Positions 1 through 45,787 of a stretch of 45,787 nt of DNA are shown here, piece after piece; the stretch's first letter is position 1; each line of letters opens with the position of its first letter. Source of the stretch: a virus; the IMG/VR virus record IMGVR_UViG_3300000553_000071, positions 1-45,787 of that record, one strand, 5' to 3'. The position numbers and the translations under genes were made by a program. Under the pieces are notes generated by a model that saw only the letters and a program-made list of their open reading frames with translations, searched no databases and was not told where the DNA came from.

Positions 1-127
1 TCACTCGCTTTCTTTAGTAGTAATTTTGAGTATTCATACACACTTTCAAAAAGTTCATCTTCAGAAGTTCTGCGTAATACCAACATAAAAGCAACTGACA
101 ATTCTCGTATTGTTGCATCACTTAGTT
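1..127. repeat. Terminal direct repeat, left copy (127 bp)
   Basis: Bases 1-127 are identical to 45661-45787. A gene on the minus strand reads without interruption through the join, so the two ends are the same piece of genome. The exact 127-bp length equals a common maximum k-mer used by short-read assemblers, so this is more likely an assembly overlap of a circular or permuted genome than a biological terminal repeat. Confidence 0.97.
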
Positions 128-926
128 CACGCAAACCATCATATCTACCAATCAAGTAAGACCTTGTGTCTAAGGTTTCATTCTTTTCTTTGGCTTTCTG
201 AATACCATTCCAATAACCTGTAGCGTAGATAGCAGATTCTCTGTCTTCTACTATTTCAGAATGTTCGTAAAGAGGAATACTCTCCCCAGCTTCTAATTCA
301 GCAAATGCTATTGGTGGATGGTCATACAATGCAGTATAGTTAGGATGTTTTAATGCAGCAGAACTACAGGTTGTAGTAAACTCAGGCTTATCAAACCCAT
401 CAATTTTTACCATCATAGCAACAGGTTTTTGACTAAAGAATGGCTTGGTGTAAAGGAATTCACCCTTCTCTCTCGTTTTCCAATCACTTCCTGAACCTGA
501 GTCAATATACATATATCCATAACCATCAAAGTCATAACGCATTGCTACTGGCTCAATTGGGTGTGATTGGGTGTTAGAATGGGTGTAAAGTGGTATATCA
601 GCTTCTATTGGTCGTGTGCTGTGCTTACCATATACATATCCATTTTTGTCCATCCAAGCTACAGGTTTGATCATATTAATCGCTTTCTTTAATTGCCCAA
701 TATCTGACTGTAAATTGTTTGCATCAATGATTTGTTTTAACTCTTCAATTTTAGCTTTGTCTGAATCATGTTTTTTATACAAGTAATCTTGCGTTTCTAA
801 AAGTTGACTAATACGCAATTTCAATTCCTCAATTTCTTGGGCTTGTTGGCGTAGCATATTAGCCGCATTTAATTGATGGTCTTCGCCTCGTCTATCTAAA
901 ATATCTGCAAGTTCATTTGCTGTCAT
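1..926 (-). CDS. Early protein with coiled-coil N-terminus and repeated PVA...LY modules (3' end lies past the window edge)
   Basis: An open frame runs leftward from ATG at 926, with GGAGG seven bases upstream, to base 1 with no stop. On the circle it ends at 45654, giving about 310 aa. Residues 1-90 are charged and heptad-like (probable coiled coil). The middle repeats a module beginning PVAW/PVAM and ending in LYT/LYD/LYE about four times (IPLYTH, FLYTKP, ALYDHP, IPLYEH). The C-terminus carries ELSDATIREL and ends KKASEK. Such PVAW...PLYTH and LTDEEI-type segments are common in small accessory proteins of proteobacterial phages, where function is unknown. The first six residues (MTANEL) are shared with the gene just upstream. 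The reading frame is certain; function is not known. Confidence 0.88.
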   Translation of the reverse strand, partial: MTANELADILDRRGEDHQLNAANMLRQQAQEIEELKLRISQLLETQDYLYKKHDSDKAKIEELKQIIDANNLQSDIGQLKKAINMIKPVAWMDKNGYVYGKHSTRPIEADIPLYTHSNTQSHPIEPVAMRYDFDGYGYMYIDSGSGSDWKTREKGEFLYTKPFFSQKPVAMMVKIDGFDKPEFTTTCSSAALKHPNYTALYDHPPIAFAELEAGESIPLYEHSEIVEDRESAIYATGYWNGIQKAKEKNETLDTRSYLIGRYDGLRELSDATIRELSVAFMLVLRRTSEDELFESVYEYSKLLLKKAS

Positions 927-1128
927 TTCCCATCCTCCAATAATTTTCAATACTTAAATCCGCTATTGCATCTCTGTATTTTTCTTCCCAATGTTCTGCT
1001 TTTTCTTTCAATGTTTCTATTTCAGTTTGTTGTTGACCTAGCATAGGAACAGCTTTCTGCACCCATTCAAGTGCTTCAATAGTGGTACTAATGTTTTTTG
1101 CATTATCTATTAGTTCATTTGCTGTCAT
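913..1128 (-). CDS. Small hypothetical early protein, 71 aa
   Basis: Starts at ATG 1128 after a strong AAGGGGG ribosome site and overlaps the next gene by 14 bases. The N-terminus MTANELIDNAKNIS shares its first six residues and 17 bases of DNA with the following gene, suggesting a duplicated leader. Residues 30-55 are Glu/Lys-rich and probably helical. No recognisable domain. It belongs to the leftward early unit. Confidence 0.75.
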   Translation of the reverse strand: MTANELIDNAKNISTTIEALEWVQKAVPMLGQQQTEIETLKEKAEHWEEKYRDAIADLSIENYWRMGNDSK

Positions 1129-1138
1129 ATATTCCCCC

Positions 1139-1315
1139 TTAAAATGGTGCTTCTTCTACTTCATAGGTTTTAAATTTCTGAGGTAATTTACGAATAGTTA
1201 AGTCAGAATTGCCTACAAAATACTCAGCATCTTCTTTAGTCCAAAATCCCCTTAACTTCTCATTCCCCTCATACACCATATAGCGTATTTGTCTTACTGG
1301 TATCTGTATAATCAT
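1139..1315 (-). CDS. Small hypothetical protein, 58 aa
   Basis: ATG at 1315 is preceded by GGAGG at suitable spacing; the alternative ATG at 1319 gives only a very short frame. The protein begins MIIQIPVRQIRY, contains FWTKEDAEYFVG and ends VEEAPF. The middle segment resembles a beta-strand/helix element (KEDAEYF), but no family is recognised. It lies between small co-directional genes with tight spacing, which supports real translation. Confidence 0.7.
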   Translation of the reverse strand: MIIQIPVRQIRYMVYEGNEKLRGFWTKEDAEYFVGNSDLTIRKLPQKFKTYEVEEAPF

Positions 1316-1333
1316 ACATCGTCCTCCACGATT

Positions 1334-1519
1334 TTAATTTGTCCATTTATCTTCTACGATTTCAAAATGCCCATCAATGATAAACCCACATCCCCTTAAA
1401 AAGTCTTCAAAGTTAGAAACAACTTCAGGTAAATCTGTTGTTTTAAACTCCATCCTTGTATTTGGTTGATTATCTTCAAATACAGTACCATCTTGTTTTT
1501 TTTCAAATATAAATATCAT
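1334..1519 (-). CDS. Small hypothetical protein, 61 aa
   Basis: ATG at 1519 overlaps the stop of the upstream gene as ATGA and has AAGGAT upstream inside that gene. The protein is acidic, with a predicted beta start (MIFIFEKKQDG) and a helix around DLPEVVSNFEDFL, and no known domain. The tight overlap suggests translational coupling within the leftward early operon. Confidence 0.7.
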   Translation of the reverse strand: MIFIFEKKQDGTVFEDNQPNTRMEFKTTDLPEVVSNFEDFLRGCGFIIDGHFEIVEDKWTN

Positions 1520-1635
1520 TTTTCGATTATCCTTAAATAAGCTCTACATCTTTTACAATATACCCATGAGACAGTAACGTGATCTACCACGTCATAACTA
1601 TGGCCAAATAATTTACAAATAAATCTAGTAATCAC
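1516..1635 (-). CDS. Tiny CxxC protein, 39 aa, GTG start
   Basis: A short frame opens at GTG 1635 with AGGAG seven bases upstream and ends at 1516, overlapping both neighbours. The residues include ICKLFGH, then WVYCKRCRAYLR: one Cys-x4-His plus a Cys-x2-Cys arrangement typical of very small zinc-binding phage proteins. It fills an otherwise unexplained gap in a tightly packed operon. The GTG start makes the call somewhat less certain. Confidence 0.65.
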   Translation of the reverse strand: MITRFICKLFGHSYDVVDHVTVSWVYCKRCRAYLRIIEK

Positions 1636-1840
1636 CTTCGCACTCCTCTAAAAGATATTTAATGTAACGATGAGCCAAGAAAGCACATTCAGGCGCATCT
1701 CCTGTACTACTAGCAAAATACTCAGTACCATCTTTTCGATACCCAAGTATGACAACCATTGATAATCCTTCTGCACCTTTTAAGACATTTACTACAGGTA
1801 CATTCCCTTTGGTACTGCCTGGAAAATCAGAAACAGTCAT
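1625..1840 (-). CDS. Small hypothetical protein, 71 aa
   Basis: ATG at 1840 overlaps the stop of the upstream gene (ATGA), and AAGGAG lies upstream. The sequence looks like a small alpha/beta fold: VPVVNVL, then SMVVILGYRKDGTEYFASS, then a helix AFLAHRYIKYLLEE. No family recognised. Position within the early leftward operon suggests a host-takeover or accessory role, which is inference only. Confidence 0.72.
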   Translation of the reverse strand: MTVSDFPGSTKGNVPVVNVLKGAEGLSMVVILGYRKDGTEYFASSTGDAPECAFLAHRYIKYLLEECEGDY

Positions 1841-2040
1841 AACTCCTCCTTTTCAAGTTTTTCATACATAATGCGAGTTGGAAATCTAGGTGTATCAGAG
1901 TTATATTTGCCTGTTCTTACATACGATACAAATGCCCTACACGCAAATCCATGACGGCACATATTGAAATGATTGCACGTTACACATGGGTCTTTAGCAC
2001 CAGATGCAAAAATATACTCACGAACCTTTATTCCCTCCAT
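1837..2040 (-). CDS. Small four-cysteine protein, 67 aa
   Basis: Starts at ATG 2040, overlapping the upstream gene by 13 bases with a GGAG-like site. Cysteines occur as CVTCNHFNMCRHGFAC (residues about 19-34), a spacing that suggests one metal site. The following segment RAFVSYVRTGKYNSDTPRFPT is a pattern often seen after such Cys clusters in small phage proteins. Probable zinc-binding protein; no enzyme activity is implied. Confidence 0.72.
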   Translation of the reverse strand: MEGIKVREYIFASGAKDPCVTCNHFNMCRHGFACRAFVSYVRTGKYNSDTPRFPTRIMYEKLEKEEL

Positions 2041-2246
2041 AGAATCATCTCCGCAGTCATTCTGTGTAACTCAGCTTCACATAAAGTGCTAATTAAATCT
2101 AATATCTGTGAGGCATGACCATTGATATACATTTGCAGTATTCTGTATTCGTGGTCTTGTAATACTTCCCCTAATTTGGTAACAGGTGTTTCACCATTAA
2201 GTATCAAATCCTTAATATAATCCATATCTTCATCAAATAATCTCAT
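2028..2246 (-). CDS. First gene of leftward early operon, small helical protein, 72 aa
   Basis: ATG at 2246 follows GGGAGGAAAC, one of the best ribosome sites in the window, and lies 34 bases after the leftward extended -10 element. The protein is acidic and mostly helical, with no Cys motif and no recognised domain. As the first gene from this promoter it is probably strongly expressed early. Confidence 0.78.
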   Translation of the reverse strand: MRLFDEDMDYIKDLILNGETPVTKLGEVLQDHEYRILQMYINGHASQILDLISTLCEAELHRMTAEMILWRE

Positions 2247-2279
2247 TGTTTCCTCCCTATAAGTTGAATGAGTAAATAA

Positions 2280-2310
2280 ATTATATCAAATAAAATTTGC
2301 ATAGTGTAAA
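2280..2310 (-). promoter_or_regulatory. Leftward sigma-70-type promoter, extended -10
   Basis: On the minus strand there is a perfect TATAAT (2285-2280) preceded by TG one base further upstream (TGATATAAT), an extended -10. A TTTACA lies 19 bases upstream (2310-2305); the long spacing is tolerable with an extended -10. It faces away from the rightward promoter, with which it overlaps, and would drive the early genes running through position 1. Confidence 0.6.
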
Positions 2311-2325
2311 TTATTTTAGTAAAAT
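2297..2325 (+). promoter_or_regulatory. Rightward sigma-70-type promoter
   Basis: TTGCAT (2297-2302), a 17-base spacer and TAAAAT (2320-2325) form a plausible -35/-10 pair. AGGAGG (2337-2342) and ATG 2347 follow. It overlaps the divergent leftward promoter, so the two may compete or share an operator; the HTH protein encoded at 2604 is a natural candidate regulator. Confidence 0.5.
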
Positions 2326-2346
2326 TTAATTTTCATAGGAGGAAAT

Positions 2347-2607
2347 ATGCAACACAAGAAATTCTTAAGTCAAGATGAAAACCATTTTGTCTCATGGGAA
2401 GTTTGTGAATACAATACGGCTTGGGATGATAAAGTTCATTTTTTGCCTGAAATTACTATATTTGATGGGGATAAGGCAGTTTATTTTGGTTCTGGTATTG
2501 AGTCTATTCGTGCTTTAATACCTGAGTTACAGGCATTTATTAAGGAATATGATGCTGTTGTAAAAAAACATCAGTCTAAGCCTGCTAAGATGAAAGTTAA
2601 AAAATGA
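2347..2607 (+). CDS. Hypothetical early protein, 86 aa
   Basis: ATG 2347 follows AGGAGG at ideal spacing. The sequence suggests a beta-rich core (HFVSWEVCEYN, KVHFLPEITIFDG, KAVYFGSG) followed by a helix SIRALIPELQAFIKEY and a basic lysine tail. No known domain. Its stop overlaps the start of the HTH gene (ATGA), so the two are translationally coupled. Confidence 0.75.
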   Translation: MQHKKFLSQDENHFVSWEVCEYNTAWDDKVHFLPEITIFDGDKAVYFGSGIESIRALIPELQAFIKEYDAVVKKHQSKPAKMKVKK

Positions 2608-2828
2608 GTGAAAGGTTTTATAAGCCGATTATTTATTTAGTCAAACGTCATGGCAGTATGAAAAGGGCTGCGAAATGTCTAGGGGTATCTCACCAATTGT
2701 TGTTTTATTGGAACAGAAAGAAGAGTATGCCTGATTTATGGAAAGTGTATTTACATAAGAAGTATCGTGTTCCTTATAAATATTTCTTTACACATTTAGA
2801 AGAAGACTTGCAACATCCAACGAAGTAA
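2604..2828 (+). CDS. Cro/YdaS-like helix-turn-helix regulator, 74 aa
   Basis: Residues 14-34 (HGSMKRAAKCLGVSHQLLFYW) fit a helix-turn-helix of the YdaS/Cro type: helix, AAKCLGVS turn, recognition helix with Gln and Trp. The protein is basic. Phage proteins of this family bind operator DNA and control early transcription. Its position beside divergent promoters supports a transcriptional switch role. No integrase or second repressor is visible, so it need not imply lysogeny. Confidence 0.7.
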   Translation: MSERFYKPIIYLVKRHGSMKRAAKCLGVSHQLLFYWNRKKSMPDLWKVYLHKKYRVPYKYFFTHLEEDLQHPTK

Positions 2829-3235
2829 GGGATAATACCTATGTCTGGCGTGGAACCTAGATATTATCTCTGAAGAGCCTATTCACATGGGTTGGTTTTT
2901 AGATGTAAGTTATTCAGAGGACTTATATTTGATTTCCACCCAACCCAGCTGAATGGGCTTTTTCTTTTGGGTGACCGTACTCCATACGATAATAAGCACC
3001 TACATGGGTGGCGTGGAAGAGAACATAGGCTGACTTTGCACTCGGTAGCGTGCCTCGTGGACTTAAATGGGTATCACACAAGTATAAGGGACAACGGTGA
3101 GACAAGACCTTATACGATTGAACATTAACTCAGAGTAGGACTGGTGCTATGGCGGTATTTTAGTATGGGTCAGGTAGGTAAGTCCCTTATAGAATATAGA
3201 GGGGGGCTTATCACCCTTGGGGAACCTATTACTCA
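2828..3235 (+). ncRNA. Candidate structured non-coding RNA, about 400 nt
   Basis: This gene-free block is richer in G+C than its surroundings and full of long complementary pairs. They are 2828-2837 with 2862-2871 (10 bp, one G-U); 2888-2895 with 2940-2947 (8 bp, perfect) enclosing 2903-2910 with 2921-2928 (8 bp, one G-U); 3082-3089 with 3108-3115 (8 bp, perfect); and 3177-3186 with 3203-3212 (10 bp, two G-U). The two ORFs of 60 and 78 codons here lack ribosome sites and have composition unlike the neighbouring genes. It sits downstream of the rightward early promoter and before the helicase. I cannot assign it to a known RNA class; no clear group I intron core or T-run terminator was found. 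The strand is inferred from the flanking genes. Confidence 0.5.
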
Positions 3236-3328
3236 AAAAAATGACGATACAAAAAAAATAAAAATGCAATAAAACAACACAAAAATATTTCATTAGACAA
3301 TTTAAAAAGTCTCCATTAAAGTAATTGT

Positions 3329-4765
3329 ATGAAGAACAATTTAAGGCAGTATCAGATTGACTGTATCAGTCATCTTAGAGAATCTATCACTCGTAAACAT
3401 AAGCACATTGTCCTACAGATGGCGACAGGTGCTGGGAAAACGACTGTTGCAGCCGAGATGATCCGTTTAGCCAATAGTAAGGGCAAGAAATGTCTTTTCT
3501 TGGCAGACCGTATAGAACTCGTAGAGCAGACTTCTAATAGGTTTGACTATGAGGGTATACCACATGGCATTATCATGGCATCACACCCACGTTATGAGCC
3601 TCATAGCATCAATCAAATATGTTCTCCTCAGACATTAGCTAGACGTTCTATTCCTCATGCAGATTTAGTCATTATTGATGAATGTCACGTTGCGTATGGA
3701 GTCCATAAAAAGATGATGCAAGCGTTGCCTGATGCTGTATTTATAGGACTAAGTGCTACACCATTTACAAAGGGATTAGGTAAATTATATTCTGACTTAG
3801 TGGTAGGAGCTACTACCATTGATTTGACAAACGAAGGTTATCTTGTCCCCACCAAAGTCTTCGCACCAAGTAAACCAGACTTGACCAGACTGAAGATGAT
3901 CGGAGGCGATTATGACGAAAAAGAACTGTTCGCCAGAGTTAATAAGCCAAAACTCATCGGTGATATTGTAGATACTTGGGTAAAACTCGGAGAGAATCGC
4001 CCAACCATAGGATTTGGTGTCAACGTCATTCATAGTCAGGCTATCTGTCATGAGTTTCGCAATCGAGGAATTAGGGCTGAACACATAGACTCATATATGC
4101 CTAAAAGTGAGAGAGAACAGAAAGTAAAAGACTTTAAAGATGGGTATATAAGGGTATTGTTTAATGTGGGCATATTAGATAAGGGCTTTGATTATCCTGA
4201 AGCTAGTTGTCTCATTATGGCACGACCTACAAAAAGTCTCATGTTATATATCCAACAGGCAGGTAGGGTATTAAGAACCCATGAAAGCAAAGTTGATGCT
4301 ATTATTTTAGACCATGCAGGGAATACTGAGCAACATGGTTTTGTGACGGATGATTTACCACAGGAGTTAGATGATGGACAAAAGAAAAAGAAAGAAAGTA
4401 GTGTTAAGAAAAAAGAGGAAGTTACAATCTGTTCATCTTGTGCATTTGTTAAACCTCCTAAGACGTTCAAGTGTCCGTTATGCGGCTTTGCGCCAAAGAA
4501 AACAGATACTGGCATTATTACGGAAAAAGGTGAACTTATTGAAGTCGGCAGGAAGATTACCACTCAAGACAAACAAAAGACATATTCAGAACTTCTCCAT
4601 ATAGAAGTATTCAAACCTTATAAAAAGGGATTTGCTGCAAATATGTATAGGAATAAGTTTGGAGTATGGCCTAAAGGACTCAAGGAATATACTTTAGAGC
4701 CAAGTTTAGAAACACAAAATTTTGTAAAACATAGACTAATTGCATTTTCAAAGAAGAGGGCTTAG
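3329..4765 (+). CDS. SF2 DEAD/DEAH-family DNA helicase, 478 aa
   Basis: All the key motifs of a superfamily 2 helicase are visible: Q-motif-like RQYQ near the start, Walker A ATGAGKTT (32-39), IIDECH (motif II, about 115), SATP (motif III, about 142), and QQAGRVLR (motif VI, about 310). A charged Lys/Glu linker near residue 350 leads to a zinc ribbon CSSC...CPLC. It hydrolyses ATP to open duplex DNA. As it directly abuts the primase gene (adjacent codons), it is the likely replicative or origin-opening helicase, in the absence of any DnaB homologue. Only a weak ribosome site precedes ATG 3329. Confidence 0.93.
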   Translation: MKNNLRQYQIDCISHLRESITRKHKHIVLQMATGAGKTTVAAEMIRLANSKGKKCLFLADRIELVEQTSNRFDYEGIPHGIIMASHPRYEPHSINQICSPQTLARRSIPHADLVIIDECHVAYGVHKKMMQALPDAVFIGLSATPFTKGLGKLYSDLVVGATTIDLTNEGYLVPTKVFAPSKPDLTRLKMIGGDYDEKELFARVNKPKLIGDIVDTWVKLGENRPTIGFGVNVIHSQAICHEFRNRGIRAEHIDSYMPKSEREQKVKDFKDGYIRVLFNVGILDKGFDYPEASCLIMARPTKSLMLYIQQAGRVLRTHESKVDAIILDHAGNTEQHGFVTDDLPQELDDGQKKKKESSVKKKEEVTICSSCAFVKPPKTFKCPLCGFAPKKTDTGIITEKGELIEVGRKITTQDKQKTYSELLHIEVFKPYKKGFAANMYRNKFGVWPKGLKEYTLEPSLETQNFVKHRLIAFSKKRA

Positions 4766-5566
4766 ATGTTACTTGAACAAGCAATACAATATGCCGAACG
4801 TGGCTGGGCAGTCTTACCACTACATTCGGTGATAAAAGGACAATGCACGTGTGGTAAACCAGGCTGTCATAGTGCTGGAAAACACCCACAGACCATGAAT
4901 GGACTAAAGAGTGCTACAAAAGACAAAGATACCATCAATACATGGTTTAAACATTGGCCTAAAGCCAACATAGGAATCGCAACAGGTGCTATATCAGGTA
5001 TATCAGTCGTTGATATAGACCCTAAACATGGAGGAGAGGAAAGTTTAGATGAACTTACAACAAAATATACGAAAATTCCTGACACAGTCGAGGCTATTAC
5101 TCAATCTAAAGGAAGACACATTATCTTCCAACATGATGAGAACTTTAGAACAACGGCAGGTAAACTTGGCAGAGGAATTGATACACGAGGAGATGGAGGC
5201 TACATAGTTGCAGCACCTAGTCAGGGATTGTTGGGTAGATATGAATGGGAAGCTAGTTCTGAGCCTGAAAATTGTCCCATTGTCAAACCTCCACAATGGA
5301 TGTTAAACTTACTCAACGAGAATGAGCATTTAGAGTATGTGGCTGAGAAATTAGGGCCTGGACTACGTAATGCTTATCTTTGTAGTATTGGAGGGATGCT
5401 CAGATCACGAGGTGTAAGTTATAAAGGAATAGTGTCATGCTTACACGCAGAGAATTTAGAGAGATGTCACCCCCCATTAAATGAATTAGAAGTATGGCAG
5501 ATTGCCAAAAGTATGATGAGGTATGAACCTAAAATTGACCAAGAAAAAGTGCGATTTAAAAAATGA
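4766..5566 (+). CDS. Bifunctional primase/polymerase (Prim-Pol), 266 aa
   Basis: The N-terminal domain has the Prim-Pol signature: YAERGWAVLPL, a Cys/His cluster (C27, C29, C34, H35), GKHP, the catalytic pair in VVDIDPKHGG (D83, D85), SKGRHIIF and GIDTRGDGGYIVAAPS. The C-terminal 80 residues, with the pattern HPPLNELEVWQIAKS, match a PriCT-1-like domain. It synthesises primers, and some family members also extend DNA. It starts one base after the helicase stop. No family B or family A polymerase is present elsewhere, so this may be the only phage nucleotide polymerase. Confidence 0.92.
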   Translation: MLLEQAIQYAERGWAVLPLHSVIKGQCTCGKPGCHSAGKHPQTMNGLKSATKDKDTINTWFKHWPKANIGIATGAISGISVVDIDPKHGGEESLDELTTKYTKIPDTVEAITQSKGRHIIFQHDENFRTTAGKLGRGIDTRGDGGYIVAAPSQGLLGRYEWEASSEPENCPIVKPPQWMLNLLNENEHLEYVAEKLGPGLRNAYLCSIGGMLRSRGVSYKGIVSCLHAENLERCHPPLNELEVWQIAKSMMRYEPKIDQEKVRFKK

Positions 5567-5721
5567 TATTTGTAGATATAGAAACACTTATTTTAATGTT
5601 TAAGACCACCTATTTTAATAGTCAATTAACAGGTGCAGAGATAGCACGCATCTTGGAAGTTAGATATGGACAAGAAAAGCAAAAACCGATCACTCATGCC
5701 AGAGACAGCGAAACTGATTGA
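5563..5721 (+). CDS. Small hypothetical protein, 52 aa
   Basis: ATG 5563 overlaps the primase stop as ATGA, a coupling seen throughout this operon. The sequence begins MIFVDIETLILMFK and contains TGAEIARILEVRYG, a helix pair that looks like the start of a small HTH. It overlaps the next gene by 56 bases, which is unusual; either this frame is real or the next gene starts later. Moderate support only. Confidence 0.5.
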   Translation: MIFVDIETLILMFKTTYFNSQLTGAEIARILEVRYGQEKQKPITHARDSETD

Positions 5722-5869
5722 TTGGATTAGAAGTGAGATAGATGTAAAAGTGTTGTATGCAGAAGAAGGGCAGTATAAGGTAGGCAGTAGAGAGGGTGTA
5801 TATGTTCAATTTGAAGCTGGAGAGGAAAATGACAGCAGAAAAAAATTACGTAGCAGAAATAATAGATAG
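5666..5869 (+). CDS. Small hypothetical protein, 67 aa
   Basis: ATG 5666 has GGAAG upstream; an internal ATG at 5696 (MPETAKLIDW) would shorten the overlap with the upstream frame. The protein has a helix (AKLIDWIRSEI) and two strands (VKVLYAEEGQYKV, EGVYVQFEAG) and a basic tail. No family recognised. It is part of the rightward replication operon. Confidence 0.62.
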   Translation: MDKKSKNRSLMPETAKLIDWIRSEIDVKVLYAEEGQYKVGSREGVYVQFEAGEENDSRKKLRSRNNR

Positions 5870-5972
5870 TTTAATAAAGAAGTTAGAGGAACGTGATGAA
5901 ACAATAGAAATGTTACGTTACGAGTTAAATCGTTTGAAAACTAAGTTAGGATACGAACATGAGTCAAGATAA
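5829..5972 (+). CDS. Small coiled-coil protein, 47 aa
   Basis: ATG 5829 follows AGAGGAAA. Nearly the whole sequence is a heptad-like helix (IIDSLIKKLEERDETIEML, then LRYELNRLKTKLG), predicting a short coiled coil that may dimerise. It overlaps both neighbours slightly. No known family. Confidence 0.68.
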   Translation: MTAEKNYVAEIIDSLIKKLEERDETIEMLRYELNRLKTKLGYEHESR

Positions 5973-6198
5973 ACCTATTCTCGATTTCCCTATGGAACAG
6001 GCTATGATGTCAGACCTTGTAGCAATGGAAATTATGGGGGCAATGATAGCCTCTGATTTAGCCAAAAACCTAGATGCACCAACACAACAGATTACGGCTA
6101 TTGGATTTGCGTTTGCTAAAGAGTTCTTAAAGCAACGTCAAGAATGGTTAAAACCAAAAGAAGAGCCATTAGAGACGAAAAAGGTCATCATCCAATGA
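5959..6198 (+). CDS. Hypothetical helical protein, 79 aa
   Basis: ATG 5959 overlaps the preceding gene. Residues 10-55 are methionine- and alanine-rich and helical (MEQAMMSDLVAMEIMGAMIA, then ITAIGFAFAKEFLKQRQEW). The moderate hydrophobicity suggests a helical bundle rather than a clear membrane span. Its stop overlaps the next gene start (ATGA). No function recognised. Confidence 0.7.
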   Translation: MSQDKPILDFPMEQAMMSDLVAMEIMGAMIASDLAKNLDAPTQQITAIGFAFAKEFLKQRQEWLKPKEEPLETKKVIIQ

Positions 6199-6806
6199 TT
6201 CCTATTGTCGTTTCAACTAAAGATGTCTCACAGCCTCATTTAGAGGTATTTACGGCTAGTATAAAAGCATATTGTCCTGAAGTAGACCTCATGTTATTTA
6301 ATATCTCTGGAAACAACTTTGGAGACGTTTATAACGAGATTATGGATTCAGCATTTAAGGACTTTGATGAGATTATTATTGCGAATGATGACATTGTGTT
6401 GCGACCAGACACATATAGAACATTATTGCAAGATGTCGAATACATTAAGACTCAGGACTATAAAATAGGATTTGTGGCTGCTAGAGCAGACGTTGTAAGA
6501 CCCTATCAATCCATTCAAAACAATATCCCTAAAGAAATTATTACTTGCCCTGTTATATCGCCATTATTTGCGTATATTTCTAAAGAAGCGTTCTTTGATG
6601 CACCATTTCCTCCTTTAAATTGGTATTCAGATGATGTGATGTGCCAAGACCTCAATAATCTAGGTTATACGCACTTTGTCAGTAGAGCTTATGTTCATCA
6701 TGTGGGCAGTCAAACCATAGGGCATGACTTTGAGCAACTGACGGAAGATTCTAAAGCATGGATTAAAGAAAATCGTAACAAATATTATAGGGAGTGGTTT
6801 AAATGA
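6195..6806 (+). CDS. Glycosyltransferase-like protein (GT-A fold), 203 aa
   Basis: The start chosen is ATG 6195, overlapping the previous stop, because the conserved-looking first strand IPIVVST begins there; an earlier in-frame ATG at 6144 lies inside the upstream gene. The N-terminus looks like a family 2-type nucleotide-sugar domain, with FGDVYNEIMDSA, then IIIANDDIVLRPDTY, where NDD would be the metal-binding DxD-type motif. The C-terminal half has NWYSDDVMCQDLN and HFVSRAYVHHVGSQT, a second acidic and histidine-rich part. It is paired with a second glycosyltransferase gene. The acceptor could be DNA, the virion or host sugars; the position in the replication block makes DNA modification worth testing. 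Confidence 0.72.
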   Translation: MIPIVVSTKDVSQPHLEVFTASIKAYCPEVDLMLFNISGNNFGDVYNEIMDSAFKDFDEIIIANDDIVLRPDTYRTLLQDVEYIKTQDYKIGFVAARADVVRPYQSIQNNIPKEIITCPVISPLFAYISKEAFFDAPFPPLNWYSDDVMCQDLNNLGYTHFVSRAYVHHVGSQTIGHDFEQLTEDSKAWIKENRNKYYREWFK

Positions 6807-7459
6807 GACACATTATGATTGGAACGCCTGTTTATGACGGCAAGGTCGAATTAGACTTTATGCAATCAGTATTTCAGACAATGGAATTATGTATGATGAA
6901 TGACATTCAACTTACCTTAAAATCTGTTGTAGGGTGTAGTCTCATTCAAAAGGCACGAGACGAACTATTTAGAATGGCATATGAAAATGAAGTAGATGAC
7001 TTAGTATTTATTGATTCAGACCAAGCATGGACACAAAGAGACTTCGGAAACCTTATTAGCCCTATGGTAGACCTAATAGGTGGTGCAGTAGTCAGTAAGA
7101 ATGATAAGATACATTACAACGTCAAGACATTTGAGCCTAAATTCGAGTTTGAACATACTTTAATCAATGCTAGAGGGATTGGAACAGGCTTTTTAAGAAT
7201 GTCTCGTAATTGTATTGTCAAAATGTGGGAAAACTCAGAAAAATACATGGATGGCAAGAAAGAGCTACGTCATGTCTTTGAGACCAAGATTATTAACGGT
7301 GAATTAGTGGGTGAAGATGTCGCATTTTGTCATAAGTGGAGAGAACTAGGTGGTAAGGTATATGTTCACCCTGAAATATCAGTATCACACATTGGTAAAA
7401 AAAGGTGGGACGGTAATTTTGAAGAATATGTAAGAATCGCAAACAAGGGGGAAGTATGA
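6803..7459 (+). CDS. Glycosyltransferase family protein (GT-A), 218 aa
   Basis: Begins MIGTPVYDGKVE-like, and carries GCSLIQKARDEL, then LVFIDSDQAW with the DxD-type motif DSD, a strand GIGTGFLRMSR and GEDVAFCHKW near the C-terminus. These elements match a group of phage glycosyltransferases in which DxD binds Mn2+ and nucleotide sugar and the EDxxF element supplies the catalytic base. It overlaps the preceding glycosyltransferase by four bases (ATGA), indicating joint expression. The substrate is unknown. Confidence 0.82.
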   Translation: MRHIMIGTPVYDGKVELDFMQSVFQTMELCMMNDIQLTLKSVVGCSLIQKARDELFRMAYENEVDDLVFIDSDQAWTQRDFGNLISPMVDLIGGAVVSKNDKIHYNVKTFEPKFEFEHTLINARGIGTGFLRMSRNCIVKMWENSEKYMDGKKELRHVFETKIINGELVGEDVAFCHKWRELGGKVYVHPEISVSHIGKKRWDGNFEEYVRIANKGEV

Positions 7460-7530
7460 TAGGGATAGGATTGTATTTATTAGGGGTAGCAGTAGGAATT
7501 TTAGTGGCAATCATGTGGGAGAAATGGTAA
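7456..7530 (+). CDS. Single-pass membrane micropeptide, 24 aa
   Basis: ATG 7456 overlaps the upstream stop (ATGA), with GGGGGAAG as a ribosome site. The peptide is essentially one hydrophobic helix (IGIGLYLLGVAVGILVAIM) ending in the charged EKW. Its stop overlaps the next start (TAATG). The flanking couplings and purely hydrophobic content support a real small membrane protein. Function unknown. Confidence 0.62.
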   Translation: MIGIGLYLLGVAVGILVAIMWEKW

Positions 7531-7847
7531 TGATTACGACTGAAGAAATCGAGAGGGCATTACACTTTTTAATTGATTCAGCAAAAGAAGCTGCTCAAAA
7601 TCGTGCCAATAGAATCTATTTAGAAGAATACAGAAAGTCATTAAAGGCTCAAATTATGAGCCAGCACCAAGATTTAGCCGTAAATGCTCAGGAACGTGAA
7701 GCCTACAAAAATGTAGAATATATTACACATTTAGAGGATATGAAACAGGCTATTTATGAAGATGAAAAGATAAGATTCTTAATTGAAGCCGCCAAAGTTA
7801 AGATTTCAGTATGGCAGACAATGGCAAAAATGGAGATAAACGTATGA
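7530..7847 (+). CDS. Conserved-type phage helical protein, 105 aa
   Basis: The start at ATG 7530 is preferred over GTG 7515 because it lies directly on the upstream stop with GGGAG nine bases before. The protein is highly helical: EEIERALHFLIDSAKEAA, RIYLEEYRKSLKAQIM, AQEREAYKNVEYITHLEDM and a C-terminal AAKVKISVWQTM. This pattern matches a family of small proteins found beside recombination and HNH genes in proteobacterial phages; its biochemical role is unknown to me. Confidence 0.75.
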   Translation: MITTEEIERALHFLIDSAKEAAQNRANRIYLEEYRKSLKAQIMSQHQDLAVNAQEREAYKNVEYITHLEDMKQAIYEDEKIRFLIEAAKVKISVWQTMAKMEINV

Positions 7848-8185
7848 CTTCATATCTCAAAGTTAAGCCTTACAGAAACCCTAAACTATTAGCATTGGCA
7901 AAAGATGCCCCTTGCAGTTTATGTAATTCCATTGGAACAACTGTATCAGCCCATAGTAATTATAGCGAACATGGTAAGGGAATGGGAAGAAAAGCAGATG
8001 ATTCCTACATAGCCTTTTTATGTTATAAGTGCCACATGGACATAGATCAGTCAAAAAACACTTATTTAGATAAGAAAGAAAAATGGTATTTAGCCATGTC
8101 TAAGACTTACCATTGGCTATTAGTTAACCAGCATTTAACAGTAAACCCTTTAGCTGGGTGCAATAGAGAGTATTCAGAAATATGA
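7844..8185 (+). CDS. Zinc-binding HNH-like protein, 113 aa
   Basis: ATG 7844 overlaps the previous stop. Two Cys pairs (APCSLCN and FLCYKCHMDID) flank AHSNYSEHGKGMGRKADD, which is the layout of a zinc-stabilised His-Me finger fold of the DUF1364/HNH-like type. It may be an endonuclease, but the exact catalytic histidine and asparagine set cannot be confirmed by eye. It lies directly before the RuvC-like resolvase, consistent with DNA processing. Confidence 0.75.
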   Translation: MTSYLKVKPYRNPKLLALAKDAPCSLCNSIGTTVSAHSNYSEHGKGMGRKADDSYIAFLCYKCHMDIDQSKNTYLDKKEKWYLAMSKTYHWLLVNQHLTVNPLAGCNREYSEI

Positions 8186-8634
8186 ACATTTTAGGTATTG
8201 ATCCAGGCTTAGACGGCGGAATAGCCATTATCAATGGTAATGCGATTGAATTACTAGAGACAATTCCAAGTGAGCCTAAAAATGGGTTTATTAAGCGTCA
8301 AGTTAATACCATAGAATTAGCACGTATTTTAAGACCATTTAAAGACTCTATTTGCTTCATGGAACAGGTATCAGCTAGACCTATGCAAGGAGTGAGTTCA
8401 GTATTCTCATTTGGAGACACCTACGGCTCGATTAGAGGGGTCTTAGGGGCGTTAGAAATCACTACATACTACGTTACCCCTCAAGTTTGGAAAAAATCGC
8501 TTAAAATAAGTTCTAAAGAGGATTCACTAAAGGCTTGTCAAGAGATATTTAAACTAGAAAAAATGAAGAAAAAGGATCATAACTTAGCAGAGGCTTTATT
8601 GATTGCCCATTGGGGGAAGAATCATGACCACTAA
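8182..8634 (+). CDS. RuvC-like Holliday junction resolvase, 150 aa
   Basis: The RNase H-fold signature is clear: LGIDPGLDGG (catalytic D7), CFMEQV (catalytic Glu near 63), and a C-terminal KKKDHNLAEALLIA with the final acidic residues. Such resolvases cut four-way junctions and clean branched concatemers before packaging. The gene overlaps its neighbours on both sides and carries the first of six ACTAAAGGCT repeats. Confidence 0.9.
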   Translation: MNILGIDPGLDGGIAIINGNAIELLETIPSEPKNGFIKRQVNTIELARILRPFKDSICFMEQVSARPMQGVSSVFSFGDTYGSIRGVLGALEITTYYVTPQVWKKSLKISSKEDSLKACQEIFKLEKMKKKDHNLAEALLIAHWGKNHDH

Positions 8635-9184
8635 AGGCTCAAAGATGACTTATCAAGAGTGGCAAGCTAAATTTATGCCCAAAGATGTATCTTCTACTTA
8701 TCCACAAGAGAAGAGGCTACAAGTCATCTCGGATTATCTATTGTCTGGGAATCTAGCCGAAGTAAGCCGAAAGCACGATATACCATACGTTACATTAGTG
8801 ACATGGAAAGACGCTGATTGGTGGGTAAGTGCCGCAGAAGATATGCTACAAAACTATAAAGAGGAACTAAAGGCTAAACAAAGAAAGATATTAGATAGGA
8901 CATATTCCGAACTAGAAGACCGATTAGACAATGGAGACGAGATATTCGACAAAGAACATGGCCACGTTAGAATCAAGGTAAGGGCAAACCACTTGGCTGC
9001 CATTGCAGATACTACACTAAAGGCTAATCAATTACTTTCTAACCTACCGACACAAATAAGTAATGTAAACATTGATTCTTTAGCAGATAAACTAAGAGAT
9101 ATTACACTAAAGGCTAAAGATATAACCCCCAAGCCTGAAAGCCTGGAGGTATCATTTAAAGAAGTAAAAGACTAACTAAAGGCT
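8526..9184 (+). repeat. Six direct copies of ACTAAAGGCT (iteron-like array)
   Basis: Exact copies lie at 8526-8535, 8630-8639, 8866-8875, 9016-9025, 9106-9115 and 9175-9184. Four are read as Leu-Lys-Ala, but the copy at 8630 is read in another frame (Thr-Lys-Gly) and the last lies after the terS stop, so protein sequence alone does not explain them. A one-mismatch copy occurs near 7637. They may be terminase recognition (pac/cos) or replication iterons. Confidence 0.72.
8624..9175 (+). CDS. Terminase small subunit-like DNA-binding protein, 183 aa
   Basis: ATG 8624 is preferred to the upstream ATG 8603 because it sits after GGGGAAG. Residues about 34-60 (ISDYLLSGNLAEVSRKHDIP, then YVTLVTWKDADWW) form a helix-turn-helix like that of small terminase subunits or Terminase_5/HTH proteins; the rest is helical and charged. 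In phages TerS recognises packaging sites, often inside its own gene; five copies of a 10-bp repeat lie within or at the end of this gene. The large subunit lies 2.9 kb downstream, after an inserted leftward island. Confidence 0.68.
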   Translation: MTTKGSKMTYQEWQAKFMPKDVSSTYPQEKRLQVISDYLLSGNLAEVSRKHDIPYVTLVTWKDADWWVSAAEDMLQNYKEELKAKQRKILDRTYSELEDRLDNGDEIFDKEHGHVRIKVRANHLAAIADTTLKANQLLSNLPTQISNVNIDSLADKLRDITLKAKDITPKPESLEVSFKEVKD

Positions 9185-9193
9185 TTATTTAAT

Positions 9194-9367
9194 CTAATCT
9201 AATCCGTAGGTTCTAATTTCCCCCTCATAAATGTTTTCATGGTTTAAAACAATATCAATATAAGGTGATCGCATATAATCAATATTTTTCTTAATCTCAT
9301 TTAAATGACTAATTAAGGCTTGTTTATTGGCGCAATAATAAATTCCGTCTTTATAGGTTATATCCAT
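9194..9367 (-). CDS. Small hypothetical protein, 57 aa
   Basis: Last gene of the leftward island, convergent with the terS gene. ATG 9367 lies just after the preceding stop (TAATC ATG). It begins MDITYKDGIYYCANKQALI and has a helix SHLNEIKKNIDYM and strand SPYIDIVLNHENIYEG. No family recognised; there is no clear terminator between it and terS. Confidence 0.68.
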   Translation of the reverse strand: MDITYKDGIYYCANKQALISHLNEIKKNIDYMRSPYIDIVLNHENIYEGEIRTYGLD

Positions 9368-9369
9368 GA

Positions 9370-9528
9370 TTAAGCCTCACTTACTGTTATTTCATCATCA
9401 GTCAAAGTAATGTTATATTCCTCTAAAAATATTGCTTTTAACATTTTTATATATTCTTCTTTTGAAGTAGTCTCTAAATTATTACCCCCAAAAGATAAAT
9501 TAACTACACTTGTATATTCTTTTAACAT
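9370..9528 (-). CDS. Small hypothetical protein, 52 aa
   Basis: ATG 9528 lies just after the stop of its upstream neighbour. The sequence shows SVVNLSFGGNNLETTSKEEY, a helix YIKMLKAIFLEEY and a strand ITLTDDEITVSEA, ending in SEA like the upstream gene ends in EEA. No domain recognised. Part of the island of tiny leftward genes. Confidence 0.68.
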   Translation of the reverse strand: MLKEYTSVVNLSFGGNNLETTSKEEYIKMLKAIFLEEYNITLTDDEITVSEA

Positions 9529-9530
9529 GA

Positions 9531-9743
9531 TTAAGCTTCCTCTTTTGTAAGAGTAATATAATGTTGAATCATAGAATCATTGGCAACATTAACATTTTCA
9601 ACTTGCCAATCAGTTTCAGGAAGCTCAGTAAACATACAAAAATCAACATTATTTGATATGTCAATAACTTCATTTTCATTATCCGCCTCAATATTGATAG
9701 CATAATAAGTAATTTGTGAACATAAAATACGATATATAGCCAT
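9531..9743 (-). CDS. Small acidic hypothetical protein, 70 aa
   Basis: ATG 9743 is preceded by AAGGGGG embedded in the last codons of the upstream membrane peptide. The protein begins MAIYRILCSQITYYAINIEAD with alternating beta-type residues, then NENEVIDISNN, and ends ITLTKEEA. Acidic and compact, which is typical of phage anti-host proteins, but no function can be assigned. Confidence 0.72.
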   Translation of the reverse strand: MAIYRILCSQITYYAINIEADNENEVIDISNNVDFCMFTELPETDWQVENVNVANDSMIQHYITLTKEEA

Positions 9744-9745
9744 GA

Positions 9746-9847
9746 TTAAAACCCCCTTAAATAAGTTAAAACATTAAAAATAGTGTCAATAATGCTAGTA
9801 ATACATATTACCAATACAAATAAAACCTCGTAAAAATTAAACTTCAT
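9746..9847 (-). CDS. Membrane micropeptide, 33 aa
   Basis: ATG 9847 follows AAGGGGG. Residues 7-29 are strongly hydrophobic (YEVLFVLVICITSIID, TIFNVL), predicting one transmembrane helix. It ends LRGF, because the codons AGG GGG TTT also form the ribosome site of the next gene. The same arrangement recurs in the peptide at 10081. Function unknown. Confidence 0.6.
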   Translation of the reverse strand: MKFNFYEVLFVLVICITSIIDTIFNVLTYLRGF

Positions 9848-9857
9848 ATAAACCCCC

Positions 9858-10079
9858 TTAATTTAAAAAGTATTCTTTAAGCCATTCTCTAGCTTGTTTT
9901 AATGACTTAGTATTGAATTTTGCTATTTCATTGTGTTCTGGATCAGTAATAACGTAGTGCCATTCTCTATGATCGAATGTAAAAGTATATGAGACATTAT
10001 TTATCTTTAATGTTCCATTTTTGGCATTTGCAGCCATTTTGCCAGCCTGGCTTAATAATTTATTGCTTATTATTTCCAT
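9858..10079 (-). CDS. Small hypothetical protein, 73 aa
   Basis: The start at ATG 10079 is preferred to a longer in-frame start at 10124 because AAGGGG lies just upstream of it, within the end of the previous gene. The sequence has a basic helix (SNKLLSQAGKMAANAK), beta strands (GTLKINNVSYTFTFD, EWHYVITD) and a final helix SLKQAREWLKEYF. No family recognised. Confidence 0.72.
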   Translation of the reverse strand: MEIISNKLLSQAGKMAANAKNGTLKINNVSYTFTFDHREWHYVITDPEHNEIAKFNTKSLKQAREWLKEYFLN

Positions 10080-10080
10080 A

Positions 10081-10173
10081 TTAAAACCCCTTAGAATAAA
10101 TATAAGTAATTGCAAACAATGCACCTAAAAAAGCACTAAAAAGAATACATAAGATATCGTCTAAGTATTTCAT
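10081..10173 (-). CDS. Membrane micropeptide, 30 aa
   Basis: ATG 10173 overlaps the upstream stop as ATGA. The peptide is MKYLDD followed by one hydrophobic helix (ILCILFSAFLGALFAITYIY) and the end SKGF, whose AAG GGG TTT codons double as the next gene's ribosome site. It is the second peptide of this design in the island, which supports it being a real gene class rather than chance. Confidence 0.6.
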   Translation of the reverse strand: MKYLDDILCILFSAFLGALFAITYIYSKGF

Positions 10174-10436
10174 GCTGTTACCTCTTCGGTAGAATAAACA
10201 TTAGAATTTCCAATAAATGCGAATATATAGCCTGAATCATTCCCTCCTGATGCATATTCTCCGTCCCATTCCATCTTTTTAGCCAATTCTATTGCAACCT
10301 TAGCATGAGCTTTCTCTACATCTAAGGAATAATCATAAGACCTGATAATAGAGTCATTAGAAAATGAGCAAGTAGCCTTGATTCTTGATCCTTTTGTGTC
10401 GGTTGCTGGTAAAAATTTAGTAGATATATATTGCAT
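10170..10436 (-). CDS. Hypothetical protein, 88 aa
   Basis: ATG 10436 follows AAGGGGAG. The sequence starts MQYISTKFLPATDTKGSRIK, then CSFSNDSIIRSYDYSL, a helix EKAHAKVAIELAKKMEW and GYIFAFIGNSNVY. This order looks like a family of small phage proteins in which a TxxxGSRI core precedes a helix with AH and W residues; their function is unknown to me. Member of the leftward island. Confidence 0.75.
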   Translation of the reverse strand: MQYISTKFLPATDTKGSRIKATCSFSNDSIIRSYDYSLDVEKAHAKVAIELAKKMEWDGEYASGGNDSGYIFAFIGNSNVYSTEEVTA

Positions 10437-10448
10437 GATTAACTCCCC

Positions 10449-10577
10449 TTATCTTGATAAAATATGAACTGTTTGTATAGCGTCTGATTCTTTGCTATAA
10501 ACTTGTGTTAATGATTGCATTGTATTTAAATCAATAATTACAAAATAATTATTTGTGTTGATAATTTGATATTTCAT
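10449..10577 (-). CDS. First gene of leftward small-gene island, 42 aa
   Basis: ATG 10577 follows TTAAGGGGG at good spacing. The peptide starts MKYQIINTNNYFVIIDLN and continues TMQSLTQVYSKESDAIQTV, with a strand-strand-helix look. It is the gene nearest the 620-bp gene-free region, so the promoter for the island should lie just upstream, although I saw no convincing consensus pair there. Confidence 0.65.
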   Translation of the reverse strand: MKYQIINTNNYFVIIDLNTMQSLTQVYSKESDAIQTVHILSR

Positions 10578-10684
10578 AAAACCCCCTTAAAAAATGTTTG
10601 TTAAATATACACTCCCTCAAGTGCATATAAGTAGTTTACGGATAAAAACAATAAAAATATATAGGGACAAACCCTTATGGGTTT

Positions 10685-11084
10685 ATATACAGTATTTCAT
10701 TACCAATTCTTGCAATAGTTTTAACCTATAAGTTAAACAATAATAATAGAAATAAACTATTAGGTATCATATATATAGATAGAGGATATGGACGCTCGGA
10801 AAAAGCCCGAAAGAATACTTTTAGATTAAAACTTATTAAAACATATATATAAAAATATCCAATAGAGAGATAAGAACATATAAGGGGATATACAAGCATT
10901 ACCCTATGATTGCCCATGAATAGCACTACTACACCTACACCCTCACTACTCATTAGACAGTCTTCTAGATACCTTAAAGGGCCCATAATACATACACATT
11001 TCGGACAAATATCCCTCTATCCTATTGATATATAAGGGATAAGGGGGATACCTACCTACATAAGACCAGGTAAATACTGTATAT
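10685..11084. repeat. 13-nt perfect inverted repeats bounding a 374-nt interval
   Basis: ATATACAGTATTT at 10685-10697 is the exact reverse complement of AAATACTGTATAT at 11072-11084. Such a long perfect match within a short gene-free region is unlikely by chance, although both arms are A+T-rich. It could be the closing stem of an RNA or paired protein-binding sites. A related TATATACAG occurs at 11187-11196, near the late promoter candidate. Confidence 0.55.
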
Positions 11085-11161
11085 CCATACAGGGTAGGGG
11101 GAGGGGGAAAAGTTAGGAAATAATTATTTTTATAACCCCGCTTGAGTAAATTTTTATAATT

Positions 11162-11192
11162 TTGAAATCTAAAAGTGTCTTACCCTTATATA
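11162..11192 (+). promoter_or_regulatory. Possible rightward promoter for the packaging/virion block
   Basis: TTGAAA (11162-11167) is followed 18-19 bases later by TTATAT/TATATA (11186-11192). It lies 35 bases before the ATG at 11227. The spacing is slightly long and the region is A+T-rich, so the match is only suggestive. Confidence 0.35.
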
Positions 11193-11226
11193 TACAGATA
11201 TGACAACTTTATGTTATTCTCTCTAT

Positions 11227-11883
11227 ATGGACTTACTTCAATTAATGGGTTTATCACAGGGTATTCCTTCGTCGCCAATGCAGGGGTCATATAGTCCTAT
11301 GGGTGATTATCAAGGTGATTATCAAAGCCCTATGGCACAACAAGCAATGTCTAAAAGTAGATATGAACAAGCAATGGAAATGTATCCTAGACTTAAATCA
11401 ACACCAGTTCAATATAAAGAATCTATTTCAGATGACTCTAAATTGCCTTATTTGGAATATTGGCCTAAAGGTGAGACTGGCGCGCCAAATAGACCAAGAC
11501 CAAAAGATATACCATTAGATGTAAGTGGGGTTGAGACCTATAAGTCGGCAACTAGACCACAAGATGTAGCTGCGGACATATTTTCACATGAAATGGTAGA
11601 TACTGACCCTAAATTAAAAAAAATACGGTCACAGTTTGAACAGTCTATGACTACTGAACAAAAAGGGATAATGAAAGAACAGTATTACCATTTTATTAAA
11701 AATGAATTAGAGCCTGATGAAAAAGTACCAACTTTTAAAGAATGGTATCAAAGGTCAGGATTGCCAGCATATTTAAGGGGATATATGTTTGAGCAATGGC
11801 CTAAAGAAGAGCATAGCAAATATTACACTCCTGAACAAATGAAATTGCTGGATAAAGCAGTAGACTATTTAAAAACAGAATAA
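11227..11883 (+). CDS. Virion- or packaging-associated hypothetical protein, 218 aa
   Basis: Starts at ATG 11227 (a possible longer start is ATG 11200, adding MTTLCYSLY). The N-terminus is Gln/Ser/Pro/Met-rich and probably disordered. The rest contains DVSGVETYKSATRPQDVAA, FSHEMVDTDPKL, FKEWYQRSGLPAYLRGYMF and YYTPEQMKLLDKAVDYL. This combination is familiar from a family found just upstream of large terminase genes in T7/P22-like environmental podoviruses; its function is unresolved. First gene of the long rightward late unit. Confidence 0.75.
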   Translation: MDLLQLMGLSQGIPSSPMQGSYSPMGDYQGDYQSPMAQQAMSKSRYEQAMEMYPRLKSTPVQYKESISDDSKLPYLEYWPKGETGAPNRPRPKDIPLDVSGVETYKSATRPQDVAADIFSHEMVDTDPKLKKIRSQFEQSMTTEQKGIMKEQYYHFIKNELEPDEKVPTFKEWYQRSGLPAYLRGYMFEQWPKEEHSKYYTPEQMKLLDKAVDYLKTE

Positions 11884-11884
11884 T

Positions 11885-12049
11885 ATGGAATTTACTAACA
11901 AGATACCTCAAGAGGACTTTCTTCGCCCCATTGACGAGAAGTATTTAGAAGAGATACAGGCACGTGTTGACATGGGGTGGAGGGTGCGCACCGATATGCA
12001 GGCACTCATTAACTTTGCTCATCAACACCTAAGTACAGATGAAACTTGA
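11885..12049 (+). CDS. Small acidic protein upstream of TerL, 54 aa
   Basis: ATG 11885 lies one base after the previous stop region and the frame overlaps the terminase gene by 11 bases. The sequence MEFTNKIPQEDFLRPIDEKY, then LEEIQARVDMGWRVRTDMQAL, is helical. It may be a terminase accessory protein by position, but there is no recognisable domain. Confidence 0.65.
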   Translation: MEFTNKIPQEDFLRPIDEKYLEEIQARVDMGWRVRTDMQALINFAHQHLSTDET

Positions 12050-13466
12050 TTCTCCTCTTATAGAGGGTTTTGTCAGAGTATTCTTAGCCCCTCGTATGGA
12101 TGCTGTAAAGGCTATTCCTGACTTTCATAGGGTACTTTGGGATAAGTTCTGTTCTGAGCATCCTAGAGTTGTCGTTGCGGCACCACGTGGTACGGCAAAA
12201 ACAACGGCAGTCACCTTTTCCTGTACTTTAGCATCAGCACTCTTTAGAGACCGAGACTTCATCCTATTAGTGTCTAAGACAGAAGGACAGGTAGTAAGGT
12301 TTCTTAGTAATATCAAGGCGGAACTTTTGACCAATAATGAAATAAAGTCCCAATTTAAGGTTAAGCCTAAATTAATTAAGGATACTGAGGCTGAGATTAT
12401 TGTAGAGTTAGAAGATGGACATCAATTCTGTATTATGTGTAAGGGATCGGAACAAGAGGTTCGTGGTCTGCAATGGAACGGTAAGCGTCCTAATTTAATT
12501 GTAATTGATGATGCTGAAGGTGCTGAACAGGTAATGAACCCTCAACGTAGGGAAAAGTTCCGTAATTGGCTATTTAATGACCTATTACCCTGTGGCTCAG
12601 AATATTGTAAGGTGAGGATGGTAGGGACTGTCTTACACATGGATTCTGCCTTAGAAAGACTACTCAAGGATGATTTATGGCTAAGTGAGAGGTTTGCTGC
12701 CCATAATGAGGACTTTACGGAAATCTTATGGCCTGAGAAGCTCCCTAAAGAGAAACTTACAGAAATACGTCAGTCTTATATTAATCAAGGAAACCCTGAT
12801 GGCTATTCCCAAGAATATCTTAATAAGCCAATTGATGCGGAGAACGCCTATTTCCATAAAGACGATTTCATTCATTCCGACACTCCAGACATCTTGGAAT
12901 ATTATGCTGCAATTGACTTTGCGATTACTAAAAAGACTAAAAGCGACTATACGGTCATTTCAGTAGCAGGTGTTGATAGGGAAGGACTATTACACGTTGT
13001 AGACATCCGTAGGGGTAGATGGGATGGTTTTGAGATTATTGAGAATATGTTTTGGGTGCAATCCAAATATAAGCCTAACCTATTTATCGCTGAGAAGGGA
13101 CAGATTAAACATACCTTAGATGCTTTCTTAAATGCCGAAATGGTTAAAAGAGGGCAATATATTAACCTTCATGCTGTGACTCCAAAGGTCGATAAAGAAC
13201 AAAGGGCTAAACCATTACAGGCTCGTATGAGGGCTGGTGGAGTTAGGTTTAATAAAGAACATGGCTATTATGCGCCCCTAATAGATGAGATGTTAGTATT
13301 CCCACGTGGGCAACACGATGACCAAGTAGACTCCTTAGCATATATCGGATTAGCTTTAGACAGAGTAGTCCAAGCCCCAAGCCAAGAAGAAATGGAAGAT
13401 GAAGAGTATCAAGAGAAGTTTGGGGATGAAACATGGCAAGGACAAGGGATGTATACAGGGTATTAA
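12039..13466 (+). CDS. terL: Terminase large subunit, 475 aa
   Basis: The ATPase domain has Walker A APRGTAKTT (48-56) and Walker B LIVIDD (153-158) followed by AEGAEQ. The RNase H-like nuclease domain starts at AAIDFAITKK (about 292), with further acidic residues and HDDQVDSLAYIG near residue 435, the usual last metal ligand. Length is normal for the family. It translocates DNA into the procapsid and cuts concatemers. It is followed by the portal gene, as in most tailed phages. Confidence 0.96.
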   Translation: MKLDSPLIEGFVRVFLAPRMDAVKAIPDFHRVLWDKFCSEHPRVVVAAPRGTAKTTAVTFSCTLASALFRDRDFILLVSKTEGQVVRFLSNIKAELLTNNEIKSQFKVKPKLIKDTEAEIIVELEDGHQFCIMCKGSEQEVRGLQWNGKRPNLIVIDDAEGAEQVMNPQRREKFRNWLFNDLLPCGSEYCKVRMVGTVLHMDSALERLLKDDLWLSERFAAHNEDFTEILWPEKLPKEKLTEIRQSYINQGNPDGYSQEYLNKPIDAENAYFHKDDFIHSDTPDILEYYAAIDFAITKKTKSDYTVISVAGVDREGLLHVVDIRRGRWDGFEIIENMFWVQSKYKPNLFIAEKGQIKHTLDAFLNAEMVKRGQYINLHAVTPKVDKEQRAKPLQARMRAGGVRFNKEHGYYAPLIDEMLVFPRGQHDDQVDSLAYIGLALDRVVQAPSQEEMEDEEYQEKFGDETWQGQGMYTGY

Positions 13467-13483
13467 ATAATTAGTAATAGTTA

Positions 13484-13512
13484 TTGACTATCACGACACA
13501 ATCTGTTATTTT
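13484..13512 (+). promoter_or_regulatory. Possible rightward promoter upstream of portal
   Basis: TTGACT (13484-13489), a 17-base spacer and TATTTT (13507-13512) lie in the 67-bp gap between the terminase and portal genes, followed by GAGGAAG and ATG 13534. The -35 is strong and the -10 moderate. Confidence 0.45.
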
Positions 13513-13533
13513 TTTAAAAACTGAGGAAGCCGA

Positions 13534-15570
13534 ATGAAAATTGAAAATCTAGTCAAATCGCCAAACATTGCCGAACAAATGGACAATGAAGAGTTGTCAT
13601 CTCTTGGTGCTAGATTATTAGAAGAAGTCAACATGGACTTAACTTCTCGATTAGATTGGGAAGAGCGTAATGAAAAGTCTATTAAGTTGGCACTTCAGGT
13701 TGTAGAGAAAAAGACTTTCCCTTGGCCTAATGCTTCTAACGTAAAGTTCCCTCTGATTACTATCGCAGCAATGCAATACCACAGTCGTGCTTATCCTGCA
13801 TTACTTGGCAACAATGAAGTTGTCCAATGTAAGGTGTATGGTAAGGATGATGATGGTGAAATGCAAAAGCGTGGGGATAGAATATCTCGCCACATGACTT
13901 ATCAGGTAATGGAAGAAGATGAGACATGGGAAGAGAATCAAGACAAAACATTACTTGTACAGGCTATTGCAGGTACAGCGATTAAGAAATCCTATTTTGA
14001 CCCTGTAAAGGGACATAACGTATCCGAACTGGTACTTCCAAATGATTTTATCGTCAATTATTTCACTAAATCAATTGCAGACTCACCAAGAGTTACGCAC
14101 CGCATTTTTCTATCATCAAATGAATTACATGAACGCCAGGTACGTGGCATCTTTAGTAAGCCAACAGATGAAGCTCCAGCAGGACAACCCCAGCAGACCT
14201 TATTACGAACTGCTAAAGAAGACGCACAAGGAGTAAGGGAACAAACAGGTGATCCTGACACTCCATTTGAGTTCTATGAGATACATTGTTGGATTGACCT
14301 TGATGAAGACGGCTACAAAGAGCCATATATCGTTTATTTAAGACGTGATACAGGTATTATTTACCGTATAGTTGCACGTTACTTCCAAGACTCTATTGAG
14401 TATAGTGGTAATGACATTATCCGTATTAAGCCTGAACAGTATTTTACGAAGTATGGATTTATCCCTAGCCCTGATGGTGGTTTCTATGACTTAGGATTTG
14501 GAAGTTTACTTGGGCCACTCAATGACTCTGTTAACACCATTGTTAATCAACTGATTGATGCAGGCACAATGTCTGTAACAGGTGGTGGATTCTTAGGTCG
14601 TGGAGTCAAGATTAAGGGTGGAGATTATACATTCAAGCCTCATGAGTGGAAGCGTGTAGACAGTACAGGCGATGACTTACGTGCCAATATTATGGCATTA
14701 CCTGTCAGAGAGCCAAGTGCTACATTATTCCAATTACTACAGTTACTGATTAACTATGGTGAGCGTATTGCAGGTGCTACTGACATTATGACTGGGGTAA
14801 GTCCTGGTCAAAACACTCCTGCTGAGACATCAAGACATACTGTTGAACAAGGAATGAAAGTATTTAATGGTATCTTCAAGCGTACTTGGAGAGCCATGAA
14901 AGAAGAGTTCCAAAAGTTATATAGACTCAATCAGTTATATCTACCAAGTGACCCTATTGAGTTTGAATATAAGTCTGAACTGTCATTTGTGCTACCAGAT
15001 GACTATTCTTTAGACATGAAATTGGTTAAACCTGCTGCTGATCCAAACGTGGTATCAGATAGTCAGAAACAGGCACAAGCACAGGCTGTTATGGCAATTG
15101 CAGGGCCTGACATGAATATGTATGAAGTCAAGAAGAGATATTTAGAATCCCTTAAAGTAAATAATATTGAACAGATATTGCCTGACCCTAAAGGGCCTAA
15201 TGCGATACCTCCTAAGCCTGATGTCAAGATGCAGATTGAGAAAATGAAGACCGATGAACGTGCAATGAACCATCAGTTACGATTCAAGTTGGGATTAGCC
15301 AAACTGATGAGCGAAGCAGAGTTAATGCAAGCAAAAGTAACCGAATTACAAGCCAAAGCCGTATTAGAACTAGAACAGGCTGACGGAGTAAAGAATGGTC
15401 ATGCTATTGCTATGTTAGAGGCTGAAATAGGTGCTAAGAGGGCGCACATGGATGGAATATTTCGTAGTATTGAGTTAATGAGTCAACTAGAAAGGGAAGC
15501 AAATGACGCAACAGGAATGGCAGGAATGGATGAATCATCCAGTAACACAGGAGTTCAGAAGTCATCTTAA
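13534..15570 (+). CDS. Portal protein, 678 aa
   Basis: The gene follows terL and precedes scaffold and capsid genes. The protein starts with a helical segment, then WEERNEKSIKLALQVVEKKTFPWPNASNV, split as WEERNEK...FPWPNASNVKFPL, a pattern typical of podovirus-type portals that describes an early loop near the clip/wing. GSLLGPLNDSVNTIVNQLID is the hydrophobic tunnel-helix region in the middle, and a long Gln/Ala/Glu-rich helix forms the C-terminal barrel. The size matches P22-type portals. It forms the dodecameric DNA channel. Confidence 0.9.
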   Translation: MKIENLVKSPNIAEQMDNEELSSLGARLLEEVNMDLTSRLDWEERNEKSIKLALQVVEKKTFPWPNASNVKFPLITIAAMQYHSRAYPALLGNNEVVQCKVYGKDDDGEMQKRGDRISRHMTYQVMEEDETWEENQDKTLLVQAIAGTAIKKSYFDPVKGHNVSELVLPNDFIVNYFTKSIADSPRVTHRIFLSSNELHERQVRGIFSKPTDEAPAGQPQQTLLRTAKEDAQGVREQTGDPDTPFEFYEIHCWIDLDEDGYKEPYIVYLRRDTGIIYRIVARYFQDSIEYSGNDIIRIKPEQYFTKYGFIPSPDGGFYDLGFGSLLGPLNDSVNTIVNQLIDAGTMSVTGGGFLGRGVKIKGGDYTFKPHEWKRVDSTGDDLRANIMALPVREPSATLFQLLQLLINYGERIAGATDIMTGVSPGQNTPAETSRHTVEQGMKVFNGIFKRTWRAMKEEFQKLYRLNQLYLPSDPIEFEYKSELSFVLPDDYSLDMKLVKPAADPNVVSDSQKQAQAQAVMAIAGPDMNMYEVKKRYLESLKVNNIEQILPDPKGPNAIPPKPDVKMQIEKMKTDERAMNHQLRFKLGLAKLMSEAELMQAKVTELQAKAVLELEQADGVKNGHAIAMLEAEIGAKRAHMDGIFRSIELMSQLEREANDATGMAGMDESSSNTGVQKSS

Positions 15571-15709
15571 ACGTGCTAAATTAGAGGCACAAGAGGCTTG
15601 GGCAAACCGACAGTTTCAGACTGAGGGGGATAATCAATTTGCATTAGGTGGGGTATATGCCATCAATCAAATTTTAGAACTCGAATATGAAGATATACAG
15701 GGGGCATAA
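15503..15709 (+). CDS. Small protein between portal and co-chaperonin, 68 aa
   Basis: ATG 15503 lies inside the portal 3' end (68-base overlap) with GGGAAG upstream, and the stop overlaps the next ATG (TAATG). The sequence is helical: QQEWQEWMNHPVTQEFRSHL, then EAWANRQFQTEG and GVYAINQILELEYEDIQ. Small proteins of this kind often sit between portal and scaffold genes in environmental podoviruses. Function unknown. Confidence 0.75.
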   Translation: MTQQEWQEWMNHPVTQEFRSHLKRAKLEAQEAWANRQFQTEGDNQFALGGVYAINQILELEYEDIQGA

Positions 15710-16032
15710 TGAACAATTCAGGATGGAAGCCTACAGGGCATCGTGTACTCGTGAGGGTCGAAGAAGTTGAAAGAAAAACTGAAAGCGGCATTATTATCGC
15801 TGACATCACAGCCGATAAAGAGCAACTTGGTCAAGACTCAGGAATCGTTGTCGAGCTTGGGAATACTGCTTATTCCGACCAACAAGCTGCTTGGTGTCAA
15901 GTCGGAGACAATGTTAAGTTTGGTCGTTATGCAGGACAAATCATTAGTAAAAAACAATCAGATGACGGACTCGAATACAGAGTCTTAAATGATCTTGACG
16001 TAGTATTAGTAAAGGAGAAAGCAAATGGATGA
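15709..16032 (+). CDS. GroES-like co-chaperonin, 107 aa
   Basis: The sequence follows the Cpn10 layout: P8-x-x-HRVLVRVEEVE, the mobile-loop region KTESGIIIAD whose I28-I30 corresponds to the GroEL-binding Ile-Val-Leu tripeptide, then SGIVVELGN, VGDNVKFGRYAGQ and the C-terminal strand YRVLNDLDVVLVKE. Length is normal. Host GroES is often replaced by phage versions (gp31 of T4, CocO of RB49) to fold large capsid proteins inside GroEL. The position between portal and scaffold supports a role in capsid assembly. Confidence 0.88.
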   Translation: MNNSGWKPTGHRVLVRVEEVERKTESGIIIADITADKEQLGQDSGIVVELGNTAYSDQQAAWCQVGDNVKFGRYAGQIISKKQSDDGLEYRVLNDLDVVLVKEKANG

Positions 16033-16858
16033 AGTTCAAAGTGTACCACTTAGTGCTACAGAACCAACAGAAGTTGTTGAATTACAAACCGAAACGACTG
16101 TAGAGCCACATTCTGCTGACCAAGAGACGGTAAATGAAGCAAAACGTCAAGGATGGGTTCCACAAGAAGAATATGATGGGCCTGCCGATAAATGGGTAGA
16201 TGCCGAAACCTTTGTAAAAAAAGGTAAAGAAATTAATGCTATTTTACGTAAGGATAATGAGTTCTTAAAGCGTGAAATTGCTGAAATGAAGTCCACAATG
16301 ATGGAATTCAAGAAGTTTTCTGCTGATAATGAAAAACGTGCGTATGACCGAGCATTAGCAGAACTTAGAGAACAAAAAAAGATGGCAGTCAGTCAAGGTG
16401 ACGGTGATAAGTTACTTGAAGTAGATGATGCTATTGAAGAACTCAAAGAACAACGTGCAAAAGAGGCTCAAGAGACTAAACAGGCTACTAATCAGATTGA
16501 CCCTTCCTTTGTAGAGTGGAATGATGACAATAAATGGTTTGGTAAAGACCCTGAATTGACCGAAGAGGCTAATTTAATTGGTGAAACCCTTAAACGTAGA
16601 CAACCTACACTTATTGGTCGTGATTTCTTAGACGAAGTGGCTAAGAGGGTAAAAAAGATGTATCCTGAGAAGTTTACCAATGCTAATAGAGCAAAACCAT
16701 CCCCAGTAGAGGGTACAACAGGCAATAAATCAAGTGCTAAGACAGGTAAGTATTCATTTAATGATCTTCCGCCTGAGGCTAAACAGGCTTGTTTGAAGTT
16801 TGAAAAGCAGAAATTATTAACACGTGAGGAATATGTTAAAGATTTCTTTGGAGAATAG
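16025..16858 (+). CDS. Scaffolding protein, 277 aa
   Basis: Acidic, Glu/Lys-rich and largely helical: an acidic N-terminus, a segment AKRQGWVPQEEYDGPADKW seen in phage scaffolds, then a long coiled coil (about 80-165) and a basic C-terminal end KQACLKFEKQKLLTREEY that would contact capsid protein. It lies between portal/co-chaperonin and the capsid genes, overlapping the former by eight bases. It would template procapsid assembly and leave before DNA packaging. Confidence 0.82.
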   Translation: MDEVQSVPLSATEPTEVVELQTETTVEPHSADQETVNEAKRQGWVPQEEYDGPADKWVDAETFVKKGKEINAILRKDNEFLKREIAEMKSTMMEFKKFSADNEKRAYDRALAELREQKKMAVSQGDGDKLLEVDDAIEELKEQRAKEAQETKQATNQIDPSFVEWNDDNKWFGKDPELTEEANLIGETLKRRQPTLIGRDFLDEVAKRVKKMYPEKFTNANRAKPSPVEGTTGNKSSAKTGKYSFNDLPPEAKQACLKFEKQKLLTREEYVKDFFGE

Positions 16859-16870
16859 TATTTAAAAATG

Positions 16871-16899
16871 TTGTAATTCGTATACAATTCAATTATAGT
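16871..16899 (+). promoter_or_regulatory. Possible promoter for capsid genes
   Basis: TTGTAA (16871-16876), exactly 17 bases, TATAGT (16894-16899) in the 53-bp gap after the scaffold gene; AAGGA and ATG 16912 follow. A local promoter here would boost decoration and major capsid expression up to the terminator at 18999. Confidence 0.5.
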
Positions 16900-16911
16900 A
16901 AGGATATTAAA

Positions 16912-17409
16912 ATGACAAGAGAAAATAAGCAGGGAAGTTCTGAAGCGCAAATAAGGTCAGTTGCGGAACGTGATACAGAGGTGGTAAGGTCTCAGTCCCA
17001 ACGAACTAGACGTACTTCATTTGGCGCACCAAAACTTTCTATGGCAGTAACAGTAGAAGTGCCTGGCTATCATTTATGCTGGATGAATGATGACGGTAAG
17101 ATGATAGACCAAGCATTAGATAGTGGTTATGAGTTTGTCGTAAAACATGAAACCGAGATAGAGAATGGCGTATCGCCTTCAAATGTTGACATGAACGACA
17201 AAATCAAAATGAAGGTAGGAACTTTTGATAACGGTGCGCCTATTTATGGCTATTTAATGAAAATCAAGAATGAATGGTTTGAGGAAGATCAAGAAGCCAT
17301 CTTGTTAGAAAATAGAAAAATAGAAGACGCAATCGCTGGCGGAAATATTAATGGTACGGTTGGTCAAGATGGAAAATACGTTTCAAGCATCTCGATTAAG
17401 CGTTCTTAA
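16912..17409 (+). CDS. Hypothetical head-region protein, 165 aa
   Basis: Starts after AAGGATATTAAA. The first 45 residues are Arg/Ser/Gln-rich and probably disordered. The body contains VTVEVPGYHLCWMNDDGKM, IDQALDSGYEFV, NDKIKMKVGTFDNGAPIYGYLMKI and a helix QEAILLENRKIEDAI. Similar small proteins precede decoration and capsid genes in other environmental phages, so a head-associated role is likely. No enzymatic motif. Confidence 0.72.
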   Translation: MTRENKQGSSEAQIRSVAERDTEVVRSQSQRTRRTSFGAPKLSMAVTVEVPGYHLCWMNDDGKMIDQALDSGYEFVVKHETEIENGVSPSNVDMNDKIKMKVGTFDNGAPIYGYLMKIKNEWFEEDQEAILLENRKIEDAIAGGNINGTVGQDGKYVSSISIKRS

Positions 17410-17433
17410 ATTTTAATTTTATAAGGATTTATA

Positions 17434-18030
17434 ATGGCAAACACAAATGCACCATTCGGATTTAGTCCGATTATTTATGGTACAAGTGGCACCAACAACC
17501 AACAAATGCGTGTTTACTGGATTCCATCTGCTGATACCTCTGCGTATTACATTGGTGATGTAATTAAAACACAAACTGGTTCTGATGCTAACGGTACTCC
17601 AAAGATTGCAAAATGCGCATCTGGCGACACTCCACGTGGCGTTATTATGGGTGTTTTACAAGCTAACCCAAATAGCCCAACACTCGTTGGAACAAACATC
17701 GACCTTACAATTACATCAGTACCTGCTACTAAAGCAAATGACTACTATGTAATGGTTAATGATGACCCAGACCAAATGTATGTAGTTCAAGGTGACTCAA
17801 CTACATTTACATCGGCTGATGCTAATAAGAATGCAACTTACACAGTTGCAACACCTTCTTATTCAAATCAGTTATCTGCATCAGTTTTAACAGGCACAAC
17901 TACTTCTTCTACAGCACCATTGAAGATTGTTGGATTCGAGCAAATACCAGGTACTACTATTGGTGCTTACACTCGTTTCATGGTCTTGTTCAATCAGCAC
18001 GAGTTTAACAGACCGTCTGCTGGTATTTAA
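17434..18030 (+). CDS. Head decoration/structural protein, 198 aa
   Basis: ATAAGGATTTATA precedes ATG 17434. The sequence is Thr/Ser/Asn/Gly-rich and beta-type throughout, starting ANTNAPFGFSPI, a segment typical of phage structural proteins encoded next to the major capsid gene, and ending RFMVLFNQHEFN. It lies 15 bases before the capsid gene and shares its transcription unit. Probably a capsid decoration or stabilisation protein. Confidence 0.75.
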   Translation: MANTNAPFGFSPIIYGTSGTNNQQMRVYWIPSADTSAYYIGDVIKTQTGSDANGTPKIAKCASGDTPRGVIMGVLQANPNSPTLVGTNIDLTITSVPATKANDYYVMVNDDPDQMYVVQGDSTTFTSADANKNATYTVATPSYSNQLSASVLTGTTTSSTAPLKIVGFEQIPGTTIGAYTRFMVLFNQHEFNRPSAGI

Positions 18031-18045
18031 TTAGGAGAATAAAAA

Positions 18046-18975
18046 ATGGCTGGTATTATTACAACTGGTTCACATCCAAAGGCTCTATGGCCTGGTGTTA
18101 AGGCTTGGTGGGGTCGCTCATACAGTGAGCATCCTGTTGAGTACACAGATTTATTTGACACAACTACTTCAGACAAGAACTATGAAGAGTATGTACAGAC
18201 TACAGGTTTTGGTTTAGCACCACAGAAATCTCAAGGTCAAGGCGTTTCGTATGACTCAGAAGTTCAAGGTTTTGTAACACGTTTAACTAACGTAGCATAC
18301 GGTATTGGATACATCGTTACTCACGAAGAACTCCAAGACAACCTTTATGAAGTTGTTTCTAAGAGACGTGCTGCTGCAAATGCTTTCTCTATGCGTCAAA
18401 CCAAAGAGAACGTAGCTGCAAACGTATATAACAATTCTTTCAGTTCTTCATATAAAGGTGGCGATAACGTATCTTTGTTAAACGCATCACACCCTAATAC
18501 ATCAGGTGGTACATTCTCTAACTTATTGACAGTAGCTGCTGCATTGTCTGAAGTTGCGATTGAAAACTTGATTATTCAGATTATGTTGGCACAAAATGAT
18601 CGTGGTTTACGTATCAACTTAATGCCACGTAGTTTAGTTGTTCACCCAAGCAACTGGTTTGAAGCAAATCGTATTATGAAGTCTGTTTACCAATATCAAG
18701 CAAACACAGCAGGTACAAACGCTGTAAACGTACTCCATGCTACAAACGCATTGCCTGATGGTATCAAGATGAACCATTACCTCACATCAACAACTGCATG
18801 GTTTATCCGTACAATGATGCCTGCTGGTACTGGTATGATTCATCAAGAGCGTGAAGCAATCACTTTTGATATGGATAATGACTTCGATACAATGAACGCA
18901 AAAGCTAAATCCTACGAGCGTTATGCTTTCGGGTGGGGCGATCCACGTGCATTGTGGGGAACTCCAGGAGCCTAA
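18046..18975 (+). CDS. Major capsid protein, 309 aa
   Basis: TTAGGAGAATAAAAA precedes ATG 18046. The protein resembles the Mu gpT-type HK97-fold capsid family: an N-terminal arm with LWPGVKAWWGRSY, EHPVEYTDLFDTT, then YGIGYIVTHEELQDNLY, a spine-helix region with Ala/Asn-rich helices, HPSNWFEANRI and the C-terminal YERYAFGWGDPRALWG. Position between the decoration gene and a strong terminator fits a highly expressed capsid gene. No protease is encoded nearby, so maturation cleavage is not implied. Confidence 0.9.
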   Translation: MAGIITTGSHPKALWPGVKAWWGRSYSEHPVEYTDLFDTTTSDKNYEEYVQTTGFGLAPQKSQGQGVSYDSEVQGFVTRLTNVAYGIGYIVTHEELQDNLYEVVSKRRAAANAFSMRQTKENVAANVYNNSFSSSYKGGDNVSLLNASHPNTSGGTFSNLLTVAAALSEVAIENLIIQIMLAQNDRGLRINLMPRSLVVHPSNWFEANRIMKSVYQYQANTAGTNAVNVLHATNALPDGIKMNHYLTSTTAWFIRTMMPAGTGMIHQEREAITFDMDNDFDTMNAKAKSYERYAFGWGDPRALWGTPGA

Positions 18976-18998
18976 TAAACTCTGACGTGAGAAGTATT

Positions 18999-19034
18999 CC
19001 CCCTAGTTACCAAAAATATCTAGGGGGTTTTTTC
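18999..19034 (+). terminator. Rho-independent terminator after the capsid gene
   Basis: CCCCCTAG (18999-19006) pairs perfectly with CTAGGGGG (19020-19027) across a 13-base loop and is followed by TTTTTTC. It is the clearest intrinsic terminator in the window and would partly separate high-level capsid expression from downstream tail genes. Confidence 0.85.
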
Positions 19035-19055
19035 TCTAATATATTGAAAGGAATT

Positions 19056-19211
19056 ATGATGGCAGCAGGTGCTAATAAAAAATTGCGTGAAGGTCACGAC
19101 ATTGGAATGGGTCTTAAGGCTCCTATTGGTGTTCCAAAAGAAGCACGTAAGGGTAAAGTTACTCCTAAGAAACAGGATACTAAACTAAAACAACCTAAAG
19201 GGAATTATTAA
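19056..19211 (+). CDS. Small basic protein, 51 aa
   Basis: The start is ATG 19056 (MMAAGANKK) with AAAGGA upstream; a longer frame from 18933 runs through the capsid gene and the terminator and is rejected. The protein is strongly basic and glycine/proline-rich (REGHDIGMGLKAPIG, then KVTPKKQDTKLKQPK), and may bind nucleic acid or sit in the virion. No domain recognised. Confidence 0.68.
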   Translation: MMAAGANKKLREGHDIGMGLKAPIGVPKEARKGKVTPKKQDTKLKQPKGNY

Positions 19212-19213
19212 TC

Positions 19214-19627
19214 ATGGCTTCCCCAAATCCAACAGTACAGATATTAAATGATGGTTATAAGAATACAACTATCAAAGTAGACGGTTATTTAAACGCTGCT
19301 GATTTAAGTGGTGTAACAATTATTGACCCATCTACATTAAGTCAAATGGATGGTCAAGGTACTATTCCTGACAGAGTTCGTGTTAATCGTATTAACTTTG
19401 ACATTCAAGACGGTATTCAAGTTGACTTAAATTGGGCAGGTGCTACTCCAGCATCTTTATGGAAATTAACAGGTCGTGGTGAGATTAAGGCTAGACCATT
19501 TGGCGGTATCGTTAATAACGCAACAACCCCCACAGGACTCATTACTACTACAACAATTGGTGGTGCATCAACAACCACTAATACATCTTACACAATCATT
19601 TTAGAATTAGTTAAATACCATTCTTAA
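19214..19627 (+). CDS. Virion structural protein candidate, 137 aa
   Basis: A beta-rich, Thr/Asn/Gly-rich protein: VQILNDGYKNTTIKVDGYL, then VRVNRINFDIQDGIQVDLNW and WKLTGRGEIKARPFGG. The pattern is that of a jelly-roll or Ig-like virion component. It begins the run of small structural genes after the capsid terminator. No name can be given. Confidence 0.72.
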   Translation: MASPNPTVQILNDGYKNTTIKVDGYLNAADLSGVTIIDPSTLSQMDGQGTIPDRVRVNRINFDIQDGIQVDLNWAGATPASLWKLTGRGEIKARPFGGIVNNATTPTGLITTTTIGGASTTTNTSYTIILELVKYHS

Positions 19628-19628
19628 T

Positions 19629-19787
19629 ATGCACATAGCCGAATCCAACGCCAAAGAAATACAGTTAGTAGCAACGATTACTCGTGCAGACGGAACTGTA
19701 GAGGAATTAGGCGTAATTGACTATTGGCATAAGAATCCAATTAAACGCATTATATGGAAGATTAAACGCTTCCTAGAAAGGAAATAA
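19629..19787 (+). CDS. Small hypothetical protein, 52 aa
   Basis: ATG 19629 lies one base after the previous stop and its stop one base before the next ATG. It reads MHIAESNAKEIQLVATITR, then ADGTVEELGVIDYWHKNP and a strongly basic tail IKRIIWKIKRFLERK. Similar short proteins with a DYWHKNP-like core and basic tail are familiar from tail regions of environmental phages. Function unknown. Confidence 0.7.
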   Translation: MHIAESNAKEIQLVATITRADGTVEELGVIDYWHKNPIKRIIWKIKRFLERK

Positions 19788-19788
19788 C

Positions 19789-20154
19789 ATGGCCACTCTA
19801 TTGGTGAATACTGGTCGTGCTATCATCACAAACCGTCTTAATAGTGGGGGAACAATTCCTCAATATGTAGGTTGGGGGACTGGTGCTGGTACAACTGGTG
19901 CAACAGATACGACATTATTTACTGAAGTATTACCACGTACATCAGGAACAGTATCACAAGTAACAACATCTACTACAAACGATACATTTCAAGTAGTAGG
20001 AACATTAACTGAGGCAAGTGGTGCAACATTTACTAACGCAGGATTGTTTGACGCATCAACTTCAGGTAATTTATTTGTAAAAGGTGACTTTACAGGTATA
20101 GCATTAAACACAGGCGATAGTATCCAATTTACTTTTAAAGTACAATTTAGTTAA
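19789..20154 (+). CDS. Virion structural protein candidate, 121 aa
   Basis: Threonine-, glycine- and valine-rich beta protein: VNTGRAIITNRLNSGG, YVGWGTGAGTTGATDTTLF, EASGATFTNAGLFDASTSG and LNTGDSIQFTFKVQFS. This ITNRL...YVGWGTGAGT...TNAGLFD order is familiar from small phage structural proteins (possible tail or decoration component). Adjacent to similar beta-rich genes. Confidence 0.75.
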   Translation: MATLLVNTGRAIITNRLNSGGTIPQYVGWGTGAGTTGATDTTLFTEVLPRTSGTVSQVTTSTTNDTFQVVGTLTEASGATFTNAGLFDASTSGNLFVKGDFTGIALNTGDSIQFTFKVQFS

Positions 20155-20156
20155 TT

Positions 20157-20915
20157 ATGGCTCATCAAGTAGCGGATAGAATACAACAAACAGGTACGGC
20201 TAACACAACAGTTAGCTTTACCTTATCTGCTACTACAGCAGGTTATCAATCATTTTCACCTGCCATTACAGTAGGTAATACAACCTATTACTCTGCGAAT
20301 GACGGAACTAATTGGGAAGTAGGTATTGGTACATTAACCAACTCTACAACCCTTACAAGAACAACAATTCTATCCTCAAGCAATTCAGGATCAGCAGTAA
20401 CATTTAGTGGCACAGTTACTGTATTTTGTGATTATCCTGCTGGCATAGCGGTATATTCAAGTAATAATCCAGGCACAGCAGGACAAGTTTTAACATCCAA
20501 CGGAACAGGCACAGTACCTAGTTGGGGTACAGTCTATGGTAGTTATTCAAGAACTTCTGTAACAGCAACGGCATCACAGACTACTTTTACCGTAACTTAT
20601 ACGGTAGGATATATTGAAGTTTATTACAATGGCGTATTGCTTAATAGTGCTGATTATACAGCATCCAATGGAACTACAGTTGTATTAGCCACAGGTGCAT
20701 CGGCAGGTGCTATTGTTGAATTTATTGCTTATAATACTGTTGCAACAGGTTCTGTGGCAGGATCAAACACCCAAGTACAGTATAATAACGGTGGTGCATT
20801 AGGAGCATCTTCAGCATTTACATTTACAGGAAATGACCTTAATATACCATTTGGAACATCAGGTTCTGCAACTTCTAGTGCTAAAATAGCATTAGCTCTT
20901 TCTATGATTGCGTGA
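20157..20915 (+). CDS. Fibre-type structural protein, 252 aa
   Basis: The N-terminal half has the domain seen at the start of many phage fibres: QQTGTANTTVSFTLSATTAG, WEVGIGTLTNSTTLTRTTIL and a GTAGQVLTSNGTG segment. The second half contains SYSRTSVTATASQTTFTVTY, then YIEVYYNGVLLNSADYTAS, a small beta domain also found in the tailspike at 24350 (there FVNGSKQISSTNY). It ends with VQYNNGGALGASSAFTF. Probably a tail or head fibre; the shared module suggests a common attachment point. Confidence 0.78.
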   Translation: MAHQVADRIQQTGTANTTVSFTLSATTAGYQSFSPAITVGNTTYYSANDGTNWEVGIGTLTNSTTLTRTTILSSSNSGSAVTFSGTVTVFCDYPAGIAVYSSNNPGTAGQVLTSNGTGTVPSWGTVYGSYSRTSVTATASQTTFTVTYTVGYIEVYYNGVLLNSADYTASNGTTVVLATGASAGAIVEFIAYNTVATGSVAGSNTQVQYNNGGALGASSAFTFTGNDLNIPFGTSGSATSSAKIALALSMIA

Positions 20916-20916
20916 T

Positions 20917-21240
20917 ATGGCTATAAACTATACATCGACTCAAACAGCATCAGTTACGACATTAACAACAGTTTATAACCCTGTTACGTCTGGAGTTCAA
21001 TCCACATTGATTGGATTATTATTAGCCAATACAACAACATCAACAGTAACTGCTTCTGTAACTTTAGTTAACTCTGGTGCTACGGTAACGACTAATATAG
21101 TTAATAACGTCATTATTCCTGTTGGTACATCACTTGATGTTGTGCAATCAGCAAAAATAGTAATTCCTGCAAATTACTCATTAAAAGTAGTTTCTAATGG
21201 TGCAGTTGATGTAACAGTATCTGCGGTGGAGGTCAGCTAA
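20917..21240 (+). CDS. Beta-rich virion protein, 107 aa
   Basis: ATG 20917 is taken as start, directly after the previous stop, rather than TTG 20908 inside that gene. The sequence is rich in Thr/Val/Ser (INYTSTQTASVTTLTTVYN, then ASVTLVNSGATVTTNIVNNV and NYSLKVVSNGAVDVTVSAVE), typical of a small Ig-like or jelly-roll capsid/tail component. Its stop overlaps the next start (TAATG). Confidence 0.72.
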   Translation: MAINYTSTQTASVTTLTTVYNPVTSGVQSTLIGLLLANTTTSTVTASVTLVNSGATVTTNIVNNVIIPVGTSLDVVQSAKIVIPANYSLKVVSNGAVDVTVSAVEVS

Positions 21241-22187
21241 TGTCATATATTGGAAATGCTCCTCAATCAGCAACATTAGTTGGTCAAACAGGTGGTGATT
21301 TTGATTCAATACCGTTATTAGATAACGTAGTTCGTGGCGATTTAGCATTATCTACACAAGTTATTAATCAACCAACAGTTGATGTAAATAACAGAATTAT
21401 ATTAAGTGATTCGCCACAGGTAATTAAGTTAGTAGCATCTACTATTGGTCAGGCATTTACGATTGATACACAAGGCTATAACAGCATAGAATTTACGACT
21501 CAAGCGTTTATTGGTACTGTTTTAGGTTCAAACGACAACATTACTTATTCTGCGATTGGTGGAATCAACAACGGTGGTGCTTGGGTATCCACTTTAGCAG
21601 CAGTCAATACCAATTACATTTTCCCATGTCAAAGTAGATACATTAAAGTTACTTGTACGACAGTTGGAGCATTTACTTATACTTTAAGAAACGTGCCATT
21701 TATGGGTAATAACGTAGCAGCGATTGGTGGTACTGCTGTATCTGCTTCTACTGCTCAATTAGGTATGTCAATAGTCAATATTGGTGCTGCTGCTCAATCA
21801 TCGACTAACCCATTATATGTATCTCCTTTAGCATTAGCAGCAACCAATAACCAAACAATCGGTCAGAGTATTATTACGGCAACTGCTGCTGCGGTAGTTC
21901 AAGCTAAAGCCTCTGCTGGTCGTATAACAATGCTTAATATGCAAAATAACTCTGCAAATATTGCGTTTTTGCATTTACAGAACGCTGCTGCAGCTACAAC
22001 TTCAACAGCATCTGTGCAGACGTATGTAATACCATCAAGCATTGGTAGTTTTGTCAACGTGAGTTTACCTGATGGTGGTTTGTATTTGTCAGCAGGTATT
22101 GCTTTTACAGTATCAGGAGCTATTACTTCAGGCGACACAACGGCACTTACATCGCCATCACTTGTAGTTAACTATTCATTTATTTAA
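21240..22187 (+). CDS. Virion structural protein, 315 aa
   Basis: Starts MSYIGNAPQSATLVGQTGG, a leader very similar to those of phage fibre/appendage proteins (YIGNAP...). The middle holds a beta-sandwich-like stretch (YNSIEFTTQAFIGTV, LGSNDNITYSAIGG, YFPCQSRYIKVTCT-like) resembling a discoidin/carbohydrate-binding pattern, then Ala/Thr-rich beta repeats. Likely an adhesin or appendage component; binding activity is inference. Confidence 0.72.
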   Translation: MSYIGNAPQSATLVGQTGGDFDSIPLLDNVVRGDLALSTQVINQPTVDVNNRIILSDSPQVIKLVASTIGQAFTIDTQGYNSIEFTTQAFIGTVLGSNDNITYSAIGGINNGGAWVSTLAAVNTNYIFPCQSRYIKVTCTTVGAFTYTLRNVPFMGNNVAAIGGTAVSASTAQLGMSIVNIGAAAQSSTNPLYVSPLALAATNNQTIGQSIITATAAAVVQAKASAGRITMLNMQNNSANIAFLHLQNAAAATTSTASVQTYVIPSSIGSFVNVSLPDGGLYLSAGIAFTVSGAITSGDTTALTSPSLVVNYSFI

Positions 22188-22199
22188 AGGAGTTTTATT

Positions 22200-22841
22200 A
22201 TGGCATTACCAATTAACGGACAGGTCGGTGGATCAGCAGCACAAGCCGCAGGAACAAATCCAACCAACTTAGCATTAAGAATTGGCCCAACTTCAGAGTT
22301 GATTATTGACGAACTACATGGTCGTTATTATGAAACAACTGTTCGTAAGGCAATGTATTCAGGTGCAAACTTAACAGGTGTAACAACAACTGCTGCATTT
22401 GCAACAACTTACACAGGTATGTGTTTAACGAATCCTATTGGTTCTACAGTAAACTTAGTATTGACTAAAGTAACTTATACCCCTGTTGTGGCTCAAACTG
22501 CTGCATTAGTTTTTGGTATTATGACAGGTTATTCTGCATCAACAGCAGTTACACAGACTACACCATTAGTACCATTATCTAACTTTGTAGGTCAGCCAGC
22601 AGGTACAGGTTTAATTGCTTCATCAGTTACATTACCAGTTGCACCTACTCGTTTAATCTTGTTAGATACACTTTTAACAGGTGCTATTACTACAACAACT
22701 TCAGGTGGTAAAGTAGTTGATATGGAAGGTTCTGTAGTGATTCCTCCTGGTGGATTTGCAGCGTTTTATACTTCTGCTGCTTCTGTTGCATCATCACTAG
22801 CATTTGGAATGATGTGGGAAGAAGTCTCAACTACTATTTAA
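22200..22841 (+). CDS. Virion structural protein, 213 aa
   Basis: AAGGAGTTTTATT precedes ATG 22200. The protein is Thr/Ala/Gly-rich and beta-type: TNLALRIGPTSELIIDELHG, RYYETTVRKAMYSGAN, LVLTKVTYTPVVAQ and VVIPPGGFAAFYTSA. No catalytic motif. Co-directional with similar structural genes, so a head or tail surface component is most likely. Confidence 0.72.
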   Translation: MALPINGQVGGSAAQAAGTNPTNLALRIGPTSELIIDELHGRYYETTVRKAMYSGANLTGVTTTAAFATTYTGMCLTNPIGSTVNLVLTKVTYTPVVAQTAALVFGIMTGYSASTAVTQTTPLVPLSNFVGQPAGTGLIASSVTLPVAPTRLILLDTLLTGAITTTTSGGKVVDMEGSVVIPPGGFAAFYTSAASVASSLAFGMMWEEVSTTI

Positions 22842-22845
22842 TATT

Positions 22846-23010
22846 ATGACTATAGACGAAGTAATTGAAGTATTACAAAACAGATTAAGGGTGTTGCAAA
22901 ACGCTAGAGATGCGTCTGTACAAAATGGGCAAATAGATACATTAGCTCAATTTGATGTGGACATACTAACAGTTACTTCTACTTTAGACAGACTTAAAAG
23001 TTTAACGTAA
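22846..23010 (+). CDS. Small coiled-coil protein, 54 aa
   Basis: ATG 22846 follows the previous stop by four bases, and the stop overlaps the next ATG (TAATG). Nearly the whole sequence is helical with heptads: MTIDEVIEVLQNRLRVLQNA, then QIDTLAQFDVDILTVTSTLD, ending RLKSLT. Short proteins with this layout recur beside fibre genes in environmental phages. It may trimerise or act as an adaptor; function unknown. Confidence 0.7.
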   Translation: MTIDEVIEVLQNRLRVLQNARDASVQNGQIDTLAQFDVDILTVTSTLDRLKSLT

Positions 23011-23753
23011 TGTTTGGTAAACAGCCCTTTTCTTCTGCTTCCTACGCAGGTAGTTCAGGGTCGTTGTATCAAAAAATATTAAGTATATTATCTACAAGTG
23101 CAGTTACTATTAGTGTTGCACTTATTTATTCAAAAGTATTATCTGTGGTTTCTACAAGTGTTGTTTCATTACAACGGATCATTAATAAAATAATGACTAA
23201 AGTAGTGGAAAACAGTATTGTGGTGTTAAGTGATATTGCATTACATTTAGTGGCATTATCTAAAGCGGTAACAGGTAGCCCATTTATTATAAAATCTATA
23301 CGACAAACCTATTCTATTAGCGTAACTGGGGCAATTAGTTTAATTAGAAGTATTGGAAAGAAATTAAGTGTTTTAAGTACTTCTGTAATCAGTATTTCTA
23401 GGGAGCAACTGAAGACTCTGACAAGGACAGTTACAGCAACTGTTTCCATACTTAAAGCATCTACATTTGGTAAATTATTGTCTGTTATTTCTACTTCAAC
23501 TGCCACAATTCAAAGGGCAATTGCAAAAATACTGTCTATATTATCTACCTCCAGTATTACATTAATTAGGAAAATTAATAAGATAATTAGTGTTATTTCT
23601 ACTACAATATCAAGTATAATCTTAGTATTATTCCCACGACTGGGTTCTGTAGAACGCTTTACGTTTGTGGTGGATTTCAGAGATAGGGCTGTAAAATTGT
23701 TTAAGAGCAGAAACGTATTTGCTAACAAGAAAAAGTCTAATATTCAACGATAA
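23010..23753 (+). CDS. Repeat protein with ~18-residue tandem units, 247 aa
   Basis: From residue 22 to about 207 the protein is built from roughly ten units of 18-20 residues with the consensus K-(I/L/V)-L-S-(I/V)-(L/I/V)-S-T-S followed by alternating hydrophobic residues and R/K. Clear starts lie at K22, K42, K60, K117, K135, K155, K173 and K191. Alternation of hydrophobic residues suggests one beta-strand turn per unit, compatible with a beta-solenoid. A non-repeated C-terminal part (FTFVVDFRDRAVKLF, then a Lys/Arg tail) follows. The context is virion structural genes, so a fibre or shaft is plausible. No enzyme motif. Confidence 0.8.
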   Translation: MFGKQPFSSASYAGSSGSLYQKILSILSTSAVTISVALIYSKVLSVVSTSVVSLQRIINKIMTKVVENSIVVLSDIALHLVALSKAVTGSPFIIKSIRQTYSISVTGAISLIRSIGKKLSVLSTSVISISREQLKTLTRTVTATVSILKASTFGKLLSVISTSTATIQRAIAKILSILSTSSITLIRKINKIISVISTTISSIILVLFPRLGSVERFTFVVDFRDRAVKLFKSRNVFANKKKSNIQR

Positions 23754-23758
23754 ATAAT

Positions 23759-24067
23759 ATGTCCCAGTTTAGTTACAAGCTCACCACAGAATCGGAAAAT
23801 TTCTCGTTCGACTTTAATCCTATATTAAATACAGGAGAAACACTACTTTCTGCAACGTGTAGTGCAGTAACTCAACAAGGGACAGATACTAACCCAAGTG
23901 CTATTTTATATGGTAGTCCTGTTATTAATTTGGGTAAAGCAACACAAAGAGTTGTAGGTGGATATGATGAAAACACCTACCGTTTAATTATGACAGTAAC
24001 AACCAGTAACGGAAATACATATACTGCAACTGGTGATATTCCTGTCTATGCCCCTACGAGTGTATAA
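23759..24067 (+). CDS. Small Ig-like virion protein, 102 aa
   Basis: Beta-rich throughout: FSYKLTTESENFSFDFNPIL, TGETLLSATCSAVTQQGTD, VINLGKATQRVVGGYDENTY and RLIMTVTTSNGNTYTATGDI. This order of strands, with GGxxxxxYRLxxTVTTSxGxxY, is typical of small phage Ig-like structural proteins. It lies in the tail-fibre cluster. Confidence 0.75.
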   Translation: MSQFSYKLTTESENFSFDFNPILNTGETLLSATCSAVTQQGTDTNPSAILYGSPVINLGKATQRVVGGYDENTYRLIMTVTTSNGNTYTATGDIPVYAPTSV

Positions 24068-24069
24068 CT

Positions 24070-24345
24070 ATGGGCAGAGCAGATTATTATAATAGTGGAA
24101 ACTATAATGCAATTTGTGACGAATGTGGTAAAAAGTTTAAATTTAGCCAATTAAAAAAAAGATGGGATGGTTTATACGTTGATGATAGATGTTTTGAAAT
24201 TCGCCATCCTCAAGATTACGTTAAAGGTATTAGAGATAATATGTCAGTACCTGTTAGTCGCCCAGAGGGAACTGATATACTTATTCAAGAACCATATTCA
24301 CATTTGGTTGATGGTTTTTCCGTCAATGCATATACATTAGGATAG
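24070..24345 (+). CDS. Zinc-ribbon-like structural-region protein, 91 aa
   Basis: Starts MGRADYYNSGNYNAICDECG, with CDECGKKFKFSQLKKRWDGL and then VDDRCFEIRHPQDY: three cysteines and a histidine make a probable single zinc site. The C-terminus contains RPEGTDILIQEP. The RADYYxxGxxNAICDxCGxKFK pattern followed by WDGLxVxxxCxExRHPQD is a recurring small phage protein family next to tail genes. Its role is unknown. Confidence 0.8.
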   Translation: MGRADYYNSGNYNAICDECGKKFKFSQLKKRWDGLYVDDRCFEIRHPQDYVKGIRDNMSVPVSRPEGTDILIQEPYSHLVDGFSVNAYTLG

Positions 24346-24349
24346 ATTT

Positions 24350-26494
24350 ATGTCAATTCCATTATTTACGAATAACGCATCAACTACATTAGCACTAGGT
24401 GTTGGTATATCAGATACAACAATTAATCTGTACGCAGGTTCAGGTGCATTATTCCCAAGCCCTGCTGGTAGCAACTATTTCTACATTAGTTTGATTAGTT
24501 CTAGTACAAGCTCTACAGAGATTATGAAATGTACGAATAGAACAGGAGACGTACTAACTGTCGTACGTGGACAAGATGGAACTTCTGCTCAGTATTGGAA
24601 TGTGGGAGATCGTGTAGAGTTACGTGTAACGGCTGCTAGTTTAAATCTATTTGCAAATGGTGCAGGAACTAATACAGGAACTGCTGCAACTCAAGTACAA
24701 GAGTTTACAGCAACACAAGGGCAGACTGTATTTACATTGTCATTTAATTATATTCAGAATGTCAATAATTTAGCAGTATTTGTAAATGGCTCTAAACAGA
24801 TTTCTAGTACCAACTATAGTGAATCAACGACTTCAAGCATTACCTTTTTATCAGGGCTTAATGCAGGTGATTTAGTAGAAGTTATCTATAATCTTCCTGT
24901 TGCGGCAGGGCAAATAGATGCTAGTAACATATCTTACACACAAGGTGGTACAGGTTCAGTAACAACCAATGTACAAGCCAAATTACAACAGACAGTATCT
25001 GTAAAAGACTTTGGTGCGGTGGGAGATGGTAGCACAGATGATACTGCTGCTATACAAGCTGCTATTACTGCTTCAGCAAATAAAGCACTTTACTTTCCAT
25101 CTGGGGATTATTATTTTATTGGCACATTAACAATTAGTAACCCTATGTATATTTATGGGGATGGTTATTCTACTCGATTACACCCTTATAACGTATCTGG
25201 AAATACAATTCGTGTCAACGCAAGTAATGTTACTTTTTCTAATATTAGATTAGATGGAACAACTCCAGGTGGTATAGCAATAGGTTACTCAGGTGCGGTA
25301 ACTAATTTTTTAATAGAAAATTGTTATTTTAAAACTGTTGCTCAATGTGTATGGTTATGGACTGTTGATAATGTAATGGTTCAAAATTGTACGTTTGATA
25401 GTACAGGATATGGTGTTATTCAACAAGCTGGATATTCTAGTAATTATGTAACTGTTGATAATAACATTGCTTTTAATATGTTAGGTGATTTAGTAGAAGC
25501 AAATTCATCTACTGTGGCATCTGGATGGTGGACTATTACAAATAACGTATTTGAAGGCAGTAACGGATATCCAACAGGAGCAACAGAAAGAAGATTTGTT
25601 GGAATTACTAATGTAAAAAATGTAATTATTTCCAATAATAACGTACAAAAATGTGCTGGTGATGCTGCAATTCACTTAGAAGATTTACAAGGTGAATGTA
25701 TTATTAATGCTAATATTTTTGACAATTGTATTTGTAGTGGTGGAAATAATGGTTACATATATGTTTTAAATACTGCAAAAGATGTAACTGTTACAAATAA
25801 CATTTTCTTACGTTCAGATTCTTCACTAAGTGCTGCTTATGCTTATAGTTCTAGTTCAAATGTTTACAACAACAGTTTAATATTTTCTGGCAATAGAATA
25901 TTAGGTGCATCAGGATCAAGCAATTTTGGTGGATTAGCATTACAAGGTGGCTCTGGTATTCAAACAATTAATGGCAACACATTTCAAAATGTAACAGATT
26001 GCATTAATACTGGAACAAATAACCTTAGCAATGTTTCTATTAAAGGAAATATTGCAATAACAGCAACAAATTTTTATTATTGTCCAGGTGTAATTGGTAC
26101 TGTTGGTGGTGGTGGATCTAATGTATTGATTGAAGGAAACTTTACAAAATCTGTTACAGGATATGACGTTACTTTTGGGCAAAATACCAATGGTACAACA
26201 CCGTCATCAAATATTTCTATTTTAAGTAATGTATTTTCTAAATCATCTTTAATTAGAGATTTAACATCATCTAATACAAATATTGTTTACGCTAATAATG
26301 TTTTATCTTCTACGGCATCAATTACTTTAGCGGCTACTACGCAACAATATTCAAACTATGTATCTTCTGGCTCTGTATTTAATAACGTAAGTGTATTAAG
26401 TAATTATGCTAATGATTCAGCGGCATCATCTGGTGGAGTTCCTATTGGCGGTATGTACCGTAATGGTTCTGTAGTGCAAATTAGAGTAACTTAA
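24350..26494 (+). CDS. Tailspike with pectate-lyase-like beta-helix, 714 aa
   Basis: Domain order: an N-terminal beta domain (1-110, LFTNNASTTLALGVG, then DVLTVVRGQDGTSAQ), a small fibre domain shared with the gene at 20157 (about 125-185), then SVKDFGAVGDGSTDDTAAIQ at about 222, the classic entry to a right-handed parallel beta-helix (pectin-lyase fold), continuing with N-rich strand repeats to the C-terminus. Such tailspikes bind and often cleave host surface polysaccharide. The glycosidic specificity cannot be read from sequence. It is one of two tailspikes in the cluster. Confidence 0.9.
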   Translation: MSIPLFTNNASTTLALGVGISDTTINLYAGSGALFPSPAGSNYFYISLISSSTSSTEIMKCTNRTGDVLTVVRGQDGTSAQYWNVGDRVELRVTAASLNLFANGAGTNTGTAATQVQEFTATQGQTVFTLSFNYIQNVNNLAVFVNGSKQISSTNYSESTTSSITFLSGLNAGDLVEVIYNLPVAAGQIDASNISYTQGGTGSVTTNVQAKLQQTVSVKDFGAVGDGSTDDTAAIQAAITASANKALYFPSGDYYFIGTLTISNPMYIYGDGYSTRLHPYNVSGNTIRVNASNVTFSNIRLDGTTPGGIAIGYSGAVTNFLIENCYFKTVAQCVWLWTVDNVMVQNCTFDSTGYGVIQQAGYSSNYVTVDNNIAFNMLGDLVEANSSTVASGWWTITNNVFEGSNGYPTGATERRFVGITNVKNVIISNNNVQKCAGDAAIHLEDLQGECIINANIFDNCICSGGNNGYIYVLNTAKDVTVTNNIFLRSDSSLSAAYAYSSSSNVYNNSLIFSGNRILGASGSSNFGGLALQGGSGIQTINGNTFQNVTDCINTGTNNLSNVSIKGNIAITATNFYYCPGVIGTVGGGGSNVLIEGNFTKSVTGYDVTFGQNTNGTTPSSNISILSNVFSKSSLIRDLTSSNTNIVYANNVLSSTASITLAATTQQYSNYVSSGSVFNNVSVLSNYANDSAASSGGVPIGGMYRNGSVVQIRVT

Positions 26495-26495
26495 T

Positions 26496-27734
26496 ATGAC
26501 AATTCCTCGTAATCTATCATTTCTTGCTGAAGGAGCTTCTAGTACAGGAGTATTAAATCCTACAAACGGTGGGACAGGTTTAACTACCTTAACTGTTGGA
26601 TATATACCTTATGGCAATGGTACAGGAGCATTTAATAGTAGTTCTAATTTGTTTTATGATGGAACAAATAATAGATTAGGTATTGGTACAAATGCACCAG
26701 GTCAACCATTAGTTGTATCAAAAAATTACAATGGTTCTACATGGACACAAATAACTAATACTACGGCTGGTACAGGATCGGCTACAGGTGTTTTATTAAC
26801 TACTGATAGCAGTATTCAAGGAACTTTAGAATTAGATAGTTTATCTCATAGTAGTTTTCCAGGTATGTTACGTTTGCGTAATATTGGTGCTTATCCATTA
26901 GGTTTTTTTACCAATGATACCGAACGGATGCGTATTGATTCATCAGGCAATTTAGGGCTTGGTGTTACTCCTAGTGCTTGGACAACATCATCTACTGCTA
27001 AAGCATTTGAAGTTGGAACTGTAGGAAATGCTTTATATGGTTTTTCAGGCTCAAATATAAATTTAACATCAGGTGCATACTATAACTCAGGATGGAAATA
27101 CGCTATTAGTGCAGTTGCTGTAACTTATTACAATCAAAGTAGTGGAGTCCATGCTTGGTTTACAGCTCCATCAGGCACAGCTGGAAACGCTATAACATTT
27201 ACCCAAGCAATGCAAATAGCAAACTCAGGTGGTGTATCCATAGGAAACACAACTGATCCAGGTGCAGGTAATTTAAGTGTGACAGGTAATGTTACAGCAT
27301 ATAATTTGCAAGGCCCTGCTTTTAGCGCATATCAAAGTGCTTCATCCCAAGCCATTACTAATGCTTCATTTACAAAAGTAGTGCTAGATGCAACTGAATT
27401 TAACATAAATAGTAATTTTGATAACACTACAAACTATAGGTTTACACCTACTGTTGCAGGGTATTATCAAGTAAGTGGTCACTGTACTTTTGGTACTGGA
27501 GCAACTACAAGCGAAGCATTGATTACAATTTACAAAAATGGTGTTAGATTTAAAGATGGTTTAGATTACAGTCCAGTATCAGGATATGGCTTTTTAGTAT
27601 CAGCTTTAATTTATTTTAATGGTTCAACAGATTATGTTGAATTATATGTATATCAATCTTCAGGCGGAAATAAATCCTTGTCAAACAATGCTTATTCAAC
27701 ATATTTTCAAGCAGTTATGGTCAGGAGTGCGTAA
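26496..27734 (+). CDS. Tail fibre with C1q/TNF-like C-terminal domain, 412 aa
   Basis: The first 60 residues contain NPTNGGTGLTTLTVGYIPYG and GTNNRLGIGTNAP, typical of long phage fibres; a second GLGV / ERMRIDSSGN element lies mid-protein. The last 130 residues (SAYQSASSQAITNASFTKVV, then RFTPTVAGYYQVSGHCTF, YKNGVRFKDG) match a C1q-like trimeric jelly roll. No S74 chaperone is present. Probably a host-recognition fibre. Confidence 0.85.
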   Translation: MTIPRNLSFLAEGASSTGVLNPTNGGTGLTTLTVGYIPYGNGTGAFNSSSNLFYDGTNNRLGIGTNAPGQPLVVSKNYNGSTWTQITNTTAGTGSATGVLLTTDSSIQGTLELDSLSHSSFPGMLRLRNIGAYPLGFFTNDTERMRIDSSGNLGLGVTPSAWTTSSTAKAFEVGTVGNALYGFSGSNINLTSGAYYNSGWKYAISAVAVTYYNQSSGVHAWFTAPSGTAGNAITFTQAMQIANSGGVSIGNTTDPGAGNLSVTGNVTAYNLQGPAFSAYQSASSQAITNASFTKVVLDATEFNINSNFDNTTNYRFTPTVAGYYQVSGHCTFGTGATTSEALITIYKNGVRFKDGLDYSPVSGYGFLVSALIYFNGSTDYVELYVYQSSGGNKSLSNNAYSTYFQAVMVRSA

Positions 27735-27904
27735 TGTCTTTATATGAAAAAATTATTAAAATATACCCAATATTAACTGCTGAAGATTTTTCTCCTTCTA
27801 CAGTAACAATTATTCTTCAAAATGATGGGCAAGGCGATTACATAAAACATTGGTCTAATAGCAATCTACAACCAACAAATGAACAATTAAACGCAATAGG
27901 ATAA
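27734..27904 (+). CDS. XkdW-like small fibre-associated protein, 56 aa
   Basis: ATG 27734 overlaps the fibre stop. The sequence is MSLYEKIIKIYPILTAEDF, then TVTIILQNDGQGDYIKHWSN and QPTNEQLNAIG. The I-x-LQND-x-G-D-YI-x-x-W...P-x-x-x-QL pattern is that of XkdW-type or fibre-assembly accessory proteins. It lies between a fibre and a tailspike, in keeping with an assembly role. Confidence 0.75.
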   Translation: MSLYEKIIKIYPILTAEDFSPSTVTIILQNDGQGDYIKHWSNSNLQPTNEQLNAIG

Positions 27905-27908
27905 CGAT

Positions 27909-29333
27909 ATGACTACTTTAATACCAAAATTTGATTTAAAAAATGGTGGCTCTACACCATCTGGTGCAATTAATCGTGACATTAATTTAAAACTTGCTGA
28001 TTGTCTAAGCGTTAAAGATTTTGGCGCTGCTGGGGATGGCTCTACAGACGATACTGCAGCTATTCAAGCAGCTATTAATGCTGCTGAAGTAATTACTAAT
28101 GGTATTGTTTATTTTCCTTCAGGAACTTATAAAACAAGCAGTTCTTTAAATATTAATTTAAATGTTTCTTTAATATCCACAGGTGGTGCGACAATTAAAC
28201 CAACTGTTGCTTTAACAAGTCCATGTATTAATGTAGGTGTAATAGGTTCTACACCAAGAACAAGCACAGCAATTATTGAAAATATTATTCTTGATGGAAC
28301 TGCAACAACATCATCAGGAGCACTTGGATTTTATTTATGGTCATCTAATGTTGAGGTTAGAAATTGTCAAGTATTTGGATTTTATTCAAGTCTAGTTGGT
28401 TACCAAGCATATACATCAAAAGTAAGTAATTGTTTTTTTACTGGCGCAACTAATACAAGTGTTTATTTACAAAGAGAGTGCCATAATTTTGCCATTAGAG
28501 ATAGTCGTATTCTTTATTCCTCTGGTGATGGTATTTATGTTCAAAGTTCTAATAGCGTAGTTATTAGTGGATGCGACATTGAGCAAAATAGTGGAAATGG
28601 AATTAGGCATGATTCAAGCGGTGGGATTTCAAGCCGTAGCTTAATAGTTCGTGATAATTATTTTGAGTCTAATGGTGCAAATGCTACTACACCAGGCACA
28701 GGAAATGATATTTATTTAAACGAAACTTTAGGCACAGATGCAAATGATGCTGTAGTTTGCGGAAACTATTTTGAGCCAGGTGGTTCTGCAACCATCAATG
28801 TAAATCATAATGGTGTAGGTAGAGTTAAAATTCAAGATAATGCAGGAGCTATTGTTATTGAAACAGCAGGTGCATTTTTAATTGATTATAAAGTTCGCCA
28901 TGTAATACCTTTAACTGTTTTATCAAACACTATTACATCTTCTACTCCAGTTCAAATTACAGGAAATTATGATGGATATACTGGTTCTGATTTATTTATA
29001 GGAAGTTTGTTAAATGATAATTCTTATGTTAAATATAGATTATCTGGAACTTTGGTAAATAATTCAACTACTGGCTCTGCTACTGCATATACTATTAAAT
29101 TTTCAGGACAAAGGTCTCTTTCTATGTTACAAAATAATGTTAATATTACTTGTGGCCCAGCATCTTTAGCTCCTTATCTTAATGGTTCTGTAAGGGGGTT
29201 TGTAACACCTCGTTTTGATATTGTCGAGCAATCTACAAATCAAAATAATAATGCTTTTTTTGCTGCTTTAACTGCTGGCGGTACTTCTTACTCAATATCA
29301 CAATTAAATCTAATTATTGAAGATTCCATCTAA
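27909..29333 (+). CDS. Second tailspike, pectate-lyase-like beta-helix, 474 aa
   Basis: A short leader (about 35 residues) leads straight to SVKDFGAAGDGSTDDTAAIQ, almost identical to the entry motif of the first tailspike. The beta-helix (about 40-320) has strands such as VEVRNCQVFGF, FAIRDSRILYSSGDGIYV and VVISGCDIEQNSGNGIRHDS, then a C-terminal beta domain. It lacks the long N-terminal adaptor of the first tailspike, so it may attach through another protein. Two spikes imply two glycan targets or nested attachment. Confidence 0.88.
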   Translation: MTTLIPKFDLKNGGSTPSGAINRDINLKLADCLSVKDFGAAGDGSTDDTAAIQAAINAAEVITNGIVYFPSGTYKTSSSLNINLNVSLISTGGATIKPTVALTSPCINVGVIGSTPRTSTAIIENIILDGTATTSSGALGFYLWSSNVEVRNCQVFGFYSSLVGYQAYTSKVSNCFFTGATNTSVYLQRECHNFAIRDSRILYSSGDGIYVQSSNSVVISGCDIEQNSGNGIRHDSSGGISSRSLIVRDNYFESNGANATTPGTGNDIYLNETLGTDANDAVVCGNYFEPGGSATINVNHNGVGRVKIQDNAGAIVIETAGAFLIDYKVRHVIPLTVLSNTITSSTPVQITGNYDGYTGSDLFIGSLLNDNSYVKYRLSGTLVNNSTTGSATAYTIKFSGQRSLSMLQNNVNITCGPASLAPYLNGSVRGFVTPRFDIVEQSTNQNNNAFFAALTAGGTSYSISQLNLIIEDSI

Positions 29334-29653
29334 TGATTAATTACATACTCCTAGCTATTTTTATTATTCTTCAGTTCCTAGACTTTTGGACAACCTATAA
29401 CGTCATTAAGTCAGGTAAAGGACATGAAGGTAATCCAGTTATGGCTTGGTTATTCTCCAAAATTGGAGTAATAGGTGGATTTGCCGCTGCAAAATTTATA
29501 CTGATTGTACTATTTGCTTACTTAGCAACAAAGCATATTTATATAGTTTTGTTTAATCTAATTAATCTTGATTTTGTACCTTTGGTATTTATTTTATTTA
29601 ATATTATTTATGTTTACGTTGTATATATTAACTATAGGATTCTAAAATCATGA
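29333..29653 (+). CDS. Multi-pass membrane protein (DUF5658-like), 106 aa
   Basis: Three to four hydrophobic helices are visible: residues 2-20, about 45-66, 68-80 and 82-100. Between the first two lies FLDFWTTYNVIKSGKGHEGN with NPVMAW, the pattern of the DUF5658-type family (Asp-x-x-x-T...EGNP). It overlaps its neighbours by one and four bases within the tail cluster. It may act at the host membrane (for example exclusion or lysis control), but the known lysis genes lie further downstream. Confidence 0.75.
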   Translation: MINYILLAIFIILQFLDFWTTYNVIKSGKGHEGNPVMAWLFSKIGVIGGFAAAKFILIVLFAYLATKHIYIVLFNLINLDFVPLVFILFNIIYVYVVYINYRILKS

Positions 29654-30345
29654 CTGCTGCATATACAGTAACTAGGGATCAGATTATTAATGGGTCGTTG
29701 CGAGTCTTAGGAGTCGTTGGTGCTGGGGATAATCCTACCCCTGCTGATTATCAAAACTGTGCAGAAGCATTAAACCTCTACATTAAACAATTACAGACTA
29801 AGGGATTACCATTATGGAAAGTAGAAGACCTACAAGTTCCTATGGTTGCAGGACAAACAACGTATACTTTAGGCCCAACAGGTAATGTAGTCACCGACAG
29901 ACCTCTTAGAGTAGTAATGGCATTTATTAGAAGCTCCACGAACAATGATACTGTTCTACAGGTTATTAGTAGACAGGAATATATGCAACAGAGTTATAAG
30001 CCCTCACAAGGAGTTCCTAATCAATGTTATTACGACCCACAATTAACCAATGGTGTACTCTATGTATATAACACACCCTTTGACTCTACTTATACCATCC
30101 ATCTACAAGTTCAGTTACCTATTTCAGATATTACAAGCCCCAATTCTGTACCTGAGTTCCCTAATGAGTGGTATAACCTACTTAAATTTGGCTTGGCTGA
30201 CCAAGTAGCAATGGAGTATGGAGTATCAGCAGGTATACGTCAAGAGTTGGCTATGAGAGCCGCTAAGATGCTTGATGAGATGATTGATTGGAGCCAAGAA
30301 GAGGCTTCTACTATGTTTATGCCAGAAACAAGGTTTGGTCGCTAA
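29650..30345 (+). CDS. Head-completion / tail adaptor protein (P22 gp4-like), 231 aa
   Basis: Starts TAAYTVTRDQIINGSLRVLG with GAGDNPTPADYQNCAEALNL, YIKQLQTKGLPLW, the signature of phage adaptor proteins related to P22 gp4. The C-terminus has LPISDITSPNSVPEFPNEWY and a helical AVEYGVSA-type end. It would bind under the portal ring and close the head before the hub attaches. Directly followed by the gp10-like gene. Confidence 0.87.
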   Translation: MTAAYTVTRDQIINGSLRVLGVVGAGDNPTPADYQNCAEALNLYIKQLQTKGLPLWKVEDLQVPMVAGQTTYTLGPTGNVVTDRPLRVVMAFIRSSTNNDTVLQVISRQEYMQQSYKPSQGVPNQCYYDPQLTNGVLYVYNTPFDSTYTIHLQVQLPISDITSPNSVPEFPNEWYNLLKFGLADQVAMEYGVSAGIRQELAMRAAKMLDEMIDWSQEEASTMFMPETRFGR

Positions 30346-31913
30346 TGCCTATTATCAGAGTACCTCTCGGACACAATATTGGCACTCGTGATGGCACTTT
30401 GACTAAAGATGCTAAGTTAGGTAATGCAGTCATTGAAATTGAGAAAAGTGAATCTACTGCGATAGTCAAACGTCCAGGACTATCTACTTATCAAACCAAT
30501 TCATCAGGAGCAGGCAATGGCATCTATTCCATTGGTACTCACTTATTTACTATTGTTGGAACTACGTTCTATGACAATGGCGTTTCAAAAGGAACTGTGG
30601 ATGGTTCCGATAAATATGATTTCATACAGACATTAGATCAGACACAAGTATTCTTTAAGAACAAAGTTAAGGGATATGTTTATACCATAGCATCAGGCAC
30701 GATATTAGACCTTACAAGCACGATTACAACACAGTCTGGTACTACAGGTTCAGGTAGCCCTACAGTCACTCTATCGGCTTCTAATGCAGCGATACAACCA
30801 GGTCAAAACGTATCAGGTACAGGTATTACGGCAGGTACGTATGTATTGACTGTCGCAGGAACTACTTTAACTTTATCTCAAAATGCTACAGCTAATGGAA
30901 CAACAACACTTACGTTTACGACTAACTATCCTACATCTACTGTAACAGGTGCAGTATTTATTGATGGATATTATTTAGTGGCTGATTCAACAGGGCTAAT
31001 ATATAACTCGAACGTAGAAGACCCTACGACATGGCAGGCAATTAATTACATTGGGGCAGTATCTCAGTCAGATTCTTTAGTCTGTATTGCTAGGACAGTT
31101 AATTACATTTTAGCAATGGGAACAAATACCTTAGAATTTTTCTATGATGCAGGTGCGTCACCAGGTAGCCCATTCTTACCATATCAGAATAGCGTATTAC
31201 AAGTAGGATGTGCTGAGGGACATACAGTCGTACAAATGGATAATACCGTTGTATGGATGTCCACAAGCCAACAGAAGGGTTATCAGATTACTGCATTGGC
31301 AGGTCAAAGCCCACAGATTATTTCTAACCAATATGTAGAGAGAGTTTTAAATAGATGTACCCCAAGTAATGCCTATGCGTTTAGTGTTAAGACTTCAGGA
31401 CATTCTTTTTACATTTTGACCCTAAAAGATGTAGGAATTACTCTTGTATATGACTTTGCTCAACATGGATGGACATATTGGAGTTCTGTAGAAGATAATG
31501 CCGAGAAATACTTTAGTTGTTATAACTATACCAGTTTTAGTGGCTTTGACTTATTACAACATGAGTCAAATGGAAAGGTATATAAATTAGACCCAACGGT
31601 TTATCAAGATGACGGTAATCCTATTTATGTATTGTCGAGGACTCCATTAATTGATGGTGGGGATAATATCCGTAAGTTTTGGCGTGAAATGCAAGTAATA
31701 GGGGACAAAGTAGACTCTTATGCGTTGATGCGTTGGACAAGTAATGATTATAATGATTATTCTGAATGGCAGAATGTTAATTTAAATACTGCTAAATCTC
31801 AGGTACATAGGGGTGGTCAAGGTCGTAGAAGGTCATTTGACATATTTCATACAGACAATGAACCATTAAGATTGCAATATATTGAGTGCGAAGTTGAAAA
31901 GGGGGATACATGA
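30345..31913 (+). CDS. Tail hub protein (P22 gp10-like, packaged DNA stabilisation), 522 aa
   Basis: The start is ATG 30345, on the stop of the previous gene; a longer frame from 30288 lies inside it. Features of the family are IVKRPGLSTYQ near residue 45, the F-x-D-G-Y-x-x-x-D segment VFIDGYYLVADSTG, WQAINYI, FFYDAGASPGSPF and YDFAQHGWTYWSS. It forms the hexameric hub below the adaptor and stabilises packaged DNA in P22-type tails. Beta-propeller-like architecture is typical. Confidence 0.87.
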   Translation: MPIIRVPLGHNIGTRDGTLTKDAKLGNAVIEIEKSESTAIVKRPGLSTYQTNSSGAGNGIYSIGTHLFTIVGTTFYDNGVSKGTVDGSDKYDFIQTLDQTQVFFKNKVKGYVYTIASGTILDLTSTITTQSGTTGSGSPTVTLSASNAAIQPGQNVSGTGITAGTYVLTVAGTTLTLSQNATANGTTTLTFTTNYPTSTVTGAVFIDGYYLVADSTGLIYNSNVEDPTTWQAINYIGAVSQSDSLVCIARTVNYILAMGTNTLEFFYDAGASPGSPFLPYQNSVLQVGCAEGHTVVQMDNTVVWMSTSQQKGYQITALAGQSPQIISNQYVERVLNRCTPSNAYAFSVKTSGHSFYILTLKDVGITLVYDFAQHGWTYWSSVEDNAEKYFSCYNYTSFSGFDLLQHESNGKVYKLDPTVYQDDGNPIYVLSRTPLIDGGDNIRKFWREMQVIGDKVDSYALMRWTSNDYNDYSEWQNVNLNTAKSQVHRGGQGRRRSFDIFHTDNEPLRLQYIECEVEKGDT

Positions 31914-32362
31914 TTGAATATAAAGAGGAATCTTATGATAAGGTTATTGGGGAAATTAAACCATTATTAGACCTTCATTATGAAGAGATAGCTAATAACA
32001 AAGATGTTATTAAATTAAACCCTGATTATGAAGCATATAAGAGATTATGCGATATGGATGCCATGAGGATTATTACGGCACGTGATGAGGGTAAATTAAT
32101 AGGATATTGCATTTGTATTATACGTTACCATTTGCATTATAAGGACAGTCTAACAGCACTAAATGACATATTTTATATATCAAAAGATTATAGAAAAGGG
32201 TTAATTGGTGTAAAATTGTTTATCAAGACTGAGGAAATCCTAAAGAAGTACGGTGTCCAACGAGTCATAATGAACACTAAGAAGCACCACGATGTAGGTG
32301 CAATATTTGACCGTCTAGGATATAGAGAAACTGAACGAGTGTTCACTAAGATTATAGGATAA
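31910..32362 (+). CDS. GNAT-family acetyltransferase, 150 aa
   Basis: Motif A is visible as LNDIFYISKDYRKGLIGVKL, where YRKGLIG is the acetyl-CoA pyrophosphate loop, followed by helix FIKTEEILKKYG and strand VQRVIMNTK; motif B ends with FDRLGYRETERVF. Length is normal. GNAT proteins are often seen between tail-hub and ejection genes in podoviruses. It could acetylate a virion or host protein; the target is unknown. It overlaps the hub gene by four bases. Confidence 0.85.
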   Translation: MIEYKEESYDKVIGEIKPLLDLHYEEIANNKDVIKLNPDYEAYKRLCDMDAMRIITARDEGKLIGYCICIIRYHLHYKDSLTALNDIFYISKDYRKGLIGVKLFIKTEEILKKYGVQRVIMNTKKHHDVGAIFDRLGYRETERVFTKIIG

Positions 32363-32366
32363 TATT

Positions 32367-33227
32367 ATGGCAGTTGACGCAGCAGTTGGAGCAGCAGATC
32401 TTTTAGGGATAGGGGCAACCGATGCAGGAGTCGCAGCAGGTGCAGATATTGCAGGAACAGCAGCAGCTACCGATGTAGCAGGTACGGCAGCAGTAGATGC
32501 AGGATTAGGTGCTGGCGGTGTTGCTCCCCAATTAGGTGCTTCATCACTAGGTTCTGGATTAGGTTTAGGAGTTGGAGATTACTCTGCTGGAACAGGATTA
32601 GGTTTAGCTGATGCTTCAACATTAGGAGTTGGTGGTGCTACTGCTCCAGCATCTTCATTACCCTCATTAGCACAAATTATGGGAGCGGCTAAGACTGCTG
32701 CACCTATTATTGGTGGATTAGGACAAGTAGCGGGTGGGGTAGGTTCCTTATTAGCAGGTCAACAAATGCGTGGATTAGCAGGACAGGCTGACCCATTTGG
32801 GCCTTATCGTTCACAATACGCCGCACAATTATCTGAGTTAATGCAGAATCCTCAAACAGTTACTTCAACACCTGGTTATCAGTTTAACTTAGCACAAGGC
32901 TTACAAGGTATGCAGGCACAACAAGCGGCACAAGGTAGGTTAGTGTCAGGTGGTGCATTGTTACAAGGACAACAGTTTGGACAACAATTAGCAGGACAGA
33001 CGTATAACCAACAATTAGCCACATTGGCAGGATTAAGTGGTGCTGGACAATCACCTGCGGCTGGTGCTACTTCTCAAGCAAATCTACTTACTGGACAACT
33101 AGGTGGTCAGTTAGGTGGCGCACAAGCAATAGCATCAGGAGTCGGAACTGCTACAGGAACTCCTGTTAATCCTTTATATAGTTTATATTCAGGATATAAC
33201 CAACCATCTCCAACACCAACGGCATAA
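32367..33227 (+). CDS. Internal virion / DNA ejection protein, 286 aa
   Basis: Very Ala/Gly-rich N-terminal 110 residues, a hydrophobic segment around PIIGGLGQVAGGVGSLLAGQ, then DPFGPYRSQYAAQLSELMQN and a Gln-rich region LQGMQAQQAAQGRLVSG. Low-complexity, helix-prone proteins with these traits, encoded after the tail hub, are ejected with the DNA in P22 and T7 relatives (gp7/gp20/gp16 or gp14-16). It heads a set of three such genes. Confidence 0.72.
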   Translation: MAVDAAVGAADLLGIGATDAGVAAGADIAGTAAATDVAGTAAVDAGLGAGGVAPQLGASSLGSGLGLGVGDYSAGTGLGLADASTLGVGGATAPASSLPSLAQIMGAAKTAAPIIGGLGQVAGGVGSLLAGQQMRGLAGQADPFGPYRSQYAAQLSELMQNPQTVTSTPGYQFNLAQGLQGMQAQQAAQGRLVSGGALLQGQQFGQQLAGQTYNQQLATLAGLSGAGQSPAAGATSQANLLTGQLGGQLGGAQAIASGVGTATGTPVNPLYSLYSGYNQPSPTPTA

Positions 33228-33229
33228 TT

Positions 33230-35101
33230 ATGGCACTAGGAACTGAACTATTTAATTTAGCAACTTCGTTTGACCCATACGGTGCGTATCGTAAAGGACA
33301 AATGGCTCCTGAAGCCTATGATGTTGAACAACAAAAGTTGGGTGTTGAAAGACAAAAATTAGATTTACAAAAATTACAATTAGGCGAACAACAAAAAGAA
33401 TTAATTGCTGAACAAGGTAAACCACCTGAATTAGCCACTATGGCACAGAATGTATTAGGCCCACAATATAAATTAACTGACGAAAATGGAATGCCTACTG
33501 TAGCAGGGCAAATGAATGATTTAAAATTAAGGGCAAATCAAGAAGTATCTCAAGGAAAAAAATATTTACAACAAGCAAAATATTATCCTCCAGGTTCAAG
33601 AGAACATTCAAATTTAACTGATGCAGGTAGACGATTAATTACTACTGGAACAACTTTTGAAAAAAATGCTGCTGAATTACAGAAAAAAGAACAAAACACA
33701 GCTTTATATGGATTAGCAACTGCTGCAAATCAGGATGAATGGAATAATGTTGTAAAAGGTTGGGAAAGAAATGGTATGCCTATTCCTAAAGGATTTCCTA
33801 TGGAATATAGTCCTGAAAACATGAAAAAAATTGCTGCAATGGCTCCTTTAGAAGTCCAAGAAAAAATTAGGACTGAACTTCGTAGACGTGATGAAGCAGC
33901 AACGAAAGAACGTAAAGAAGCACGTCAAGAAACAAGAAATGTTATAAGAGATAGAGAGAAACTTCTTGAATTGGCTGAAAAATACGGTATTCCTGTTGAC
34001 CCTAAAATTATTGAAGAAGTATTTAAAGATGTTAAGCCTGGTGCTACAGTTCCTCCTGAAAAGATTAATCAGGCAGTTTCTGCTAGTCCATCAACTCCAA
34101 TTCCAGAGCAAGTATTATCTTCATTAAAAGATGAATTTAAGACTAAGTTTAATACTGACATTCCAATTACAAGTGGCACTAGAACAAGAGAACAACAACA
34201 AGATTTATACAATAGGGCGCAAAAGGGTGAGAAAGGAATATACATTCCAACCAATCCTGCTAACTTCCCTAATAAACAAACATTCCATGACAATGCAATT
34301 GATGTAGGAACTAATGCTCCTGCTGGTACTGAAGCGTTCTTAAATTCAAAAGGATTCTTTAGACCATTTCCAAAAGAAGACCCTGTTCATTATGAATTCA
34401 AGGGAGTACCTACTCAAGAAAAATCAGAAGGTGTTATTTTGCAAAAGAGAGGCGTGGCTTCTGGTAAAGAAGACCCATTTATTAAACGTAGTATGGTATC
34501 TATTACACAGGCTTCAGATGCGTTAGAAAACTTATCTAGTTTACCAATTACAACGACATCACCTTTATTTGGACAAAAGAATTTCTCAGGATTACTTACT
34601 GCACCTTTGTCAGCAATTAATCAAAAAATGGATGATGTTACTTCTCAAAAAATGCAAACTCGTATGGCAGGTGTATCACGAAGTTTAGCGTCATTAGAAT
34701 CAGGGGGAGCTGCGACAGGTTTAGTTGGATTAACAGAAAGTATTGAAAAAGGCGTTGCAATACCTGCTGGTGCTAAATTAGAAGTAGCTCTTGATAAAAT
34801 GGCTGAGATGCGAAGAATTGTTGAATCATCTGCTAAAGTCATGTTAAATGACCCTAAGATTAGTCAAGAACGTAAAGATTTAATTAATAAAGAATTAGAG
34901 TTGGTCAAAAAAGCAATTCCATATACACAAAAAGAAATTGATTTAGCATCTGCAGCATCTAAAGGTATGCTAAAAGGCGTATCTAAAGAAGATGAAAATT
35001 TAACATTCTCTGAGTTTATGCAGAAATATCCTGGTGGAGTTAAAGCAGATAGTTCTGAGAATAAAACATCAACTGGCGTAACTTGGTCAATACCTAAATA
35101 A
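33230..35101 (+). CDS. Ejection-type virion protein with M15 peptidase domain, 623 aa
   Basis: The N-terminal 260 residues are Gln/Glu/Lys-rich coiled-coil-like helices. Residues about 295-390 form a VanY/M15-type D,D-carboxypeptidase domain: ITSGTRTREQQQDLYNRAQK, FHDNAIDVG (zinc His and Asp) and DPVHYEF (final zinc His). The C-terminal third is helical. M15 enzymes cut peptidoglycan peptides, so this protein probably drills the cell wall during DNA entry. It sits in the ejection gene cluster. Confidence 0.82.
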   Translation: MALGTELFNLATSFDPYGAYRKGQMAPEAYDVEQQKLGVERQKLDLQKLQLGEQQKELIAEQGKPPELATMAQNVLGPQYKLTDENGMPTVAGQMNDLKLRANQEVSQGKKYLQQAKYYPPGSREHSNLTDAGRRLITTGTTFEKNAAELQKKEQNTALYGLATAANQDEWNNVVKGWERNGMPIPKGFPMEYSPENMKKIAAMAPLEVQEKIRTELRRRDEAATKERKEARQETRNVIRDREKLLELAEKYGIPVDPKIIEEVFKDVKPGATVPPEKINQAVSASPSTPIPEQVLSSLKDEFKTKFNTDIPITSGTRTREQQQDLYNRAQKGEKGIYIPTNPANFPNKQTFHDNAIDVGTNAPAGTEAFLNSKGFFRPFPKEDPVHYEFKGVPTQEKSEGVILQKRGVASGKEDPFIKRSMVSITQASDALENLSSLPITTTSPLFGQKNFSGLLTAPLSAINQKMDDVTSQKMQTRMAGVSRSLASLESGGAATGLVGLTESIEKGVAIPAGAKLEVALDKMAEMRRIVESSAKVMLNDPKISQERKDLINKELELVKKAIPYTQKEIDLASAASKGMLKGVSKEDENLTFSEFMQKYPGGVKADSSENKTSTGVTWSIPK

Positions 35102-35103
35102 TT

Positions 35104-36576
35104 ATGGATATTACAGTAAATGGTCAAACAGTTTCAGTTGATGATTCTTTTAAAAATCTTCCACTAGACAAACAAAATGCAACAGTAGACGAAATTGCAA
35201 AATCTTTACCTTCTGTAAAAACAAAACCTACAGAAACTCCTAAAGAAAAGAGTTCTATACCAGGATTAACAACCCCTGTAGAAACTGCTGGTGGTGCTGC
35301 TTTAATGATGCCAACATCTAAACGTAAAGCAGTTGACCCCTCAATAGACCCATTTGGACTTCAAAAAGAAAAGATGGGACAAGTACCATTATCTGAATAT
35401 GGCTCAAATATACGTGGTGGAGCATTGGCTGGTGGAGTTACAGGAGGAATAATTGGTGCTATAACAGGACCTGGTGCGTTGGTTACTGCCACAGGTGGTG
35501 CTGTTATGGGCGGATTATCAGGATTAGCAGAATCAGTTACTAAAGATTTAGGATATGGAAGTGGTGTACAAACATTAGCAGGATTAGCAGCAGGTATGCC
35601 TGCTCCAGTAAAAGGTACTGTAGATTTCTTGGCTAGGTCTAAATTAGCATCATCCGTATTTCAAAGAGCAGAAGATGCGGCATTAAGTATGATTCCTAAA
35701 TATAAAGCAATAAAAGCAATAGGATCATTATTTGGTAAAGAAGCTCCCAGTATTAGCGGTAAAGAAGCAGAAAAAGCATTAGGTGTGACTGCTTCTACTA
35801 AAGGTGCAACAATAGAAAACAGAACCGCATTTCAAGAACAATTAGAATCTAGTTTTGGTAAAGGGACTACAACAAAAGATTTGTATGAAAGTTCTAAAAC
35901 TGCTTATGATGATGTATTAAATACATTACCTAAAGAACAATTAGTAAATAAATTTAATAACATGGCATCCGAATTTCCAAAAGCATCTCGTGATGCGTCT
36001 ATGGAAAAAATAAGAAAAGTTTTTACTGATGAAAAAGGTAATCCTCTTAGCGGTCAAGAAGTTGTTAATAATCTACAAGCACAATCTGATAAATTTCAAG
36101 CATTAACTAAAAAAGAACAAGATGTTGTGCGTGAACAAGTAAATAAACTATTAATTGAAAATAATCATTACAAATTAGTTAATGGTGAAAAAGTTGGGTT
36201 AGAACAAGTTGCTCGTAATGCAAAAGAAAAAGAATTTGTCGCTGAAGCAAAAGATATGTTACCAACATGGTTTCAAAATAATTCAATTAGTTCTATAAAT
36301 AATAAAATATCTAATTTTGGAAAAGATGATATAAGTAGAAAAGTATTTAAAGAAGAGTTTGCTTATTATTTAAAAGGACAAGACCCTAAAAAAGCACAAA
36401 GATTATGGGCAAATGTAGGACCTAACATTAAAAAATATATTATTCAAGACCCTGCGGAATTTGAAAAGATACAAAATGTTATTAATATGGTAGAGACACC
36501 TAAAGATTTATCTCGTGCAGCAAATTTAATTATTAAAGCATCTTATGGTGCTTATGAAACGCAAAGGAATAAATAA
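35104..36576 (+). CDS. Ejection-type virion protein with glycine-rich membrane segment, 490 aa
   Basis: Starts with a small strand-helix motif (ITVNGQTVSVDDSFKNL) and a disordered linker. Residues about 100-170 are glycine/alanine-rich and hydrophobic (GGALAGGVTGGIIGAITG, then GALVTATGGAVMGGLSG), like the pore-forming segments of ejected podovirus proteins. The rest is charged and helical. Probably forms part of the trans-envelope DNA channel. No enzymatic motif. Confidence 0.7.
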   Translation: MDITVNGQTVSVDDSFKNLPLDKQNATVDEIAKSLPSVKTKPTETPKEKSSIPGLTTPVETAGGAALMMPTSKRKAVDPSIDPFGLQKEKMGQVPLSEYGSNIRGGALAGGVTGGIIGAITGPGALVTATGGAVMGGLSGLAESVTKDLGYGSGVQTLAGLAAGMPAPVKGTVDFLARSKLASSVFQRAEDAALSMIPKYKAIKAIGSLFGKEAPSISGKEAEKALGVTASTKGATIENRTAFQEQLESSFGKGTTTKDLYESSKTAYDDVLNTLPKEQLVNKFNNMASEFPKASRDASMEKIRKVFTDEKGNPLSGQEVVNNLQAQSDKFQALTKKEQDVVREQVNKLLIENNHYKLVNGEKVGLEQVARNAKEKEFVAEAKDMLPTWFQNNSISSINNKISNFGKDDISRKVFKEEFAYYLKGQDPKKAQRLWANVGPNIKKYIIQDPAEFEKIQNVINMVETPKDLSRAANLIIKASYGAYETQRNK

Positions 36577-36713
36577 TGTTAAAAAAAGGAAGTAGTAAAG
36601 AAGTTATTGGGAAGAACATTAAGACTGAGATGAAAGCAGGCAAAAGCCAAAAGCAGTCTGTAGCAATCGCCCTTTCAAAAGCAGGTAAAACTAAAAAGAA
36701 GAAACCTAACTAA
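36576..36713 (+). CDS. Small basic protein (DUF6496-like), 45 aa
   Basis: ATG 36576 overlaps the previous stop and the stop overlaps the next start. The protein reads MLKKGSSKEVIGKNIKTEM, then KAGKSQKQSVAIALSKAGK and a Lys-rich end. The SKEVI-x-x-NIKTEM-x-AGK-x-x-KQ-x-VAIAL core is characteristic of a tiny conserved family seen in bacteria and phages (DUF6496-like). Its role is unknown; a basic helix may bind nucleic acid. Confidence 0.75.
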   Translation: MLKKGSSKEVIGKNIKTEMKAGKSQKQSVAIALSKAGKTKKKKPN

Positions 36714-38044
36714 TGGAAATATTATTAATTGATCCTGCTGGTGCAATGGTTGACTTTGGCGTGCGTGCTATTGCCGAAGGACATACTGTTAAACAATGGG
36801 TCAAACCTCATGCAGACGGCTCTCAATCTAAGATTGGAAAAGGAATCGTTGATAGGGTTACTAATTGGCAGATTCATGCTAAGTCGGCTGACCTGATTGT
36901 ATTGTCTGATAATGCCTTTCAAATGCGTGAGATTAATAAACTCCATGAAGATGGTTACCCTATTATTGGGACTAATGCTATCGGTGCTAAATTAGAACTA
37001 GATAGAGATTATGGCTTAGAAGTCATGAAAAAAGCAGGACTCAATATGATGCCTTCGTATGAGTTCCATGATTATAACTCTGCAATAGAATTTGTAAAAG
37101 GAAACCCAAAACGCTATGTATCCAAACCATCAGGTGACGCTGACAAGGCTCTGTCGTATGTATCAAAATCTCCAGCAGATATGGTCTTTATGTTGGAACG
37201 CTGGAAACAAATGGGGAAGAAACGTGATTTCATCCTCCAAGAATTCGTATCAGGAATTGAAGTGGCTGTTGGTGGGTGGATAGGCCCATCAGGATTCACA
37301 GATAAGATTTGTGAAAACTTTGAACATAAGAAATTAATGAGTGGTAACTATGGATGTAATACTGGTGAGCAAGGTACTGTGTTACGTTATGTTAGTGAAT
37401 CTAATCTTTTTAACGAAACACTTAAAAGATTTGAGGATTATTTGGTGTATATTGGGCATACTGGTTATGTTGATTTAGCCTTTATTATTGATGAACAAGG
37501 TGAACCTAGACCATTAGAGTGGACTACTCGACCAGGATGGCCTCTATTTAATATCCAACAAGCACTCCATCGTGGCTCTGTTGTGGATTGGATGTGTGAC
37601 TTACTCATGGGTAAGGACACTCTCAAAGTATCTAAGAACATCGCTACAGGTATTGTAATTCCGATTGGGGATTATCCTCGTAGTAAGACTACAGGACGTG
37701 ATCATACAGGATTCCCTATTTATGGATTACCAATGGAATTATCCGATGACTTTGCTTTATGTGAGGTTATGATTGGAGAAGCCCCTCAGAATGTAGAAGG
37801 TGAGATTAAGACGCAGAAATGTCTTGTTACGGCAGGTGATTATGTATTAGTCGCTAATGGTACAGGTAAGACCGTTAAAGAGGCTTGTGGTAAGGCTTAT
37901 GATAATGTCAAGATGATTGAGATTCCTGATTGTATTAATGTTAGGGACGATGTGGGTGAGAGATTAGAACACGATTTGCCTGAATTACAATCCTATGGAT
38001 GGTGTACGGATTGGCAGTATGAAGAGGTAGAGGATGGCGACTAA
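36713..38044 (+). CDS. PurD-like ATP-grasp protein (phosphoribosylamine-glycine ligase family), 443 aa
   Basis: The layout is that of GAR synthetase: an N-terminal domain with LLIDPAGAMVDFGVRAIAEG and LIVLSDNAF, an ATP-grasp domain with KPSGDADKALSYVSKS, FILQEFVSGIEVAVGGWIGP, the glycine-rich NTGEQGTVLRYV, YVDLAFIIDEQGEPRPLEWT and a C-terminal domain with VANGTGKTVKEAC. Length fits PurD. PurD joins phosphoribosylamine and glycine with ATP in purine synthesis; catalytic competence here is not proven. It sits among virion genes, overlaps the fibre gene downstream by 11 bases, and is followed by lysis genes. It could serve nucleotide supply, or a different ligase reaction. Confidence 0.85.
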   Translation: MEILLIDPAGAMVDFGVRAIAEGHTVKQWVKPHADGSQSKIGKGIVDRVTNWQIHAKSADLIVLSDNAFQMREINKLHEDGYPIIGTNAIGAKLELDRDYGLEVMKKAGLNMMPSYEFHDYNSAIEFVKGNPKRYVSKPSGDADKALSYVSKSPADMVFMLERWKQMGKKRDFILQEFVSGIEVAVGGWIGPSGFTDKICENFEHKKLMSGNYGCNTGEQGTVLRYVSESNLFNETLKRFEDYLVYIGHTGYVDLAFIIDEQGEPRPLEWTTRPGWPLFNIQQALHRGSVVDWMCDLLMGKDTLKVSKNIATGIVIPIGDYPRSKTTGRDHTGFPIYGLPMELSDDFALCEVMIGEAPQNVEGEIKTQKCLVTAGDYVLVANGTGKTVKEACGKAYDNVKMIEIPDCINVRDDVGERLEHDLPELQSYGWCTDWQYEEVEDGD

Positions 38045-38858
38045 GTTACAACCTCCTCCAAATGTGGCACAAGACGTAAACACACGTCAATGGAAGGATT
38101 GGTTATACAGTATTTATTCCTCAATATCCTCAGTAGGTGGATTAGGAACAATGGCATCGCAGAACGCTAATAACGTCACTATAACAGGTGGAACGATTAG
38201 TGGAGTAGGTATTACAGGTGATAGTATAAATAACTCAACTATAGGGGCTATAACGCCTTCTACTGGGGCTTTTACGAACCTATCATCGTCAGGTACTGTG
38301 TCAGGTACAGGATTTAGTAATTATTTGGCTAGTTCCCCTCCTATTGGCTCTACAACGGCAAATACAGGTGCATTTACATCTTTAACAAGAGATGGATATA
38401 CAGTTAAACCAAATTGTTATATTGAGGTTTATGATAGAACATCAAGTATTACAGTTAACACAACGCCAACATTATTGACACCTGCTAGTACTTTGGCTGG
38501 TGGAACAGGGATATCTTATAACAATAGTACTGGTGTATTTACTTTCTCAGAAGAGGGGGATTACAGTCTATCTTTATTAGTAAATGCTTTGGCTACGGCT
38601 GGTAACAGAATATTATATATTTATGCTGAAAAGAATACAGGCTCAGGGTGGGTAGTAAACGCTAACTCAGGAAAAACATTCCCATTGATTAGTGGACAAA
38701 CAACACAAATTGTTTACTCAAACTCTATTCATCGTGTAGCAAATGAACAAACAAGATATTGGATTTATTCCAACAATACAAGCGTTACCTTACAAACTCA
38801 AACATTACCATCTGTAACTGGTGTTTATGTACCAGCAATTAGGATACAATACTCATGA
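38034..38858 (+). CDS. Short tail fibre with C1q-like domain, 274 aa
   Basis: Begins with a helical leader (VAQDVNTRQWKDWLYSIYSS), continues with NNVTITGGTISGVGITG and STGAFTNLSSSGTVSG, repetitive beta segments common in short fibres (ITGGTI-type repeats), and ends in a C1q-like jelly roll (VNTTPTLLTPASTLAGG, FSEEGDYSLSLLVNALATAG, TRYWIYSNN). Resembles the C-terminal domain of the fibre at 26496. Probably a host-binding or head-decorating fibre. Confidence 0.8.
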   Translation: MATKLQPPPNVAQDVNTRQWKDWLYSIYSSISSVGGLGTMASQNANNVTITGGTISGVGITGDSINNSTIGAITPSTGAFTNLSSSGTVSGTGFSNYLASSPPIGSTTANTGAFTSLTRDGYTVKPNCYIEVYDRTSSITVNTTPTLLTPASTLAGGTGISYNNSTGVFTFSEEGDYSLSLLVNALATAGNRILYIYAEKNTGSGWVVNANSGKTFPLISGQTTQIVYSNSIHRVANEQTRYWIYSNNTSVTLQTQTLPSVTGVYVPAIRIQYS

Positions 38859-39142
38859 CCGAACCACTTGCCCAACTTATGTCCGAAGTAGACGATCTTA
38901 GAACCAAAGTAGCCGATATTCATACTTGTATTATGGAGATGCGAACTAAAATGGACTCTCAAAAACAATACCCTCCAGAGCATTATAAATTTGTTGAGGA
39001 ATGGGTAGAACGCTCAAAAAGACGTAGAGCCGTCATGGATAGAATATCGGCACAAATAGGTGGGTGGATTGTAATTGCATTGCTTGGAGTTATAGGTGCG
39101 TGGGTTTATAATCATACTATCGGTATTGTAGTTACTAAATAA
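38855..39142 (+). CDS. Single-span membrane protein of the lysis cassette, 95 aa
   Basis: Residues 1-55 are charged and coiled-coil-like (EVDDLRTKVADIHTCIMEM); residues 70-88 are one hydrophobic helix (GGWIVIALLGVIGAWVY). It lies immediately before holin and endolysin. This topology is seen in phage lysis accessory proteins (antiholin or spanin-like) and in small membrane anchors. Precise role not certain. Confidence 0.72.
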   Translation: MTEPLAQLMSEVDDLRTKVADIHTCIMEMRTKMDSQKQYPPEHYKFVEEWVERSKRRRAVMDRISAQIGGWIVIALLGVIGAWVYNHTIGIVVTK

Positions 39143-39150
39143 GGAATATC

Positions 39151-39558
39151 ATGGCACTTGACCCTATTTCAGCAGCACTTGACTTAGGTACGACTTTAAT
39201 TGAACGTATCTTCCCTGACCCTGCACAGGCTGCCAATGCCAAATTAGAACTCCTTAAATTACAACAGTCTGGTGATTTAGCCATCATGACTGCACAAACA
39301 GATATTAACAAGGTAGAAGCTGGTAGTACGTCTGTATTTGTATCAGGCTGGAGACCTTTTTGCGGTTGGGTATGCGCTCTAGCATTGTGTTATCAGTACC
39401 TATTTAAACCTTTGATTACCTTTGGTGCTACATGGGCAGGATTTACTGTACCTGAAATGCCAGGACTAGATGACAACTTATGGCAATTACTCATGGGTAT
39501 GTTAGGTATGGGTTCTTTACGCACCTTTGAAAAACTGAATGGTGTAGCCTCTAAATGA
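39151..39558 (+). CDS. Holin of the three-TM GTA type, 135 aa
   Basis: Begins ALDPISAALDLGTTLIERIF, then PDPAQAANAKLELLKLQQSG, a helical part, followed by SVFVSGWRPFCGWVCALALC and further hydrophobic helices ending in LLMGMLGMGSLRTFEKLNGV. The SxFVSGWRPFxGWxC plus G-x-x-GLRT/SLRT pattern is the signature of 3TM holins (PF11351-type). It would permeabilise the inner membrane to release endolysin, and overlaps it by four bases. Confidence 0.9.
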   Translation: MALDPISAALDLGTTLIERIFPDPAQAANAKLELLKLQQSGDLAIMTAQTDINKVEAGSTSVFVSGWRPFCGWVCALALCYQYLFKPLITFGATWAGFTVPEMPGLDDNLWQLLMGMLGMGSLRTFEKLNGVASK

Positions 39559-40067
39559 AGTATAACTTTGACAAATCTCTCAAATATGTATTAAACGAAG
39601 AGGGAGGATATACTTGGGATAAGCGTGATCCAGGAGGAGAGACTAATTTAGGGGTGACTCGTAACTCTTGGGCAGGATGGTTAAAAAGAGAAATTAAAGA
39701 TGGAGAGATGGCTAAAATAACTGTAGCAGACGTTACTCCGTTCTATCATGATTTATATTGGGGTAATATATGCGACAGTTTACCTTCAGGTCTTGATTAT
39801 TTATTGTTTGATGCTTCGGTTAATGTGGGAAGATTTGAGGCTGTAAGGTTACTTCAATTAGCCATAGGGTGTGTACCTGATGGATTTATAGGCCCCAACA
39901 CCATGAAGGCTATTCAAGATTCTGAAATAAAGAATATCATTAATAAGTTCTGCGACCAAAAAGAAACCTATTACAAGGGACTTAAGATATTCCCTATCTA
40001 TGGTGCTGGCTGGTTGGCTAGAGTAGGTAGGTCTAAAATTAACGCTATGGGAATGATTAGTCAGTAG
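39555..40067 (+). CDS. Endolysin, GH108-type lysozyme, 170 aa
   Basis: The N-terminus has NEEGGYTWDKRDPGGETNLG, where the Glu in EGGY is the catalytic residue of GH108 muramidases, followed by GVTRNSWAG, YHDLYWGNICDSLPSGLDYL and LLFDASVNVG. The C-terminal part (AIGCVPDGFIGPNTM) matches a PG-binding-3-type domain. No signal peptide is visible, so export depends on the holin. It cleaves peptidoglycan glycan strands at the end of infection. Confidence 0.93.
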   Translation: MKYNFDKSLKYVLNEEGGYTWDKRDPGGETNLGVTRNSWAGWLKREIKDGEMAKITVADVTPFYHDLYWGNICDSLPSGLDYLLFDASVNVGRFEAVRLLQLAIGCVPDGFIGPNTMKAIQDSEIKNIINKFCDQKETYYKGLKIFPIYGAGWLARVGRSKINAMGMISQ

Positions 40068-40233
40068 GGTCATCTACCTGTTGAGATTCCTCACGAATCA
40101 TTTGTAGCCCCTTCATTATCATTGACACAAATCCTTCTTGTACAATAATTTTATGGGCATCAGGGTCTAGTTCTATTCTGAGGTCGGCTGAACCATCAGG
40201 ATTCTCAATAAATTCTGTAATTTGTATGTTCAT
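40057..40233 (-). CDS. Small acidic protein, 58 aa
   Basis: The start ATG 40233 overlaps the previous stop as ATGA; a GTG at 40242 is an alternative. The sequence MNIQITEFIENPDGSADLRI, then ELDPDAHKIIVQEGFVSMIM forms beta strands and a helix. It is the last gene of the leftward unit and its end overlaps the convergent endolysin gene by 11 bases. No family recognised. Confidence 0.72.
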   Translation of the reverse strand: MNIQITEFIENPDGSADLRIELDPDAHKIIVQEGFVSMIMKGLQMIREESQQVDDPTD

Positions 40234-41255
40234 ATTTTCCACACTTTTCCACGAAATTGGACTTCACCTTCATTTTCATCCCATACCTGTACCATCTCAG
40301 GCATCAGTAATTGTGAGTTATGCCATGTCATGAGGACGAATCCTGACCTCCAGTTGACTGGATTATCCTCACAGTAATCTATAAACTGGTTGCCTTTAGG
40401 GTCGGCTAACGTACCAGTTTGTATACCATAGCGAGTGCCGTTCTGAAAGTTCGGCGAATGATCGGTATATGCGTCAACCGATAAAACGTGAGTATGACCA
40501 GTGGCAATGTGGACACCGCTATGAAGAGTGTTATTAGCTCCGCCAAATTTACCACCTTTCCATTTATGTTTGATTTGACAATCATTGTTTATAAAATACG
40601 ACCAACAAGGCTTCCATGTAGGGAAATGGTCAGACAAACTGAAACCATCTACACCACTAAACTGAGGCACGTTATTCGATAGGTAAGACTCAAAACGAGC
40701 ATCGTGGTTACCTAATGTCCATATTAAATTACTTTTGAATTTACTAGCGTTCTCTATTTCCCCAAGATAGTGCTTAACTGCTTCTAATTCTTCAATCACA
40801 GAGGGTACGCTTCCCCAATTTATCCTGGCGTGACGACTGATAGAGGTTCCGTCAAAAGCATCTCCGTTACATATAATGACTTCAGGTTGAAATTCTTTAA
40901 TGCACTCTAATAGTGCTTGGAAGGCTGTTGTTTCGGTATCTGGGTAAAAGTGTGCGTCTGAGAATATAATTGCACGTCCTTTTTCTAATGTAATGCCACG
41001 TCTTACGTGATGTCTTGTCTCTTCTATTCTTTTATTTAACTGTTGTTTTATTTGTTCTATTTGAGGATTTGGTTCGTAGGCTTTATGGGTGGCTTTTAAT
41101 TCTATTTTATAATCTTTTTCTATTCGTCGTCGTCTTGCCATTACCCCTCGTACGCCCATCCCTAGTGCTTGTGCTACTTTTGCTCCTGACTGTAATTTAT
41201 TCCATATATCAATAAATTCTTGGTCTGAGCATTTTGCATTATTTAAAGTTCCCAC
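40230..41255 (-). CDS. Calcineurin-like metallophosphoesterase with N-terminal HTH, 341 aa
   Basis: GTG 41255 is the start, with AAGGGAG eight bases upstream. The N-terminal 60 residues (CSDQEFIDIWNKLQSGAKVA, QALGMGVRGVMARRRRIE) look like a helix-turn-helix. The phosphoesterase domain carries IIFSDAHFYP, ICNGDAFDGTSISRHAR, LIWTLGNHDARFES and HIATGHTHVLS: the full metal-binding set (D-x-H, GD-x-x-D, GNHD, GHTH). Likely a DNA-directed nuclease/phosphatase. The second domain order and the early operon context fit DNA metabolism; the substrate is unproven. Confidence 0.88.
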   Translation of the reverse strand: MGTLNNAKCSDQEFIDIWNKLQSGAKVAQALGMGVRGVMARRRRIEKDYKIELKATHKAYEPNPQIEQIKQQLNKRIEETRHHVRRGITLEKGRAIIFSDAHFYPDTETTAFQALLECIKEFQPEVIICNGDAFDGTSISRHARINWGSVPSVIEELEAVKHYLGEIENASKFKSNLIWTLGNHDARFESYLSNNVPQFSGVDGFSLSDHFPTWKPCWSYFINNDCQIKHKWKGGKFGGANNTLHSGVHIATGHTHVLSVDAYTDHSPNFQNGTRYGIQTGTLADPKGNQFIDYCEDNPVNWRSGFVLMTWHNSQLLMPEMVQVWDENEGEVQFRGKVWKI

Positions 41256-41256
41256 T

Positions 41257-41547
41257 TCATTCTCCCTTAATGATGGTATACAAATAATCTATAAATTTTG
41301 GATTGTCAAAGAATACTGCTGCTAAACCTGAACCTACCCCATGTACTTGTCGTTCAGTCATTTCTAAATTCATCTCATAATCTATTGCATGAGTAATCTC
41401 ATGAATTAGAGTATCTAGTAATAATGCTTTGGTCATTCCTCCCTGTAATGTAATCACGTGCTTGGCAGAATCGCATTGCCCATGATCATCCATCTTTGCG
41501 TCAACTACTATCTTAAATCTCTTACCAATAATCTTTAACGTCTTCAT
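41257..41547 (-). CDS. Zincin-type metallopeptidase domain protein, 96 aa
   Basis: Contains TLIHEITHAIDYEMNLEMTE, with H49-E50-x-x-H53 and a downstream acidic E as the third ligand candidate, the signature of a minimal zincin (SprT/ImmA-like). Short strands before it complete the fold. Such small peptidases occur in phages and may inactivate host proteins. TATAGGTG lies upstream of ATG 41547. Confidence 0.78.
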   Translation of the reverse strand: MKTLKIIGKRFKIVVDAKMDDHGQCDSAKHVITLQGGMTKALLLDTLIHEITHAIDYEMNLEMTERQVHGVGSGLAAVFFDNPKFIDYLYTIIKGE

Positions 41548-41580
41548 ATATCACCTATAAAGTTGGGACTACTCACTATC

Positions 41581-41615
41581 TGACAGAAGGGGGTCTGTCA
41601 AGGGGGAGGGAGGGA
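41581..41615 (+). repeat. Inverted repeat with adjacent G-run block (possible G-quadruplex / operator)
   Basis: TGACAGA (41581-41587) and TCTGTCA (41594-41600) form a perfect 7-bp inverted repeat around AGGGGG; four G-runs follow or overlap (41589-41593, 41603-41607, 41609-41611, 41613-41615). On the minus strand the sequence begins with TTGACA (41602-41597), a perfect -35, but I see no good -10 beyond it. It lies in a 99-bp gap between leftward genes. Confidence 0.55.
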
Positions 41616-41646
41616 GTGATAGTTTTCGTCCCATTGTTATTGTAAC

Positions 41647-42453
41647 TTAAAAAGTAGCTTTCCAATGTGGGCAAAACTGTGATACAGAACAATAATTTGC
41701 ACACCTTTTATGTTCTTTAGGGCGATGTTCTATGAAATATCCCTTTTCTACTGTCTCAGGTTTAATTTCAAAGAGTTTAGTGGCACGTTTACCACCTTCT
41801 TTCATCAATGCCCATTTTTCCTGAGTTGACCATCTTTCCTCATCCGTACAGACAGGAGGGTTGGCTAATTGGTGAAGTTGTATCCGAGTGGATACATATT
41901 CCTCTGCCTTCTCTAAATCCCATAGTGGTACATCTATAATCTGTACTTGGGTCTGTGGATACTCAGGGTCTTTCTTTGCTTCCATTGGTCGCCAATCTCT
42001 AAAGATAGCAACAATCTGTAACTTATCTACAACAGTGTTGTTTTTGTGCAACAACCATCTGAGTACGTTGAGTTGATTTTCCCATTCAATCTTACCGTCT
42101 GAAGCATAGACTGAAGTAACCTTGTAATCAGATAGCGTAGAACCCTCTAAAACGTCAAATTGACCGCCTAATTTCCATCCTAATACCTCAGCATATACTC
42201 GTTCCTCAACTCGTGCTGTAGACCCTTTATATGCGTTCTCAAGGATGCCATGAACGCTACTTCCCAATAATGCCCAAATACGGCTAGAAACATCTTCTTC
42301 AATGTCATCATCATGTTCTATACGCAACTTACGTATAAGAGGTGGTTGAATTAATGTAGTTACAGTAATGTCGCTGCTTCCTGCTGAGTAATACTGATTG
42401 TTTACTGCATTTACCAATGGTTCTGGTAAGTTCAAACGATTTGTAATCTTCAT
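41647..42453 (-). CDS. Cas4/RecB-like PD-(D/E)xK nuclease with Fe-S cluster cysteines, 268 aa
   Basis: Nuclease elements: LLGSSVHGILENAYK (conserved His), GGQFDVLEGSTLSDYKVTS (G-x-x-D and D-Y-K) and Q-rich helix NQLNVLRWLL. Four cysteines, one in NPPVCTDEER and three in RCANYCSVSQFC, match the 4Fe-4S arrangement of Cas4 and AddB-type exonucleases. It probably trims DNA ends for phage recombination. It overlaps the DNA methyltransferase by four bases. No CRISPR array is present, so an immunity role is unlikely. Confidence 0.87.
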   Translation of the reverse strand: MKITNRLNLPEPLVNAVNNQYYSAGSSDITVTTLIQPPLIRKLRIEHDDDIEEDVSSRIWALLGSSVHGILENAYKGSTARVEERVYAEVLGWKLGGQFDVLEGSTLSDYKVTSVYASDGKIEWENQLNVLRWLLHKNNTVVDKLQIVAIFRDWRPMEAKKDPEYPQTQVQIIDVPLWDLEKAEEYVSTRIQLHQLANPPVCTDEERWSTQEKWALMKEGGKRATKLFEIKPETVEKGYFIEHRPKEHKRCANYCSVSQFCPHWKATF

Positions 42454-43610
42454 AATAACTCCAATCCCTGTTGTGCGATTCTTTGGTTCTGCAAAGACTC
42501 GTATTCCCTATTTAATTCGCATCCAATCCACTTACGACCTAAAGATTGTGCGACTTCCCCTGTTGTACCACTACCGAAAAATGGGTCTAAAACAATATCA
42601 CCCACCCTACTACCTGCTAATATCATTGGCTCAATAAGTTCTTGAGGATATGTTGCAAAATGCGCTCCTGAATATGGTTTAGTAGTTACTGTCCATACAT
42701 CACGTTTGTTTCTAAATTCATTAATATGCACAAATGATTCCTGACCTCCACTTGTGTTATTGTCAGTTCTTTTTCCTTCATAAGCAATACGACCTTCACC
42801 TGCACGTTTATCTTTTTTAGGTGCTATATGATTCATTCCTGTATCACGTCTTGAATCATTACGACTAGCCCTATCATCATCACCATATATTGATGGCTCT
42901 TGAATAGCTTTATAGTCAAAATAATATTTTTGTTTTTTGCTTAAAAGAAATATATATTCATGAGCTTTTGTGCATCTATCCTTGACTGATTCAGGCATTG
43001 GATTAGGTTTATGCCAAATAATATCTTGTCTTAAATTCCATCCAAAGTCCTGTAATGCAAATGCTAACCGCCAGGGCATACCTAATAAATTTTTAGGTCT
43101 AAACCCCTCTACCTTCCAAGTTCCAAATACCTCTCCTGTTGTAGAACCTTTATTGCCCTGTTGAATACTTCCTTCTTGACCACCACCACGACCACCTGCT
43201 GAATAACTATCTCCAAGATTGACCCAAAGAGTGCCATCATCTGCCAATATATCCCATACACAAGCAAATACTTCTACAAGATTATCTATAAATTCCTGTG
43301 GAGTTTCTTCAAGTCCTATTTGTAGGTCTTTACGAACAGCACCACATTTAGGACATACAGTCTTATATATTGCATCACCAACTGTTAAGTCTTTATTAGC
43401 ATGACCTGTAATCGTTTTATCAGAATGTTTACTATCTCGTTTATGAGAACAATTTTCATCGCCACCTATCCAAGTACCTGTTCCATAATCCCTTAATCCA
43501 TAATAAGGTGGACTTGTAACACAAGTTTGAACTTTAATACCTTCCTTTGCCATCAGTCTTAATGACTCACGACAATCTCCCCAATATACTTTATTCACTT
43601 TTTTCCCCAA
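42450..43610 (-). CDS. DNA methyltransferase (N4-cytosine/N6-adenine, beta class), 386 aa
   Basis: Catalytic motif IV TSPPYYGLRDYG (about residue 32) and SAM-binding motif I DPFFGSGTTGEVAQSLG with WIGCELN near the C-terminus give the beta-class order. The body carries HEYIFLLSKKQKYYFDYKAI, common in phage beta-class enzymes, and a Cys insertion (CSHKRDSKH, CPKCGAVRKD) that probably binds zinc. It would methylate specific sites to evade restriction; no cognate endonuclease is visible. It overlaps the next methyltransferase gene by 16 bases. Confidence 0.9.
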   Translation of the reverse strand: MGKKVNKVYWGDCRESLRLMAKEGIKVQTCVTSPPYYGLRDYGTGTWIGGDENCSHKRDSKHSDKTITGHANKDLTVGDAIYKTVCPKCGAVRKDLQIGLEETPQEFIDNLVEVFACVWDILADDGTLWVNLGDSYSAGGRGGGQEGSIQQGNKGSTTGEVFGTWKVEGFRPKNLLGMPWRLAFALQDFGWNLRQDIIWHKPNPMPESVKDRCTKAHEYIFLLSKKQKYYFDYKAIQEPSIYGDDDRASRNDSRRDTGMNHIAPKKDKRAGEGRIAYEGKRTDNNTSGGQESFVHINEFRNKRDVWTVTTKPYSGAHFATYPQELIEPMILAGSRVGDIVLDPFFGSGTTGEVAQSLGRKWIGCELNREYESLQNQRIAQQGLELL

Positions 43611-44110
43611 AAATATAAATCACACGTATTTTTATAAACACTAAATTCATATTCTTTAAACATATCATCTATGTCAAAAACTGCCCTAAAGTCTCTTTCC
43701 GTCAAATTACGGTAGTAATCATCGGTAAATGGAGAGTCAGCTTTATTTGTCCTAGAAGTCCCATGTTCAGGGCGACCTTTCGTAGCACACGTAAAAATAA
43801 CTAATCCATTACACATTTCATACATTCTTTGGAATGTCAGCACCCAATGTTTATCATGTTCAAAACATTCACACGATATAACAGTATCAAATGATTTATT
43901 CTTAAAGGTTAATTCATGCCCCTTAGAGATTAAATCAACATCTTTACCAGGTGCTAAGTCTACTCCAATGTACGTACAATCCTCAAAGAAGATACGCACC
44001 GTACCGTTAATGTTGAGTGATCCTATCTCAAGGACTTTGACCCCCTTAAAATGCTGAGGGAATCTGTCCTTGACGCTCTTTACAAAGTCGAGTTGTGGTT
44101 GATGTGACAT
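43595..44110 (-). CDS. Class I SAM-dependent methyltransferase, 171 aa
   Basis: ATG 44110 is chosen, two bases after the previous stop; a longer frame from 44161 lies inside that gene. Motif I is VKVLEIGSLNINGTVRIFFED, followed by YIGVDLAPGKDVDLI and FDTVISCECFEHDKHWVLTF, typical of the Methyltransf_11 group. Small phage relatives are often encoded beside DNA methyltransferases. The substrate is unknown. Confidence 0.8.
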   Translation of the reverse strand: MSHQPQLDFVKSVKDRFPQHFKGVKVLEIGSLNINGTVRIFFEDCTYIGVDLAPGKDVDLISKGHELTFKNKSFDTVISCECFEHDKHWVLTFQRMYEMCNGLVIFTCATKGRPEHGTSRTNKADSPFTDDYYRNLTERDFRAVFDIDDMFKEYEFSVYKNTCDLYFWGKK

Positions 44111-44111
44111 A

Positions 44112-44711
44112 TCAGAAAGGTATTTCGTCCGAGTCTGTTTCAGGGGCTGGCTCAGGCTCATTTACAGGAACCTGACGTTCTTCCATTTCTTTACTCATTA
44201 AAATCTTCTTACGAATAAACTCAGGAAGTGTCTCAAAGACTTCTTTATTAAAATCATTAATGTCAAATGTCACAGCAGGATTACTTAGTTCCTCACAGGG
44301 CATACCCTTTGGTAAGGACATAATCGAGGTCACATTTGCATACGATTTATCACCAGATTTCTTATGGGTAATCTGAATCATACAAGGCTTATCTAAGACG
44401 TTTTCTAGGCTGAAATTGGCTAGTTCTTGGTCAGTAAATGCACGTCCTCTCCATGCCTCTAAATCCTTCTTTAAAGACGATTTAGGGGTGATTCTAGCCG
44501 TATATTCTTTAGCAATGACAAATGGTCTACCATCCGACATTTTCTCACTAATTTCCCATGTAATACGTACAATAGGTTTAACACTAGCTTGTCCCTCAAA
44601 AACAACAGTTTGATGCCCTAAGTCCACAATAGAATAACATCTAGCTGCGAATGTACCTTCTGGACAGTTCTCATACTTCTTACTCGTAGTTCCGCTTACT
44701 GTTAATGACAT
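44112..44711 (-). CDS. Single-stranded DNA-binding protein candidate, 199 aa
   Basis: The beta-rich body includes GTFAARCYSIVDLGHQTVVF, KPIVRITWEISEKMSDG and RITPKSSLKKDLEAWRGRAF. The C-terminus is acidic and ends DSDEIPF, mimicking the DDDIPF tip by which SSB proteins recruit partners. The LEAWRGR...PCMIQI-type family is familiar in phages beside recombination genes. OB-fold assignment is likely but needs modelling. It follows the coiled-coil gene with ten-base overlap. Confidence 0.75.
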   Translation of the reverse strand: MSLTVSGTTSKKYENCPEGTFAARCYSIVDLGHQTVVFEGQASVKPIVRITWEISEKMSDGRPFVIAKEYTARITPKSSLKKDLEAWRGRAFTDQELANFSLENVLDKPCMIQITHKKSGDKSYANVTSIMSLPKGMPCEELSNPAVTFDINDFNKEVFETLPEFIRKKILMSKEMEERQVPVNEPEPAPETDSDEIPF

Positions 44712-44896
44712 AATAGTTCCTTTATCTTGTTAATTTTTAATTGTGTTTCTGTAATGCTCTTTTCTACTACTGATTTTTGCCAATGGTAATACTCAATCTC
44801 TCTTTCTAATACAGACAAGTGATCCTTAAGTATTTCTTGGTCTTCTGAATATTGATACCCCTGTTCTACTGTTTGATGATATTGCTCTTGACTCAT
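44702..44896 (-). CDS. Small coiled-coil protein, 64 aa
   Basis: ATG 44896 follows AAAGGGAGGAAGT, an excellent ribosome site, and the leftward promoter at 44928. The protein is charged and helical: HLSVLEREIEYYHWQKSVV, then EKSITETQLKINKIKELL. First gene of the recombination/methylation unit. No known domain. Confidence 0.75.
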   Translation of the reverse strand: MSQEQYHQTVEQGYQYSEDQEILKDHLSVLEREIEYYHWQKSVVEKSITETQLKINKIKELLCH

Positions 44897-44927
44897 ACTT
44901 CCTCCCTTTTAAATTTTCCCTATTCAA

Positions 44928-44956
44928 ATAATACTTGCACCTAAAACAAATGTCAA
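44928..44956 (-). promoter_or_regulatory. Strong leftward sigma-70-type promoter
   Basis: On the minus strand a perfect TTGACA (44956-44951) is followed by exactly 17 bases and TATTAT (44933-44928), five of six matches. It lies 32 bases before ATG 44896 in the only non-coding gap here (44897-44975). It would drive the unit from the coiled-coil gene to 40057. Confidence 0.8.
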
Positions 44957-44975
44957 TCATTTTATATTCGTGAAA

Positions 44976-45119
44976 CTAACGTAAGTTCATATACAACCCA
45001 TAGTTAGCACCTGCGTAGCATAAATACGTCACTCCCATTGGGGCATTACCTTTAATGAATTGGTCAATCGCTACATACATATAAATAAGCCCTGTAAGAA
45101 TGATTAATTGGCTACTCAT
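44976..45119 (-). CDS. Small membrane protein, 47 aa
   Basis: ATG 45119 overlaps the upstream stop as ATGA. The protein reads MSSQLIILTGLIYMYVAIDQ, then FIKGNAPMGVTYLCYAGAN, ending YGLYMNLR: two hydrophobic stretches with a short polar hinge. The LILTGLIYxYVAIDQFxKGN pattern followed by a YxGYAxxNxGL end recurs in aquatic-type phages. A membrane role is probable, function unknown. Last gene of the early unit that passes through the window join. Confidence 0.7.
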   Translation of the reverse strand: MSSQLIILTGLIYMYVAIDQFIKGNAPMGVTYLCYAGANYGLYMNLR

Positions 45120-45313
45120 TTCTCACTCGCTTTCATATAAAATTTTAATTTATGATACATTTCTGTATTTACCTTATCTAAATAATTAATTTGCTCAACA
45201 AGTATTGGTAAAATTTCAACAACTTCTGTAGCCATTTCTAATTTGGCTTTGTCATTATATTTATTAAATCTTTTAAATCTTTTTTGCAATAGCAATGCTT
45301 TTTTTCTAATCAT
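45116..45313 (-). CDS. Small basic helical protein, 65 aa
   Basis: ATG 45313 is preferred; a GTG at 45319 overlapping the upstream stop is the alternative. The first 25 residues are very basic (MIRKKALLLQKRFKRFNKY), then helices KLEMATEVVEILPILVEQINY and YHKLKFYMKASEK. It ends in KASEK, the same five residues that end the gene crossing the window join. No known domain. Confidence 0.72.
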   Translation of the reverse strand: MIRKKALLLQKRFKRFNKYNDKAKLEMATEVVEILPILVEQINYLDKVNTEMYHKLKFYMKASEK

Positions 45314-45672
45314 TCTCACTCGCTTTCTTTAGTACATTCACAAGGCATACCAGCACCACCACAACATTTGTGTGCTTCTTTATCAGGATGCCATTCACAT
45401 ACCCATCCTGTGTTATTGCATTTATTGCAATATTTCTCACTCGCTTTCTGTATTGCTCTTGCAAATTTAATTAAGTCTGCTGATAAATCTTTAAAAGAAA
45501 AATGCGATATAACTTCCCATATTTCCGCATCTGTTAGTTCACGCACAACAACTGCTTTGCCTTCACACAAATCATATATATCTTTGTTTAAACTATCAGG
45601 CAACTTCTCACCATCAAGTAACTCAGATAGCATTTGCCACATGCCTTGCGTTGTCATTTCTCACTCGCTTTC
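45119..45672 (-). repeat. Four copies of a 15-bp box TTCTCACTCGCTTTC at gene junctions
   Basis: Exact copies lie at 45120-45134, 45313-45327, 45434-45448 and 45658-45672 (plus strand as written). On the coding strand (GAAAGCGAGTGAGAA) three copies are read as KASEK and one in another frame as ESE-stop. Three copies lie at or next to a gene end/start pair, and GAGTGAG just before the next ATG may act as ribosome site. Suggests module duplication or selection on DNA/RNA. Confidence 0.7.
45316..45657 (-). CDS. LTDEEI-type module plus zinc-binding protein, 113 aa
   Basis: ATG 45657 overlaps the end of the gene that crosses the window join. The middle carries VRELTDAEIWEVISHF, similar to RELSDATIRELS in that gene, then KASEK, then a Cys-rich part YCNKCNNTGWVCEWHPD...CCGGAGMPCEC, a DnaJ-like CxxCxxTG zinc site. 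Proteins combining LTDEEI-type segments with small zinc ribbons are common phage accessory proteins of unknown role. Confidence 0.78.
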   Translation of the reverse strand: MTTQGMWQMLSELLDGEKLPDSLNKDIYDLCEGKAVVVRELTDAEIWEVISHFSFKDLSADLIKFARAIQKASEKYCNKCNNTGWVCEWHPDKEAHKCCGGAGMPCECTKESE

Positions 45673-45787
45673 TTTAGTAGTAATTTTGAGTATTCATACA
45701 CACTTTCAAAAAGTTCATCTTCAGAAGTTCTGCGTAATACCAACATAAAAGCAACTGACAATTCTCGTATTGTTGCATCACTTAGTT
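45654..45787 (-). CDS. C-terminal end of the join-crossing gene (second copy in window)
   Basis: This is the 3' part of the frame starting at 926: through the repeated 127 bases it continues to TGA at 45654-45656. It encodes the last residues (RRTSEDELFESVYEYSKLL, then KKASEK). The start codon is absent here only because the window opens inside the gene. Its stop overlaps ATG 45657 as ATGA. Confidence 0.88.
   Translation of the reverse strand, partial: LSDATIRELSVAFMLVLRRTSEDELFESVYEYSKLLLKKASEK
45661..45787. repeat. Terminal direct repeat, right copy (127 bp)
   Basis: Identical to bases 1-127. Removing one copy gives a 45,660-bp circle in which the join-crossing gene is intact. Confidence 0.97.

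Follow-up and report, generated by a model that had tools for sequence, protein, structure and literature searches.

In lambdoid phages, unrelated elements (nut and put) occupy the putR slot. The put RNAs are about 70 nt long and form two stem-loops, and in HK022 about 270 nt separate putR from the PR start upstream of it (PMC9378689). GOLLD and ROOL are described as large, elaborate structured RNAs associated with phages (PMC12286853). Betaproteobacteria-1 RNA (RF02932) is represented by a 120-nt Rfam model, and our literature search found no paper on it. The RNA II of ColE1 is a structured leader located near replication genes; it has a promoter of its own and an A-rich stretch after it.

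The RNA described here lies between a small HTH protein gene and a helicase gene in a viral sequence of 45,787 nt (IMGVR_UViG_3300000553_000071), the whole of which we refer to as the window. Like putL and putR of HK022, it is found near the start of early operons and is co-directional with them, here after a Cro-like gene. Unlike put, it is not followed by an excess of intrinsic terminators and has a conserved core of about 255 nt with several pseudoknots (core B), the cores of this locus being about 200-260 nt overall and much more elaborate than put. It is smaller than GOLLD and ROOL and matches neither in Rfam, and we know of no common 5' domain with exchangeable cores in those RNAs. With a ColE1 RNA II-type primer it shares a putative promoter, structure, an A-rich 3' flank, and replication genes nearby; no sequence relation to RNA II was found. 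In closely related phages, RF02932, which we refer to as core A, is found in the same slot of the genome; it has matching neighbour genes and, in many loci, a homologous 5' domain before it. This likeness in slot and 5' domain lies outside the Rfam definition of the family, the model of which covers only part of a larger RNA. Core B, in contrast, fails the RF02932 model and has no detectable sequence in common with it.

A structured, non-coding block downstream of a Cro-like gene

The gene directly upstream of the RNA, in the position of cro, encodes a small HTH protein (2604-2828, plus strand; weak HTH match, E 0.0015). Its counterparts at the same position in two homologous loci are P22_Cro proteins (PF14549; E 4e-10 in L013 and 5e-7 in L188), and the gene before the RNA usually encodes a small Cro-like regulator. 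Downstream of the RNA and on the same strand are genes for a ResIII/DEAD helicase (3329-4765) and, following it, a Prim-Pol primase (4766-5566).

The initial annotation had described positions 2828-3235 as a gene-free block with at least five long stems and an elevated G+C content. All five inverted repeats are indeed present (2828-2837/2862-2871, 2888-2895/2940-2947, 2903-2910/2921-2928, 3082-3089/3108-3115, and 3177-3186/3203-3212), two of them nested, and the G+C content of the core is 0.47, compared with about 0.37 around it. The absence of genes was also confirmed: whichever of the six frames is read, no more than 9 of 79 homologues lack a stop codon in the 170-nt core, none of these frames is conserved among the 79 sequences, and the length of core B in homologues varies in all three phases. 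A protein-coding block was thus rejected, as no frame is kept across homologues.

Compared with dinucleotide shuffles, the plus strand of 2826-3240 folds into an unusually stable structure (-136.6 kcal/mol, z = -5.2; none of 100 shuffles equally low), whereas the minus strand is only slightly below its shuffles (z = -1.85). The 5' domain (2843-2966), with a z of -5.55 on its own, accounts for almost all of this stability; core B alone reaches only about -1. The folding energy of core B is weak because the core is made of short helices and pseudoknots, and the evidence for it is therefore covariation and not energy. It would have been missed by folding energy alone, and the comparative evidence decides. 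The structured RNA is larger than first described and spans about 2843-3235 on the plus strand.

Core B is a conserved multi-pseudoknot RNA

A blastn search of the block against INPHARED (50,697 records) returned one match above chance, the circular genome MW202674 (Podoviridae sp. ctn9Y15, Manatee Spring), with 75% identity over 111 nt. In this record (MW202674.1, 5007-5377), small hypothetical proteins are annotated on the minus strand over the RNA (UOF80262-UOF80264), which are probably annotation artefacts. Patterns derived from the shared stretch matched 48, at least 120, and 31 viral contigs in overlapping sets, and core B was found in about 150 uncultivated viral contigs (153 places by a regular expression over the fetched loci). 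Seven further cores searched with blastn against cultured phages again matched MW202674 only, and core A had no match in INPHARED. Four exact-pattern matches in bacterial genomes (L260-L263) had no covariance model match, and a pattern match in L126 scored 20.6 bits over only 52 nt; all were dismissed as chance.

Covariation was evaluated with a home-made APC-corrected G-test and pair counts, with slid and shuffled controls. The alignment (A3) comprises 79 sequences with a mutual identity below about 90% and covers 2976-3146 of core B (2976-3231, plus strand). RNAalifold predicted 19 pairs from it, 12 of them with compensatory changes. A 34-pair structure that includes the pseudoknots has 94.1% of cells paired, compared with 29-39% when partners were slid by 1-3 columns, and contains 531 doubly changed cells compared with 162 +/- 14 in shuffles. 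G-U cells (126) far outnumber A-C cells (26), the pattern expected of an RNA on the plus strand. The G-test on 107 unique sequences added a long-range pairing (3096-3100/3211-3215) and helices f and g. The covariance model of core B (R1) scores 171.9 bits on the window, which is one of the model's own sequences.

The fold is elaborate and pseudoknotted, with invariant loops, and all of its elements are on the plus strand. Helix a (2976-2988; 2976-2978/2986-2988) is paired in 100% of cells, with double changes, and its loop forms a pseudoknot (2981-2984 with 3014-3017) that is 96.7% paired and also has double changes. Helix b (2997-3010; 2997-3000/3007-3010) is 100% paired with up to 43 of 77 sequences doubly changed, and base 3006 in its loop covaries with 3024 (GC 60, CG 7). 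Covariation also supports helix c (3027-3055; 3027-3030/3052-3055, with an inner helix 3032-3034/3045-3047). Helix d (3057-3077; 3057-3062/3071-3077) is 100% paired and has double changes in five of six pairs, and helix e (3082-3115; 3082-3089/3108-3115), the fourth of the inverted repeats, covaries strongly, with double changes in seven of eight pairs. The long-range pairing joins GGTGA at 3096-3100 to TCACC at 3211-3215: pair 3100-3211 is 100% paired (AU 65, GC 41, CG 1), and the whole-strand combinations are GGTGA/TCACC (20), AGTGG/CCACT (5), and AGTGG/ACACC (3). Helix f (3139-3141/3169-3171) is exemplified by pair 3139-3171 (GC 60, CG 43) and helix g (3145-3150/3160-3165) by pair 3148-3162, which occurs as AU, CG, UA, and GC. 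The 3' hairpin (3177-3212), the fifth of the repeats, is variable in size; relatives have a hairpin there too, but support for it is modest, with a stem of at least 5 bp in 86 of 102 homologues compared with 46 of 102 after shuffling. At its 3' end the core is conserved (3207-3231, CTTATCACCCTTGGGGAACCTAT...), and the A-rich stretch that comes next contains no intrinsic terminator.

None of the 4227 Rfam 15 families, which include GOLLD, ROOL, introns, RNase P, tmRNA, and riboswitches, matches the window at gathering, and an Ms_IGR-7 match to 2600-3340 at E 7.5 is attributable to chance. Ten homologue loci likewise matched no family at the RNA, and only tRNA elsewhere. The RF02932 model has no match in the window at gathering (49.4 bits) and none in 2600-3340 at E <= 10, and scores 90.7-109.4 bits in four relatives; R1, in turn, has no match in the RF02932 loci. 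Neither core B nor the modular arrangement described below was found in the open-access library searched; an older description in Weinberg 2017 (NAR, gkx699) is possible, although Rfam 15 should then contain such an RNA. Covariation across 79 divergent homologues, no Rfam match, and no coding potential together confirm a discrete, plus-strand RNA and uphold the initial proposal of a new structured phage RNA, and core B appears to be a new, previously uncatalogued RNA class. Each of the three outcomes named at the outset as refuting that proposal is contradicted: the homologues covary, the block folds below its shuffled controls, and no frame is kept.

Chance secondary structure or a missed protein gene has a negligible probability. 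Short ORFs do occur within the block, and the minus-strand proteins annotated in MW202674 could be cited in favour of a gene, but no reading frame is conserved, and the excess of double changes (531 versus 162) and the fraction of paired cells (94% versus 29-39% slid) refute chance structure.

Promoter and 5' domain

A pattern scan located a sigma70-like promoter (2808-2836, plus strand) with TTGCAA at 2808-2813, a 17-nt spacer, and GATAAT at 2831-2836. It is the predicted promoter of the RNA, whose transcription would be expected to start near 2843, and a TATAAT-like element is aligned at its position in homologues. The first inverted repeat (2828-2837/2862-2871) overlaps the -10 hexamer of this probable promoter and lies outside the conserved structure, and the second and third correspond to parts of stem II and its inner hairpin IIa.

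The 5' domain begins with hairpin I (2844-2861, plus strand; stem 2844-2848/2857-2861, loop GTGGAA at 2850-2855), the architecture of which is shared by other subtypes. Stem II (2872-2963, plus strand) is formed by 2872-2885/2950-2963 and 2888-2895/2940-2947, encloses hairpin IIa (2899-2911/2920-2932, plus strand), and is directly followed by a U-rich, terminator-like run (2959-2968, plus strand) that is kept at this position in the subtypes possessing stem II. In the apical region of stem II, 2933-2939 is unpaired in the minimum-energy fold and contains TTCCAC (2934-2939, plus strand), the partner strand of the hairpin I loop.

In the CAG..CTG subtype of the domain, this loop pseudoknot is well supported, because in 119 of 125 domains the hairpin I loop and the partner strand of the same domain are complementary over 6 bp or more, compared with a mean of 19.7 and a maximum of 29 in a re-dealt control; the hairpin has about 30 different sequences in these 125 domains. 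The support comes from this subtype-specific test: an earlier automated search was noisy (33 of 77 versus about 9 in shuffles), and a second narrow pattern matched too few domains. By analogy, and from exact complementarity, the pseudoknot 2850-2855/2934-2939 is likely also in the subtype of the window.

Most homologues have, upstream of the core, a -10-like element, then a hairpin, and then a long stem that ends in a U run. The 5' domain is not universal: in L138, L164, and L200 the core directly follows the upstream gene, and in loci of the L116 type its place is taken by a terminator, a promoter-like element, and a 5' stem of another kind. In L138 (1-835), core B follows an HNH-like endonuclease gene and precedes an apparent major capsid gene, which suggests that the core moved to a new place, its close relatives having it in the early region.

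Unrelated cores are exchanged behind one 5' domain

Phages whose helicases are 74-90% identical carry RF02932 in the same place as the block. The closest relative of the window across the block (L001) is 78% identical to it up to 2824 and 82% identical from 3267, and between these positions, where L001 carries core A, there is no similarity. Another relative (L002) is 100% identical to the window from 3557 on and ends before the block, and in four loci (L194, L195, L204, and L212) similarity to the window is confined to the block. The proteins encoded around RF02932 correspond, position for position, to those encoded around core B, and in 66 of 110 RF02932 loci the 5' region is a homologue of one found with core B; between the core A and core B sequences there are 0 matches.

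We searched with the 18 bases that close one subtype of the 5' domain, irrespective of the core, and the core slot was occupied in every recognised 5' domain (about 122 places). Core B follows in 58 places, core C in 26, core A in 17, core D in 14 (and a variant in L327), core E in 4, core F in 2, and core G in 1; two more places were chance matches and four were too short. The RNA is bipartite: a 5' domain is joined to a core, and there are at least seven unrelated cores, that of the window being core B. It is nearly the same 5' domain that carries cores A (RF02932), B, C, D, E, F, and G. Core C occurs in 86 contigs and core D in 59, both with compensatory changes; cores B, C, and D are well supported, and E, F, and G, which come from few sequences, are less certain. 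Loci with cores C-G match no Rfam family at the core.

The boundaries of the exchange are sharp. Over 899 nt a locus with core A (L328) and one with core C (L449) have 100% identity, which is lost at the core boundary, and similarity resumes 3' of the core between loci with A and C (L369 and L416) and with B and D (L203 and L342). Cores are replaced cleanly by recombination between shared flanks. Phage protein modules are known to be swapped between shared flanks, and at this locus the swapped module is a whole structured RNA. This phage RNA locus is modular, with core B as one allele and core A as the only core known to Rfam: up to six RNA classes absent from Rfam (B-G) occur at a single locus, and the orphan family RF02932 gains a context as a further allele. 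Given this arrangement, a simple search behind the 5' domain is predicted to yield more cores, and function becomes testable by exchanging cores in an otherwise identical phage.

Though unrelated, cores B, C, and D have a similar CTATG(G)-like motif near the 3' end, with A-rich sequence after it in B and C; the motif is absent from core A. Core E (L308, L314, L350, and L378) differs in character from the other cores: sequences in it such as GGGGGGGTAGGGGGGG could form a G-quadruplex, and it also has a AGAGAAAACACCAGTTTTCTT hairpin. In the Cro-helicase slot of the cultured Pseudomonas phage PS-1 (L264, 2385-2997) there is a non-coding gap of 613 nt with a modest folding signal (z -2.2) that matches neither R1 nor Rfam and may hold yet another core.

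A further possibility, which we consider less likely than not, is a polymorphic RNA system in which a constant 5' platform would host one of many unrelated, exchangeable effector cores. It would be an RNA counterpart of polymorphic toxin/immunity modules, with the identity of the core setting phage-host or phage-phage compatibility.

Genomic context and candidate functions

The RNA is present once in all of 30 viral records, one of which is the circular MW202674. There it heads almost the entire plus strand of the genome, and that of the window precedes about 37 kb of mostly plus-strand genes. Among 174 loci of cores A and B, the first downstream gene with homologue support is co-directional with the RNA in 172, and in the other two it appears to be a shadow ORF; this co-direction is partly expected, since most loci share one genomic slot. 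No intrinsic terminator was evident after the core in the loci inspected. The genes downstream of homologues include those for an acyltransferase, a ParB-like protein with a helicase, a replication protein, a methyltransferase, a glycosyltransferase and, in a few contigs, a terminase (L168 and L194) or a major capsid protein (L138), the capsid and glycosyltransferase assignments having been made by eye. The RNA has the appearance of a plug-in component that phages require for early gene expression.

The most likely mechanism, with a probability of about 0.4, is a cis-acting, put-like leader that modifies RNA polymerase and is built from exchangeable modules. The RNA would head the main rightward transcription unit, at the position of HK022 putR or lambda nutR, and act in cis. 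The core would fold on leaving RNA polymerase and, alone or with a host factor, would make the polymerase resist pausing or termination, and the long rightward unit would be transcribed as a result of this conversion. U-tailed stem II and the pseudoknot could serve as a checkpoint at which the polymerase continues into the core or does not, and the cores would be functionally equivalent, mutually exclusive modules. Cis action is favoured by the position and orientation of the RNA, the lack of a 3' terminator, the slot that is always filled once, and the varied downstream genes. We infer promoter activity, cis action, and the put-like effect on RNA polymerase.

The put-like role itself is disfavoured by a size far above that of put and by the lack of an excess of intrinsic terminators downstream (plus versus minus strand, 20 versus 26 for core B and 24 versus 31 for core A). 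There is therefore no visible need for read-through as far as intrinsic terminators go. Many loci have a promoter-like element 3' of the RNA, so downstream genes may not depend on it, and the checkpoint would not be general, because L138, L164, and L200 are without the 5' domain. If the cores are antiterminators made of RNA only, the class to which put and a few others belong would grow greatly.

The initial suggestion of a leader specific to the helicase/primase operon is unsupported in that form, as the genes downstream of homologues vary. A riboswitch or translational control element of this operon is accordingly very improbable: the RNA of the window is about 100 nt upstream of the helicase gene, and in L116-type loci a start codon is within about 30 nt after the core, but the diversity of downstream genes and their varying distance largely refute gene-specific control, and between the window and L001 the core was swapped without a change of downstream gene. 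A general, gene-independent leader function is possible.

Alternatively, the early transcript may be processed to release a trans-acting effector, the core of which acts on a molecule of the host or of a rival phage, with RNA polymerase, the ribosome, and a defence system as candidate targets; we hold this main rival of the cis-acting leader to be possible but tentative. The exchange of unrelated cores would then amount to target diversification, as at anti-defence cargo sites, and the recent, clean swap of unrelated cores behind near-identical flanks (100% over 899 nt) fits such a role, as do the elaborate pseudoknotted folds with invariant loops and the promoter-like element that most subtypes have of their own. 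In L118, though a contig of only 4.2 kb, convergent lysis genes come within 28 nt of the core, an arrangement that also speaks for action in trans. Against it are the co-direction of 172 of 174 loci, the lack of a terminator or other defined 3' end, and a slot that is always filled with one copy per genome, in which it differs from optional cargo. Should the cores be trans-acting effectors, they would be phage factors of a new type, serving takeover or counter-defence.

The cis-acting leader also has to be weighed against a role in replication, as a primer transcript resembling ColE1 RNA II that would be cleaved in the A-rich stretch, or as a transcribed activator of the phage origin, which we regard as unlikely. 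The A-rich stretch 3' of the core, the single copy per genome, the adjoining helicase/primase genes in the window and several relatives, the TTGTAAAGTTAT repeats between RNA and helicase in three loci (L003, L005, and L008), and a cumulative GC-skew minimum near 2.3 kb are consistent with it. The skew change, however, falls where the genes change orientation and is explained just as well by that, and in the examined stretches of L168 and L194 (terminase) and L138 (capsid) the RNAs are not near recognised replication genes.

Further sequence features accompany the locus. In the window, short minus-strand ORFs of lower G+C content (9531-10986) break the otherwise rightward genes and are possibly inserted or leftward early genes. 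L003, L005, and L008 have two or three iteron-like TTGTAAAGTTA copies between the RNA and the helicase, possible origin or operator repeats that are absent from the window. In many loci with core B (e.g., L188, L173, and L120) the 3' flank carries recurrent TAGGGAAANNACCTA and TTAAGTTAGCTTAA-like palindromes by the downstream promoter-like element, which are probably operators.
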